Positions 1-56,529 of a DNA stretch of 56,529 nt are shown here, in pieces. The stretch is taken from NCBI GenBank assembly GCA_022571295.1, contig JACZYA010000003.1, forward strand, positions 1-56,529. The letters run 5' to 3'. Positions within the stretch are counted from its first letter, which is position 1. Each line of letters begins with the position of its first letter. This DNA comes from Acidobacteriota bacterium. Lineage in GTDB: Bacteria; Acidobacteriota; Terriglobia; Acidiferrales; 2-02-FULL-67-57. Both the position numbers and the translations under genes were made by a program. The notes beneath the pieces were generated by a model, which had not been told where the DNA came from, ran no database searches, and saw only the letters and a program-made list of their open reading frames with translations.

Positions 1-1108
1 TCAACAACCCCTTGCGAGTCGTCCACTGGGGCCCATCTGTCCCGCCGTCTTCCGGCGTTTGGTTTCGCAGCGAAAAGACTACGGAGGCGCCGTAGATGAC
101 GATCAGCATCACGGCCAGCGCGGGAGCAAGAAAACTCGTGCCTGCCTCTGGTCCCACAGGCACGCCCAGCAGACGAACCGTCGGAAGGCCTATGGCCACC
201 AGGGCGCCGACCCCCGACACACCGTTCATGAGCCCCAGACCATGGGCGCCCACCCCCAGGATGTCGCGCGCGAATACCGGCAGGAAAGTCAGGTACGGCA
301 TACCGAACAGGCTCGCCATGGCAACCAGCCCCACCAGCAGAAGCAGTTGGGGATGGCTGCGCAGGTAGCGAAATCCCTCCCCAATCCCGCGCAGGCCGGA
401 AGTCGCGTGGGCATTGCGCTCGACGTGGTAGTGCAGCAGGGAGAGCGCCACCAGTGGGCAGAGGAAACTCAGCGCGTTCACAAAGAAGCAGGCCACCACT
501 CCCACCGTGCTCAGCAGGATGCCGGCGATGATCGGTCCGATGAAGCGCGAAAGGTTGAACTGAATTGAATTCAAGGCAATGGCGTTGAGCACATCTTCGC
601 GGCTGGAGAGGTCGCGCACCATGGCTTGGTAGGCGGGCGCATTCACCGCGCTGGTGCTGCCCAGCAGGAAGGTAAGAATCAGGATGGTGTTGTAGTTGAT
701 GATGCCCAGCCAGGTCAGAATCGCCAACGTCAACGCCAGCACCAGCATGGCCGAGTGGGTCGCCAGCAGCCAGCGGCGGCGGTTGACCCGGTCGGCGATC
801 ACTCCGCCCGGCAGCGAGAACAGCAGCGCCGGAGCGAACTGCGCGAAGCCCACCAAGCCCAGCAGGAGCGGCGAGTTGGTCATCTCCAGCACCAGCCAGC
901 CCAGGGCCAGGTGGTGCATCCAGGTGCCGATGTTGGAGACAAAGTTCCCGGTCCAGAACAACCGGTAGTTGCGGTGCCGCAGCGCGCGCAGAGCGCCTTT
1001 GCGGGGTTGCAGCCAGCGCGCCAGCCAGCCGGGCACCAGCGCTGTCGGCGCTATCGGAGAAGCATCCGGCTCCGGGCCGATGGGTTCACTGGATCGAGTG
1101 GAATTCAT
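1..1108 (-). CDS. MFS exporter, C-terminus cut by window edge
   Basis: Reading the minus strand from the ATG at 1106-1108 gives an open frame of 369 residues that runs off the left edge. It is a major facilitator protein of the MFS_3/enterobactin-exporter-like type. A soluble N-terminal tail of about 45 residues ends in RHRNYRLFWTGNF, the usual entry to helix 1. The loop between helices 2 and 3 reads GGVIADRVNRRRW, the MFS signature A motif. About seven hydrophobic segments follow. From about residue 315 the sequence becomes Pro/Gly-rich and fits helices 8-9 less well than expected, so an indel or a divergent C-terminal half is possible. No clear Shine-Dalgarno precedes the ATG. The substrate cannot be predicted. 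It is transcribed away from the moa operon. Confidence 0.8.
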   Translation of the reverse strand, partial: MNSTRSSEPIGPEPDASPIAPTALVPGWLARWLQPRKGALRALRHRNYRLFWTGNFVSNIGTWMHHLALGWLVLEMTNSPLLLGLVGFAQFAPALLFSLPGGVIADRVNRRRWLLATHSAMLVLALTLAILTWLGIINYNTILILTFLLGSTSAVNAPAYQAMVRDLSSREDVLNAIALNSIQFNLSRFIGPIIAGILLSTVGVVACFFVNALSFLCPLVALSLLHYHVERNAHATSGLRGIGEGFRYLRSHPQLLLLVGLVAMASLFGMPYLTFLPVFARDILGVGAHGLGLMNGVSGVGALVAIGLPTVRLLGVPVGPEAGTSFLAPALAVMLIVIYGASVVFSLRNQTPEDGGTDGPQWTTRKGLL

Positions 1109-1347
1109 TAAGTTGGCTAAAAAAGACGAGCGCATAGTGTAACAGCTAGTTAGACGCCGCGAAACTCGGCTGGTTTACACTCAAATGACTATTTTTACTT
1201 TTTATACAATCGAGTCTGTTGATAGACGCAAGATTTCCGTGCGCGGCTGTGGCAAGAACTGTTTCCCTCGCATCTAATTGAATTGTCGGGCGACGGCCAA
1301 TTTGCTATTGTCCCACCGGGGTGCTAAGCTCCCAGCCGGGCGGGGAA

Positions 1348-2052
1348 ATGCAAGTCAAAGTCCTCTTTTTCGGACAACTCAAAGAAGTGGTGGGCGCGCC
1401 GGAGGAGCAAGTTGAGCTTCCCGAAGGCGCCAGCGTGGCCGACCTTTTTGCCCGCTACCAGCAGCGTTTCCCCCGCTTGGAAGAGTTCCGCCCCAGCATC
1501 GCAGTCGCAGTCAACCAGGAGTACACCGACAGCACCGCCGCGCTGCGGATGGGCGACGAAGTTGCTTTCCTGCCTCCCGTCAGCGGCGGCGCCGCCGATG
1601 TGGTGGAATTGACCCGCGAGCCCATCGCCGCGCAAGAGTTGGTCGCCCAGGTCAAAGCGCCACAGTCCGGCGCGGTGGTGGTGTTTGACGGCATTGTGCG
1701 CAATCACTCCGGCCAGCGCCGTACGGTCTGCCTCGACTACCAAGCCTACGAACCCATGGCCGTAGGCAAGATGCGGGAGATTGTGGGCCAGGTGCGGGCC
1801 CGCTTCGCGCTCGACGGGGTGGTGCTGGTGCACCGGCTGGGGCGCTTGCAGGTTGGAGAGACTAGCGTCCTAATCGCTGTCAGCGCTCCTCATCGCGCGG
1901 CTGCTTTTGATGCCTGCCGGTTTATCATCGAGCGTGTCAAGCACGACCTCCCCATCTGGAAGAAAGAGCAGTTTGCCGATGGGACGGTTTGGGTGGAAGG
2001 AGAGCCGCCCGCCTCCCCCATGGACGCTGTGCCCGCTCGCCAGGAATCGTGA
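1348..2052 (+). CDS. fused molybdopterin synthase, MoaD-MoaE
   Basis: One 234-residue protein carries both subunits of molybdopterin synthase, which inserts two sulfurs into cPMP to make molybdopterin. Residues 1-81 are a MoaD ubiquitin-like domain ending in PPVSGG, with the Gly-Gly (80-81) normally thiocarboxylated. Residues 82-234 are MoaE, with HRLGRLQVGE (162-171) and the active-site block KHDLPIWKKEQF (198-209), which holds the catalytic lysines. The ATG at 1348 is preferred over an in-frame GTG at 1321 because the MoaD fold starts there and GGGGAA lies just upstream. The internal Gly-Gly implies cleavage after residue 81, as reported for mycobacterial MoaX. No other Moco genes are in view. 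The stop overlaps the next start (GTGA). Confidence 0.93.
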   Translation: MQVKVLFFGQLKEVVGAPEEQVELPEGASVADLFARYQQRFPRLEEFRPSIAVAVNQEYTDSTAALRMGDEVAFLPPVSGGAADVVELTREPIAAQELVAQVKAPQSGAVVVFDGIVRNHSGQRRTVCLDYQAYEPMAVGKMREIVGQVRARFALDGVVLVHRLGRLQVGETSVLIAVSAPHRAAAFDACRFIIERVKHDLPIWKKEQFADGTVWVEGEPPASPMDAVPARQES

Positions 2053-2993
2053 ACCTCGCCGCTGCAACCCTCGCTTCCTCACGTCTGATTCGCGTGGTCT
2101 GTTTGTGCGTGGCGCTTTTCTCCGCCGGCGCAACGCTGCCGGCGCAGGTGCCGCCGCGCGACACTTTCCGCTATCGGGTTGATGTGGGGTTGGTGTTGGT
2201 GCCGGCCAGCGTCATCACCAAGGAAGGCCAGCCGCTGACCACGCTCGGCCGCGATGACTTTGAAATCTACGAGGACGGAGAGCTGCGGCCGTTGCAGGTC
2301 TTTGAAAAGAGCACGCAATTGCCGTTGCAGCTTGCTTTGCTGATTGACACCAGTCTGAGCGCGGCCAAAGAGTTGCCGTCGCAAAAGGCCTCTGTGAGCC
2401 GCTTTATTTCTCGCGTGCTTCGGCCGGAAGACGCGGCCGCGCTGCTGGATTTCTCCGGTGAGACCAAAACCCAGGTTGAGTTTTCCTCTGATCACGCTCT
2501 GCTGGAGGCTGGCCTGAAGGAAATCAAGGTCAAGGCCGGCACCGCGCTCTATGATGCCGTCATCGAAGCCGCTGCCCTACTGAAAGAGCGCGAGGGTCGG
2601 CGCGTCATGATCCTCGTCACCGACGGCAACGATACCACCAGCAAGAGCGACTACCACGCCGCCCTGCGGGCTGCTCAGGAAGTGGACGCCACCATCTACG
2701 CCTTGATCACGCGCCCCATCCGGGGAGAAAGCGGGCGCAGCGTGCGAGGTGAGCACGTCCTGATTTCCTATGCCGAAATGACGGGTGGACAGGTCTTCTT
2801 TCCCTCCGCGATGGCGGGGTTGGACCGCTTCTTTGACGAGCTCAGTGAAGTCCTGCGGACGCAGTATCTTCTCGGCTTCGCTCCCGGCCCGGGCGCGGCG
2901 CGGGACGACTTCCGCACCATCGAAGTCCGCGTCAAGGGCGGTGGCTACGTGGTGCGGCACCGCAAGGGCTACTACCCGCAGCCGCTGCCATGA
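2049..2993 (+). CDS. secreted VWFA-related protein, acidobacterial type
   Basis: A 314-residue protein starting at a GTG that overlaps the preceding stop. Residues 1-33 form a signal peptide ending LPAQ, so it is exported. After a segment resembling the usual acidobacterial pre-VWA domain (VDVGLVLVPASVITKEG...) comes a von Willebrand factor A domain with the metal-site motif DTSLS, a later TALYDA and a VTDGND strand. The C-terminus ends in the RKGYYP motif common to this family. Such proteins are very abundant in Acidobacteriota and have no assigned function; the MIDAS suggests metal-dependent protein binding outside the cytoplasm. The stop overlaps the next start as ATGA, so it is translated in one operon with the flanking genes. 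Confidence 0.88.
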   Translation: MNLAAATLASSRLIRVVCLCVALFSAGATLPAQVPPRDTFRYRVDVGLVLVPASVITKEGQPLTTLGRDDFEIYEDGELRPLQVFEKSTQLPLQLALLIDTSLSAAKELPSQKASVSRFISRVLRPEDAAALLDFSGETKTQVEFSSDHALLEAGLKEIKVKAGTALYDAVIEAAALLKEREGRRVMILVTDGNDTTSKSDYHAALRAAQEVDATIYALITRPIRGESGRSVRGEHVLISYAEMTGGQVFFPSAMAGLDRFFDELSEVLRTQYLLGFAPGPGAARDDFRTIEVRVKGGGYVVRHRKGYYPQPLP

Positions 2994-3790
2994 ATCGCTA
3001 CTTGCAAGCCGCGCAGGAAATCGCCCGGCAGGCGGGGGACCTGCTGCTGGACGAATTTCAGAAATCCCACAAGTTCGAATATAAGGGGGGAGTGGAAATC
3101 GTCACGGCGGCCGACCGGCGCTCGGAGGAATTCATTGTTGAGCGCCTGCGCACCTTCTTCCCACCGCACGCAATCATCGGTGAAGAGGGCGGCGAGCGCG
3201 CCACCGAGTCCGACTACTGCTGGTACGTGGACCCGCTCGACGGCACCACCAACTTCGCCCACGGCTATCCGCTGTTTGCCGTTTCAATGGCATTGGTCCG
3301 GAGCGGAGAAATTCTGGTGGGTGTGGTGCACGACCCGGTCCGCGCGGAGACCTTCTACGCCGTGCGCGGGGAAGGCGCCTGGCTGAACCAGAAGCGCATC
3401 CAGGTCAGCGCCACCGAACAGTTGAGTGAGAGTCTGCTGGCTACCGGCTTTAACGCCCAGCAGCGCAACCGTGGGACTAATATTCACTACTACAACCGCT
3501 TCAACCTGCTCACCCACGGCGTGCGCCGCGATGGCTCCGCCGCGCTCGACCTCTGCTACGTCGCCTGTGGACGCTTCGATGGTTTCTGGGAATTCAACCT
3601 CAAGTCCTGGGACACAGCCGCCGGCACGCTGGTGGCTCGCGAGGCGGGCGGTTTGGTGACGGATTTGAAAGGCCTGCCCTACCGGCTCGGCGATGTCGAG
3701 CTCGCCGCCAGCAACGGCCGCATTCACCCTACGATGCAGGAGGTATTTGCAGAAGTTTCGGAGCAGGCGGCGCGCGCGCCGGCCTCTTGA
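2990..3790 (+). CDS. suhB: inositol monophosphatase family protein (SuhB-like)
   Basis: A 266-residue Mg-dependent phosphatase of the inositol monophosphatase/SuhB family. The metal-binding signatures are all present: GEE at 64-66, DPLDGTTNF at 81-89, and the C-terminal SWDTAAGTLVAREAGG block near 205-220. Length matches the family. It probably hydrolyses a sugar or inositol monophosphate; SuhB proteins of this family also act in rRNA transcription antitermination in E. coli, and the sequence cannot separate these roles. It starts inside the stop codon of the VWFA gene. A gap of 36 bp separates it from the next gene. Confidence 0.9.
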   Translation: MNRYLQAAQEIARQAGDLLLDEFQKSHKFEYKGGVEIVTAADRRSEEFIVERLRTFFPPHAIIGEEGGERATESDYCWYVDPLDGTTNFAHGYPLFAVSMALVRSGEILVGVVHDPVRAETFYAVRGEGAWLNQKRIQVSATEQLSESLLATGFNAQQRNRGTNIHYYNRFNLLTHGVRRDGSAALDLCYVACGRFDGFWEFNLKSWDTAAGTLVAREAGGLVTDLKGLPYRLGDVELAASNGRIHPTMQEVFAEVSEQAARAPAS

Positions 3791-3826
3791 ACCATTGGAC
3801 GCTCAAGCTTTATCGGGTTTTACCGA

Positions 3827-4708
3827 ATGTTACAGCTAGCGCGCAATTTTCGCGCTCTCCTAGGCCAGAGCACATTGCTGCCTTTTCGCCAACCTCGAAC
3901 GCGCCGCCGCCACCGCCTGGTGGTTACGCACCAATCCATCTACCTCTCTCACCTGCCCGGGCCCTTTGCCGGCCTTCGCCTGGTGCACTTGAGCGATATC
4001 CACCACGGCCTCTACACCTCGCTGGAGCAGGTGGAGCGGGTGGTGGACTTGGCCAATCGCTTGTGCCCGGACGTGGTGGCGCTGACCGGAGATTTCGTCA
4101 CACAGTCTCCCAACTACATTGCTCCGGTGGCGCGGGCCTTGGGGCGTTTGCAAGCCCGCCTGGGAATTTTTGCCGTTCTCGGAAACCACGACTTTCGTGT
4201 CGGCGCTGACGCCGTCGCTGCCGCGCTTGAGCGCCACGGCATCGAGGTCTTGCGCAACCGAAGCGTTCAGATACGCTCTCTGCAGGCCAGCTTGACGCTA
4301 GCTGGGGTGGACGACTTTAGCTACGGCCAGGACAGTCTCCGGATGGCCCTCCGCCAAACCATCGTGCAGGAGGCCACCATTCTTCTCTCCCACAACCCGG
4401 CCGTTGCCGTGCAGGCCGCGGCCTTTGGTGTGGACCTCGTTCTCTCCGGGCACACCCACGGAGGGCAACTGCGTTTGATCCGCAGCTCTTTCCCGCGCGC
4501 TTTCGCTCGCCGGCGCGGTTTGCGTCCTCGCTTCCGCCACGGGTGGGAGCGAGTCGGGGACACCCAGCTTTACATCAGCCGAGGCATTGGTACGGTGGTG
4601 GTGCCGGTGCGGTTCCGGTGCCCGGCTGAGATTCCTGTCCTGCGCTTGGAGACTCGCAATCATCAAGCTGACCCAACCTCCGAGCCCCACGCCCATGCGG
4701 GTTCCTGA
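3827..4708 (+). CDS. calcineurin-like metallophosphoesterase (YkuE/YaeI type)
   Basis: A 293-residue protein with the full set of calcineurin-like phosphoesterase motifs in order: LSDIHHG (55-61), LTGDF (86-90), GNHDF near 120, SHNP near 188, and SGHTHGGQ near 209-216. The basic, weakly hydrophobic N-terminal 40 residues could be a membrane-associating segment. YkuE/YaeI relatives hydrolyse phosphodiester or UDP-sugar lipid substrates at the membrane; which applies here is not visible. Its last 14 bp overlap the start of the downstream phosphorylase gene, so the two are co-transcribed. Confidence 0.87.
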   Translation: MLQLARNFRALLGQSTLLPFRQPRTRRRHRLVVTHQSIYLSHLPGPFAGLRLVHLSDIHHGLYTSLEQVERVVDLANRLCPDVVALTGDFVTQSPNYIAPVARALGRLQARLGIFAVLGNHDFRVGADAVAAALERHGIEVLRNRSVQIRSLQASLTLAGVDDFSYGQDSLRMALRQTIVQEATILLSHNPAVAVQAAAFGVDLVLSGHTHGGQLRLIRSSFPRAFARRRGLRPRFRHGWERVGDTQLYISRGIGTVVVPVRFRCPAEIPVLRLETRNHQADPTSEPHAHAGS

Positions 4709-6002
4709 CCTGATTCACAAGAAGCGCGATGCAGGCTCCCTGACGCGCGGTGAACTGTTTTTTCTGATCGAGCAGTACGCGCAGGGCGCCGTCCCTGACT
4801 ACCAGATGTCAGCTTGGCTGATGGCGGTCTTCTTCCGCGGCATGAACGCGGAGGAAACCGCTCACCTCACCGAGGCCATGCTGCGTTCAGGCCAGGTGCT
4901 GGACCTCAGCTCCATTCCCGGCACCAAAGTGGACAAGCACTCCACCGGCGGCGTCGGCGACAAGACCTCGTTGGTGGTGGCGCCGGCAGTGGCCGCTGCC
5001 GGGGTGCCGGTTCCCATGATCTCCGGCCGCGGCTTGGGTCACACCGGCGGAACCCTGGACAAGCTGGAAGCGATTCCCGGATTCAACGTGGGGCTGAGCC
5101 TGGACGAGTTTCGTCGCGCTTTGGCTGAGGTGGGCTGCGGGCTGATCGGGCAGACGGAAGAGATTGCGCCCGCTGACCGGAAGCTCTACGCTCTGCGCGA
5201 CGTCACCTGCACGGTGGAGAGCGTCCCCCTCATCACCGCTTCCATCCTGAGCAAAAAGTTGGCCGAAGGCATTGACGCGCTGGTGCTGGACGTCAAGGTA
5301 GGCTCGGGTGCCTTTATGAAAGACCAGCAGAGCGCGCGGCGGTTGGCGGAGTCGCTCCAGTCCATCGCCACCCGCATGGGCAAGCGGGTGGTAGCGTTGC
5401 TGACCGATATGGATCAGCCCCTGGGCTGCACAGTCGGAAATGCGCTGGAGGTGGCCGAAGCCATCGAGACCCTGCACGGGAAGGGCCCGGAAGATTTCCG
5501 CACTCTCTGCCGCGAACTCGCGGCCTGGATGCTAGTATTGGGCGGGCGCGCGGCAGACCTGCGCCAGGGCCAAGAGCAATTCGACTCGCTCATTCGCTCC
5601 GGCGCGGCGGCAGAAAAGTTTCGGCAGATCATTGAGCGCCAGGGCGGCGATGCCCGCGTGCTGGACGACCCTGGCCGGTTGCCGCAGGCGAAGGAGCAAG
5701 TGCCTTTCAAGGCGCGCCGCGGAGGGTTCCTGGTCAAGATGGAAGCAGAGCGGATCGGGCGGGCCGCGGTGGCGCTGGGGGCAGGCCGCGCCCAATTGGA
5801 GGACATCGTGGACCCGGCGGTTGGGCTGGTCTTGCACAAGAAGGTGGGCGATGCGGTCGAAACGGGCGAATGCTTGGTGACTCTGCACGTCAACCAAAGC
5901 GACCGCTTGGCCGAAGCGGAGGCGCTCCTGGCCGATGCGTTCGTCATCGCGCCCGCAGCGCCGTCGCGCCCGCGCCCGTTGGTGTTGGAAACCCTATCCT
6001 GA
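4695..6002 (+). CDS. thymidine/pyrimidine-nucleoside phosphorylase
   Basis: A 435-residue enzyme that splits thymidine or uridine with phosphate into base and (deoxy)ribose 1-phosphate. The start MRVPDLIHKKRD is the typical N-terminus of the DeoA/Pdp family, which fixes the ATG at 4695 over upstream in-frame codons. The phosphate-binding motif KHSTGGVGDKTSL lies at 79-91, followed by SGRGLGHTGGTLDKLEAIPG and the metal/substrate block SKKLAEG...DVKVGSGAFMK. The C-terminal alpha/beta domain is complete. DeoA and Pdp cannot be separated by eye. It is the first of five consecutive nucleoside-salvage genes. Confidence 0.92.
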   Translation: MRVPDLIHKKRDAGSLTRGELFFLIEQYAQGAVPDYQMSAWLMAVFFRGMNAEETAHLTEAMLRSGQVLDLSSIPGTKVDKHSTGGVGDKTSLVVAPAVAAAGVPVPMISGRGLGHTGGTLDKLEAIPGFNVGLSLDEFRRALAEVGCGLIGQTEEIAPADRKLYALRDVTCTVESVPLITASILSKKLAEGIDALVLDVKVGSGAFMKDQQSARRLAESLQSIATRMGKRVVALLTDMDQPLGCTVGNALEVAEAIETLHGKGPEDFRTLCRELAAWMLVLGGRAADLRQGQEQFDSLIRSGAAAEKFRQIIERQGGDARVLDDPGRLPQAKEQVPFKARRGGFLVKMEAERIGRAAVALGAGRAQLEDIVDPAVGLVLHKKVGDAVETGECLVTLHVNQSDRLAEAEALLADAFVIAPAAPSRPRPLVLETLS

Positions 6003-6037
6003 TTTCTCAGTCCGGTAAGAACTTTTGAGGAGGGACT

Positions 6038-7273
6038 ATGGGACGCCTGATGGGTTTTGTTGGCTTGCTGGTTATTTTGGGCATCGCTTGGTTGATTTCC
6101 ACCGACCGTCGGGCCATCAGCCGCAAGACTGTGCTCTGGGGCCTGGGATTGCAGTTCGGGTTCGCGCTGCTGATCTTGAAGACGCAGGTCGGGCGGGATG
6201 TCATCCAAATCTGCGCAGACGTTGTTACCCAAGTTCTGGGTTCCTCCGAGGCGGGCACGCGTTTCCTGTTCGGCCAACTCGGTTGGCAGCCCACGCCCGA
6301 TGCGCCCTTCTACTTTGCCTTTCAGGTGTTGCCGGCCATCATCTTCATCTCCGCGCTCTTCGCTGTGCTCTACTACTACGGCATCATGCAGGCCATCATC
6401 AGCGCCCTGGCCAAGGTGATGACCCGGCTGATGGGCACCAGCGGCGCTGAGTCGCTCAACGCCGCCGCCAGCATTTTCATGGGGCAGACCGAATCACCCC
6501 TGACCATTCGACCGTACCTCTCCAAGTTGACCCAGTCGGAGCTGCTCACCGTCATGACCGCCGGCATGGCTACCGTGCAGGGCGCCATCCTCGCCGCCTA
6601 CATTCGCGTGGGCGCCGACCCCCGCCACCTGTTGATGGCTGTGGTGATGGCGGCGCCAGCGGCGCTGGTGCTGGCAAAAATCATGGTGCCGGAAACCGAA
6701 AGCCCCGTAACAGCCGGCGTCGTCCGGCTGAAGGTCGAGCGGCAAGACCCGAACGTGCTGGGTGCCATCGCCCGCGGCACCACCGACGGGTTGAGCCTGG
6801 CCCTCAATGTCGGCGCTATGCTGATTGCGTTCCTGGCATTGTTGGCGCTGGTCAACCTGGCCTTTGAAAAGACGCACGACTTCTTGAGTTTTGTTGGCTT
6901 CCCCTATTTTCCAGCTGAGCTGGAGGTGTTGCTGGGCTGGTTCTTCAGCCCCCTGGCTTGGCTCATAGGCGTGCCCTGGAAGGATGCCGGCACGGTCGGC
7001 GGCCTGATGGGACTCCGCATGGTCACCAACGAAATCATCGCTTACGGCCAACTGGGACAACTGAGAGAGGTGCTCGACCCGCGCTCCTACACCATCGCCA
7101 CCTTTGCGCTCTGCGGCTTTGCCAACCTGGGTTCCATTGGCATCCAGATCGGCGGCATCGGCGCCCTGGCGCCCAACCGCCGCAACGACTTGGCCCGGCT
7201 GGGTTTTCGCGCCATGATGGCGGGATCGCTGGCCAACTTCATGTCAGCTTCCATCGCGGGCATTTTGTTATGA
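6038..7273 (+). CDS. nupC: NupC-type concentrative nucleoside permease
   Basis: A 411-residue inner-membrane protein of the concentrative nucleoside transporter family, importing nucleosides with H+ or Na+. N-terminal helices are followed by the core motifs GTSGAESLNAAASIFMGQTE and SKLTQSELLTVMTAGMATV (nucleoside and cation site), then TNEIIAYGQL and a conserved ALCGFANLGSIGIQ near the end. A strong Shine-Dalgarno (GAGGAGGG) precedes the ATG. It lies 35 bp after the pyrimidine phosphorylase and 25 bp before the purine phosphorylase, so uptake and cleavage of nucleosides are encoded together. Confidence 0.94.
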   Translation: MGRLMGFVGLLVILGIAWLISTDRRAISRKTVLWGLGLQFGFALLILKTQVGRDVIQICADVVTQVLGSSEAGTRFLFGQLGWQPTPDAPFYFAFQVLPAIIFISALFAVLYYYGIMQAIISALAKVMTRLMGTSGAESLNAAASIFMGQTESPLTIRPYLSKLTQSELLTVMTAGMATVQGAILAAYIRVGADPRHLLMAVVMAAPAALVLAKIMVPETESPVTAGVVRLKVERQDPNVLGAIARGTTDGLSLALNVGAMLIAFLALLALVNLAFEKTHDFLSFVGFPYFPAELEVLLGWFFSPLAWLIGVPWKDAGTVGGLMGLRMVTNEIIAYGQLGQLREVLDPRSYTIATFALCGFANLGSIGIQIGGIGALAPNRRNDLARLGFRAMMAGSLANFMSASIAGILL

Positions 7274-7298
7274 TGGCTTTCCTTGTACCGGCAAGAGC

Positions 7299-8134
<836 letters not shown>

Positions 8135-8138
<4 letters not shown>

Positions 8139-8530
8139 CGGCAGCGCAACGCCGACTGGTGCAGCGAGCCCGCCGCGCGCGGCTGCGCGCCCTTGCGTCC
8201 TACTCCCACTTCTTGGTCGGCGCGGCGCTGGAGACCGAGCGCGGCCGCATCTACACCGGCTGCAACATCGAGAATGCCAGCTATGGTTTGTCCGTCTGCG
8301 CCGAGCGCGTGGCCATCTTCAAGGCTCTTTCAGAAGGCGAACGAAAGTTCAAGCGCCTGGCCGTGGTCGCCGATACCGACCGCCTGACCCCGCCCTGCGG
8401 CGCTTGCCGGCAAATCATCTGGGAATTCTGCGGCAATACCGAAATTGTGCTGGCCAATCTGAAAGGGAAGAGCAGCGTCGCGCGCATGCGGACGCTGCTG
8501 CCCAAACCCTTCGATGCCTCGCTCTTGTAG
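8135..8530 (+). CDS. cdd: cytidine deaminase
   Basis: A 131-residue homotetrameric-type cytidine deaminase that converts (deoxy)cytidine to (deoxy)uridine. The substrate block YTGCNIENASYG is followed by the zinc motif CAE (proton-shuttle Glu) and PCGACRQ, giving the three Cys ligands. The N-terminal block that normally reads YSxFxVGAA is present as YSHFLVGAA. Product uridine would feed the phosphorylase encoded four genes upstream. It is translationally coupled to the purine phosphorylase gene. Confidence 0.95.
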
Positions 8531-8556
8531 TTTGCCCAATATCCATAGGAGGTAGT

Positions 8557-9957
8557 GTGCTTCGTACCTGGTTATCTTTGCTGGCACTCGTAATCGCGGC
8601 TGCGCTGCTCCTTGCCTGCGCGCGCGGCGAGCCGGTGGACTTGCTAGTCACGGGCGGAACCGTGGTGACGATGGACGCCGACCGCCGGGTGATTGAAGAC
8701 GGCGCCGTGGCTGTTCGCGGCGAGCGCATCGTGGCCGTCGGTTCGGCCAGCGAGCTCAACCGGCGCTATCGAGCGCGGCATCGCCTGCAGGCTGACGGTC
8801 GGCTGGTCCTGCCCGGTTTGATTAACGCCCACACCCACGCGGCCATGTCGCTCTATCGCGGCGTGGCCGACGACTTGGATTTGGAGGAATGGCTGCAGGA
8901 CTACATCTTCCCCCTGGAAGCAAAGCTGACTACGCCGGAGTCCGTCTATTGGGGAACCAAGCTGGCGGCGCTGGAGATGATTCGCGGCGGGATTACCACT
9001 TTTGTGGACATGTACTATTTTGAGGACAAGGTCGCGGAAGCGTCGGCCGAAGCTGGCCTGCGCGTGGTGGCGGGCGAAACCATCCTGGATTTCCCCTCTC
9101 CCGATTTCAAAACTCCGGCCGAGGCTTTGCGCTGGACCGAGGACTTCATTAACCGTTGGCAGGGGCACCCGCTGGTTATACCGGCGGTGGCGCCCCACTC
9201 GGCCTACACTTGCTCGCGCGAGACTTTGCAGGCCGCCGCTGAGCTGGCGCGTCGCACCGGCGCTCCGCTGCTGATTCATCTGGCGGAGTCGAAGCTCACC
9301 GTAGATCAAGGGCGAAAAAAGTACGGCCAGAGCCCGGTGGCCTATCTGGCTGAGTTGGGTCTGTTCGATGTGCCCACGCTGGCGGCGCATTGCATTTGGT
9401 TGGATGAGCAAGATCAGATCCTGCTGGCGGAAAAAGGTGTTGGTTGCGTACACAATCCCACCAGCAACATGAAGCTGGCCAGCGGAGTTGCACCGGTAAT
9501 CGCGCTGCGAGCCGCCGGCGTTCCCGTGGGTTTGGGCACGGACGGTGCCGCCAGCAATAACGACTTGAACTTGTTCGAGGAAATGGACCTAGCGGCCAAA
9601 CTGCAAAAGCTAAGCTCCGGAGACCCGAAAGCGCTGCCGGCGGCGGACGCCCTGGCACTGGCGACTGTCGAAGGGGCGCGGGCCCTGGGCCTGGAACAGG
9701 AGATCGGCTCGTTGGAGGTGGGCAAGCGGGCCGACCTGATTGTGGTGCAGCGGAACGCGCCGCACGCCATTCCCTTCTACGATGTGTACGCGCAGATTGT
9801 GTACACCCTCAAAGCCAGCGATGTGGTGGCGAGTGTGATCAACGGCCAAGTGGTGTTGCAGGACGGCCGGGTGCTGACGCTGGACGAAGCCGCCCTCCGG
9901 CAGCGCGTGGCGGAGTACGCCCGGGCCGTTCGCGCCGTCCTTGAAGAACAGCCGTAG
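8557..9957 (+). CDS. predicted lipoprotein amidohydrolase (MTA/SAH deaminase family)
   Basis: A 466-residue metal-dependent amidohydrolase of the TrzN/AtzA and 5'-methylthioadenosine/S-adenosylhomocysteine deaminase group. The GTG at 8557 follows AGGAGG by 4 nt. Metal motifs in order are NAHTHAAMSL, HLAESK, AAHCIW and GTDGAASNN. The first 20 residues are a hydrophobic segment ending LLLAC, which reads as a lipobox with Cys at about residue 20. Members of this family are normally cytosolic, so a membrane-anchored, extracytoplasmic location is unexpected. It closes the nucleoside-salvage operon, which supports a nucleoside substrate; guanine/cytosine-type deaminases of the same fold are an alternative. 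Confidence 0.87.
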   Translation: MLRTWLSLLALVIAAALLLACARGEPVDLLVTGGTVVTMDADRRVIEDGAVAVRGERIVAVGSASELNRRYRARHRLQADGRLVLPGLINAHTHAAMSLYRGVADDLDLEEWLQDYIFPLEAKLTTPESVYWGTKLAALEMIRGGITTFVDMYYFEDKVAEASAEAGLRVVAGETILDFPSPDFKTPAEALRWTEDFINRWQGHPLVIPAVAPHSAYTCSRETLQAAAELARRTGAPLLIHLAESKLTVDQGRKKYGQSPVAYLAELGLFDVPTLAAHCIWLDEQDQILLAEKGVGCVHNPTSNMKLASGVAPVIALRAAGVPVGLGTDGAASNNDLNLFEEMDLAAKLQKLSSGDPKALPAADALALATVEGARALGLEQEIGSLEVGKRADLIVVQRNAPHAIPFYDVYAQIVYTLKASDVVASVINGQVVLQDGRVLTLDEAALRQRVAEYARAVRAVLEEQP

Positions 9958-10010
9958 TTCGCGCCCTGCGCGGACAGAATCTCTCCCAGAGTTTTTCTGA
10001 TCAGGGTTTG

Positions 10011-11012
10011 CTATTTTTTGCGGGCGGTGGTGCGTTTCATGTGGAGCTTGCTGGCCATGGTACGGAGGGTTTCGGCGACGTTGCGGTTCACGCCGAGAAA
10101 CTTCAGGTCCTTGTTGATGAGGTGATTCAGGAAGGGCAGGGAAACATCCAGAGGTGTGCGGGGGTTGTTGACCAGATTGCGCACCACCGCGTAGTTCTTG
10201 ACGAATTTGCGGGTGCTGGCGATGATGCGCAGCACTTCATCGGCCACGTTCTTCATGCCGGCGAAGGACTCAATCTCGCTGTCGGACAGCCGGGGGGATT
10301 GCAGCACGGCTCGATAGACTACTTTGTTCGGGTCGCGAATCAGAATCATGCGCGTCTCACGGCCGCCTTTCAGAGCAAATTGCACGCGCTCGGAGATGCT
10401 CATGTCGGTGATTTTTTGGACCAGGCTGATGCGTGCACGCTCGTCCTTGGAGCTGGTCTGGGTGTCAGCTTCTTCGCGGGCCAGCGCATCAGCTCGCTCT
10501 TTTTCCTGCCGGGTGAAATCGGTGTGGAGCGCCTTCAGCCGGCTGTGGAGTGTTTGGGGCAAGTCAGAGCGCTGTAGGAGCGCCGCCACCAGTTGGGGCA
10601 TTTCTGCCAAGCGCTCTTCGCTGCCGGTGATCTGCTCAATCTGTTCGAGCGACAAACGCGGCGTCAGGGGGGCCAGGGCCGCATCATCGGCGTGGGGATG
10701 ATTGGCGACCGCATTGACCACGGCCTCGACTGGGTCGGGCTGGCGGGAAAAGTAGGCCAGCGTTTCTGCGCTGGTCAGGGGATCGGCCAGCAGCGGGGCG
10801 CACTTTTCCGGCGACCAGCCGGCCAGGGTTTCCTTGGCGACCTCGCTGCACGTGGGGTCGGGGTCTTGTGTCAAAAAGACCAAGATTTCCAGCAGCTCGT
10901 CGGCGGAGACCGGAATGGTGCCGCGTGAGGCCCGACGCTTGATCACAGTCGGGGCCGTGCCCCGGCGTATGGCTTCCAGGATGGCGCGCTCTTCTTTCTC
11001 CGGCAGAGGCAT
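10011..11012 (-). CDS. conserved hypothetical, helical-repeat-like
   Basis: A 333-residue acidic and largely helical protein without signal peptide or membrane segment. I do not recognise a named family. Visible features: short repeated helical segments of the form PLTSAETLAYFSRQP and NHPHADDAALAPLTP, which look like HEAT/leucine-rich-variant repeats; a charged linker near 170-195 rich in Glu, Arg and Asp; and a conserved-looking C-terminal block with RDPNKVVYRAVLQSP. It starts 3 nt after the stop of the RodZ-like gene, so the two form one operon. A scaffold role linked to envelope or cell shape is an inference from position only. Confidence 0.75.
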   Translation of the reverse strand: MPLPEKEERAILEAIRRGTAPTVIKRRASRGTIPVSADELLEILVFLTQDPDPTCSEVAKETLAGWSPEKCAPLLADPLTSAETLAYFSRQPDPVEAVVNAVANHPHADDAALAPLTPRLSLEQIEQITGSEERLAEMPQLVAALLQRSDLPQTLHSRLKALHTDFTRQEKERADALAREEADTQTSSKDERARISLVQKITDMSISERVQFALKGGRETRMILIRDPNKVVYRAVLQSPRLSDSEIESFAGMKNVADEVLRIIASTRKFVKNYAVVRNLVNNPRTPLDVSLPFLNHLINKDLKFLGVNRNVAETLRTMASKLHMKRTTARKK

Positions 11013-11015
11013 GGT

Positions 11016-11825
11016 CTATAGGAGGTCTTTGGCGGTCAGAGTAACCTGCTTGGTTTCGCCCGGATTGCCCAGGGGGGCCAGGGTCTTGCCGTTCAGCGTT
11101 AAGACCACTGCCGCGGCGTTGTTGGTGGATAGCTCGATCTCCCGTCCGGCGCGGAAGGTGCGAGTTTCGCCGGGCCCCATCCGACCCTGAAAGGCCGGCT
11201 GGCCGTCCACGGTCACGGTCACCTGCGCATCTTTGAGCGTATCGATTTGAAGCCGAAGTTCGGTCGCGGCGGGGGACTGCTCCCGGAGGGCGGTTCTTGT
11301 AGTCGTAGCTGGAGCGGCGGCGGTTGGAACAGATGTGAGCGCGGAGGGGGCCGCTTCTGCTGCGGGCGCAGGAGGCAGTTCGGCGGAGGCCGGAGGCTGG
11401 CCAATCGTCGGGGTCTGAGCGGTTGTGGTGCGGGCGGCCGCTTCGGCTGCGCGCTGCATGCGGACTTGATGTACCAGGTATGCCGCCGCCCCGAACACAG
11501 CTACTAGGACGACCAAGCTCCAGACCCGGCGACTGATTGAGCTGGGCGCAGGAGGCCGGGGAGGCGAGTAGCGGGCCAGCACTTCCGCCTCTTCCCCTGC
11601 GGCCCGTGCGTATTCCCCAATCCAATGGTGTTCGTCCAGCTTCATGTAGCCGGCAATGGCGCGCACGAAGCCCCGGTTGAAAACGCCGCCGGGGAGTTGG
11701 TGGAATTGGTCGTCTTCCAACGCCACCAGGTATTTTCGGTTGATTCGCGTGGCGTTTGACAATTCGACCAGTGTTATGCCACGCAGCTCCCGTTCGCGCC
11801 GTAGATTCTCGCCAAAGGAGCCCAT
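11016..11825 (-). CDS. RodZ-like helix-turn-helix membrane protein
   Basis: A 269-residue bitopic protein with RodZ architecture. Residues 1-75 are a cytoplasmic HTH_25 domain (LRRERELRGITLVELSNAT...). One membrane helix (VWSLVVLVAVFGAAAYLV) lies near 105-122. An Ala/Pro/Thr-rich linker follows, then a beta-rich DUF4115-like domain with VTVTVDGQPAFQGRMGPGE. RodZ ties MreB to the wall elongation machinery; whether this protein does so is inferred. The ATG at 11825 is chosen because the HTH begins there and a well-placed promoter lies just upstream; an in-frame extension to 12401 would overlap the divergent gene. Confidence 0.85.
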   Translation of the reverse strand: MGSFGENLRRERELRGITLVELSNATRINRKYLVALEDDQFHQLPGGVFNRGFVRAIAGYMKLDEHHWIGEYARAAGEEAEVLARYSPPRPPAPSSISRRVWSLVVLVAVFGAAAYLVHQVRMQRAAEAAARTTTAQTPTIGQPPASAELPPAPAAEAAPSALTSVPTAAAPATTTRTALREQSPAATELRLQIDTLKDAQVTVTVDGQPAFQGRMGPGETRTFRAGREIELSTNNAAAVVLTLNGKTLAPLGNPGETKQVTLTAKDLL

Positions 11826-11852
11826 TGCCAGTCGTTGTCCAAGTGCAAAAGG

Positions 11853-11881
11853 ATGATAGGGTTGCACCGGGAGAGTGTCAA
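11853..11881 (-). promoter_or_regulatory. sigma-70-type promoter for the RodZ-like operon
   Basis: On the minus strand TTGACA (11876-11881, perfect) and TATCAT (11853-11858) are spaced by 17 bp. A start of transcription near 11846 would leave a leader of about 20 nt before the ATG at 11825. Confidence 0.65.
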
Positions 11882-11895
11882 CAAGCAAATGCCTG

Positions 11896-11925
11896 TTGCC
11901 GGGGCTGGAGCCTGAACCGTATAAT
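11896..11925 (+). promoter_or_regulatory. sigma-70-type promoter for the diguanylate cyclase gene
   Basis: TTGCCG (11896-11901) and a perfect TATAAT (11920-11925) are spaced by 18 bp. It points toward the GAF-GGDEF gene and lies back to back with the promoter of the RodZ-like operon. Confidence 0.55.
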
Positions 11926-12000
11926 AGCGCGGCTGTTGTTTGATTGTTGATTGGCCGTCGGGGGTGGGAGCGCCCCTCGGAACGAAAGCTGTTACATAGT

Positions 12001-13125
12001 ATGGATACACGCAAAACCAAGCCCCGCGTGCGCGAGCCCGATTCCAAGAAGTCCGGCCGGACGTCTCCCGACCAAGTAGACAAAGTCACGGATCTCCGCC
12101 GCACGATGGAGGGGTTCGCCGTCGTGCACGACATGGCGAAGTCGCTCACTTCCTCGCTGCAACTCGACCAGGTGCTCAACACCATCATGGAAAAGGTTGA
12201 GCAGCTCTTGCAGCCGGACACCTGGTCGCTGCTGCTGGTGGACGAGAAGACAAACGAGTTGTACTTCCAGATTGCCACCGGAGAAGCCGCCGCCAAGCTG
12301 AAGGACGTGCGCTTGAAGATGGGAGAAGGTATCGCTGGCTGGGTCGCGCAGAGCGGCCAGGCGGAGATCGTGCCGGACGTCAGCAAGGATCCGCGCTTCA
12401 ATAAGCAAGTGGATCAGATGACCCAGATGAGCACCCATTCCATCGTGTGCGTGCCCATTAGCACCAAGGAGCGCGTGCTGGGAGTGATCGAGATCATCAA
12501 CCACATTGGCCATCGCGATTTTGACGAAGCCGATCTGGGCTTGCTGCACGCGATGGCCGACTACGCCGCCATTGCCCTGGAAAATGCTCTGCACGTGCAG
12601 CGCATCCATGAGTTGACCATCACCGACGACACCACTGAGCTCTACAACGTGCGCCACCTCAATTTTGTCCTGGAGACAGAAATCTATCGCTCCAAACGCT
12701 ACCAGTATCAATTCTCTTTGCTGTTCATTGACCTGGACCATTTCAAACAGGTGAACGACACCTACGGACATTTGATTGGAAGCAAGCTGCTGCGGGAGTT
12801 GGCCACTTTCCTGCGGGGCAGCTTGCGGCTGATTGATTATGCTTTCCGCTACGGGGGCGATGAGTTTGTGATCCTCTTGCCACAGACGGACAAAGAAAGC
12901 GCTTCCATCGTGGCCCGCCGGCTGCGCGAACAGTTGAACGCGACCGTGTTTATCCGAGATGAAGGCCTGAACATGCGGGTTACGGCCAGTATCGGCCTGG
13001 CCACTTTTCCGGGCGATGCCACCACCAAAGCGGATATGATCCGGATGGCCGACGAGGCCATGTATCACGTGAAAAACACCACCCGCGACAATATCGCTGT
13101 GGCCAACCAAGGCCTTCTGACCTAG
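12001..13125 (+). CDS. GAF-domain diguanylate cyclase
   Basis: A 374-residue cytosolic protein. A basic N-terminal tail (1-35) leads into a GAF sensor domain (about 35-200, with GEGIAGWVAQSG and VCVPI) and a GGDEF domain (about 205-370). The active-site loop RYGGDEF is intact near residue 285, so it should make c-di-GMP from two GTP. An inhibitory-site motif RLID sits five residues before GGDEF, implying product feedback. No EAL domain is present. The ATG at 12001 is used; a TTG at 11944 is possible but adds unconserved residues. A PilZ receiver protein is encoded 20 kb away in this window. Confidence 0.92.
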   Translation: MDTRKTKPRVREPDSKKSGRTSPDQVDKVTDLRRTMEGFAVVHDMAKSLTSSLQLDQVLNTIMEKVEQLLQPDTWSLLLVDEKTNELYFQIATGEAAAKLKDVRLKMGEGIAGWVAQSGQAEIVPDVSKDPRFNKQVDQMTQMSTHSIVCVPISTKERVLGVIEIINHIGHRDFDEADLGLLHAMADYAAIALENALHVQRIHELTITDDTTELYNVRHLNFVLETEIYRSKRYQYQFSLLFIDLDHFKQVNDTYGHLIGSKLLRELATFLRGSLRLIDYAFRYGGDEFVILLPQTDKESASIVARRLREQLNATVFIRDEGLNMRVTASIGLATFPGDATTKADMIRMADEAMYHVKNTTRDNIAVANQGLLT

Positions 13126-13156
13126 CTTTGCTTGTTTCCTTTCCGTGCCGTATTTC

Positions 13157-13186
13157 TTGACCCGCTTCCAACACTCGTGCTAGCGT
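13157..13186 (+). promoter_or_regulatory. weak promoter candidate for the microcompartment genes
   Basis: TTGACC (13157-13162) and TAGCGT (13181-13186) are spaced by 18 bp in the 82-bp gap before the shell-protein gene. The -10 match is poor (3 of 6). Confidence 0.25.
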
Positions 13187-13207
13187 GACTCTGTAACCGG
13201 TCGAACT

Positions 13208-13561
13208 ATGACGCCCCGCACCCGCAACCCGAACGTTGGCACCTCTTCCCAACAGGTTTCTCGAGACGCCCTGGGCATGATTGAAACGCGCGGGCTGGTA
13301 GCTTCGATTGAGGCTGCGGACGCTATGGTCAAAGCAGCGAACGTGGCGATCCTCGGGCAGACCTTCATCGGGGCCGGCTACGTTACGGTCATGGTGCGCG
13401 GGGACGTGGGCTCGGTCAAGGCGGCCACCGATGCCGGTGCAGCGGCGGCCCGGCGCGTGGGTGAGTTGGTCAGCGTGCATGTGATCCCTCGGCCCCACCC
13501 CGAAGTGGAAAGCATTCTCCCCAGTGGCGGCAAGATTCCGCCCGGGCAGGCATCATGGTAG
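13208..13561 (+). CDS. bacterial microcompartment hexamer shell protein (BMC-H)
   Basis: A 117-residue protein with one Pfam-type BMC domain: ALGMIETRG at 22-30, then [14 protein letters not shown] and [16 protein letters not shown]. These are hallmarks of PduA/EutM-like shell proteins, which form hexagonal tiles. A polar 20-residue N-terminal extension and a Pro-rich C-terminal tail flank the core. The pore-lining loop would be in FIGAGY. No pentamer (BMC-P/EutN) or trimer shell gene is visible in the window, so a closed compartment would need partners encoded elsewhere. It lies 85 bp before the aldehyde dehydrogenase it presumably encloses. Confidence 0.93.
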
Positions 13562-13646
13562 TTCCCCGGTTCCGGTCCGGCATTGACCGACATTGTTTGG
13601 TAGCGACTCTGCTGAGCGGAACCTGAGTTTTTCCAGGAGCAGGGCG

Positions 13647-15398
13647 ATGAGCGTCAGCGATTCCGACCTCCGTGCCGTACAACAGGTACGCGACTTGATC
13701 CGTGCTGCAGTGGCGGCACAGCAACGCTGGGCCACTTTCTCCCAGGGACAGATTGATGCGGTCATTGAAGCGATGGCCACCGCCGCCACACAGGCCGCTG
13801 AGCAACTGGCTCGCATGGCGGTGGAGGAAACCGGCTTCGGCAACGTGCCGGACAAGATCAAGAAGAACAAGTTCTGCTCCGAGGACGTCTATCGCGCCAT
13901 CCGCCCCATGCGGACGGTCGGCATCTTGCGCGAGGATCGGGAGAAGGGCGTGATTGAAGTGGCGGAACCCGTGGGCGTGGTGGCGGCCATCATTCCGTGT
14001 ACCAATCCCACTTCGACCGCCATCTACAAAATCCTGATTTCGCTCAAGGCCCGCAATGGAGTTGTGCTGAGTCCGCATCCGTCGGCGAAGAAATGTATTT
14101 GTGCTACGGCTGACGTGCTGCAGAAAGCGGCGCTGAAGGCGGGCGCACCGGAGGGTCTGATCGGGTGCCTCACGCAGGTGACCACCCAATCAACCCAGGA
14201 GTTGATGCGGCATCGGAATGTCGCCGTCATTCTGGCCACGGGCGGCACCGGGCTGGTGCGAGCGGCCTATAGCTCGGGAAAACCCGCCTATGGGGTCGGG
14301 CCCGGCAATGTGCCGGCCTACATCGAGCGCACCGCCAACGTTCGCAAGGCGGTGGGGGATGTCATCACAGGAACCAGTTTCGACAACGGCACCATCTGCT
14401 CCTCGGAACAAGCGATCCTGGCGGAAGAGCCCATCCGGGATGCCGTGCTGCAGGAGTTGCGGGAGCAGGGAACATACTTCTTGAATGCGCAGGAAATGGA
14501 CGCGGTGGGCCAAGTGGTGTTTCGCTCGGACACATTTCGCGTCAACCCCAAGATTGTTGGCCGCGCCGCGCCGGTGATTGCAGAGATGGCCGGGTTTAAG
14601 GTTCCGCCCCAGACGCGGGTCTTGTTGGCGGAACCGGGGGGCGTGGGGCGCGCCTACCCGCTGTCGGCTGAAAAGCTTTCGCCCATCCTGGCTTTCTACA
14701 CCGTTCGGAACTGGCAGCACGGAGTAGAGCTGGCCAATCAGTTGCTGGCTTTTGGCGGACTGGGCCATACCGCCTCCATCCACTCCACCAACGACGCCGT
14801 CATTCGGGAATACGGCCAGCGGGTGCGCGCTTCCCGGGTGGTGGTGAACAGTCCGGCTCCGCAGGGCTCGATTGGGCTCTCCACCGGCTTATTTCCCGCC
14901 ATGACGTTGGGTTGCGGGGCGATGGGCGGCAATATCACCTCCGATAACATCGGGCCGCAGCATTTGTTCAACATCAAGAGGATCGCTTATGAGACGCGCC
15001 CGGTCGAGTCGGCCGTGGTGCAGCGCGCCGTGTTGGTTCCGCAGGCGGTACCAGCCGCTCCAGCTAGCGCACCGGCAAGCGCGAAGGTCCCCGACCGCGG
15101 CACCATCGCTCGTGTGGTGGAGCGTTTCCTGGCACAGAAAGGAGTGTCACCCCCGAGTGCGCCTGCCACTCCAGTGGCACAGGAGGCGAAGAACGAGCCG
15201 GTGTCACCGCCGCCTTCACCCGTGGCAGATTTCGTCAGCGAGAGCGACGTGCTCGCCGCTATGCAGCGGTCGGAGAAGATTTACATTTCTCCCCAAACCA
15301 TTCTCACGCCTTCGGCTCGAGATTTAGGCTTTGCCCAAGGCGTATTTGTTGAATCCGCCGCCAATCCGGCCACGGGCGCTGTTGCACGCTCCGGCTGA
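13647..15398 (+). CDS. CoA-acylating aldehyde dehydrogenase of a microcompartment, with tail
   Basis: A 583-residue NAD-dependent acylating aldehyde dehydrogenase (aldehyde + CoA + NAD+ to acyl-CoA), related to EutE/PduP and the AdhE N-terminal domain. The ALDH core covers about 1-455: PCTNPTSTAIYK (nucleotide site), ATGGTG, and the catalytic Cys251 in GTICSSEQA. A Pro/Ala-rich linker joins a C-terminal extension. It contains a short amphipathic helix (RGTIARVVERFLAQ, about 482-496), the kind of helix used to target enzymes into compartments, and a final module (about 530-561) with ILTPSARDLG that resembles the N-terminal segment of EutQ. The ATG at 13647 follows AGGAGCAGG and matches the family N-terminus. 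Confidence 0.9.
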   Translation: MSVSDSDLRAVQQVRDLIRAAVAAQQRWATFSQGQIDAVIEAMATAATQAAEQLARMAVEETGFGNVPDKIKKNKFCSEDVYRAIRPMRTVGILREDREKGVIEVAEPVGVVAAIIPCTNPTSTAIYKILISLKARNGVVLSPHPSAKKCICATADVLQKAALKAGAPEGLIGCLTQVTTQSTQELMRHRNVAVILATGGTGLVRAAYSSGKPAYGVGPGNVPAYIERTANVRKAVGDVITGTSFDNGTICSSEQAILAEEPIRDAVLQELREQGTYFLNAQEMDAVGQVVFRSDTFRVNPKIVGRAAPVIAEMAGFKVPPQTRVLLAEPGGVGRAYPLSAEKLSPILAFYTVRNWQHGVELANQLLAFGGLGHTASIHSTNDAVIREYGQRVRASRVVVNSPAPQGSIGLSTGLFPAMTLGCGAMGGNITSDNIGPQHLFNIKRIAYETRPVESAVVQRAVLVPQAVPAAPASAPASAKVPDRGTIARVVERFLAQKGVSPPSAPATPVAQEAKNEPVSPPPSPVADFVSESDVLAAMQRSEKIYISPQTILTPSARDLGFAQGVFVESAANPATGAVARSG

Positions 15399-15429
15399 TC
15401 TATTCTTCCTGGGCTTTTCCCTGTTCGTC

Positions 15430-15458
15430 TTGTCTGGCTAGCCCTCCTCTCCTATACT
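15430..15458 (+). promoter_or_regulatory. promoter for the lptC-lptB-rpoN-rapZ run
   Basis: TTGTCT (15430-15435) and TATACT (15453-15458) are spaced by 17 bp. Transcription would begin near 15464, about 11 nt before the ATG at 15475. Confidence 0.5.
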
Positions 15459-15474
15459 CCCAAGAGGGACCTAT

Positions 15475-17679
15475 ATGAGGCCACTTCCTGTTGCGCAGAT
15501 GCGGCGTTTGGCGTTGCTCGCCGTTGTTGCGGTGGCGGTGATCACCGTCGGCAGCTACGGTCTGCGTCGTTGGCGCCTCTACCAAGTGCGTCGCGCAGCA
15601 CCCGCTTCTCTTCCGTCAGAGGTACAACAGCAGGCGGAGAAGTTCACGCTTTCCCGTTCCGAGGCAGGTCAAACTCTTTTTACCCTCCAGGCGGGCCGGA
15701 CCATCGAGCGCGAGGGCGATACCACCGTGCTTGAGGATGTGTCGGTTGTACTCTATGGCCGGGGTGGTGGGCGCTCCGACGAAATCCACACCAAGCGCTG
15801 CGAATACGATCCTGCTGGAAGCGGTGAAGTGTACTGTCCGGGCAAGGTCACCATTCTTTTGCGGGGAGCGCCCGGGGCCTCGATTGATTCGGTGGAAACA
15901 GGAGTACCGTCGCTTGAGTTGCAGACCGAGGGCGTGCGGTTTGCCATTACTGAGGGCACGGCTTGGACGGATCGGCCGGTTCAATTTTCTTTTCGCGGAG
16001 GACGCGGTCAGGCCATGGGGCTGCGGTACCAAGCGCAGGACCCTACGGTGGTGTTGGAGAAAGAGGTTGAGATTGAAGTTCAGCGGGCAGGGAATGAGCC
16101 GCTGCAGATCCGGGGCGCTCGGCTGCTCTATTTTTCCGGCAAGCTGAAGCTGGAGTTGCTTCCGCCGCTTGAGATGCGCGCCAGTGACAGCCGTTTGGTC
16201 GCCGACAAGCTCTCCCTGTTTCTGGATCCAAGCTTCGGAATTAAGCGCATGCAAGCGTCGGGGAACGTCCGCGCGCGTCGGCACCAAGTCGGCCGGGAGC
16301 AGGAACTGCGCGCAGATCGCGCTGTGGCCTATTACGCTGCCGATGGGTTGATGGAACGGCTGGACGCCGAGGGCGGGGTGGAGTTTACCTCCCGCACAAC
16401 CGAGAGCGAAGAGCGTTTGACTTCGCAGAGTGTGGTTCTCCAGTTCGATCCTTCGCACCGCCTGGTACGGCAAGTGGTGGCTGAGGGAAACGCCCAATTC
16501 ACCGTGGAGACAAAAGAGGAGACCCGCCGCTTGCAGGGTCCCACCCTGACGTTGGAGTTGCGGGCCGAAGCGCCCGAGCAGCGTTTGTTGCGGGCTCCGA
16601 AAGGTGGCGAACTCCACCTGACCGGCGCTGCCGGTGAACAGCGCACCATAACCGCCAACCGATTGGATCTCGAAATTGAGCGAGGACGTCTGCGCTCCCT
16701 GCGCGCTTCCGGCCAGGTGCGCACGCGAGAGACCCAGCCGGGCCAACCCACGCGCAAGACGAGCAGCGAAGAATTGAGGACGGAGTTCGACAGCAAGGGA
16801 AAAATCGTCGCCGCCGAGCAGTGGGACGGCTTTCGGTTTGAGGACGAACGCTGGCAGGCGGAAGCGGGACGTGCCCGCTACCATGCGGAGGAGTCCGTCT
16901 TTCTGCTCAGCGAGCAGCCTTCGCTGTGGAATGAAACCACCCGAACAACGGCCCGCACAATTGAGATCGCTGAGGGAACAGGAATTGTCCGGGCTGAAGG
17001 TGAGGTGCGCACGACCCAACGCCCAAGTCCGGGAAGTACGCGCGGGTTCGGCAGCGGCGTGATTCAGTTGGCCGCGCAGACGATGGAAGCTAACCAAGCA
17101 CAGGGGTGGGCCCGCTACCAGGGAGAAGCGCGCATGTGGCAGGGCGAGACGCGATTGGCCGCAGAACTGATTGAGTTGTTTCAGCAACCGGCGGAGCTGC
17201 GGGCACGGGGCCACGTGTCGGCCCTGTTGGTGGAAGCAACGGAGGAAGCGGCGAGTACAACCCAATCTCATCGCGCTGTGTACATCACCTCAGAACAGTT
17301 TACCTACTTGGAATCGGAGCGCCGAGGGCTGTTTGAACAAAACGTGAGGGCCAGAAATGAATTTGGGACGCTCACCGGCCCTCGGCTGGAAGTGTTTTTG
17401 GTGCCTGACCAGAGCACTGGCTCGCAACGCCTCGAACGCGCACACGCCAGCGGCGGTGTGCGCATCGTACGGGATGGCCGGGTGTCTGTCAGTGAGCAGG
17501 CGGACTACAGCGCCAGCGCGGGGACAGTAGTTTTGTGGGGTGGAACACCGACGGTGCGGGATGGGCAAGGCGGCAGCACCACCGGCGCTCGTTTGACTTT
17601 GTTTTTAGCGGATGGTAGGATTCGAGTGGATTCGGCAGAAGGAATCCGTACCGTCACTCGCCGCCCGCGGACTCAATGA
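15475..17679 (+). CDS. giant LptC/LptA-like LPS transport protein
   Basis: A 734-residue inner-membrane-anchored periplasmic protein. Residues 10-28 are the single N-terminal helix typical of LptC. The first 200 residues fit an LptC beta-jellyroll (FTLSRSEAGQTLFTLQAGRTIEREG...). The rest repeats OstA/LptA-like blocks with alternating strands of the kind ADKLSLFLDPSFGIKRMQA, SQSVVLQFDPSHRLVRQVV and GTLTGPRLEVFLV. E. coli LptC has about 190 residues and LptA about 185, so this protein could supply both and form part of the trans-periplasmic LPS bridge. It sits 3 bp before lptB. That the repeats are LptA-like is judged from pattern and context. Confidence 0.8.
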   Translation: MRPLPVAQMRRLALLAVVAVAVITVGSYGLRRWRLYQVRRAAPASLPSEVQQQAEKFTLSRSEAGQTLFTLQAGRTIEREGDTTVLEDVSVVLYGRGGGRSDEIHTKRCEYDPAGSGEVYCPGKVTILLRGAPGASIDSVETGVPSLELQTEGVRFAITEGTAWTDRPVQFSFRGGRGQAMGLRYQAQDPTVVLEKEVEIEVQRAGNEPLQIRGARLLYFSGKLKLELLPPLEMRASDSRLVADKLSLFLDPSFGIKRMQASGNVRARRHQVGREQELRADRAVAYYAADGLMERLDAEGGVEFTSRTTESEERLTSQSVVLQFDPSHRLVRQVVAEGNAQFTVETKEETRRLQGPTLTLELRAEAPEQRLLRAPKGGELHLTGAAGEQRTITANRLDLEIERGRLRSLRASGQVRTRETQPGQPTRKTSSEELRTEFDSKGKIVAAEQWDGFRFEDERWQAEAGRARYHAEESVFLLSEQPSLWNETTRTTARTIEIAEGTGIVRAEGEVRTTQRPSPGSTRGFGSGVIQLAAQTMEANQAQGWARYQGEARMWQGETRLAAELIELFQQPAELRARGHVSALLVEATEEAASTTQSHRAVYITSEQFTYLESERRGLFEQNVRARNEFGTLTGPRLEVFLVPDQSTGSQRLERAHASGGVRIVRDGRVSVSEQADYSASAGTVVLWGGTPTVRDGQGGSTTGARLTLFLADGRIRVDSAEGIRTVTRRPRTQ

Positions 17680-17682
17680 CCC

Positions 17683-18408
17683 ATGTTACAGTTGACGGCC
17701 GAAGAGTTGAGCAAATCTTTTCGTGGCCGTAGAGTTGTCAACAACGTCAGTTTGACCGTGGGGGAGGGCGAAGTGGTGGGCTTGCTGGGGCCGAACGGCG
17801 CCGGCAAGACCACGATTTTTCACATGGTTGTGGGGCTCATCCGTCCGGACACGGGCCGCGTTCGCCTGAACGGAATTGACCTGACCGAATTTCCCATGTA
17901 CCTGCGGGCGCGACATGGGTTGACCTATCTGCCCCAGGAACCTTCAGTATTCCGCAAGCTGACGGTGGAGCAAAATATTCTGGCGGTGGCGGAAACGTTA
18001 CCGTTGACGGGCAAGCAGCGGCAGGAACAGTTGGAAGAGTTGCTGAACTTGCTGGGGCTGACGCACTTGCGGAAGCACTTGGCCTACACGCTCTCCGGTG
18101 GCGAGCGGCGCCGGCTGGAGATTGCGCGTGCGCTGGTAATCTCGCCCAAATTTATGCTGTTGGACGAACCCTTTTCCGGCATTGATCCCATCACGGTGCT
18201 GGAGATTCAGAAGATTGTGCGGGGTTTGAAGGCCTCAGGTATCGGGGTGCTGATTACGGACCACAACGTGCGCGAGACGCTGCGAGTCACCGATCGCGCT
18301 AATATCATCCACAACGGGAAGATTTTCCGCAGCGGCACTCCGCAGGAGCTGGAGGCCGATCCGGAAGTGCGGCGAATTTACCTGGGCGATCATTTTCGAT
18401 TGCACTAG
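17683..18408 (+). CDS. lptB: LPS export ABC ATPase LptB
   Basis: A 241-residue ABC ATPase powering LPS extraction by LptFG. Walker [10 protein letters not shown] is at about 35-43, the Q-loop is in [11 protein letters not shown], the signature is [15 protein letters not shown], Walker B is [13 protein letters not shown], and the switch His is in [10 protein letters not shown]. The sequence is close to the LptB consensus throughout. It lies directly between the LptC-like gene and rpoN, the arrangement found in many Gram-negatives. LptF and LptG are not in this window. Confidence 0.95.
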
Positions 18409-18416
18409 AGCAGACT

Positions 18417-19850
18417 ATGCACTGGCTGGAACCCAGACTTCAACTGCGAGTTACCCAGAGGCAGATTCTCACCCCTGGGTTGGTGCAAATGGTGAGTCTG
18501 CTGCAGCTCAACCGGCTGGAGCTGCGGGAGATGATTGAGCAGGAACTGATGGCAAACCCGGTGCTGGAAGAAGTGGGCGAAGACGGGTTGCCGCGCGAGC
18601 GGGAAGCGGTGGAGGACGGTTTCGAGAAAGCCGAGGCGGAAGTGGCGCCCGGCGAGCTGGGCGATCCCTTCGAAGAGTTCAACATGAAGGCGGTCTTCGA
18701 AGAGTATATGGACGCCACCGAGCGCCAGGGTGAGCGCGAAGAGATCGAGCGGCCCTCCTTTGAGAATTTCCTTTCTCCCCCCACCACCTTATCCGATCAT
18801 CTGCATTGGCAATTGGGCTTGACGACGACGACCGATGAGGTAAAGGACGCGGCCCGCTCCATTATCGGCAATCTCAACGAAGAGGGCTACCTGTCCGCCA
18901 CGCTGGAAGAGATTACCACCAGCGATGAGCATGAAGTGTCAGACGTGGAAAAGGCATTGGCGCTGGTGCAGGAGTTCGATCCGGTGGGGGTGGCGGCGCG
19001 CGACTTGAAGGAATGCTTGCTGCTGCAACTGCCGGCCCTGGCTCCGGAAAATGTGTTAGCCCAACAGATTGTTCGTGACCACCTGAAACAGTTGCAGAAT
19101 AAGCAATACCGCGACTTGGCTCGGGCCGTGAACCGGCCGCTGCCGGTAGTGATGACGGCAATTGACGTGATTAGGGGGCTCGACCCGCGCCCAGGGCTCC
19201 GCTACAACCGGGCGCAAGCCCGCCTGGTCGAACCGGAGGTTTTCTTCGTCAAGGTGGGTGACGAGTACAAGGTGCTGCTGAACGAAGATGAGTTGCCTCA
19301 GTTGCGGCTGAGTTCCGTGTATCGCCGCCTGTTGGACCGTCGCACCGCTCCGCGCGAGGTGCGCAGCTACATCCGCGACCGCTTTTCCGCCGCTATCCAG
19401 TTGATGAAGAACATCGCCCAGCGCAAGCATACCATCCAGCGGGTGGGGGAAATAATTGTGCAGCGCCAGCGCGATTTTTTGGATCGAGGGCCCGACCATC
19501 TGAAGCCGCTGATGATCAAAGAAGTCGCAGAAGAGGTGGGAGTGCATCCGTCCACGGTCAGTCGCGCCGTGGCCAACAAGTATGCCCACACCCCCCAGGG
19601 AGTTTTGGAGTTGCGCTCGTTCTTTTCGGAATCGGTGGGCGGTCCTCTGGGGCAGGATACGTCACTGGTCACATTGAAGCGCCGGGTGCGGAAGATGATT
19701 GAGGAAGAAGACGCGGCCCATCCGTTGACGGATGAGCGTATTGCCCAGCGCCTGGCGGCCGAGGGAATCAAGGTGACGCGGCGCACAGTGGCCAAGTACC
19801 GTGAGGATATGAAAATCCCCAGCACCCACCAGCGACGGGTGAAGAACTGA
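18417..19850 (+). CDS. rpoN: RNA polymerase sigma-54 factor
   Basis: A 477-residue sigma-54. Region I carries the Gln-rich activator-binding segment (TQRQILTPGLVQMVSLLQLN). An acidic region II lies at about 50-115, then core-binding and HTH parts (KEVAEEVGVHPSTVSRAVANK). The RpoN box TRRTVAKYRE lies near the C-terminus and contacts the -24 element. Length is normal. It needs an enhancer-binding AAA+ activator, none of which is encoded here. The hpf and ptsN genes often found between rpoN and rapZ are absent; only 27 bp separate rpoN from rapZ. Confidence 0.96.
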   Translation: MHWLEPRLQLRVTQRQILTPGLVQMVSLLQLNRLELREMIEQELMANPVLEEVGEDGLPREREAVEDGFEKAEAEVAPGELGDPFEEFNMKAVFEEYMDATERQGEREEIERPSFENFLSPPTTLSDHLHWQLGLTTTTDEVKDAARSIIGNLNEEGYLSATLEEITTSDEHEVSDVEKALALVQEFDPVGVAARDLKECLLLQLPALAPENVLAQQIVRDHLKQLQNKQYRDLARAVNRPLPVVMTAIDVIRGLDPRPGLRYNRAQARLVEPEVFFVKVGDEYKVLLNEDELPQLRLSSVYRRLLDRRTAPREVRSYIRDRFSAAIQLMKNIAQRKHTIQRVGEIIVQRQRDFLDRGPDHLKPLMIKEVAEEVGVHPSTVSRAVANKYAHTPQGVLELRSFFSESVGGPLGQDTSLVTLKRRVRKMIEEEDAAHPLTDERIAQRLAAEGIKVTRRTVAKYREDMKIPSTHQRRVKN

Positions 19851-19877
19851 AAAAGATCCCGGGCGTTCCCTCGTTCT

Positions 19878-20807
19878 ATGCCGACACAGCGTAGCCGTTC
19901 GCGGCGCACCTCCCGCCCCAAGCGACGCCGGGCCCGCCAAACGGCACCCCTGGTGATCGTGACCGGGTTGAGTGGTTCGGGCAAGGGCTCGGTGTTGAAG
20001 GCGCTGGAAGACCTGGGTTACTACTGCGTGGACAACCTGCCGATCGATTTGATTCCCACCTTCGCCGACCTCTACCTCAAAACAAGCGGGGAGGTGCAGC
20101 GGGCCGCCCTGGTGGTGGACATTCGCGAGGGCGAGGCATTGGAAAAACTCCCGCGCGTGTATGAGAACCTGCGCCGGACCGCCCCGGCCACGTTGGTTTT
20201 TGTGGAAGCCAGTGATGACGCTTTGCTGCGGCGCTTCAGTGAAACCCGGCGGCCGCACCCGCTGGGGGCTGACCTGCCCTTGCGGGAAGGGATCCGGCGC
20301 GAGCGCAAATTGCTAAAGCGCATCCGGGCGCGCGCGGAAATTGTGATCGATACCACCCGGTTCAATCCCCACGAGCTGCGCCGGTTCGTGGAGGAGCGCC
20401 TCGTGGAGACGGACCAGAACCGGGCGCTGATGATTTCCCTGGTGAGCTTCGGGTATCGCTACGGTGTGCCGCCCGATGCTGATCTGCTGTTCGACGTTCG
20501 CTTTCTGCCCAACCCCAATTTTGTTCCCGCCTACAAGTCGCTTACCGGGAAAGATCGGCGGGTGGCGCGGTACGTCTTTGCTTTTCCCCAGGCGAAGGAG
20601 TTCATGAACCGTATCGTCAAACTTTTGCTCTATCTTTTGCCGCACTACATCCGCGAGGGTAAAAGCTACCTCACCATTGGCTTCGGGTGCACCGGCGGAC
20701 GTCACCGTTCGGTGGCCATCGCGCAGGCCGTCCGGGAAAAACTGGCAGGCAGCAAATACGAGGTCAAGATTTCTCACCGCGACTTGGGCAGGGGGGCCTG
20801 GAGTTGA
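19878..20807 (+). CDS. rapZ: RNase adapter/nucleotide-binding protein RapZ
   Basis: A 309-residue RapZ/YvcJ family protein. A basic N-terminal tail of about 25 residues precedes the Walker A GLSGSGKGS, followed by ALEDLGYYCVDNLP and FVEASDDALLRRFSETRRPHPL, all family signatures. The C-terminal domain has VSFGYRYGVP and IGFGCTGGRHRSV, the part that binds RNA and RNase E in E. coli. RNase E partnership cannot be assumed in this phylum. The gene is co-directional with rpoN. Its stop codon lies inside the -35 region of the next promoter. Confidence 0.94.
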   Translation: MPTQRSRSRRTSRPKRRRARQTAPLVIVTGLSGSGKGSVLKALEDLGYYCVDNLPIDLIPTFADLYLKTSGEVQRAALVVDIREGEALEKLPRVYENLRRTAPATLVFVEASDDALLRRFSETRRPHPLGADLPLREGIRRERKLLKRIRARAEIVIDTTRFNPHELRRFVEERLVETDQNRALMISLVSFGYRYGVPPDADLLFDVRFLPNPNFVPAYKSLTGKDRRVARYVFAFPQAKEFMNRIVKLLLYLLPHYIREGKSYLTIGFGCTGGRHRSVAIAQAVREKLAGSKYEVKISHRDLGRGAWS

Positions 20808-20833
20808 CTTTGCCAAAAGTAAACTCCTATGGT
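20804..20833 (+). promoter_or_regulatory. promoter for the MsbA-like exporter and downstream genes
   Basis: TTGACT (20804-20809) and TATGGT (20828-20833) are spaced by 18 bp. The -35 overlaps the end of rapZ. The expected transcription start is about 40 nt before the ATG at 20883. Confidence 0.45.
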
Positions 20834-20882
20834 TAGGCGTCTTGTGGCCGCAGCGCTGCGTGTGTTGTACAGGTAAGAAAAG

Positions 20883-22727
20883 ATGCGCAACTTGGGACAT
20901 TTGCTCAGCTACGTCCGCCCGCATACGAGCTGGTTGCTGGTGGGCGGGGGGTTGATGGCCGCGGTCGGGGTGCTGGAAGGAGCGACCGCGCTGCTGTTCT
21001 GGCCGCTCATGCAGGTGGTACTCCAACCGGGGGGTGCCAGCCAGCAGATTGTGCTCTTGGATATTCCTGCGTTCGACAGAACCTACTACCTCCAAGATGT
21101 TTTCCCGCTGCCGGTAGCGACGGCCGCTTATCTGGTGGTGGCGATAATTGTGTTGGTGTTTGTCACCAAGGCGGTCAGCGAGTACCTGGGGGAATACTGC
21201 GTCCACCGGCTGGGCTACTCGGTGGTGATGGACCTGCGCAATCAACTCTATGCGCACACGCTGCGGCAGTCGTTGAGCTTCTTTTCCCGGCAGTCCACCG
21301 GGCAATTGATGTCGATGGCGATCAACGACATTGAGCGAGTGCAGCAGGCAGTCTCGCACGTCCTGACCGATTTTTTTCGCCAGGCCTTTGCCTTGCCCGT
21401 TCTGCTTGTGCTGGTGTTTGCGATTGACTGGAAGCTGGCGCTGGCGTGTTTCCTGACCGTCCCGTTGATCGTGATTCCGATCTCACAGCTCGGGCGACGG
21501 ATTCGGCGCATCAGCCGCACGGCCCAGGAACAATTGGCCGGCTTGAATCAATCGTTGCAGGAAACTTACAGCGGCGTACGCATCGTGCAGGCGTTCGGCG
21601 CCGAGAAGAGGGAAGCCGATCGGTTTCGGGACCGCGCGCGCGCCCTGTTCTCCACCTACCTGCGCTGGGTACGTCATTACGCCGTCGCCTCGCCTTTAAT
21701 GGAGGTGCTGGGGGCCGTGACAGTGGGCGGCTTGGTGTTGTTGGCACGCCAGCGGATCGAGGCGGGCGTGGTGAGTTCGGGTATGATGATCACGTTCGTG
21801 GTGACGCTCATCAAAGTTTATCAGCCGGTGAAGCGATTGGCGGGAATTTACAGCCAATTCCAACAGGCCCTGGGAGCGTCGGAGAGAGTCTTCGAGTTCT
21901 TGGATCACCGGGAGGAAGTGTGGGAGAAGCCGGATGCAGTGGAGATGCCGGCGTTTTCCGGCCAGGTTGAGTTTGACCGCGTTGTCTTTTCTTACCCGGG
22001 TGGACAAACGTTACTGCGCGAGATTACTTTCTCCGTGCGCAAAGGCGAAGTGGTGGCGCTGGTAGGATCAAGTGGAGCCGGCAAGACCACCCTGGTGAAC
22101 TTGCTGCCGCGCTTCTTCGACGTGACCAAGGGAGTCATTCGCATTGACGGGCGGGACATTCGAGATTTCCGCGTGGCTTCCCTCCGCGCCCAGATCGCTT
22201 TCGTCACCCAGGAAACGGTTCTGTTCAACGACACGGTGGGAAACAACATCGCCTACGGGCAGCCCGATGCTCCCCAGGAGGCGGTGCGCGCGGCGGCGGC
22301 GGCGGCCCTGGCGCACAACTTTATTGCCGAGTTGCCGCATGGCTACGATACCCATATTGGAGAGCGGGGTGTGCGGCTGAGCGGAGGCCAGCGGCAGCGG
22401 CTGGCCATCGCGCGCGCCTTGCTGAAAAATGCCCCCATCTTGATTCTGGACGAAGCGACATCGGAGTTGGATATGGAGTCGGAGCTGCTGGTGCAGCGCG
22501 CGCTCGCGAACCTGATGCAGGGCCGCACCGTTTTTGTCATCGCGCACCGTTTGACCACCATTCGCCGCGCGGACAAAATCGCAGTGTTGGAAGACGGCAC
22601 CATCCGCCAAGTGGGAACACACCCGGAGTTGCTGGCTCGCGGGGGCCTCTACCAGCGGCTGTACGAGATGCAATTTGTGGACTTGGACGCGCCGATGCCG
22701 GCCGTGCCCAGTGGGGGGAGCACTTAA
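20883..22727 (+). CDS. msbA: MsbA-like lipid/multidrug ABC exporter
   Basis: A 614-residue ABC half-transporter that should homodimerise. Six membrane helices occupy about 1-330, and the coupling region has the usual SFFSRQSTGQLMS. The ATPase domain follows with Walker A GSSGAGKTT, Q-loop VTQETVLFND, signature LSGGQRQRLAIARALL, Walker B ILILDEATSELD and H-loop IAHRLTT. Overall similarity is to MsbA, the lipid A-core flippase, and its location next to the Lpt genes supports this. Other lipid or drug exporters of the same family remain possible. Confidence 0.88.
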   Translation: MRNLGHLLSYVRPHTSWLLVGGGLMAAVGVLEGATALLFWPLMQVVLQPGGASQQIVLLDIPAFDRTYYLQDVFPLPVATAAYLVVAIIVLVFVTKAVSEYLGEYCVHRLGYSVVMDLRNQLYAHTLRQSLSFFSRQSTGQLMSMAINDIERVQQAVSHVLTDFFRQAFALPVLLVLVFAIDWKLALACFLTVPLIVIPISQLGRRIRRISRTAQEQLAGLNQSLQETYSGVRIVQAFGAEKREADRFRDRARALFSTYLRWVRHYAVASPLMEVLGAVTVGGLVLLARQRIEAGVVSSGMMITFVVTLIKVYQPVKRLAGIYSQFQQALGASERVFEFLDHREEVWEKPDAVEMPAFSGQVEFDRVVFSYPGGQTLLREITFSVRKGEVVALVGSSGAGKTTLVNLLPRFFDVTKGVIRIDGRDIRDFRVASLRAQIAFVTQETVLFNDTVGNNIAYGQPDAPQEAVRAAAAAALAHNFIAELPHGYDTHIGERGVRLSGGQRQRLAIARALLKNAPILILDEATSELDMESELLVQRALANLMQGRTVFVIAHRLTTIRRADKIAVLEDGTIRQVGTHPELLARGGLYQRLYEMQFVDLDAPMPAVPSGGST

Positions 22728-22729
22728 CC

Positions 22730-23626
22730 ATGTTGCGCAGCATGACCGGATTCGCGCAGGCGAGTGCGCAAGAGGATACCTGGGGCTTGACGGTTACGGT
22801 GCGCGCATTCAATCATCGCTTCTTGGACTTGCGTTTTCGCCTGCCCGGCGATCTGGAGGCGGCTGAATCGCAGTTGCGGGCGTTGGTGCGTGGCCATGTG
22901 CGCCGGGGCCATCTGGACGTGCGGATGGAGATGGAGCGCAACGGGCGTCCGGCGTTGGAGGTGGATCGAGACTTCGTGCGGAGTTATCTGCAAGTCCATA
23001 TCGAGCTGCAACGTGAACACAACCTGAGCGGTGAACCCGATTTGACTGCGCTGTTGCGGGTCCCCGGGGTTTTGCGTCGTAGTGAAGCCGCACTGAGCGG
23101 AGAAGATGCGGTTCGATTGGTGGGCTTAGCCGAAACAACTCTGAGCGAGGCTTTGAAGCGGTTGAACGAGATGCGGAGCCGGGAAGGCGCAGCCCTGGAG
23201 AATGAGCTGCGCGGGCGCTTGGGGAAGGTTGAAGCTGCCCGGGGAAAGCTGGCTGAGTTGGGCGAGCGCGCCTTGCCGGCTTTTCAACAACGCCTGCAAA
23301 AGCGGCTACAGGAATTGCTGGCCGGAGTTTCGCTGGAGCCGGCCCGGTTGGCCCAGGAAGCGGCCTACCTGGCTGAGCGGAGCGACATCAGCGAGGAGCT
23401 GATGCGCTTGGCCAGCCATGCCAATCAGTTTGGTCAGTTGCTGGACAGCAAGGCCGAAGCGGGCAAGCAGTTGGATTTTCTGCTCCAGGAAATGAACCGT
23501 GAGACCAATACCACGCTCTCCAAAGTGCCGAACCTGGGAGCGGAAGGTTTGGAAATGACCCGCCTGGGGTTGGAGATCAAGGCGGAGATTGAACGCCTGC
23601 GCGAGCAGGTGCAGAACGTGGAGTGA
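22730..23626 (+). CDS. yicC: YicC-family endoribonuclease
   Basis: A 298-residue YicC/YloC protein. The N-terminus MLRSMTGFAQ and the block VRAFNHRFLDLRFRLP are diagnostic; the C-terminus has the conserved EEL.RL.SH and GKQLDFLLQEMNRETNT segments. A charged coiled-coil-like stretch lies near 150-200. E. coli YicC is an oligomeric endoribonuclease. The gene begins 2 bp after the exporter stop and overlaps gmk by 4 bp (GTGA); yicC-gmk-rpoZ is a conserved bacterial order. Confidence 0.95.
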   Translation: MLRSMTGFAQASAQEDTWGLTVTVRAFNHRFLDLRFRLPGDLEAAESQLRALVRGHVRRGHLDVRMEMERNGRPALEVDRDFVRSYLQVHIELQREHNLSGEPDLTALLRVPGVLRRSEAALSGEDAVRLVGLAETTLSEALKRLNEMRSREGAALENELRGRLGKVEAARGKLAELGERALPAFQQRLQKRLQELLAGVSLEPARLAQEAAYLAERSDISEELMRLASHANQFGQLLDSKAEAGKQLDFLLQEMNRETNTTLSKVPNLGAEGLEMTRLGLEIKAEIERLREQVQNVE

Positions 23627-24324
23627 CGGTGGCGGCGCAACCTCGGGTGTTCATCGTTTCGGGGCCGTCGGGCTCCGGCAAAACCACGGTGGTGGAGCAT
23701 TTGTTGCGAGCAGTGCCGGATACCATGTTCTCCGTGTCTTATACAACCCGCAAGCCGCGCGCGGGCGAGCAGGACGGCCGCGAATACTCTTTTGTCAGCC
23801 GGGAGAAGTTTGAGGAAATGATCGCGCGCGAGGAGTTTTTGGAGTACGCCGATGTCTTCGGGAATTTGTATGGCACGCACGCCGGCGTACTGGCGGAGGC
23901 CGAGAAAAATAAAAAAGATTTGGTGCTCGACATTGATGTTCAAGGAGCGCGCCAAGTGAAGGCAAAGCTGTCGGGTGCAGTGGCGGTCTTCCTGCTGCCG
24001 CCGTCGCGGCAGGAGCTGGAGCGGCGCTTGCTCGCTCGTGGGCAGGATTCCAGTGAGGTCATTGCGCGGCGGTTGGAGATGGCGCGGCGAGAAATCGAAA
24101 GCTACGACAACTTTGATTACTTGGTGGTCAATCACGACCTGCAAGAGACCTGCACGCAGGTGGAAGCTATCGTTCAGGTGCGGCGCGAGCAATGCGGAGC
24201 CAGCGGGGCAGCGATTGCGGGGCGGGCCAACTCGTTCCACGCACAGGCGGCGGCCGCCCGCCGGGAGACCACCTCCGAGCGAGTTTCTGGTATTCTAGAG
24301 ACGTTTGGTTCAAGCAGCGCGTAG
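23623..24324 (+). CDS. gmk: guanylate kinase
   Basis: A 233-residue GMP kinase. The P-loop GPSGSGKTT is at about 14-22, the GMP-binding block SVSYTTRKPRAGEQDGREY follows, then DIDVQGARQVK and RRLEMARREIESY. The start is a GTG (23623) overlapping the yicC stop; a second in-frame GTG lies at 23629. The last 25-30 residues (Ala/Arg/Glu-rich) extend beyond the usual end. It supplies GDP for GTP and so feeds the c-di-GMP enzymes. Confidence 0.96.
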   Translation: MTVAAQPRVFIVSGPSGSGKTTVVEHLLRAVPDTMFSVSYTTRKPRAGEQDGREYSFVSREKFEEMIAREEFLEYADVFGNLYGTHAGVLAEAEKNKKDLVLDIDVQGARQVKAKLSGAVAVFLLPPSRQELERRLLARGQDSSEVIARRLEMARREIESYDNFDYLVVNHDLQETCTQVEAIVQVRREQCGASGAAIAGRANSFHAQAAAARRETTSERVSGILETFGSSSA

Positions 24325-24337
24325 GAGTGTAGAGGGA

Positions 24338-24577
24338 ATGATCTCTATCGACAAAATCGACCAAAAGTTCGTGTTCATCCTGGCTGCTGCCAAACGGGCG
24401 CGGCAGTTGCAGGGAGGCGCCAAGCCGTTGATCCAGGCGAGCGTCCGCAAGGCCACGCGAGTAGCAATGGAAGAAGTGGGCGCTGGCGCAGTTCCGTTTG
24501 AGGTTCCTCCGATGGAAGAGCACAGCGCGGACGGAAAAGAGAAGAAGCCGAAGAGTAAAGCACGAAAAAAGACATGA
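24338..24577 (+). CDS. rpoZ: RNA polymerase omega subunit
   Basis: A 79-residue omega subunit that helps assemble RNA polymerase. The ATG at 24338 follows GAGGGA. The core fits omega (SIDKIDQKFVFILAAAKRARQL, split here by the conserved helix, then KATRVAMEEV). The tail is Lys-rich (EKKPKSKARKK). Position between gmk and coaBC is conserved across bacteria and supports the call for such a short gene. The stop overlaps the coaBC start (ATGA). Confidence 0.9.
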   Translation: MISIDKIDQKFVFILAAAKRARQLQGGAKPLIQASVRKATRVAMEEVGAGAVPFEVPPMEEHSADGKEKKPKSKARKKT

Positions 24578-25806
24578 AGATTGCACTGGGGGTCAGCGGC
24601 TGCATCGCCGCCTACAAGGCGGCGGAGTTGGTGCGCCTGCTCCAGCAGGAAGGGCTCAGCGTGCAGGTGGTGATGACCAAGAGCGCGCAGGAGTTTGTGC
24701 GCCCACTGACTTTTGCTGCTTTGACCGGGCAGAAAGTCATCACCGAGATGTTCGGGGGCGGCGCGGAGCCGGCGAACGTCGAGAACGCCGTTGAGCACAT
24801 CGGGGTTGCGGACAGCATTGACGCGCTGGTGGTCGCGCCCGCGACCGCCAACCTGCTGGGCAAGCTGGCACAGGGGATTGCGGATGACTTTCTGACCACG
24901 CTCTACCTGGCGACCAAGGCGCCGGTGCTGGTGGCGCCGGCGATGAACGTGAATATGTGGCAGCATCCTGCGGTGCAGGCCAACTTGGCGCAACTGCGGG
25001 AGCGAGGCGTGGCTGTGGTCGAGCCTGACCAGGGCTATCTGGCGTGCGGCTGGACCGGGCCGGGCCGCCTGGCAACGCTGGAAGAGATCGTAGCGCGGGT
25101 GTTGACTCTGCTGGGGATTCGAAAGGATTTGGCGGGCGAGACGGTATTGGTCACGGCCGGGCCGACCTGCGAAGACATTGACCCTGTCCGCTACATCACC
25201 AACCGGTCTTCGGGGCGGATGGGGTACGCCGTGGCGGAGGCCGCGCGGCGGCGTGGGGCCGAAGTGATTTTGGTCAGCGGGCCGACGGCCATTCCCGTGC
25301 CGAGCGGAGTGCGGGTGGAGCGCGTTCGTACCACTGAGGAGATGCGCCAAGCCGTGCGAGCGGCGTTGCCGCAGACCACGGTGGTAATCAAGGCGGCGGC
25401 GGTGGCGGACTTCCGGCCGGCGCGGACTGAGAAGCACAAGATCAAGCGTCGGCGGGGCGAGTTGAAGTTGGAGTTGGAACCGACGGCAGACCTGCTGGAG
25501 GAAGTGGCGCGGGAGAAGGGCAGCCGCTTGCTGGTCGGGTTTGCCGCCGAAAGCGAAAATGTGGTGGAGAACGCGCGGCTCAAGTTGGAGACCAAACACC
25601 TGGACCTGGTGGTGGCGAACGACATCACCCGGGAAGGGGCGGGTTTTGACGGAGAGACCAACATCGTTACGCTGCTCAGCCGCGACGGGCGGCAGACCGA
25701 CCTCCCCAAAATGAGCAAGCAGGCCGTGGCCGACCTGATCCTGGACGAAGTGGTGCGTTTGCGAAGCCGGGTTGAATCCGGCCGGGCACAGAGTCTGCCA
25801 AGATGA
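24574..25806 (+). CDS. coaBC: bifunctional phosphopantothenoylcysteine decarboxylase/synthetase
   Basis: A 410-residue Dfp protein with both coenzyme A steps. CoaC (1-180) has the flavin/decarboxylase motifs GVSGCIAAYKAAEL, the active-site His in EHIGVADSIDAL, PATANLLGKLAQG and PAMNVNMW. CoaB (about 185-400) has TAGPTCEDIDPVRYITNRSSGRMG split across the active site, then AAAVADFRP and a C-terminal VANDIT. Together they turn 4'-phosphopantothenate plus cysteine into 4'-phosphopantetheine. Both ends overlap the neighbours by 4 bp. Confidence 0.96.
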   Translation: MKIALGVSGCIAAYKAAELVRLLQQEGLSVQVVMTKSAQEFVRPLTFAALTGQKVITEMFGGGAEPANVENAVEHIGVADSIDALVVAPATANLLGKLAQGIADDFLTTLYLATKAPVLVAPAMNVNMWQHPAVQANLAQLRERGVAVVEPDQGYLACGWTGPGRLATLEEIVARVLTLLGIRKDLAGETVLVTAGPTCEDIDPVRYITNRSSGRMGYAVAEAARRRGAEVILVSGPTAIPVPSGVRVERVRTTEEMRQAVRAALPQTTVVIKAAAVADFRPARTEKHKIKRRRGELKLELEPTADLLEEVAREKGSRLLVGFAAESENVVENARLKLETKHLDLVVANDITREGAGFDGETNIVTLLSRDGRQTDLPKMSKQAVADLILDEVVRLRSRVESGRAQSLPR

Positions 25807-26588
25807 GCGAACCGCGCGAAGAACACCTGCGCGACTGGTTGAGTTTTGCTGAAGAGTTGGGATTGACTCCTTTTTATCGCCGGCGCGCAGCACCGCAAGG
25901 TTCGCCCCTGCCTGCGCGGAAAATTTCTCTGCCAGTCATCGAAGATCCGACACCGACGGTGCCGATGGTTTCGATGGCCCATGAAACTCCACAGACAGCC
26001 TCCTTGTTTGGCGAGGTGCCCGGACACGTGGAGGGCGACACGCTGGAGAAGATTCGGGCTGACATCGGTGATTGCCGCCGCTGCAAGCTCTGGCCGCACC
26101 GCGCCAACATCGTCTTCGGTGTAGGTAATCCTCGGGCTGAACTGGTGTTCGTGGGGGAAGGGCCGGGAGCGGACGAGGACGCGCAGGGAGAGCCGTTTGT
26201 GGGCCGGGCCGGGCGGTTGCTTAACCGCTGGATCGAAAGCATGGGGCTTACGCGCGACGCCGTTTATATTTGCAACGTGGTCAAGTGTCGCCCGCCCGCC
26301 AACCGCACCCCAGAGAAGGACGAGGTCGAAACCTGCTCGCCGTTTCTCTTCCGACAGTTGGACGCGATTCGCCCCAAGCTGATTTGCTGTTTGGGAGCTT
26401 CCGCCGCCAAGGCTTTGCTGGGGAAGCCGATCGCCATCACCCGCGTTCGTGGCCAGGTGTTCGATTACCGTGGCAGCAAACTCTTTCTGACCTACCACCC
26501 TGCCTATTTGCTGCGGCCGCATTCGCCCACAGTGGACCGCGAGATTCGGCAGGACTTGGAAAAGATCCGCACATTCCTCTCTGCCTGA
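25803..26588 (+). CDS. family 4 uracil-DNA glycosylase, Fe-S
   Basis: A 261-residue glycosylase removing uracil from DNA. The 4Fe-4S ligands are seen as CRRC near residue 95 and as KC...TC spanning the CRPPANRTPEKDEVETC stretch. The catalytic region has VGEGPGADEDAQGEPFVG and the C-terminal minor-groove loop is YHPAYLLR. An N-terminal extension of about 80 residues (Pro-rich) precedes the core; the archaeal and thermophile enzymes start close to the first Cys pair. The ATG overlaps the coaBC stop. Its neighbours suggest constitutive housekeeping expression. Confidence 0.93.
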   Translation: MSEPREEHLRDWLSFAEELGLTPFYRRRAAPQGSPLPARKISLPVIEDPTPTVPMVSMAHETPQTASLFGEVPGHVEGDTLEKIRADIGDCRRCKLWPHRANIVFGVGNPRAELVFVGEGPGADEDAQGEPFVGRAGRLLNRWIESMGLTRDAVYICNVVKCRPPANRTPEKDEVETCSPFLFRQLDAIRPKLICCLGASAAKALLGKPIAITRVRGQVFDYRGSKLFLTYHPAYLLRPHSPTVDREIRQDLEKIRTFLSA

Positions 26589-26596
26589 GAGCCGCC

Positions 26597-28843
<2,247 letters not shown>

Positions 28844-28845
28844 TG

Positions 28846-29838
28846 TTAGTAGTACAGGTGGAAGGGAACAGGGGTGAAGCAGAGCAGGAAGACCAGCAGG
28901 CCGAGGGCGGCGACCCAGAGCCGCTTGCGATCAAGCGTCTGGACGGGCTCGAGCACGGTGGGATGACGCGTACCCATGAGCCGCAGCAGGATGCCCCAGA
29001 AGGTCCAGCCAAACCAAATCGTCTCCGGATAGAGCAGGCCAAAGAGGCCGATCACAAACAGTAGAAAAATAAACAGGCGCGAGAGGGAGCGGTGCCTGCT
29101 GGGCGCGACCGCGTAGAGGATGTGGCCGCCATCGAGTTGTCCCACCGGCAGCAAGTTCAACGCGGTGGCGAACAGGCCCACCCAGGCGGCGCGACCGATG
29201 GGGTGGAGGAAGAGCTGGTCGAGGGGCACGTCCGGGCGCAGCAGCTTTGCCAGCAGTTCCATCAGGGGAGGGTTGCCAAAAACAATTGCTCCTTGTGCGA
29301 GCGTGCCGGGGATGGCCTTGGAATAGAGAATGCCGACAATCAGTGCGGGCACGGCGACTGCAAAGCCGACCAGCGGTCCGGCGATGCCGACGTCGAACAA
29401 GGCGCGCCGGTGGACGATGGGCGATTGAATGCGAATGAAGGCGCCCATGGTGCCGATGAGGGTGGGCGCAGGAAGGAAGTAAGGGTAGGTGGCGTGGATG
29501 CCGTAGATGCGGCACGCGAAGTAGTGGCCCAGCTCGTGCGCCAGCAGGATTCCCATCAGGGCGAGCGCGAAGGGCCAGCCCGAGAGCAGCGAGAACGGGT
29601 TTTCGATCACAGGGCTGAAGAGATCAAGCCAGGAGAAGAATTCAGTGTAGGGATATTGATTTTGCTCGAAGGCGCGGGTCAGGTGGGCGCCCACGGTGAG
29701 CGTGCTGACGATGGTCAGCAGGAACAGGAGCAAGGGCAGCTTGACCCGGCGACGCGGAGGTGTGACTATCCGCACCGGAATGCGGATGGGTTCCGGGCCG
29801 GGTGGCAGTCGTCCGTGAGTGGAAAAGCCGTTGCCCAT
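28846..29838 (-). CDS. M50-family membrane metalloprotease
   Basis: A 330-residue multi-spanning membrane protein with the zinc motif HELGH in a membrane segment (LLAHELGHYFACRIYGI) and the third ligand in PVGQLDGGH. The cytosolic N-terminus is Pro/Arg-rich and about seven hydrophobic segments follow. There is no PDZ domain, so it belongs to the short site-2-protease-like group found also in plant plastids (EGY-like), not to RseP. The substrate is unknown. A perfect TATAAT lies 7 nt before the ATG and there is no Shine-Dalgarno, so the mRNA may be leaderless. Confidence 0.9.
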   Translation of the reverse strand: MGNGFSTHGRLPPGPEPIRIPVRIVTPPRRRVKLPLLLFLLTIVSTLTVGAHLTRAFEQNQYPYTEFFSWLDLFSPVIENPFSLLSGWPFALALMGILLAHELGHYFACRIYGIHATYPYFLPAPTLIGTMGAFIRIQSPIVHRRALFDVGIAGPLVGFAVAVPALIVGILYSKAIPGTLAQGAIVFGNPPLMELLAKLLRPDVPLDQLFLHPIGRAAWVGLFATALNLLPVGQLDGGHILYAVAPSRHRSLSRLFIFLLFVIGLFGLLYPETIWFGWTFWGILLRLMGTRHPTVLEPVQTLDRKRLWVAALGLLVFLLCFTPVPFHLYY

Positions 29839-29845
29839 GGAAACA

Positions 29846-29851
29846 ATTATA
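29846..29851 (-). promoter_or_regulatory. -10 element placing transcription start at the M50 ATG
   Basis: TATAAT on the minus strand ends 7 nt before the ATG at 29838. No good -35 hexamer is seen at 16-18 bp. Confidence 0.4.
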
Positions 29852-29967
29852 TCGAAAAAGGAGAAGCGGAACTTGCATCACACTCGAAAAGCGACGGATC
29901 AGAAAGGGTGAGCGGCAAGAAACAACCGGACCGGGATTCTTGGTTCAAGGTTGGCGGGGCGGCTGCG

Positions 29968-30237
29968 CTAGGTGAGGTTTTGCAGTTCTTTTCCGGGCTT
30001 GAAGCGGACAGCTTTGCCTGGAGGGATGGTCACCTCTTCTCCTGTGCGGGGGTTGCGGCCGATGCCGGTCTTGCGCGGGCGGACATTGAAGACGCCGAAG
30101 CCGCGCAGCTCAATCCGTTCGCCGCGCTCCAGCGCCCGCTTCATGGCTTCGAAGACGGTTTCCACCGCCAACTCGGCCTTGGACTTGCTCACCCCGGTGC
30201 GGCTGACGACTTGGTTGACAATATCCAACTTGATCAC
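29968..30237 (-). CDS. HU/IHF-family nucleoid protein
   Basis: An 89-residue DNA-bending protein of the HU/IHF family: helical N-terminus ([22 protein letters not shown]), then [21 protein letters not shown] with the arm tip RNPRTGE and a C-terminal VRFKPGKEL. The GTG at 30237 is chosen because GGAGG lies 5 nt upstream and the fold begins here. IHF-alpha-like and HU-like members cannot be told apart by eye. It acts as a dimer; only one gene is in this window. A strong promoter lies about 90 bp upstream. Confidence 0.92.
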
Positions 30238-30332
30238 AACATCCTCCGACCGTGCTTGGGTTTCCCGCTTCCTACCGAGGCGAGAGCGCAGGTTCAGACC
30301 TGCCGATGGCAAGTCAACCGGACAACGCGCGT

Positions 30333-30361
30333 ATGCTATGAACCGTATGGGTTATTGTCAA
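30333..30361 (-). promoter_or_regulatory. sigma-70-type promoter for the HU-family gene
   Basis: On the minus strand TTGACA (30356-30361, perfect) and TAGCAT (30333-30338) are spaced by 17 bp. The leader would be about 90 nt. Confidence 0.6.
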
Positions 30362-30384
30362 GCGGCATTTGCTCGCGTTACACT
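30355..30384 (+). promoter_or_regulatory. promoter for dcd, overlapping the HU promoter
   Basis: TTGTCA (30355-30360) and TACACT (30379-30384) are spaced by 18 bp on the plus strand. Its -35 hexamer shares five bases with the -35 of the divergent HU promoter. Confidence 0.45.
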
Positions 30385-30475
30385 GCGGACTGCGCCCACC
30401 GGTTGGATGAGGAGGGGCCAGGCTCCGCATCCAGCATGCGGGCGGAGCCGCGAAACTTTTTCCGAGAGGGTGACT

Positions 30476-31030
30476 ATGCCGGTAAAGTCTGACCGTTGGA
30501 TTCGCCAGATGGCGCGCGAACAGCGCATGATTGAACCCTTTGCGGAGGCGCAAAAGCGCGAGGGGGTGATCAGCTACGGGCTGTCGAGCTACGGCTACGA
30601 CATCCGGGTGGCGGACGAGTACCGCATCTTCACCAACGTCAACACCGCCATCGTCGATCCCAAGAACTTCGATGCGCGCTCGTTCGTCGAGTACAAAGGA
30701 GACATTTGCGTCATCCCGCCGAACTCGTTCGTGCTGGCGCGGTCGGTGGAATACTTTCGCATTCCGCGCAACGTCCTGACCATCTGCCTGGGGAAGTCCA
30801 CCTACGCGCGCTGCGGCATCATCGTTAATGTCACCCCGTTCGAGCCGGAGTGGGAAGGCTACGTCACGCTGGAGATCTCCAACACCTCGCCGCTGCCGGC
30901 GCGCGTCTATTCCAACGAAGGCCTTTGCCAGGTCATCTTTCTGGAATCTGACGAGCTGTGCGAGGTCTCCTACAAGGACAAGAAAGGCAAGTATCAGGCT
31001 CAGCAGGGAATCGTCCTGCCGCGCGTTTAG
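30476..31030 (+). CDS. dcd: dCTP deaminase
   Basis: A 184-residue trimeric dCTP deaminase converting dCTP to dUTP for thymidylate synthesis. Conserved blocks are [35 protein letters not shown] and the catalytic Glu in [15 protein letters not shown]. Some family members also hydrolyse dUTP; the sequence alone does not decide this. The ATG at 30476 follows GAGAGGG. It is divergent from the HU-family gene and shares its promoter region. Confidence 0.95.
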
Positions 31031-31321
31031 CGTGCTGCTCGGGCGCCGCTTGCGGCCACAGGAGTGTTCCGCTACCATCAAGGTTGCGTTCTCCGATCCC
31101 GGCAGCCTACGGGAGAGACAACCTACTTGGCGTACGGCCGGCTGCCGGGGCGATACCGTGTCTTGCGAAAGCGGGGCGCGCCCCGGGCAAACCCTTGCGG
31201 CTAGCGAGGACTGGAAAGGGGAAGGCAATGGCCTATACCTGAAACTGTGGTTGGCACGGGGTATAGGCGATTTTAGTTTGGTGGACGACCTCGCCGCGGC
31301 GAAGGTTAAAAGGATAAAATT
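31031..31321 (+). other. 291-bp non-coding leader with two palindromes before mrp
   Basis: No convincing ORF lies between dcd and the Mrp gene. Two structures stand out. CGGGGCGCGCCCCG (31172-31185) is a perfect 14-bp palindrome. GCCTATACC (31231-31239) and GGTATAGGC (31260-31268) form a perfect 9-bp stem around a 20-nt loop, 54 bp before the start codon. No intrinsic-terminator T run follows. It could be a structured 5' UTR or a processed RNA; I recognise no known riboswitch. Confidence 0.5.
31231..31268 (+). repeat. perfect 9-bp inverted repeat upstream of mrp
   Basis: Arms GCCTATACC and GGTATAGGC flank a 20-nt loop. The position fits an mRNA-leader hairpin or a binding site for a dimeric regulator. 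Confidence 0.6.
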
Positions 31322-32425
31322 ATGGGACTGTTTAGTGGCAAGAATAATCTGACACCGGAAAAAATCCTGGAAGCACTGCGCGCCGTCCAGGAGCCTAAGT
31401 CAAAACGCGACATCGTGGCGCTCAACATGGTTAAGAACCTGGCGGTAAGCGGCGCTGGAATTTCATTGACGATTGCCGTCAGCGATCCCGCTTATCCCTT
31501 CAAGGACACAGTCGAGAAGGATGTCCGCGCCGTCCTGGCTAAGTTGGGCAGCGACAAGGAGGTCGCAATTCAGTGGGGCGCGCCCCCGCCTGCGCCCCGG
31601 GGCGGAACTCCGCAAGGCCGAGCCGACATACCGGGCGTGAAGAGTATCGTGGCCGTGGCCAGCGGCAAAGGCGGTGTGGGCAAAACCACTGTGGCGGTCA
31701 ACTTGGCGGTGGCGTTGGCGCAGGCGGGCTCGAAGGTCGGCCTGCTCGATGCCGACGTTTATGGCCCCAACGTTCCCACCATGCTCGGACTGAACGGCCA
31801 GCCGGTGGCGCGCGGCAATCAAATCATTCCCTTGGAAGGCTACGGGTTGAAAGTGATGTCGATGGGTTTCCTCAATCCGGGCGATAAGCCGCTCATCTGG
31901 CGCGGCCCCATGCTCCACCAAGTCATGCAGCAATTCATCCGGCAGGTGGAGTGGGGCGAGACCGATTACCTGATTATTGATTTGCCGCCTGGCACCGGCG
32001 ACGTTCAACTTTCCCTTATTCAGACGGTTCCGGTCACGGCTGCAATTCTCGTCACCACCCCGTCAGTGGTCGCGCTGGCTGACGTGCGCAAGGCGATTGA
32101 GATGTTCCGTCAGGTCAAGGTCGAAATCCTGGGCATTGTGGAAAACATGAGCTATTTTCTCTGCCCGCATTGCGGCGAGCGCAGCGAGATTTTCAGTTAC
32201 GGGGAAGGGAAGACCACGGCCGAGCAGTTCAAGATTCCGTTCCTGGGCGAGATTCCTCTCCACGCTGGCATCCGGCTTCACGGCGACGCCGGCAAGCCGC
32301 CGGTCAGCCTGGGCGAGGATGCTCCCGAGGCTAAGCCTTTCTTCGATTTGGCCGGGAAGGTGGCCGACGCCCTGAGCACCCTCGCTTCGCGCACACCTGC
32401 CACTCCACTGGTGCAAATCACTTAA
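31322..32425 (+). CDS. mrp: Mrp/ApbC-type Fe-S carrier ATPase
   Basis: A 367-residue P-loop ATPase that carries and delivers Fe-S clusters. An N-terminal MIP18/DUF59 domain (about 8-85) precedes the deviant Walker A GKGGVGKTT near residue 120, then DADVYGPNVPTMLG, DLPPGTGDVQLS and the cluster-binding CPHC near residue 281. The C-terminal tail is short. Architecture and length match the standard bacterial Mrp. It stands alone, 291 bp after dcd and convergent with the REC-PilZ gene. Confidence 0.95.
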   Translation: MGLFSGKNNLTPEKILEALRAVQEPKSKRDIVALNMVKNLAVSGAGISLTIAVSDPAYPFKDTVEKDVRAVLAKLGSDKEVAIQWGAPPPAPRGGTPQGRADIPGVKSIVAVASGKGGVGKTTVAVNLAVALAQAGSKVGLLDADVYGPNVPTMLGLNGQPVARGNQIIPLEGYGLKVMSMGFLNPGDKPLIWRGPMLHQVMQQFIRQVEWGETDYLIIDLPPGTGDVQLSLIQTVPVTAAILVTTPSVVALADVRKAIEMFRQVKVEILGIVENMSYFLCPHCGERSEIFSYGEGKTTAEQFKIPFLGEIPLHAGIRLHGDAGKPPVSLGEDAPEAKPFFDLAGKVADALSTLASRTPATPLVQIT

Positions 32426-32451
32426 GTCGGAATTCACAACAATGGAAGACA

Positions 32452-32472
32452 GCAGCCGGCGGGTCTGGCTGC
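32452..32472. terminator. hairpin between convergent genes
   Basis: GCAGCC (32452-32457) and GGCTGC (32467-32472) form a perfect 6-bp stem between the two convergent stops. No T run follows on either strand, so termination is only suggested by position. Confidence 0.3.
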
Positions 32473-32478
32473 GTGTGG

Positions 32479-33204
32479 TTAGGACAAGGAAGAGGTCACG
32501 GCGCTGTCGATGTATTCCCGCAGGCGATGGCGAATCTCGCGGCTGATGCCTGCGAACCGGAAACCAACCTGCCGGTTGGAGACAGGGTGTGCGCTTCCGG
32601 CAAACACGGTCACGCGAGCGACGCGCACGGTTAGCTCCACTGGTTTGCTGTCACCGGGCAAAGTGAATTCGAGCCGCGCGCCGGCCCCCACTTCCGGGAC
32701 CGTGTCGAGCGCCACCAACATGCCGGTGGCGCTCAGATTCAAACACTGGCCTTGCACGCGGTGCTCATTCCACAAGCAGAGCACAGGTGTGCGCAGCGCG
32801 ACCCGGTGTTCGCTGCGGTTTTCCGGCTGCGTCAGCTTCTGAACCGTGCTCAGTAGTTGTCGAATTTGCTGGACGGTAACCGGCTTGGGCAGGAAAAAAT
32901 TGATACCGACGCGCAGGCTCGCTTGCATGGCGTCCGGCTCCGGGTAGCCCGTGAGCATGACAATGGGGCATTCCGAGTTGGATTCAGATGTGCGGATGCG
33001 TGCAGCCAGCTCAATGCCGTCCATCTCGGGCATCTTCCAGTCCAGGAACACGCCGTCGAATTTGTCGTGCTGAATCACCTCGGCTGCTTGCGGGCTCGAT
33101 TCCAAGCAGAGCGTCTCAGCACCCATTTGGGTGAATACGTCCCGCAGCAAGCGCAACATCTGCTGGTCGTCGTCCACGACCAGAATCTTTGTTTTCACTC
33201 CCAT
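32479..33204 (-). CDS. response regulator with PilZ c-di-GMP receptor domain
   Basis: A 241-residue two-domain protein. Residues 1-120 are a receiver domain: acidic DDD near residue 12, phospho-acceptor Asp in VFLDWKMPEMDG near 55, and the conserved Lys in FLPKP. Residues 130-235 are a PilZ domain with HRVALR (RxxxR) and NLSATG (the [D/N]xSxxG motif), which bind c-di-GMP. The ATG at 33204 begins MGVKTKILVVDDD; the longer in-frame ORF is ignored. It could join phosphorelay and c-di-GMP inputs. No histidine kinase is adjacent. Confidence 0.9.
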   Translation of the reverse strand: MGVKTKILVVDDDQQMLRLLRDVFTQMGAETLCLESSPQAAEVIQHDKFDGVFLDWKMPEMDGIELAARIRTSESNSECPIVMLTGYPEPDAMQASLRVGINFFLPKPVTVQQIRQLLSTVQKLTQPENRSEHRVALRTPVLCLWNEHRVQGQCLNLSATGMLVALDTVPEVGAGARLEFTLPGDSKPVELTVRVARVTVFAGSAHPVSNRQVGFRFAGISREIRHRLREYIDSAVTSSLS

Positions 33205-33460
33205 TCGGTTACACCGCCAATACGGATTAAGCTGCCCGGCATTGCGTCCGGAAACTGAACGCGCAGCCTGCCGCGCCGGTCGGAACGCGCTGGACTGAGT
33301 GTGCCGTCCACACAGTTCCCGGCAGGATCTGGGCGAGGAATGCCCCGCCTCGGCGAACCTCAACACCAGCGTCTTGCGGGCCAATTATCAACTTAATTCA
33401 TCGGCAAAGCATGAGAATGCATTAATAATCCCGGCGGATGGTGCGGGCATTCTTGCCTGC

Positions 33461-33479
33461 CCTGCCTACCACAGGCAGG
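33461..33479. repeat. short inverted repeat
   Basis: CCTGCC and GGCAGG flank a 7-nt loop (TACCACA). It lies in the mosaic region and has no adjacent T run. Confidence 0.45.
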
Positions 33480-33547
33480 CTTGCTGAGGAGGTGGTTCCT
33501 TCTTCCACGGCCAGGGGTAGTGGGACATTTTGGAAATGGAAACTTAC

Positions 33548-33622
33548 GCTGAGCCCTGTGGCACCTGCCACGGGGCGCTTGTGCCGCTTGTCCGCCCGGC
33601 GGCAGGTGCCGCCGGGCTCAGC
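33548..33622. repeat. 75-bp imperfect palindrome with 22-bp arms
   Basis: The arms at 33548-33569 and 33601-33622 are complementary at 20 of 22 positions around a 31-nt centre. They begin GCTGAGCCC and end GGGCTCAGC. The size and isolation resemble a REP-type or MITE-type element. Confidence 0.7.
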
Positions 33623-33955
33623 GGTAAAATTAACATTGTGAAACTGACCCACTACCCAGCCAGGGCGAGTCTTGCGCGCTGTCAGCCCGTGTGCTACTTT
33701 CACACGTTTGGACTGCGCTGGTTTTGCTCATGATTCTTCCCATCAACGGCTGCGAGCCGCGAATTGCATCCACGGCCTTCCCCGGCGACGCGGGCGCGGA
33801 GGTCGTCCGTTGATGCGCCTCGAACTACGTGGATTGCAAGGGGCCCTATCTTGCGTTGACCCGTGCGGTTCACCGCCAGCATTCGCGGCCAGCGGTTTCG
33901 TCCGAAACGGAGGCCAAGCGATAGCGTCCCGCCGCTTGTGGTGAGCTTGCCGAAC

Positions 33956-34030
33956 CGCTTCCAAGCCGTCAAAGGCACCCGCGCCTGTCCTGAGCCCCGC
34001 GAAGCGGGCCGAGGGAACATCCTCCCGCCC
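33956..34030 (+). pseudogene. broken duplicate of the hisS 5' end
   Basis: 33956-33983 matches 34135-34162 in the intact hisS at 24 of 28 bases. All four differences are third-position changes, so both encode RFQAVKGTR. In the upstream copy a 33-bp palindromic module (33984-34016) follows, and then the frame continues as NILPP, matching DILPP of hisS, again with only third-position changes apart from the first residue. After 34030 a second module replaces the gene. The fragment thus looks like a diverged hisS start interrupted twice. Its size (about 14 native codons) rules out activity. Confidence 0.7.
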
Positions 34031-34125
34031 GCTTGTCCCGAGCTTGCCCTGCTTGTCCCGAGCAACGTCGAGGGGAGCGTCAGCGAAGGGCGAATGCGAG
34101 GTAACTCCAGCTTCCGGAGCCAGGC

Positions 34126-35700
34126 ATGACGCATCGTTTCCAAGCTGTTAAAGGCACTCGCGATATTCTGCCGCCAGAATCGGCTTTATGGAACCGGGTC
34201 GAGCAAACCGCCCGCCGCGTCTTCGCCACCTACAATTTCCAGGAGATCCGCCTGCCTATCCTGGAGCAAAGATACCTTTTCGAGCGCTCCTTGGGTTATG
34301 AGTCCGACATTGTTTCGAAGCAGATGTTTACACTTGAGGACCGGGAGTCCAGTGAGCTTTGGGTTTGGCGTGACCTCGTCAGCGACTGGAAACTTAGAAT
34401 CGATGATCCCCTTGCACTGGACCAGTTCGAGTACGCCCTCAAACGGTTATTGCAGTGCCTTGAAGTCGAGCTTCAAAGAGAAGAAAAAATCTTGAGGCCT
34501 GAGATACTTCAGAGTGCCCGCGATGCACTATTGCATAATGCCGAAAAGCTACGGGAGCTCCGCGAGAAAGGGATAACACCCCAAGGCCTAGAGGTTCTTA
34601 TCGAGACGATACAGCTGGAGGCAGCCACTGTTAGGGGGGAAGACCTGGGTTTGCGCCCGGAAGCCACCGCGTCCGTCGTCCGCGCTTACATCCAGCACGG
34701 CCTGCACACGAGGCCCGGCCTTACGAAGCTTTACTATATCGGCCCGATGTTCCGCCGCGAGCGGCCGCAGAAGGGCCGCTACCGACAGTTTTACCAAGTC
34801 GGCGCCGAGGTGTTGGGCTCCTCGGACCACCCGGCTCTCGACGCCGAAGTCATCGAAATGCTGCTGGTTTTTCTCGATCGCTGCGGTCTGCGCGAGCATA
34901 CGCTTTACGTCAATTCCATCGGCTGCTCAGACTGTCGTCCGAAATACGTCGAAAGACTCCGGAGCGAATTGCAAAAAGTAAAAGACCATCTGGGTGCCGA
35001 CAGCCGCCGCCGGATTGAAACCAACCCGCTGCGCGTCCTGGACTCGAAACTTCCAGAGGAACAACCGATAATCGAAAAGCTTCCCTCCATTCTTGACCAC
35101 CTCTGCGACGCCTGCCGAGACCATTTCCAAAAGTTTCAGCAGGAGCTAAAGGATCGCAGCCTAGCGTACGAAATTAACAAACGGTTGGTACGGGGGCTGG
35201 ACTACTACATCCGCACCACTTTTGAGGTCACCGCGCCCGGCTTGGGCGCGCAGAACGCCATCTGCGGCGGCGGGCGCTACGATGGGTTGGTTGAACTGCT
35301 TGGCGGCCCTCCCACCAAGGGCATGGGATTCGCCCTGGGCACCGATCGCCTCTTGCTGGCGCTGCGGCAGGTGGAGGAGTCCGGCGGGAAAGATCAGTTG
35401 GATGTCTTTATGGTCTGGCTGGGAGCGTCGGCGTTGCGGGCCGCGCGCATGTTGGCGCGGCGGCTGCGCGAGCAAGGCATCAGCACGGAGCTTCTCTACG
35501 AAGAAACGAAATTGAAAAAGGCCCTCGGGTTGGCCGACAAGAGCAGCGCCCGCTACGCCGTCCTGATTGGCGAAGATGAGCTGGCGCAGAACAAATTCAC
35601 ATTGCGCGACATGCGCTCCGGCCAGCAGCGCGCGTTGTCGGAATCCGAGCTTCTGCAGGAATTGGCCGCGAGTGCGGGGGCTTCGGCTGCCGAGGAGTAG
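34126..35700 (+). CDS. hisS: histidyl-tRNA synthetase with a large core insertion
   Basis: A 524-residue class II synthetase charging tRNA-His; typical bacterial HisRS has about 420. Class II motif 1 is in the N-terminal block RFQAVKGTRDILPP...YNFQEIRLP. Motif 2 shows as MFRRERPQKGRYRQFYQVGAE, the His-binding block as RGLDYYIRTTFEV, and motif 3 as GMGFALGTDRL. The C-terminal anticodon domain is complete. Between TLEDR (69-73) and LGLRPEATASVVRAY (from about 174) lie about 95-100 extra residues (34345-34641), helical and charged. They use AGA, AGG, ATA and CTT codons more than the rest of the gene. In normal HisRS these points are a few residues apart. Confidence 0.92.
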   Translation: MTHRFQAVKGTRDILPPESALWNRVEQTARRVFATYNFQEIRLPILEQRYLFERSLGYESDIVSKQMFTLEDRESSELWVWRDLVSDWKLRIDDPLALDQFEYALKRLLQCLEVELQREEKILRPEILQSARDALLHNAEKLRELREKGITPQGLEVLIETIQLEAATVRGEDLGLRPEATASVVRAYIQHGLHTRPGLTKLYYIGPMFRRERPQKGRYRQFYQVGAEVLGSSDHPALDAEVIEMLLVFLDRCGLREHTLYVNSIGCSDCRPKYVERLRSELQKVKDHLGADSRRRIETNPLRVLDSKLPEEQPIIEKLPSILDHLCDACRDHFQKFQQELKDRSLAYEINKRLVRGLDYYIRTTFEVTAPGLGAQNAICGGGRYDGLVELLGGPPTKGMGFALGTDRLLLALRQVEESGGKDQLDVFMVWLGASALRAARMLARRLREQGISTELLYEETKLKKALGLADKSSARYAVLIGEDELAQNKFTLRDMRSGQQRALSESELLQELAASAGASAAEE

Positions 35701-35945
35701 AGCACAGTATTGGTCTGCAGCTTATTGAAACAAAACGGCAGCGGACGGGAATACGGAAAAAACATGAAAACGAAACTAGTTTCTTCTCGGAACTTGTTTT
35801 TTATCAGTGAGTTAAGGGGAGACTCCGCGTTGATACCCCCCTCTTTCCAGGAGTCAATGACTGGGCTGGGTTTTTTGCATCAGCCCGAGCCTCGGACAGA
35901 GCCGAATTTGGGTGGGTTCCTCTTGTACGCTAGGATTGACGAATA
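35701..35945 (+). other. 245-bp AT-richer gap before aspS
   Basis: The gap holds a GGGCTG...CAGCCC hairpin around a T-rich loop (about 35862-35886) and a promoter-like pair close to the aspS ATG. An open frame from ATG 35764 ends in TAATG overlapping the aspS start, but it resembles no protein I know. Confidence 0.4.
35908..35936 (+). promoter_or_regulatory. aspS promoter implying a leaderless mRNA
   Basis: TTGGGT (35908-35913) and TAGGAT (35931-35936) are spaced by 17 bp. The -10 ends 9 nt before the ATG and there is no Shine-Dalgarno. Confidence 0.3.
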
Positions 35946-37913
35946 ATGCTCGAAAAGCTGAATAACCTGCAGCGCACGCACATCTGCGGAGAACTCCACG
36001 CCGGCGACGTCGGCAAGGAAGTCGTCCTCATGGGCTGGGTCCATCGTCGTCGCGACTTGGGGCGCGTCATCTTCCTTGACCTCCGCGACCACAGCGGACT
36101 CACGCAAGTGGTTTTCAACAAGGAGGCGAACCTCGAGTTGCACCGCAAAGCCGATCGCACTCGGCCCGAGTTCGTGGTGGCGGTAGAGGGCAAGGTGGTG
36201 AAGCGCGAGAAGACCAACTCCAAGCTCCCCACCGGCGAGGTCGAAGTAGTCGCGTCCAAACTTCACATCCTCAACACCGCCCAGACGATTCCCATCCCGA
36301 TCACGGACCAACTGAAGGCCAGCGAGGAAACTCGTTTACGTTTTCGCTTCCTCGACCTGCGCCGCGCTCCCATGCAGCGCAACTTGCGCCTGCGCCACCG
36401 CGTCGTCCTCGCTTTGCGCCACTACTTCGATCAGGAAGGCTTCTGCGAGATCGAAACTCCATTCCTTACCCGCTCCACTCCCGAGGGCGCCCGCGACTAC
36501 CTGGTCCCCAGCCGCGTCCACCCCGGCCAGTTCTACGCCCTGCCGCAGTCGCCGCAAATCTTCAAGCAGCTCCTGATGATCTCCGGCTTCGACCGCTACT
36601 TCCAGGTCGTGCGCTGCTTCCGCGACGAAGACCTGCGCGCCGATCGCCAGCCCGAGTTCACCCAGCTCGATTTGGAGATGGCTTTCACCACCCCCGACGC
36701 TGTTTTTCGCGTGGTCGAAGGCGCACTGACCAAGGCCTGCGCCGCCGCCGACATTTCGGTTGCGCCGCCTTTTCCGCGGTTGACTTACGAGGAAGCGCTG
36801 GCCCGCTACGGCACCGACAAGCCCGACACGCGCTTCGGCATGGAACTGGTTGACGTCTCCGCCGTTTTTGAGCCAGCGCGCGAGACGTTGCAGATTAGCT
36901 TGCCGGTGCATGCGTTGGTTGCGCCCGGGGCCGCGGGCTTCTCCCGCAAGCAGCTCGACGAGTTGAGCGAGTTCGTCAAGTCGCAAGGTGCGTCGACGCT
37001 CTATACCGCCAAGGTGAAAGAGCAGGGAATTGAGTCGCCCCTGAAGAAGGCACTGGGTGAAACCGGCCTCAACCGCCTGCGCGAGTTGACCGGCGCAGGT
37101 GCGAACGATCTTATCCTCGCTGTTCCCGCCAATAAGCCTGCGGGTGCCGACCGTCCCCACGCGGCTGCCGCCACGGCGCTGGGCGCGCTGCGCGTTCGCT
37201 TAGCGGCACAACTCCAACTCATCCCGGCCAACCAATGGAACTTTCTCTGGGTTACCGACTTTCCTCTTTTTGACTGGAGCGAAACAGAAAATCGCTGGGT
37301 GAGCTCGCACCATCCTTTTACCGCTCCGGCCGACGACGATCTGAACAAACTGGAATCCCATCCCGGCCAGGTTTGTTCCCAGGCCTACGACCTGGTGTTG
37401 AACGGATCGGAGTTGGGCAGCGGCTCCATCCGAATCCACGACCCCGGCATCCAGCAGCGCGTGTTCAGTGCGTTGGGGCTCAGCAGCCGCGAAGCCAGCG
37501 AGCGCTTCGGCTTTTTCCTGCAAGCCTTGTCGTTTGGCACGCCGCCCCACGGGGGCATCGCGCTGGGGATTGACCGCATCGTCGCCCTGCTGGCGGGCGA
37601 AAGTTCTATCCGCGAGGTCATCGCCTTTCCTAAAACCACGGCCGCGCAGGACCTGATGGCAGCCGCTCCTTCGCGGGTTGATCCGGAGCAACTCCGCGAA
37701 CTAGGTCTTTGGGGCAACAAGCGAGTGCTCGATTGTGCTTGCGGCGGGGTCTGGCAAGTCGAATTTGAAAAATATTCTATGGGGGAGAAGTCTGGGGTTG
37801 AAGTCACTTGTCCGGTTTCCAAGCAGCCGGTTCACCTGCCGGTGGGAGGACGCTGGCGCGCGGAGCATTGGGATCCCGCCTCTCGCAAGTGGACTGAAGC
37901 GGCCGGACAATAA
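35946..37913 (+). CDS. aspS: aspartyl-tRNA synthetase with C-terminal extension
   Basis: A 655-residue bacterial-type AspRS. The N-terminal OB fold has GWVHRRRDLGRVIFLDLRD, motif 2 region FRDEDLRADRQPEFTQLD, a GAD domain in the middle, and motif 3 GIALGIDRIVALLAG. The usual protein ends near LRELGL (here about 585-590). Here some 65 residues follow with three Cys (CACGG...TC) and several Trp, and they resemble no AspRS tail I know. Discriminating and non-discriminating forms (Asp only, or Asp plus Asn) cannot be told apart. The mutL start lies 31 bp after the stop. Confidence 0.94.
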   Translation: MLEKLNNLQRTHICGELHAGDVGKEVVLMGWVHRRRDLGRVIFLDLRDHSGLTQVVFNKEANLELHRKADRTRPEFVVAVEGKVVKREKTNSKLPTGEVEVVASKLHILNTAQTIPIPITDQLKASEETRLRFRFLDLRRAPMQRNLRLRHRVVLALRHYFDQEGFCEIETPFLTRSTPEGARDYLVPSRVHPGQFYALPQSPQIFKQLLMISGFDRYFQVVRCFRDEDLRADRQPEFTQLDLEMAFTTPDAVFRVVEGALTKACAAADISVAPPFPRLTYEEALARYGTDKPDTRFGMELVDVSAVFEPARETLQISLPVHALVAPGAAGFSRKQLDELSEFVKSQGASTLYTAKVKEQGIESPLKKALGETGLNRLRELTGAGANDLILAVPANKPAGADRPHAAAATALGALRVRLAAQLQLIPANQWNFLWVTDFPLFDWSETENRWVSSHHPFTAPADDDLNKLESHPGQVCSQAYDLVLNGSELGSGSIRIHDPGIQQRVFSALGLSSREASERFGFFLQALSFGTPPHGGIALGIDRIVALLAGESSIREVIAFPKTTAAQDLMAAAPSRVDPEQLRELGLWGNKRVLDCACGGVWQVEFEKYSMGEKSGVEVTCPVSKQPVHLPVGGRWRAEHWDPASRKWTEAAGQ

Positions 37914-37944
37914 GGGTTCATCTCGCAGGTCACCGATCACTGAC

Positions 37945-39834
37945 ATGCCGCAGGTAAGAGTTCTTGCCGACAACCTGGTCAATAAAATTGCTGCCGGTGA
38001 AGTGGTTGAGCGGCCCGCTTCGGTTGTCAAAGAGTTGCTGGAGAATTCTCTCGACGCCGGAGCGCGGCGCCTAAGCGTCGAAGTCGAGAGCGGTGGCAAG
38101 CGCCTGATCCGCGTCAGCGACGACGGCTGCGGGATGAACTCCGACGACGCCTTGCTGGCCTTTGAGCGCCACGCCACCTCCAAGTTGCGCGGGCCGGACG
38201 ACCTGCTGGCCATCGCCACGCTGGGGTTCCGCGGCGAGGCTTTGCCCTCCATCGCGTCGGTAGCTCGCGTGGTGCTTGAGACGCGTCCCTCGGAACGGAA
38301 CGTCGGCACTCGGATTGAAATCAACGGCGGGAAAATGATGGCAGTGAAGGAAACCGGCTGCGCCCCCGGTACGCAGATCACGATCCGCTCGCTGTTTTAC
38401 AACGTCCCCGCCCGGCGGAAGTTCTTGCGTACCGACACCACCGAGCTGGGGCACATCGCCTCACTTGTCACCCACTACGCTCTGGCGCATCCAGAGTGCC
38501 ACTTTGTCCTCAAGTCCGGGAGCCATGTCATCTTGGATGCGGCTTCGGTTTCGACGCTGCAAGACCGTGTCTATCAAGTGCTGGGACGTACCGCCCTGGA
38601 TGACTTGATTGACATTGGGCGCGGAACGGCTCCCTTGCCGGTCTTTCGATCCGACACCTGGTTCCAACCGGAAGCGCAAGCGTCCGAGCCGGCGGGAGAA
38701 ATTACGGCGCAAGGGTTTGTTTCGCGGCCACAGGTGCAGAAGGCGTCCTCCAACGGCATCTACATTTTTATCAATCGCCGCTTGGTGCGCGATCGCATTT
38801 TACTGAATGCCATCCGCGAAGCCTATCGTCACGTCCTGCCGCCGCGCGCCTACCCGGTGGTGCTGCTTTTCCTTGAGATTTCCCACCGAGAGGTGGACGT
38901 CAACGTCCATCCGCAAAAAACAGAAGTCCGCTTCCGGCACCAGGGCTTTGTGCACGACTTCGTCCAGCAGGCCATCCGCCAGGCGTTGGTGGCCGCGCGG
39001 CCTGTTGCTCGTTTTGCTGGAGCGGGCGTCGGCTCCGCACAGGAGCAGAGGCGGGCCCCCTCGCCGCCTCCCTCAGTTCCGGAAGCGTTGGCTTTGGAAA
39101 CAGAGGCAGCGCCCGCAGAAGCGTTCGAGCTGGAACCTGCGCGTCTGCCGCCGCGGGCGGAACGCCTGCCATTTGCTGGACCCGCTGTTCAGGTTGCGCC
39201 AAACAGTGCTGCTCCTGCAGCGGCCACCGCGAAAGCTTTGCCGACGGCCATCGAGCTAGCTGACTTGCGGGTGCTGGGGCAGCTCAACAACAGCTTCATC
39301 ATTGCGGCGAACGAATCCGGCCTGTGGCTCATCGATCAACACGTCGCCCACGAGCGCGTCCTGTTCGAAGGACATCTGCGCGCCCGGCGCACCGGCAGGG
39401 TGGAAGGGCAGCGGCTGCTGACGCCGGTGCTGGTCGAACTGACACCGGGCCAACAGGTGCTCTGGGAACGAATCCGGCAAGAGCTGGAGGAAAATGGTTT
39501 TGAGTTGGACAGCTTTGGACCGCGCACGGTGGCGGTGAAGGTAGCCCCGGCAGGCATCGCCGCCGGCGCCATCGAGAAGTTGCTGCGGGAAATCTTTGAC
39601 AACGTCGAGAAGGAAACCCGGCAGGTTTCCTTGCAAGCCTTGCAACAGCAAATCGCGGCCAGCGTTGCTTGCCACGCCGCCATCAAGGTCAACATGCCGC
39701 TGGGAGAAAAGAAAATGCTATGGTTGCTGGCCGAACTGGCACAAGCAGAAAACCCAGCCACTTGCCCGCACGGCCGTCCGATTGTTTTGCACTACGGCAT
39801 GAGAGACATCCTGCGGGCGTTCAAGCGGATTTGA
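37945..39834 (+). CDS. mutL: DNA mismatch repair protein MutL, endonuclease type
   Basis: A 629-residue MutL. The N-terminal GHKL ATPase has NKIAAGEVVERPASVVKELLEN (split over the ATP site), DDGCGM and TLGFRGEAL. A Pro/Ala-rich linker (about 340-420) leads to the C-terminal dimerisation and nuclease domain. DQHVAHERVLFE matches the DQHA(x)2E(x)4E metal motif except Val for Ala. ACHAAIK and CPHGRP complete the site, so it should nick DNA itself. Such MutLs occur in bacteria without MutH. MutS is not in this window. The ATG at 37945 starts the conserved N-terminus. Confidence 0.95.
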   Translation: MPQVRVLADNLVNKIAAGEVVERPASVVKELLENSLDAGARRLSVEVESGGKRLIRVSDDGCGMNSDDALLAFERHATSKLRGPDDLLAIATLGFRGEALPSIASVARVVLETRPSERNVGTRIEINGGKMMAVKETGCAPGTQITIRSLFYNVPARRKFLRTDTTELGHIASLVTHYALAHPECHFVLKSGSHVILDAASVSTLQDRVYQVLGRTALDDLIDIGRGTAPLPVFRSDTWFQPEAQASEPAGEITAQGFVSRPQVQKASSNGIYIFINRRLVRDRILLNAIREAYRHVLPPRAYPVVLLFLEISHREVDVNVHPQKTEVRFRHQGFVHDFVQQAIRQALVAARPVARFAGAGVGSAQEQRRAPSPPPSVPEALALETEAAPAEAFELEPARLPPRAERLPFAGPAVQVAPNSAAPAAATAKALPTAIELADLRVLGQLNNSFIIAANESGLWLIDQHVAHERVLFEGHLRARRTGRVEGQRLLTPVLVELTPGQQVLWERIRQELEENGFELDSFGPRTVAVKVAPAGIAAGAIEKLLREIFDNVEKETRQVSLQALQQQIAASVACHAAIKVNMPLGEKKMLWLLAELAQAENPATCPHGRPIVLHYGMRDILRAFKRI

Positions 39835-39842
39835 GGGTAGGC

Positions 39843-40544
39843 GTGGGCGCAAAAAGAATTGTGATTGCCATCGACGGGCCGTCCGGCAGCGGGAAGAGCA
39901 CGGTGGCGCGCGCGGTGGCGGATGGGCTGGGCTACCTCTACATCGATAGCGGCGCGATGTATCGGGTGGTGGCGCTGCGCGTGCAGGAGGAAGGAATCGC
40001 CCCGGAAGAGGGCGCGCGGGTGGCGGAATGTGCTGCCAGGCTTACTATCAAACTGGAGAAAAGGGCTCAGAGTATCCGGGTACTGGTGGGCGACCGCGAC
40101 GTGACCGACGCCATTCGTCAACCACAAGTGGCGCAAGCGGCGTCGGTGGTGGCGGCCATTCCAGCCGTGCGCGCGCTGCTGGTGGCGCAGCAGCAACAGA
40201 TGGGCGCCGGCGGCGGCATTGTGATGGAGGGACGCGACATTGGTTCTGTGGTTTTCCCCCGCGCCGAACTGAAAATCTTTCTCGACGCTTCTTCTGAAGA
40301 ACGAGCGCGACGGCGCCACCAAGAACAGGCAGAGCAGGGAATTGAAAGCTCGTTGGAAAAAACGCAAGCGGAAATCCGCCAGCGCGATCAGCGCGACCGA
40401 GAGCGCCAAGTCTCACCTTTGGTACAGGCGCCGGACGCCGTCTATCTCGATGCCACTTCTTTGTCCGCCGGTGAAGTGGCGGACGTGATCGTGTGCCTGG
40501 CGCAGAAGCGAGAACAAGCAGCCGAATCTGCGCTACCCGCCTAG
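39843..40544 (+). CDS. cmk: cytidylate kinase
   Basis: A 233-residue CMP/dCMP kinase. The P-loop DGPSGSGKST starts at residue 10, DSGAMYR follows, and the CMP-binding region has GRDIGSVVFP and the C-terminal RDQRDRERQVSPL. The GTG at 39843 sits 8 bp after the mutL stop and begins just before the first strand (RIVIAIDGP); GAGGG lies upstream. It is convergent with rho; the 93-bp gap contains a GGCAC/GTGCC hairpin but no T run. Confidence 0.94.
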   Translation: MGAKRIVIAIDGPSGSGKSTVARAVADGLGYLYIDSGAMYRVVALRVQEEGIAPEEGARVAECAARLTIKLEKRAQSIRVLVGDRDVTDAIRQPQVAQAASVVAAIPAVRALLVAQQQQMGAGGGIVMEGRDIGSVVFPRAELKIFLDASSEERARRRHQEQAEQGIESSLEKTQAEIRQRDQRDRERQVSPLVQAPDAVYLDATSLSAGEVADVIVCLAQKREQAAESALPA

Positions 40545-40637
40545 TTGGGCACGTCCTGTGCCAGGGAAACAAGGGAAGAAGCCTTCCGTCAAAATGGGTC
40601 GAGGGTTGGGTAGGTGGCAGCGCAGGGAGAACTAATT

Positions 40638-41891
40638 TTAACTGCTCGACATGGAGGCAAGAAAGTCCTGGTTGGACTTGGTCTTCGAGAGCTTGTCGAT
40701 AATCAGCTCCATCGCTTCCACGGGCGAGAGCGGGTTGAGCACCTTGCGCAGGATCCACACCCGGGTCAGCTCGTCCTTGGGCATGAGCAGCTCTTCCTTA
40801 CGGGTGCCCGAGCGGTTGATGTCGATGGCCGGGAAGACGCGCTTGTCCACTAGGCGGCGGTCGAGGTGGATTTCCATGTTGCCGGTGCCTTTGAACTCTT
40901 CGAAGATCACATCGTCCATGCGCGAGCCGGTATCAATGAGCGCGGTAGCAATGATGGTCAGGCTGCCGCCTTCCTCCACGTTGCGGGCCGCGCCGAAGAA
41001 GCGTTTGGGGCGTTGCAAGGCAGTGGATTCCAAACCGCCGGAGAGCACCTTGCCTGAAGGCGGCACCACCTGGTTGTAGGCGCGCGCCAGGCGGGTGATG
41101 GAGTCGAGCAGGATGACCACATCGCGCTTGTGCTCGACCAGCCGTTTGGCTTTTTCGATCACCATCTCGGCCACTTGCACGTGGCGCTGCGGCGGTTCGT
41201 CAAAGGTGGAACTGATGACTTCCGCCGCGGCGACGTTGCGCTGCATGTCGGTGACTTCTTCCGGGCGCTCGTCGATTAACAGGATGATGGTGATGACCTC
41301 CGGATGGTTGACCGAAATCGAGTTGGCGATGGTTTGCAGCATCATGGTCTTGCCGGTGCGCGGGGGCGAGACAATCAGGCCGCGTTGCCCTCGGCCGAGC
41401 GGAGTGAGCAGGTCGAGCGCGCGGCCGGTGATGTCGTCCTGTTGGGTCTCCAGCTTGAGCCGCTCCTCGGGGTAGAGCGGGGTGAGGTTATCAAAGAAGA
41501 CTTTTGTCCGCGCCACGTCGGGGTCTTCAAAATTGACCGCCTCTACTTTGATGAGCGCGAAGTAACGCTCCCCATCTTTCGGGGGCCGCACCTGGCCGCT
41601 GACGGTGTCGCCGGTGCGCAAGTCAAACTTGCGAATCTGGGAGGGGGAAACGTAGATGTCGTCGGGGCCGGGTAGGTAGTTGTAGTCCGGGGCCCGCAAG
41701 AAGCCGAAACCATCCGGCAGGCACTCCAGCACCCCTTCCGAAAAAATCAAACCTTCTTTTTCGGCTTGCGCGCGCAAGATTTGGAAAATCAGATCCTGCT
41801 TGCGCATACCGCTGGCGCCGGGGATGTCGTGGTCCCGGGCGATTTTGGTAAGGTCGGTGATGTTTTTCTGTTTCAGTTCAGCAATGTTCAT
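40638..41891 (-). CDS. rho: transcription termination factor Rho
   Basis: A 417-residue hexameric RNA helicase. The N-terminal Rho domain has [18 protein letters not shown], the primary RNA site is [26 protein letters not shown] split over the OB fold, and the ATPase has [17 protein letters not shown] and the secondary-site GGLESTAL. No large N-terminal insertion is present. The ATG at 41891 is preferred because GGAAGG lies just upstream; an ATG at 41945 would add 18 residues. It is downstream of lon on the same strand. Confidence 0.96.
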
Positions 41892-42177
41892 GGTAGTCCT
41901 TCCCTGTTGTGGTGGGGTTTGCTTTTTGACAATTTTGGTTGGCATCGTGTGTAAACTCGTTTCCGGCTTGGAGCCGGGCTGGTTCTTTTCGGGATTCGTG
42001 TGCTTCTACTGGTAGGTTTTGGTCCCGGCCTGTCGTCCGGGTGGAATCAGGGAAGGCCTGCGCAAGGACCTCAGTCGTTCCCTTCGTATTTCGCGGTTTC
42101 CACTCCTTTTCTACGTAGTTTTCCGGCGGCTTCATCCGCCGGGTGCTGGTGTTGGAACCAGATAGCTTCGCTCAAAC
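41892..42177 (-). other. lon-rho intergenic region with two hairpins
   Basis: Within 286 bp, CCGGCGG/CCGCCGG (42123-42142, 6-nt loop) lies near the end of lon and CCGGCT/AGCCGG (41963-41977, 3-nt loop) lies near rho. On the transcribed strand neither is followed by a T run. Rho genes are often autoregulated in their leader; nothing here proves it. Confidence 0.4.
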
Positions 42178-44610
42178 TCAGTTGGTCACCGTATCCTGGT
42201 CGGTCTCGCCCCCGATCTTGTATTGCGGCCGTACGGCATCCTGGTCGCTGTCGATGTGAGCAGGCAAGCTTTCGATCGGTCTCTCCAAGGCATGTTGCAG
42301 CACTTCGTCCATGGTTTGCACGAACTTGAGACTCAGGGTCTGCTTGACGTAGTCGGGAAGTTCTTCCAGGTCTTTTTCGTTGTCCTGCGGCAGCACCACG
42401 GTCTTGATACCATGCCGGTGGGCCGCCAATAACTTTTCCTTGAGCCCGCCGATGGGCAGAACCTTGCCCCGCAAGGTGATTTCGCCGGTCATGGCTACGT
42501 CGGCGCGTACTGGAATCTTGGTCAGGGCACTGACAATGGCCGTGGCCAGCGTGATGCCGGCTGAGGGGCCGTCTTTGGGAATGGCGCCTTCGGGCATGTG
42601 GATGTGCACGTCAATGTGGCGGTAGAAGTCGCGCGGCAGCCCGAACTTGGCCGCCCGCGAGCGCACGTAGCTCAAGGCGGCCTGCGCCGATTCCTGCATG
42701 ACCTCGCCCAGCTTGCCGGTCAAGGTCAGCTTGCCCTTGCCCTGCATGAGGGTGGCTTCCGAGCCCAGCAACTGTCCGCCCACTTCGGTCCAGGCCAATC
42801 CTTGCGCCAAGCCGGTTTCGTTTTTCTTTTCCCTGGTGGTGTCGCGGAATCTGATTATTCCTAGAAACTCTTTGGTGTTGTCGAGGGCGATTCCAACGCT
42901 ATAGGATTTGCCCTTCTCCACTACGCGGCGGGCTACCTTCCGGCAGGCTTTGGAGATTTCGCGCTCCAGGTTCCGGACTCCGGCTTCGCGGGTGTAGCTC
43001 TCGATGATGTGCTGGATGCTGTCGTCGGTGAAAGTCAGGTTCTGCTCTTTCAGGCCGGTGGCCTTGAGTTGTTTTTTCACCAGATAGCGCTTGGCAATTT
43101 CTACTTTCTCGTGGTCGGTGTAGCCGGAAAGGCGCAGGACCTCCATGCGGTCCTGCAAAGCCTGCGGGATGGTGTGCAGCACGTTGGCGGTGCAGATGAA
43201 CATCACCTTGGAAAGGTCGTATTCCACGTCCAGGTAGTGGTCGGTGAAAGAGTGGTTGATTTCGGGATCCAGCACTTCCATCAGCGCGGCGCTGGGATCG
43301 CCGCGGAAGTCCATGGACATCTTGTCAACTTCGTCCAGCATAAACACCGGGTTGATGGTGCCGGCCTTGCGCATCATTTGGATGATCTGCCCGGGCAGGG
43401 CACCGATGTAGGTGCGGCGATGGCCGCGGATTTCCGCCTCATCCCGCACGCCGCCAAGTGAGAGGCGCACGAACTTGCGCCCGGTAGCGTGGGCGATTGA
43501 CCGCCCCAGGGAGGTCTTCCCGACTCCCGGAGGCCCTACAAAACACAGAATGGAACCCTTGGGATTCTTGACCAAGTGGCGCACCGCCAGGAATTCCAGG
43601 ATGCGTTCTTTGATTTTTTCCAGCCCGTAATGATCGTCTTCCAGAATGCGCTGCGCTTTGCGGGTGTCGCGGATTTCGCGGCTGCGCTTTTTCCACGGCA
43701 CCGCCAGCAACCAGTCGATGTAGCTGCGGCTGACGGTGGATTCGGCCGACATGGGCGGCATCATTTCCAGCCGTTTCAACTCCTGCAGGGCTTTTTCCTG
43801 TACGGTCTTGGACATGCCGCAGGTTTCGATCTTTTTCTGCAACTCGTCCAGTTCGCTCTTTTCGCCCCGGCCCAGCTCCTTCTGGATGGCCTTCATTTTT
43901 TCATTCAGATAAAATTCCTTTTGAGCCTTCTCCATCTGCCGTTTGACCTGCGACTGGATGCTACGATCCATGTTGAGCTTTTCCATCTCGAACTCGAGCA
44001 GGTCGCCCAGCCGTTTCAGGCGCTCAAGCGGATCGAACAGCTCCAGCAACTCCTGTTTTTCCTCGATGGAAAGTTGCAGGTTGGCGGCAATGGTATCAGC
44101 GAGCCGGGACGCATCGTCGCCGCGCACGGTGTTGATCATGGTGTCGTAGTTGAGACTCTGGCTCATTTTTGCGTACTGCTCAAAGAGCTGGGTCACGCGT
44201 TGCACCGCGGCGTCCAGCTGCGGCGAAGGTGTCGCTTCCACTTTCATCAACTGCACAGTGGCACGGAAGTATCCTTCTTTCCGAGTCAGTCGCAGAATTT
44301 TCCCTCGCTCGGCTCCTTCAACCAGGACGCGGATGTTGCCGTCCGGCAGCTTGACGCTCTGCACGATGTTGGCCACGGTGCCGACCGGGTGGATTTGGTC
44401 GGGCCCGGGATCGTCCACCGAGGCGTCGTGCTGCGTGCCGAGGAAGATTTTCTTATCTGCTGCCAGTGCTGCTTCCAGGGCATGCACGGAACTATCGCGC
44501 CCGACGATGAACGGGGTCATCATGTGGGGGAAGATGACGATGTCCCGAATCGGCATCATGGGGAACTGCCGCGTCTCGCCTTGTTCCTTGTTTTTGTCCC
44601 GTTGGAACAT
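42178..44610 (-). CDS. lon: ATP-dependent protease Lon
   Basis: An 810-residue LonA. The N-terminal substrate domain starts [16 protein letters not shown] coiled coil lies near 185-260. The AAA+ module has Walker [22 protein letters not shown] and the sensor [12 protein letters not shown]. The protease domain has the catalytic Ser in PKDGPSAG and the Lys in [10 protein letters not shown]. It degrades damaged and regulatory proteins in the cytosol. The gene is 16 bp downstream of clpX. Confidence 0.97.
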
Positions 44611-44626
44611 GAAGTCTCCTAGGCGT

Positions 44627-45874
44627 TCAGCCCGCTTTCTCCAGCCAATCTATGCCGATTTCGGTTTGCTCCACCATTTCTTTCGTTACCACAAACTCGC
44701 GTTCTTTGCGACCTTCGCGTCGCTTGCGTTGCGACGGGATGTGATACATCAATTCTAGCATCAAATCTTCGAGGATCATACGCAGGCCGCGCGCTCCCAT
44801 TTTCCGTTCTTGCGCGAGTTCGGCCACGCGCTTCAGCGCCGGCAGATCAAAGCTCAACCGTACATTCTCGTACTCGAACAGCCGTTGGTACTGCTTCACC
44901 AGGGCGTTTTTGGGTTCGGTCAGGATGCGCACCAGAGCGCTGGTGTCCAGGTCGCTCAGCACGCCGACGGTGGGCAGCCGTCCCACAAACTCCGGGATCA
45001 TGCCGTACTTGATCAAGTCGATCGGCTGTATCTGCTCCAGGATGGCGATATTGCGCCGGCGCGGACTGCTGGGTGGTGGCTGGGTGATGAAGCCCATGCT
45101 TTTGTGGCCGATGCGCCGCTCGATGACCTTTTCCAACCCCACGAAAGCCCCGCCAACAATGAAGAGTATGTCGGTGGTGTCCACAGCGGTGAATTCCTGG
45201 TGTGGGTGTTTGCGCCCACCCTGGGGAGGAACATTCGCCACGGTTCCTTCCAGAATCTTCAACAGGGCCTGCTGCACGCCCTCGCCGGACACGTCTCGGG
45301 TGATGGAGAGGTTTTCGTCGCGGCGGGCGATTTTATCGATTTCGTCGATGTAAATGATTCCATGCTGGGCGCGCGCGACGTCACCTGAGGCGGCTTGCAG
45401 CAGCTTCAGGATGATGTTCTCCACATCTTCACCCACGTAGCCAGCTTCGGTCAGGCTGGTGGCGTCGGCGATGGCGAAGGGAACGTCTAGCATGCGAGCC
45501 AGCGTCTGCGCCATCAGGGTTTTGCCCGTGCCGGTGGGCCCGATCAAGAGAACGTTGCTCTTGGTCAGCTCGACGTCGTCAAACTTTTTCTGTAGGTGGA
45601 TGCGCTTGTAGTGGTTGTAAACGGCGACCGCCAGTTTCTTCTTGGTTTTGTCCTGCCCGACGACGTAGTTGTCCAGGAAGGACTTGGTTTCCGCCGGCTT
45701 GGGCAGCCGGGCGGGGAGGGCTTCAGCGGCTTGCTCCTCCTTTTCTCCTTCCAGGATGCTCTGGCAGGTGCTGACGCACTCGTTGCAAATATAGGAGCCG
45801 GGCGCGTCTCCCGGAGCGGCGATCAGGCGCTCCACGGCTGCTTGGTTTTTGTTGCAGAACGAGCAGCGCAGCAT
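44627..45874 (-). CDS. clpX: Clp protease ATPase subunit ClpX
   Basis: A 415-residue AAA+ unfoldase. The N-terminal zinc domain has CSFC and CNEC, which fixes the ATG at 45874 (MLRCSFCNK). Walker A is [11 protein letters not shown], the pore loop GYVGEDVEN, Walker [11 protein letters not shown], the ClpP-contact loop IGHKSMGF in place of the usual IGF context, and the arginine region is [11 protein letters not shown] Lys/Arg-rich stretch near the end ([11 protein letters not shown]) is short. It passes substrates to ClpP, encoded 76 bp upstream. Confidence 0.96.
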
Positions 45875-45950
45875 TTCCTCACTCCACCGGCGCACGGCAA
45901 CCTCCCAAATACCATCGGCCAATCGCAGTCATGGCTAGAGACTCGTGCCC

Positions 45951-46577
45951 TCAGCGACGTTTCTCGTGGATGATTTCATCCACGATCCCGTAGGCTTTCC
46001 CTTCCTCTGCATCCATAATGAAGTCGCGGTTCACGTCTTTCGAGATCCGTTCTATGGGCTGGCCGGTGTGCTTGGCCAGCAACTTGTTGATCACTGCGCG
46101 CAGGCGCAGGATCTCCCGCGCGTGGATGTCGATGTCGGTGGCCTGCCCCGACAGGCCGGAGATGCTGGGTTCATGCAAGAGGATGCGGGAGTTGGGCAGG
46201 GCATAGCGTTTCCCGGGAGCGCCTGCCGCCAGCAGCAACGCACCCATGGAGGCGGCCTGCCCGATGCAGTAGGTGGCTACCTGCGGACGGACGAACTGGA
46301 TGGTGTCGTAGACAGCCATGCCGGCGGTGATGGACCCGCCCGGGGAGTTGATGTAGAGCGCAATGTCTTTCTCCGGGTCTTCGGCATCGAGGAAGAGCAT
46401 CTGTGCCGTGATCAGGTTGGCAATCTGGTCGTCAATCGGTGAGCCGATGAAGATGATGTTGTCGCGCAGCAGGCGGGAGTAGATGTCATAAGCACGCTCG
46501 CCCCGGCTGGTCTGCTCGACCACCATCGGAACCAAGGTGCTAAAATTGTGCGGTACGTTAGGGTGTTGGAGAGACAT
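45951..46577 (-). CDS. clpP: Clp protease proteolytic subunit ClpP
   Basis: A 208-residue serine protease forming the two-ring barrel. The catalytic Ser is in [11 protein letters not shown], the His in RILLHEPS, and the Asp in the C-terminal third. The N-terminal loop ([19 protein letters not shown]) is canonical. The conserved handle normally reads HQPLGGxxGQA; here it is [12 protein letters not shown]. It lies 20 bp after the trigger factor gene; tig-clpP-clpX is a conserved order. Confidence 0.97.
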
Positions 46578-46597
46578 GGTTAGATATCTTTAGGAAC

Positions 46598-47884
46598 TTA
46601 GCCCCGGCCCGGCGCTGCGATCCGGGCTTGCGAGTGGAGGAACTCGATAACCTTCTCGCTACGGATGGCACTTTCTATCCTATCCAGCCCCTGCTCCTTT
46701 GTCAAGCGGGCCCGGACGGCCTCCGGGGTTTGGTTTGAGCTTTGTGCCAGGCGCTCGATCTCGCTGGCAACCTCTTCTTCGGTGGACTGGAGGTTTTCCA
46801 CTTTCGCAATGCGCTCCAGCAGCAGGCCCAACTTCAGGTCGCGAATGGCCCCTTCGCGTTGATCGCGGCGTACTTTGGCCCAGTCCACCTGTACTTGTTG
46901 GGGGTCAATTCCCTGGGCCACCAGGGCACGCACACGGCGCTCCAGCCTCATATCTATTTGATGCTGGACCAGGGCTTCCGGTAGAGGGAATTCATGCCGG
47001 CTCAGCAGCTCATCCAGCAACCGCTGCTGGGTCAGTTCTTTCTCCTGACGGGCGGCGGCTTGCTGCATGTCCTGCCGCAGCTTCTGGGTCAGCTCCTGCA
47101 CTGTCTTGTAGTTTCCGACCTGCTGGGCAAACTCGTCGTCCAGCGCCGGTAACTGTTTCCGCCGCACCGCCTTCACCCGGGCGGTAAAAGCAACCGTCTG
47201 ACCTGCCAACCGGGCGTCGGGGTAGCCGTCGGGATAGGGGGCGTTGAATTGGCGTTCCTCTTCTGCGCGCACACCTTGCAGCCCCTGGCTAAAAGCCTCC
47301 ATCGTCCCTTCTTCGCCGAGGTGCACTTCTACTTCGTCCAGCACCAGCGGCTCGCGCTTTTCTTTTGCGTTGGTGACCACACCCACCAGTGACGCCACCA
47401 CCGTGTCGCCGTCTTCCGCCGGACGGTCTTCCACCGGCATGTAGGTGGCAGCTTGCTCGCGCAGCCGCTCCAACTCCTGCTCCACGTCCTGGTCGGTGAC
47501 TTCGACTTTCGCCGCCTCTACCGACAGGCCTTTGAACTCGCCCAGGGTAAACTCCGGCAGTACCTCGAAGCTGGCCTTGAAGCGCAGCGGCTTTGCCGGC
47601 TCAAACTGGAGCTCGGCAATCGACGGGTTGCCGACCGGATTGAGGTTGCCCTCTCGGAAGGCGTTTTGCAGCGAAGAGGGAATCAAAGAGTGCAGCACCT
47701 CGCTCTTGATATCGTCCCAGAAACGGCGCCGCACCAGCTCCGCCGGCGCTTTGCCCGGACGAAAGCCGGGGATGCGCGCCAGTCGGGTGAACTCGCGCGT
47801 AACCCGCTGCGTCTCTTTCTCCACCACCTCGGCGGGAATCTCAATTTCCAGTTCGCGCTGGCAAGTGTTTGTGTCCGGGGTCAT
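46598..47884 (-). CDS. tig: trigger factor chaperone
   Basis: A 428-residue ribosome-associated chaperone. The N-terminal ribosome-binding domain carries the signature PGFRPGKAP (G-F-R-x-G-x-x-P). The central PPIase domain (about 155-240) has VEDRPAEDGDTVVASLVG and ARLAGQTVAFTARVKAV. The C-terminal helical arms are complete and end near SEKVIEFLHSQARI. It helps fold nascent chains and heads the protein quality-control block. Confidence 0.95.
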   Translation of the reverse strand: MTPDTNTCQRELEIEIPAEVVEKETQRVTREFTRLARIPGFRPGKAPAELVRRRFWDDIKSEVLHSLIPSSLQNAFREGNLNPVGNPSIAELQFEPAKPLRFKASFEVLPEFTLGEFKGLSVEAAKVEVTDQDVEQELERLREQAATYMPVEDRPAEDGDTVVASLVGVVTNAKEKREPLVLDEVEVHLGEEGTMEAFSQGLQGVRAEEERQFNAPYPDGYPDARLAGQTVAFTARVKAVRRKQLPALDDEFAQQVGNYKTVQELTQKLRQDMQQAAARQEKELTQQRLLDELLSRHEFPLPEALVQHQIDMRLERRVRALVAQGIDPQQVQVDWAKVRRDQREGAIRDLKLGLLLERIAKVENLQSTEEEVASEIERLAQSSNQTPEAVRARLTKEQGLDRIESAIRSEKVIEFLHSQARIAAPGRG

Positions 47885-48540
47885 GGTCGAATGGGGGAAT
47901 CACTCTGAGTTTTCAGCCTAACAGACCGAAAGCTGTATTGCAATGCCGGCTCCTGTCTGTCGTTTTCCGCCTGCTGATCCGGGAGCCGCAAGCAGGCGCG
48001 CGCCACCCAGTTTTGGGGCTCCCGAAAAGATAGAGCAAGACGCTTTCCATTGATCGCGCCTGGCAGTCCTGGCGGGGAGAAATCTGCCGGTTTTTGGCCC
48101 GGCTGAGTTCTGGGCTGGCAGGGTGAGGAACCGCGGGGCGTACATTGGACGGCTCATCCACTCCCGCCGGTATGGAGGTAAAGGAGTTCGGAGCCGATAG
48201 AAAGAAACAGACACGGGTACGGGGTGTGCTTTTGAGACTCGGCTCTGCTGTTCGCACAGGAGCTGCCCTACCCCTCGGGTGCTTTCCCGTGCCGGCAAGT
48301 GAGCCGGGAGGCTCAGCTGGCCCGGCCCTGATTTGTGCAAAGGGCAAGGTTTTGCGACATGCAGCGCAAACGGCTGCACAGAAAGGGAGTTGCGGACGCA
48401 GCCAGCTTAGTGCTAGCTGCACAGGGTGAGAGGATTTTAATCTTACGCTAATTGAGAATTCAGGAACGCAAGCTACAAAGGGTAGTCAAGATGAGCGAGA
48501 CACGCACAGTCAGCAGGGCGAACACGACGGGGGTGAACCC
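47885..48540. other. 656-bp gap between tig and a small ORF
   Basis: The left end holds a likely tig promoter. The rest has no gene I can support: an open frame at 48145-48429 lacks an ATG and any recognisable feature. No tRNA, riboswitch or CRISPR-like repeat is seen. Both flanking genes are transcribed outward, so a small RNA is possible but unproven. Confidence 0.5.
47915..47943 (-). promoter_or_regulatory. promoter candidate for tig-clpP-clpX
   Basis: On the minus strand TTGCAA (47938-47943) and TAGGCT (47915-47920) are spaced by 17 bp, about 30 bp before the tig ATG. Confidence 0.4.
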
Positions 48541-48828
48541 ATGACCCGAGCCTGTACGTGTGGCGCAATCCTGGGCGAAAAATGCCGCCGGTGTGGCGCT
48601 CGGGCGGTTCCGGTGGGAAATCCTCCCGATGGGATCGGTCAGTTGTTTCGTTGCTCGGGAGAGTGCTTGTACTACTTCCGCGCGGGCGACGGCGGAGTGA
48701 CCCGCGGCCTGTGCCCGCCCTGCCTGGAGCACGAGGAAGCCGCCTTGATCACAATGGTGAGCAGGAGAGGTTTGCCGACAGGGCACGCGGCAGAATCGCT
48801 TTCCCTGGCTACTGCGAACTTTACCTAG
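48541..48828 (+). CDS. small Cys-rich zinc-ribbon-like protein, hypothetical
   Basis: A 95-residue ORF with eight Cys in pairs: CTCG near residue 5, CRRCG near 15, CSGEC near 38 and CPPC near 58. This spacing fits one or two zinc ribbons. GGGGGTG lies 6-7 nt before the ATG. The C-terminal 30 residues are unstructured. It resembles small zinc-finger proteins of unknown role; no homologue is known to me. It is isolated between two non-coding gaps, so it could be a spurious frame, but the Cys pattern argues for a real gene. Confidence 0.5.
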   Translation: MTRACTCGAILGEKCRRCGARAVPVGNPPDGIGQLFRCSGECLYYFRAGDGGVTRGLCPPCLEHEEAALITMVSRRGLPTGHAAESLSLATANFT

Positions 48829-48984
48829 AAGAATCCTTTCTTTCTCCTCTGCTAGTTCTCCTGAAAATATTCCAGTGAGCCAGCGTGTCGCAGCGCGGTT
48901 CTGGTCGCTACCCCACCCGTCTCCCGGGAAGGCGTAGAATCCACCCTGATCCCATTCGGTCCATCACGCAGACTCGAGGGTGTA

Positions 48985-49539
48985 CTACTTTTTCGCGCTT
49001 GCTTTTGGTGCCGGGGAACGAATGCGGAAGGTAGGAGTCGAAGTCCAGTGCATTTTCTTGCCGTAGTGTTGCCTGATTTGCTCTAGGTCAAGCTTGAGGA
49101 ATTCGCTCGCGTCTCCGATGTCTTTGGTTCGCCAGTAGGACACGTGGACTTTGAACTTCGACGGTTGGGCAAAGCTCACGCGGAAGACAACCGAGTCGCC
49201 CGGCTCCAAGGCGGCGGCGCGGAAACGGGCGCGGCCGTGGGTGGAATACACCCATCGGTCAGCGCGAAAAAAGAACTTCCGGCGGCGACGCTCGTAGATG
49301 GGCAGGCCGGGCAGCCGGCGTTTCTGCGCGGTGCGGGCGCCGCGTCGGCGGACTTCGGTGAGGAAGTAAATGGGCGTATCGCCCCGATTGACAAGGCGCA
49401 CTTGGATGGGCTGATCAAGTGCATAGGCGCGGCTGTTTTCAACCAGCTCCAGACGAGCCGGGCCGCGCGTGAAAGGCCAAGCGACAGCGGCCACCAGCAA
49501 GACCGCCGAGAAGCAGACGTTGGCAACCCGAGGGCGCAC
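48985..49539 (-). CDS. secreted hypothetical protein, beta-sandwich-like
   Basis: A 184-residue protein starting at GTG 49539. Residues 1-25 form a signal peptide (VCFSAVLLVAAVAWPF). The mature part has alternating strands with LDQPIQVRLVNRGDTPIYFL and LEPGDSVVFRVSF, a pattern seen in Ig-like or intracellular-protease-inhibitor-like folds. Many basic residues occur (RRRRKFFFRADR). No catalytic motif is seen and no specific family is recognised. It stands alone. Confidence 0.65.
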   Translation of the reverse strand: MRPRVANVCFSAVLLVAAVAWPFTRGPARLELVENSRAYALDQPIQVRLVNRGDTPIYFLTEVRRRGARTAQKRRLPGLPIYERRRRKFFFRADRWVYSTHGRARFRAAALEPGDSVVFRVSFAQPSKFKVHVSYWRTKDIGDASEFLKLDLEQIRQHYGKKMHWTSTPTFRIRSPAPKASAKK

Positions 49540-49745
49540 GGGGGCATTCTAGCATCGCGCCTGCGGGCTGTGCACAAGAAAGAAGAGTAGGTGCGCAGTA
49601 GGCGGGAAACCGAATGTACAAGAGGCTGGTTGAGGACTCGAAGTTAGCAAAGCGGTCGTAGCGACAACTCTTGCGAACCTGCTCAAGCGCCTGCCGAACC
49701 TGCCCTAGTTGGCATATAATCAAAAGCCCCGGCCTAGGGTTCGTG

Positions 49746-49832
49746 GCGGAAGTGGCGGAACTGGTATACGCGCAGGACTTAGAATCCTGTGGCCGCAAGG
49801 CCGTGTGGGTTCGACTCCCACCTTCCGCACCA
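49746..49832 (+). tRNA. tRNA-Leu (anticodon UAG)
   Basis: An 87-nt tRNA with acceptor stem GCGGAAG/CTTCCGC, discriminator A and encoded CCA. The anticodon arm CAGGA-CTTAGAA-TCCTG gives anticodon TAG, reading CUN codons. The long variable arm (GGCC-GCAA-GGCC) is the class II feature of Leu, Ser and Tyr tRNAs. The T-arm is GTGGG-TTCGACT-CCCAC. Its last 18 nt are repeated 383 bp downstream. Confidence 0.96.
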
Positions 49833-49883
49833 AAATTTCCGTAGGAAATTTTGCCCTGAGCGAGCGCAGCGAGTCGAAGGGCC
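49815..49883 (+). repeat. direct repeat copy 1 (left end, includes tRNA 3' end)
   Basis: This 69-bp unit matches 50198-50266 at 66 of 69 bases. It comprises the last 18 nt of tRNA-Leu, a hairpin AAAATTTCC-GTA-GGAAATTTT (49832-49852) and a second palindromic module GCCCT...AGGGC (49853-49882) containing GAGCGAGCGCAGCGAG. Confidence 0.92.
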
Positions 49884-50182
49884 ATCTTCCTCCCGGTTGG
49901 TGTTGTTATCTTTTGCTTTGCGCTGATCGCAGTTACTACTGCGGAATTACCAGCAATCTTGGCCAGCGTCTTCGGGACCACGCCTCCGGCAGGGGTTCCG
50001 GCTACACCAAGGGTATCAAGCCCGTTGCATTACTCTGGTACGAATGTCACGAGGATCGCTCCTCTGCCGCCAGGCGGGAACGACAATTGAAGAAGTGGAG
50101 CCACGCCAAGAAAAAAGCGCTAGTGGAAGGATGCTTACGGTTTAAGAGTGCGAATACTCGTTTGTGGCTTTCCCTCGACTAG
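49856..50182 (+). CDS. GIY-YIG endonuclease of a tRNA-linked element
   Basis: A small protein of the UvrC-like GIY-YIG superfamily (YhbQ-like group). The fold begins at CCYLLLCADRSYYCGIT, followed by the Arg/His segment LGQRLRDHASG, the Tyr-containing GYTKG, and the Glu-bearing helix RRERQLKKW. These match the catalytic Tyr, Arg, His and Glu of the family. No ATG, GTG or TTG lies in frame at the expected start: the frame is open back through the repeat into the tRNA. The listed start is a CTG at 49856 inside the palindrome; TTG 49913 would cut the first strand. The gene fills the space between the direct repeats. Confidence 0.75.
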   Translation: MSERSESKGHLPPGWCCYLLLCADRSYYCGITSNLGQRLRDHASGRGSGYTKGIKPVALLWYECHEDRSSAARRERQLKKWSHAKKKALVEGCLRFKSANTRLWLSLD

Positions 50183-50197
50183 GCTCGGGACAAGCTC

Positions 50198-50266
50198 CTC
50201 CCACCTTCCGCACCAAAATCTCCGCAGGAGATTTTGCCCTGAGCGAGCGCAGCGAGTCGAAGGGCC
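50198..50266 (+). repeat. direct repeat copy 2 (right end, partial tRNA 3' end)
   Basis: Second copy of the 69-bp unit. It begins with the 18-nt tRNA-Leu 3' end including CCA but lacks the rest of the tRNA. The hairpin is AAAATCTCC-GCA-GGAGATTTT: two of the three differences from copy 1 are a paired T-A to C-G exchange, the third is in the loop. Confidence 0.92.
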
Positions 50267-50306
50267 TCCTACGGGCGACGGGGTTAGGTTCCTGCTGCGT
50301 TCATTG

Positions 50307-51191
50307 CTATTGCGGGGAGTGCGCGGTGAGGGCCGCTTCCCAGCCCAGGATGGCTTTCTTGCGCGCCGGGCCCAGGCCGTAGTTCCCGCTCTGGCCGGAT
50401 TTTCGGATCACCCGGTGGCAGGGAATCAGGAAAGGAATCGGGTTCTGGCCCACGGCATTGCCGACCGCGCGCGCGGCCAGCGGCATCCCGATGTGGCGGG
50501 CAATGTCCTGGTAGGTCACCACCGAGCCTGCCGGGATACGCAGCAGGGCTTCCCAGACTTTGAGTTGGAAGTTGGTTCCCTGAAAGAACAGGTGCAGCGG
50601 GGCCGGCTTTGCCTTCCCGAACGGAGCGAAGACTCGGCGCACCAGCGCGCGCGTACCGTTCGAGTCTTCTGTGAAGCGCGCGCGCTTCCAGCTTTTCTTC
50701 AGCGCAGCCAGCATGCGCTTGCGCCCCGAAACCGGACCGAGCGAAAGACCGCAAACCCCGCGCTCGGTGACGGCCAGCAGGCACTCCCCGAACGGGCTGG
50801 GGTGGAAGCCGTAGGTGATGCTCAAGCCGGTGCCCTTGTTCTTGAACTCGCCCGGCGTGACCGCTTCGCAGGCAACAAAGAGGTCGTGCAGGCGGCCCGG
50901 GCTGGAGAGTCCGGCTTCGTAGGTAACATCCAGTACGCTGCGCGATTCCGCCAGCAGTTGCTTGGCATATTCCTTGGTGAGGAATTGCAAAAACCGCTTG
51001 GGGCTGATGCCCACCCAGCGCGCGAACAGGCGCTGGAAGTGGAACTCGCTCACCCCGACGCTGCCGGCAATTTCCTTCAAGCTGGGCTGCTGCGGGAAAT
51101 TCTTTTCCAGGAAAAGGATGGCTTGCTCCACTCGCCGGTAGTCCGCCGCCGACTGCGCGTATCCGTTTGAGGCCATCTGGCTGCCCTCCAT
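50307..51191 (-). CDS. Ada-like AraC-type methylated-DNA-cysteine methyltransferase
   Basis: A 294-residue two-domain protein. Residues about 20-110 are an AraC-type HTH (LKEIAGSVGVSEFHFQRLF). The rest is an O6-alkylguanine-DNA methyltransferase with the acceptor Cys in IPCHRVI and the preceding GSVVTYQDIARHIG. The N-terminal zinc methyl-phosphotriester domain of E. coli Ada is missing. It repairs O6-methylguanine and may regulate its own expression. The ATG at 51191 follows GAAGGA; an ATG 15 bp downstream has GGAGG and is an alternative. Confidence 0.92.
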   Translation of the reverse strand: MEGSQMASNGYAQSAADYRRVEQAILFLEKNFPQQPSLKEIAGSVGVSEFHFQRLFARWVGISPKRFLQFLTKEYAKQLLAESRSVLDVTYEAGLSSPGRLHDLFVACEAVTPGEFKNKGTGLSITYGFHPSPFGECLLAVTERGVCGLSLGPVSGRKRMLAALKKSWKRARFTEDSNGTRALVRRVFAPFGKAKPAPLHLFFQGTNFQLKVWEALLRIPAGSVVTYQDIARHIGMPLAARAVGNAVGQNPIPFLIPCHRVIRKSGQSGNYGLGPARKKAILGWEAALTAHSPQ

Positions 51192-51296
51192 GCTTCGTCC
51201 TTCAGCATAGATGCTCCCGGTGGGCACGACCACCCGAATCTTGCGCTTTTTGGCCTTTTTATTTCACGGCAGGCGGCTGGCACGGGGCGTCTTTCT

Positions 51297-52583
51297 CTAA
51301 CGCAGCTCGGTGCCTTTGGTTTCTGGCAGCAGCGTCGCCAACCCGCCCGCCAGCAAGAAAGCAACTGAGGTCAGCAGGAAGGAACTGCCGATGCCGTAGC
51401 GCTCGGCCAGAATGCCCACCAGCAGAGGCGCCAGGGCGCTGAAGCCGCGCCCGAAGTTGTAGGTCAGTCCCACTGCGGTCGCGCGGATTTCAGTGGGAAA
51501 CATCTCGTTGGCAATGGTCGCGAACCCGGTGAAGTGTCCCGAGCCGAAAAAGCCCACCAGCATCCCCACCAGCAAAATCATCACCGGCGATTCCAGCCAG
51601 ACGAAAAGCGGAACCAGCAGGCCGGCCATCACCACGTAAACGATATAGACTTTGCGGCGACCGACGGCATCCGCGACGTATCCGTAGACGGGATGGGACA
51701 GCCACTTTCCGACCCCCATCAAGAGCAGCCACCCGGTGGTCTGCATGATGTCCATCCCGCGCCCTCCTTCTTCCACCGGAAGGATCAGGTAGGCTGGAAT
51801 CCAGGTGAACAATCCCCAGTAGCCGAACATGGCGGCTGAGCTGGTGGCGCTGGCAATGATCACGTTACGCCGAATGTCTGGTTGCCAGAGCCGACGCAGA
51901 GGTACGTGCGCTTGCTTCTCGGTTCTTGCCTTCCGGTGCTCCCTCCAAATGGCGGGTTCTTTAACGCCGGAGCGAATCCAAAGGACCAGCAGCGCGGGCA
52001 GCACACCTACGAGAAAAACCGCACGCCAGGCAGGTAGCTCAACGCCTTGTCCCAGCGTAAGAGTTCCCCAACCGAGGAACAGCCCCGCCACCAGTGCCGC
52101 CAGCCCTTCCCCGATGGGCCAGTTGGCCTGCATCAACGCCAGCGCTTTGGCCCGGTGCTGGGGCCGCCAGGTTTCTGCCACCAGCGCAGCACCCGCGGTC
52201 CATTCGCCGCCCATCCCCAAGCCCAGGATGAGGCGGAAGAATCCGAGCTGGAGGATTGACTGCGAGAACGCGCAGGCGCCGCTGGCCAGGGAATAAATGA
52301 GAATGCTGACCATGAGTGCGCGGGCGCGGCCGAAGCGGTCGGCGAAAAAGCCGAAGAACGCTCCTCCCACGGCAGAGGAAAGCAAGGTCAACCCTTGCAG
52401 CAAGCCGGCGGTGGCCTTGTCCATGCCGAAGTGCAGCATCAGATGGGCGAGCACCATCGCGTAAAGCATGACGTCGAAGGCGTCCAGCATCCAGCCCAGC
52501 CCGCCCGCCACCAGAGCTTTGCGCTCGTCGGCGGTGGCGTGGCGGAGCCAGCCCAGCACTCCGGATGGTTGGTGGGTACTCAT
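51297..52583 (-). CDS. MFS transporter, sugar/acid symporter-like
   Basis: A 428-residue protein with 12 predicted helices. The signature between helices 2 and 3 is GFFADRFGRARAL, and the second half repeats it as GYVADAVGRRKVY. GGEWTAGAALVAETW in helix 5 is typical of the metabolite:H+ symporter group (aromatic acid, sialate or shikimate-type carriers). Substrate is not predictable. A TATAAA element lies about 30 bp upstream on the minus strand, with a poor -35. It is separated from the DUF547 gene by 94 bp. Confidence 0.9.
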   Translation of the reverse strand: MSTHQPSGVLGWLRHATADERKALVAGGLGWMLDAFDVMLYAMVLAHLMLHFGMDKATAGLLQGLTLLSSAVGGAFFGFFADRFGRARALMVSILIYSLASGACAFSQSILQLGFFRLILGLGMGGEWTAGAALVAETWRPQHRAKALALMQANWPIGEGLAALVAGLFLGWGTLTLGQGVELPAWRAVFLVGVLPALLVLWIRSGVKEPAIWREHRKARTEKQAHVPLRRLWQPDIRRNVIIASATSSAAMFGYWGLFTWIPAYLILPVEEGGRGMDIMQTTGWLLLMGVGKWLSHPVYGYVADAVGRRKVYIVYVVMAGLLVPLFVWLESPVMILLVGMLVGFFGSGHFTGFATIANEMFPTEIRATAVGLTYNFGRGFSALAPLLVGILAERYGIGSSFLLTSVAFLLAGGLATLLPETKGTELR

Positions 52584-52677
52584 TGGTGGATGGCGGTTTT
52601 ATACCCCAGACGCACAGGCGGGGAAAGTCTTGTTTTCGATTTGACCGTGCCAGGAGCGCGGCTTGGTGTGTCAGAGG

Positions 52678-53526
52678 CTACTTCTTGCGCGGGGAAGCGT
52701 CGTTGAGCGACCAGTCGTAACGGTAGAACTCCACCCGGGGCGATTGTTCGCGGACGCGCCGGGCCTCGTCTTCGGGCAAGTAGCGGGCTACGTAGTCGGC
52801 CAGTTTGGGGTTCGTCGCGCCCTCCCGCTGCAACTGCTGGATAAAGTCTTCCCCGTACCAGTCGAAGATTTTAGAGAGGAAGAGGACGTCGCCTCGCATC
52901 CAAACGTTTTCCTGCTGGCGGATGAACCGGCGGGCGGCGTCGTCCAGTTGCTGGTCGAGGGTTTCGGGTTGGAACGGCTCATTGCGCAGCACAGGACAAC
53001 TGGTGGAGGCGCAGTTGACCGCAAAATGGATGCGCGGCTCGGCGTAGCGCTTGCGCAGGATGCCGTGCTCGATGTCGTCTAGGCTATATTTCTTTCCGCC
53101 CGCCCAATGTTTGGCGCGCTTGAAGAAGGTGAGCCCAAAGCCGAATTTGAAAGCCCGCACGCTCCCCACGGGATAGCCGTTCAGTACGCCTTTGAGCACG
53201 AAGGCGTTGTAGGCGTTGACCCAGTAGGCAATCTGGGCTTCCGGGGTGGGGAAAAGTTCTGGGCGGTTTTCCGGGCTGACGGCGGCAAGCAGGTTCAGAA
53301 ATTCGTTCAGGCTGGCGGGGTCTTGCTTGAGGGCGGCGTAGCGGACGCGGCCGTCGCCGGTGACAAACTGCTCCAGCACTCGGGCGTAGGCGCCGGTATC
53401 GAAGCGGTTGTTCTGCGCGGGCAGCTTAGGCACGGCGGCCCCCAGCAGGGCAGCCATCAGGAGCAGGCTGAGGGCGAGTTGGGGGCGGGCGAGTTTCCGC
53501 TTGACAAACTTGCGTCCCGATGCCAT
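52678..53526 (-). CDS. secreted DUF547 protein
   Basis: A 282-residue protein. The ATG at 53526 gives a basic start and a signal peptide (LALSLLLMAALLGAAVP) ending near LPAQ; longer frames would overlap the divergent gene. The mature part is a DUF547 domain with QIAYWVNAYNAFVLKGVL, FFKRAKHWAGGKKYSLDDIEH split by a short loop, and the conserved HFAVNCASTSCPVLR (Cys and His suited to a catalytic site). The family's function is not known to me. It is exported to the periplasm. Confidence 0.88.
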   Translation of the reverse strand: MASGRKFVKRKLARPQLALSLLLMAALLGAAVPKLPAQNNRFDTGAYARVLEQFVTGDGRVRYAALKQDPASLNEFLNLLAAVSPENRPELFPTPEAQIAYWVNAYNAFVLKGVLNGYPVGSVRAFKFGFGLTFFKRAKHWAGGKKYSLDDIEHGILRKRYAEPRIHFAVNCASTSCPVLRNEPFQPETLDQQLDDAARRFIRQQENVWMRGDVLFLSKIFDWYGEDFIQQLQREGATNPKLADYVARYLPEDEARRVREQSPRVEFYRYDWSLNDASPRKK

Positions 53527-53584
53527 TTGTATGAGCTTTTTCGCCTGCTGTAGGGGCGGATAGAAGGTGGTGGCTTCAGGGCTC

Positions 53585-54544
53585 ATGGGTAACAAGGTTC
53601 GCATCTGTTTTCACAACCGCTGCTTTGACGGCGCTTCTTCGGCGGCGGTCTTTTCGCGTTTCTACCGCGAGTGCATCAACTCGCAGGCGGAACTCCACTA
53701 TACGGGGCTGACGCACCGTCCCGCCGGTTTATTTGATGAGGTTCCCTTCGACGGGGATGAAAATATTATTGTGGACTTCAAGTATTCCAGCTCACCCCGG
53801 CTGACCTGGTGGTTCGACCACCACCAGAGCGCTTTCTTGACGCCTGAGGATGAGGAGCACTTCCGGCGCGACACCGGCAAGCAGAAATTCTACGACCCCA
53901 CCTACAAGTCCTGCACCAAGTTCTTGACCACGGTGGCCCGCGAGCGCTTCGGCTTCCACCCTGAGCCGCTGGCGGAGTTGATCCACTGGGCCGACATCAT
54001 TGACGGCGCGCAGTACGAGACCCCGGAGGTGGCGGTGAAGATGAACGTGCCCGCCACCCAGATTGGTCTGGTGATTGAAGCCTCTTCCGACGAAGGGATG
54101 ACCACTCGGCTCATCCCCCACCTGGCCAGCAAGCCGTTGGCGGAAATCGCCCGGTTGGATTTCATCGCCGATAACTTCCAGCCCTTGTATCAGCTCCACC
54201 AGAAGTCAATGGAGATTCTGCGCCAGGAGTGCCAGTTTGAGCGGGGCGTGGTGTACTACGACCTGACCGGCCATGACCTGGAAGGCTTCAACAAGTTTAT
54301 TCCCTACTACCAATATCCCGATTGCATTTTCAGCGTCAGCATCAGCGCCTCGCCCCAGCGCATCAAGGTCGGGGTGGGCTCCAATCCCTGGCATGATCTG
54401 AAGGACGGCAAGAACCTGGCCGAAATCTGCGAGCGCTACGGGGGCGGCGGCCATGCGCGTGTGGCCGCCATTTCTTTTGATCCCAATGACCTGGAAAAGG
54501 CCCGGCAGGCCGCTCGCGAGATTACCGAAGAACTCCGGCGCTAA
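53585..54544 (+). CDS. DHH-family phosphoesterase
   Basis: A 319-residue protein with N-terminal HNRCFDGAS (10-18), a variant of the DHxxDG motif, then VDFKYS and the DHH triad in FDHHQS. The DHHA1 C-terminal domain carries YGGGGHARVAAIS. Related enzymes hydrolyse cyclic dinucleotides, pApA/nanoRNA or polyphosphate; the type cannot be set from sequence alone. The ATG at 53585 is used; an in-frame upstream codon adds six residues. It is divergent from the DUF547 gene. Confidence 0.87.
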   Translation: MGNKVRICFHNRCFDGASSAAVFSRFYRECINSQAELHYTGLTHRPAGLFDEVPFDGDENIIVDFKYSSSPRLTWWFDHHQSAFLTPEDEEHFRRDTGKQKFYDPTYKSCTKFLTTVARERFGFHPEPLAELIHWADIIDGAQYETPEVAVKMNVPATQIGLVIEASSDEGMTTRLIPHLASKPLAEIARLDFIADNFQPLYQLHQKSMEILRQECQFERGVVYYDLTGHDLEGFNKFIPYYQYPDCIFSVSISASPQRIKVGVGSNPWHDLKDGKNLAEICERYGGGGHARVAAISFDPNDLEKARQAAREITEELRR

Positions 54545-54597
54545 CGCCGAACCCCCAACCCCCCCAAGCGGAACTGTTTTTCAGGTAAACGGAGGAG

Positions 54598-56163
54598 CTA
54601 GTCTGCCATCTCAGTTTTTTGGTCGCCGTTCGCCGCCGCTTTCAGTTCGACTAGGTTCCGAGGCAGCAGGTCCCCGCTGCGCAGTGCGCCCTGCCAGGGG
54701 CCGTCGGTGCTCATGGCGAACCCGAGCGACTGCTGGCGGTCAAGCGAGCCGTGCGTGCTGAGCATGTCCACCATCAACTGGAAGAAGCCGCTGCCGTGGG
54801 TGTAGCCCGGTTGGAGACTGACACCCAGGTCGGAAGGGTTGCGCACGTGGTTGGTGGCCCACTGCCGGAGCCGGTGGCCCGGGTCGGGATAGAAGTGGTC
54901 CTGCGTGGCTGCGAATAGGTTGGCGTCGCTGACCCAGCCTTCGGCGTCCGCTTTGCCTTCGTCGCGCAGTTGGGTCAGGATTGTTGCCAGCGCCAGCGGG
55001 TCGCCGGTGAGCGGCTGGTAGCGGTAGGCGGTGGCGTCTTGGTTCCAACTGAACTGGGCGTGGCCGCGGCGGCTCTGGATGGCGACTCCGCCCTCGCTCC
55101 GGCTGAGCACGAAATCTACCCCGTGCAGTTGCGCCAGGACGGGCGCTAGCTTCTCGGCCTGGCCAGCTGCGGTATAGACCGCCATAAAACCCACCAGTCC
55201 GTAGCGAGGAACAACCACATCGTTCTCCTGTTCGAGGCGGTTCGCCAGCCGCCAGCCGTTTTCTTCCAGGTACTCGCGCAGCGGGACGCGATGCGATTCG
55301 ATCAGGCTGTTGCCGTGATTGGAGAAGAGGGTGATGCGCAGGCGGCCCCCGGCATCGAAGTAGAGTTCGCGCAGCAGGGAATCGACCTCAATCAGCAGGC
55401 GGCGCATCTCCTCGCGCGGCAGAATGTGGTAGAGCGAGTCGGTGGAAGCGATGTGGGCCAAGTAGATTTTTTCCTGCGAGGCCAGGAAGCGTTTGCGCAG
55501 GCGGCCCAGGTCGGCGCGGTAACTCTTGCGCGGCAGGATGTAGGCCATGCCTTTGAAAATGCCGCCCATGTCGTAGTCGAGTAGGTCGAGGTAGGGAATG
55601 TTCTGCTCGCTGAAGGTGAGCAGCATGCCGCCCGCCAGTTTGTTCTTTGTGCGGTCGAAGTAGCGGTGCTCGTAGCCCGGCACCGGGCCGCTCTGGAACA
55701 CTTCCGTCAGCGCAATCTCGCTCTCCGACGGGAAGGGCGCGATCAGCGGCACCGGACGGAAGAACTCGCGCAAGTAGCCCTCCTCCCACAGCGCAAGCAT
55801 TTCCTGGTAGGGCACGCCGTCGAGGCACACCACCAGCCAGCGGGCCTGCGGGTCGTCGGCCGCCGGGGGAAGGAAACTGGTGGGTTCATTGTTTTCGGTC
55901 AGGACGGCGTCAACGGTGCCGTCGCCGTTGCTGTCGGTGGCGATGGTGCGGTGGCCGTCGGCCCGGCGCAGGTAGGTCCAACTGCGGTCGCCGTCGGGGT
56001 GGGCGGGCGTGACCGTCACTAGCTGGTAGGCGACCGGCACCGGACGTCCCCAGGTGTGGATGCGCCGGGCCAGCGCTGCGCCCAGCGCCAGAAGGATGAG
56101 CCCTGTTAGGAGGAGAATCTTCGCGCGACGTTTCATCATCCTGTTTTTCTTGGATGCCGGCAA
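54598..56163 (-). CDS. membrane-anchored alkaline-phosphatase-superfamily protein
   Basis: A 521-residue protein with an N-terminal membrane anchor (ILLLTGLILLALGAAL, about 16-31) and a large exported domain. WLVVCLDGVPYQEM matches the first metal strand of the alkaline-phosphatase/phosphodiesterase superfamily; ASTDSLYH and FSNHGNSL occupy the places of the later metal sites, although the usual SDHG is NHG here. An EF-hand-like loop DSNGDGTVD lies near residue 77. Hydrolysis of a phosphate or sulfate ester, or lipid-headgroup transfer, is possible; the altered motif leaves activity open. Confidence 0.72.
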   Translation of the reverse strand: MPASKKNRMMKRRAKILLLTGLILLALGAALARRIHTWGRPVPVAYQLVTVTPAHPDGDRSWTYLRRADGHRTIATDSNGDGTVDAVLTENNEPTSFLPPAADDPQARWLVVCLDGVPYQEMLALWEEGYLREFFRPVPLIAPFPSESEIALTEVFQSGPVPGYEHRYFDRTKNKLAGGMLLTFSEQNIPYLDLLDYDMGGIFKGMAYILPRKSYRADLGRLRKRFLASQEKIYLAHIASTDSLYHILPREEMRRLLIEVDSLLRELYFDAGGRLRITLFSNHGNSLIESHRVPLREYLEENGWRLANRLEQENDVVVPRYGLVGFMAVYTAAGQAEKLAPVLAQLHGVDFVLSRSEGGVAIQSRRGHAQFSWNQDATAYRYQPLTGDPLALATILTQLRDEGKADAEGWVSDANLFAATQDHFYPDPGHRLRQWATNHVRNPSDLGVSLQPGYTHGSGFFQLMVDMLSTHGSLDRQQSLGFAMSTDGPWQGALRSGDLLPRNLVELKAAANGDQKTEMAD

Positions 56164-56366
56164 AGCAGCGGGCTAGTACAGCATATTTCCCCGCGGCAAG
56201 GAAGAAGCGGCTGCGAGCGGCCGTAGTGGGTCTTTTTGAAAATTAAAACTCGCGCCGAGCCCGGCGGCTTGACCGCAAGCGCGTGCGGTTAGTGCGCGAT
56301 GGGGTGCAAGGAAAGCCAAGTCCAACCGACCCCGGAACTGACACCAAGGAAAGCGCCCGAAGCATG
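56164..56366. other. 203-bp gap, no feature seen
   Basis: The stretch lies between the start of the phosphatase-fold gene and the end of the edge gene. I see no promoter, repeat or ORF that I would defend. Confidence 0.4.
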
Positions 56367-56529
56367 TTATTCTTCCTTGCTCGTCTTGCCGAGTTTGGTC
56401 TCCTCCGCTGACTTGCCTTCTTTGTCGCCCTCGCTGCTCTCCAATAGGAGCGGAAGAAACCGAAGCAGATAGAGATACGCGACTACGGTAGCGTATATCG
56501 GTATCAGGTGCGGTACTTGCAAACTATTG
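56367..56529 (-). CDS. C-terminus of an unidentified membrane protein, cut by window edge
   Basis: The minus strand from the right edge is open for 53 codons to a TAA at 56367-56369. The visible part has a hydrophobic helix (IYATVVAYLYLLRFLPLLL) and a highly charged tail rich in Glu, Lys and Ser ending KTSKEE. This is a plausible C-terminus of a membrane protein, but no family can be named from so little. Confidence 0.45.
   Translation of the reverse strand, partial: NSLQVPHLIPIYATVVAYLYLLRFLPLLLESSEGDKEGKSAEETKLGKTSKEE

Follow-up and report, generated by a model that had tools for sequence, protein, structure and literature searches.

A GIY-YIG nuclease gene with a spare piece of tRNA gene forms a putative family of 300- to 400-bp mobile elements in bacterial tRNA genes

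The DNA analyzed here (the window) is a 56,529-nucleotide (nt) stretch of an Acidobacteriota genome. Its plus strand carries an intact tRNA-Leu(UAG) gene at positions 49746 to 49832 (anticodon TAG and encoded CCA by ARAGORN; Rfam tRNA score, 62.3 bits), the single tRNA-Leu with a TAG anticodon seen in the window genome, G000, in which the other tRNA-Leu genes found have the anticodons CAA, TAA, CAG, and GAG. Within this gene begins a 69-bp direct repeat (positions 49815 to 49883 and 50198 to 50266), the two copies of which are 66/69 identical and start 383 bp apart. Both copies open with CTCCCACCTTCCGCACCA, which is the final 18 nt of the tRNA with its CCA, and continue into two palindromes; one GIY-YIG frame lies between them. 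A first-pass annotation had described this arrangement, and we confirm it. Two of the three differences between the copies form a compensatory pair in palindrome 1, AAATTTCC..GGAAATTT versus AAATCTCC..GGAGATTT.

The left limit of the repeat, which is also the limit in related Leu elements, defines the presumed left end of an element as the 18-nt tRNA 3' patch (49815 to 49832, plus strand). It places the break point, here called X, in the T-loop, between GGGTTCGA and CTCCC on the plus strand. Palindrome 1 (AAATTTCC-GTA-GGAAATTT, 49833 to 49852) abuts the CCA and forms an 8-bp stem when folded as single-stranded DNA; an equivalent hairpin is present in sibling Leu, Gly, and Ser elements. Palindrome 2 (GCCCTGAGCGAGCGCAGCGAGTCGAAGGGC, 49853 to 49882) is REP-like and the same in sibling elements. 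Allowing up to three mismatches, the window palindrome has only two exact-type copies in G000, both within the window element, and is not a genome-wide repeat. The nuclease frame follows at 49895 to 50182 (plus strand). Comparison with copies at G000:C183, G000:C260, G004:C63, and G049 places the right end of the element at 50160 to 50197 (plus strand), where a T-stem-like TTGTGGCTT precedes a diverged REP-like palindrome; the counterpart in those four copies is GTGTGGGTT-TCCCTCG..CTCGGGATAAAC-CTCCCACC. The right-end palindrome of the window, TCCCTCGACTAGGCTCGGGA (50171 to 50190, plus strand), is degenerate and folds poorly. Beyond it lie a displaced 18-nt copy of the tRNA 3' end (50198 to 50215, plus strand), identical to 49815 to 49832, and the start of a truncated second unit with palindromes 1' and 2' (50216 to 50266). 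At G001:C66 the equivalent of this second unit is complete and has its own GIY-YIG gene. The window therefore holds one complete unit and one truncated unit. Judged from its sequence, the window copy looks partly decayed, and it may be old because its right palindrome is degenerate.

The surrounding genes are ordinary chromosomal ones, encoding an AraC/O6-methylguanine methyltransferase, an MFS transporter, trigger factor, and ClpP. In agreement with the first-pass annotation, we found no tyrosine or serine recombinase and no transposase between the repeats, where the GIY-YIG frame is the only gene, and no recombinase or transposase in the seven neighboring open reading frames (ORFs).

The GIY-YIG frame encodes about 95 amino acids (aa), matches Pfam PF01541 with an E value of 1.5e-20, and keeps all of the conserved Y, Y, G, R, H, E, and K residues. 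There is no in-frame ATG, GTG, or TTG between the tRNA and the GIY-YIG domain; a CTG inside palindrome 2 is a possible start codon. Most ORFs of the window clade likewise have no ATG, GTG, or TTG after the tRNA, and a CTG within the palindrome is the likely start codon candidate there. The AlphaFold2 model of the window protein (pLDDT, 82) is closest among solved structures to UPF0213 (YhbQ-like) proteins and then to SLX1, a structure-specific nuclease, and these are also its closest relatives in sequence; the match to 1zg2 (UPF0213) had an E value of 7e-18 in one comparison and 1.3e-4 in another. To our knowledge, neither UPF0213 nor SLX1 nucleases are mobile genes tied to tRNA genes. Proteins of the family described below are about 85 to 100 aa long and consist of the nuclease domain alone, with no known DNA-binding domain. 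Within nuclease clades, dN/dS ranges from 0.13 to 0.27, so the nuclease is under purifying selection where it is present. No phage homing-endonuclease family (PHROG) matched the window protein, and some of its relatives gave weak matches to such families.

The window genome (3.24 Mb; 46 Rfam tRNA matches) contains nine GIY-YIG matches, one of them inside a long UvrC-like frame. Three GIY-YIG genes, including that of the window, are at class-II tRNAs that have been partially duplicated. At tRNA-Ser(GCT) (C58), the downstream copy comprises the final 20 nt of the tRNA together with the beginning of the nuclease gene; at tRNA-Ser(TGA) (C140), the copy is of the 5' part and lies upstream. Relatives lacking the GIY-YIG gene stand behind tRNA-Leu(CAA)-type sequences at C183 and C260. 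Across 61 genomes of the same order, a search with the PF01541 profile gave one to nine matches per genome. Among 92 small GIY-YIG frames with flanks, 53 have a tRNA gene within 300 bp and 46 within 100 bp; about 1% would be expected within 300 bp by chance, given 46 tRNA genes in 3.24 Mb. The first-pass annotation had proposed a search for GIY-YIG genes within 100 bp of tRNA 3' ends. Nearly all of the linked genes are on the tRNA strand, and the ORF mostly starts right after CCA. A partial copy of the same tRNA lies on the far side at 40 of the 53 loci with a score of at least 15 and at 33 with a score of at least 20, while mismatched tRNA/locus pairs gave a 99th percentile of 19 and a maximum of 21. 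Dozens of unrelated tRNA loci show this anatomy, so its occurrence in the window is not due to chance.

At the level of sequence, the element is a 300- to 400-bp unit made of a GIY-YIG nuclease gene and a spare piece of tRNA gene. The start of the tRNA copy, located in either the anticodon arm or the T-loop, differs by isotype: the copy comprises the last 33 nt in Ala, Ile, and Val elements, 40 nt in Arg elements, and 15 to 20 nt in Leu and Ser elements. Directly to its left is a short palindrome: of 47 elements, 81% have a stem of 6 bp or more at the break, compared with 5.7% of control segments. In Ile elements the palindrome (TCCCGAT-AAG-ATCGGGA) replaces the anticodon arm, and in Ser elements it is inserted in the T-loop (GGTTC-hairpin-GAATC). 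Sequence of the same tRNA is often found to the left of the palindrome as well; it is obvious in Arg elements and exceeds the 95th percentile of the null in 19% of elements overall. With a palindrome at the break and tRNA sequence often on both sides of it, the far repeat is more than a simple 3' fragment, and we reject that description. Mirror-image elements (Trp, Ser, Ala-CGC, and Arg) carry the palindrome-bearing tRNA copy upstream and the intact tRNA downstream. The initial proposal that the unit targets the 3' side of tRNA genes thus holds for the tRNA as target but not for the side, since insertion occurs inside the gene, with regeneration, and in both orientations. Units can also be arrayed in tandem, as at G001:C66, which has two consecutive nuclease genes.

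Some units behind tRNA genes have no GIY-YIG gene and consist of a short spacer and a palindrome-bearing tRNA copy, resembling non-autonomous derivatives (L016 at G004:C63, L019 at G000:C183, L035 at G000:C260, L032 at G003:C33, and L291 at G070:C9).

We extended the search to about 85,000 genomes with a pattern combining a T-arm, CCA, a start codon, and a YILxS motif, which returned at least 117 stretches. At least 72 of the loci have both an ARAGORN tRNA and a GIY-YIG ORF, and these span at least 20 phyla and at least 25 anticodon types. A copy of the same tRNA is present at 35 of the 72 verified loci listed (49%) and in 2.3% of mismatched pairs. The SAR11 (Pelagibacteraceae) loci among the matches listed are all at tRNA-Glu(TTC), and no second tRNA copy was found at them. 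Many SAR11 single-cell genomes have a GIY-YIG gene directly behind tRNA-Glu(TTC) (for example, L151, L156, L165, and L169), which is striking in streamlined genomes.

Do these arrangements arise by insertion? In genus g5, a tRNA-Ala gene with no insert (G061) and an occupied one (G014) have matching flanks and differ by a clean ~304 bp. The empty allele runs from TCCACCA directly into AAATTGACG, whereas in the occupied allele about 304 bp separate the tRNA from AGATTGACG and the insert ends in a second TCCACCA. The empty site equals the tRNA plus one repeat, as the first-pass annotation had anticipated. This is the one fully flank-matched pair, and none is at the window locus: relatives carry tRNA-Leu(TAG) without the GIY-YIG gene but in different surroundings, and the comparison was therefore made at another tRNA. 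At tRNA-Ile and tRNA-Arg, the upstream flank and the tRNA are conserved without a GIY-YIG gene, and the downstream flanks differ. Genus g5 also contains further empty sites, a nuclease gene deleted down to its last codons, palindrome-only scars, and a broken nuclease gene behind tRNA-Ile. By comparison of loci and alleles, insertion, regeneration of the tRNA, recurrence at many tRNAs, and decay and loss are all documented, and the insertion and mobility of the family are well supported. The idea of a tiny mobile unit that targets tRNAs and uses a GIY-YIG nuclease is supported by the many isotypes, by the spread over at least 20 phyla, and by the empty, occupied, and decayed sites in one genus; its alternative, a non-autonomous relic, may apply to the window copy with its degenerate right-end palindrome. 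The picture is the opposite of one locus fixed across relatives, lacking empty sites and absent from other tRNAs, and we reject fixed vertical inheritance of a single locus.

The empty site bears equally on ordinary tandem duplication, in which host recombination would have doubled the tRNA and a GIY-YIG gene already resident there would lie between the copies. Direct tRNA repeats and tandem arrays are indeed present. However, the empty allele has just one tRNA between contiguous flanks, and duplication leaves unexplained the isotype-fixed breaks, the palindrome, and the presence of one nuclease family at at least 25 anticodon types. We reject this explanation on the strength of G061 and regard it as scarcely credible.

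The elements share a regenerated tRNA and a displaced fragment with integrase islands of the Islander type, which split a tRNA gene, restore it, and leave a displaced tRNA fragment at the far end (PMC4383910). This raises the question as to whether the unit is a non-autonomous mini-island, moved in trans by the tyrosine integrase of a phage or island acting on an att-like tRNA segment, with the GIY-YIG gene as cargo or accessory. Such islands characteristically leave a regenerated tRNA and a displaced fragment, with the break in the anticodon arm or T-loop (PMC4383910), and genus g5 also holds many tRNA-Ile and tRNA-Arg fragments that resemble ordinary island scars. Yet the ordinary-looking tRNA-Ile fragments start at about position 29 to 33 rather than 45, no integrase adjoins the window unit, and the elements total only 300 to 400 bp. 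Their palindrome at the break is foreign to integrase islands, their cargo is always a GIY-YIG gene of the clade that matches the tRNA, and their spread over many phyla would require many different helpers. We consider a mini-island unlikely. Phages and plasmids are rejected as current vehicles: matches there were below 60% identity, with no annotated tRNA in the two matched regions inspected, and viral contigs yielded no confirmed relative.

A tree of 161 GIY-YIG domains, in which the shortness of the proteins limits the resolution of deep branches, groups the nucleases by tRNA isotype (42 isotype changes; shuffled mean, 89; minimum, 82). The same holds within the order (15 changes versus 36 shuffled; minimum, 32). 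The window nuclease falls inside a supported tRNA-Leu clade. The match between clade and isotype need not reflect nuclease specificity and could stem from homology arms or from shared descent. Another 27 GIY-YIG genes, which have no tRNA, form a supported clade of their own; inverted REP-like palindromes flank these genes and exceed every shuffled control in 23 of the 27. In these loci (L005, L006, and L007, at G000:C95, C94, and C226, and 24 related loci of the order), the palindromes read TGTCATYCYGAGCG...AGGGATCT in inverted orientation, and the clade looks like a GIY-YIG counterpart of REP/RAYT arrangements.

The tRNA-linked elements may resemble REP/REPIN and RAYT systems, too, in that small palindromes flank a small nuclease-type gene and solo units without the GIY-YIG gene exist. 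They differ in that their enzyme has a GIY-YIG fold, the window element encoding no tyrosine HUH transposase, and in targeting a tRNA gene. One may ask, then, whether the nuclease acts as a transposase or nickase on palindromes, as in REP/RAYT, moving hairpin-ended units and hitting tRNA arms as hairpins. The frequency of palindromes at the break (81%), the tRNA-free sister clade, the inverted REP-like palindromes around the ORF in the window clade, the solo units, and the structure-specific SLX1 among the nearest relatives are consistent with this. Against it, we know of no GIY-YIG enzyme that joins DNA, tRNA clades mostly have the palindrome on one side only, and the exact, isotype-matched regeneration of the tRNA part points to homologous repair. 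We find this explanation as improbable as the mini-island.

Breaks in tRNA loops, the match between clade and isotype, and a gene adjoining the tRNA on the same strand would also suit a toxin or regulator that cleaves the tRNA itself at X, the pseudo-tRNA copy serving as a decoy or antitoxin RNA. Characterized GIY-YIG enzymes are mostly DNases, however, the break is found in the DNA of the tRNA copy, and nuclease-less units and decaying copies are common. A role of this kind is very improbable.

We think it fairly probable instead that the window unit belongs to a 300- to 400-bp, homing-endonuclease-like family living in tRNA genes and spreading by cleavage and repair copying. The GIY-YIG nuclease would break or nick its cognate tRNA gene at X, a fixed position within the anticodon arm or T-loop, and the broken gene would be repaired from an element-bearing copy, with the tRNA halves as homology arms. 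One end of the element would supply the tRNA part beyond X and the other a palindrome-marked, tRNA-derived sequence, so that insertion would regenerate a full tRNA on one side and leave a displaced, palindrome-marked tRNA remnant on the other. By carrying the severed part, the element would let the tRNA gene survive. Since its homology arms would be tRNA sequence, cognate tRNA genes in any genome could take it up regardless of their flanks. We infer a nuclease break followed by repair because there is no recombinase, the nuclease is the sole gene, and SegB provides a precedent. The palindrome might mark the end of the element, serve as a binding site, or confer immunity.

T-even phages encode SegB, a free-standing GIY-YIG homing endonuclease whose cleavage sites lie within tRNA genes, at the motif RAWTSGAAC (PMC13096335); this motif reads as a reverse-complemented T-loop. 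The segB gene sits beside tRNAs, and SegB can drive tandem tRNA-segB arrays in which the tRNA region is copied by homologous recombination (PMC13096335; PMC2988022). A GIY-YIG nuclease gene beside tRNA genes is common to both systems, but SegB is a phage gene, whereas the elements here sit in bacterial chromosomes and encode 85 to 100 aa of nuclease domain only. The accounts of SegB in these two sources, as far as they extend, do not mention the regenerated tRNA, displaced fragment, and break palindrome seen here (PMC13096335; PMC2988022). As with homing endonuclease genes, a conserved host site of these elements exists in both occupied and empty form (G014 versus G061). SegB family proteins are about 220 aa and combine a nuclease with a DNA-binding part; at about 95 aa and with no PHROG match, the window protein is not assigned to them. 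Nor is the unit a group I intron with an endonuclease, as the window tRNA is uninterrupted and Rfam finds only tRNA in six other occupied loci.

Several points weigh against homing. The protein is a nuclease domain alone, and UPF0213 and SLX1, its closest relatives of solved structure, include enzymes that are specific for structure and not for sequence. In addition, occupied G014 and empty G061 have identical tRNAs, which indicates that insertion does not obviously destroy the target site, unlike with classic homing endonuclease genes; the nuclease would be expected to cut the regenerated tRNA again. The single flank-matched pair, the limited tRNA signal to the left of the palindrome, the SAR11 loci with no second tRNA copy, and the window copy, with its missing normal start codon and degenerate right palindrome, also count against it. 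A bolder reading, which we hold only tentatively and think less likely than homing, is that of a minimal autonomous mobile class, present in at least 20 phyla, whose GIY-YIG nuclease would recognize structure and act on tRNA-gene hairpins, with tRNA pieces as homology arms and a sister clade using REP-like palindromes. If true, one nuclease family would lie behind tRNA-gene mini-insertions and many REP-like palindromes.

Parts of the elements resemble homing endonuclease genes, tRNA-targeted islands, and REP palindromes, but taken together they match none of the families that could be tested by their defining features. The first-pass annotation knew of no class with these parts, and within open-access full-text literature (subscription papers and preprints being outside that scope) we likewise found no description of this anatomy. 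The family would rank among the smallest gene-bearing mobile elements known. If our favored reading is right, a gene of fewer than 100 codons suffices for a mobile element to invade essential single-copy tRNA genes harmlessly. It would also explain many small GIY-YIG ORFs directly behind bacterial tRNA genes and many displaced tRNA fragments, and offer a compact, testable tRNA-directed insertion system with one isotype per nuclease clade.

L002 (G000:C61:372-785), with no tRNA nearby, has a degraded and then an intact GIY-YIG piece in tandem. At L088 (G005:C54), a tRNA-Leu(TAG) element has a far fragment, CTCCAGCACCA, that matches the tRNA-Leu(CAA) type instead, a sequence match that suggests a switch between Leu isoacceptors. 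Finally, many tRNA-Ile and tRNA-Arg 3' fragments are strung along single contigs (G032:C37, G039:C515, and G026:C75) and probably represent nested ordinary genomic islands.
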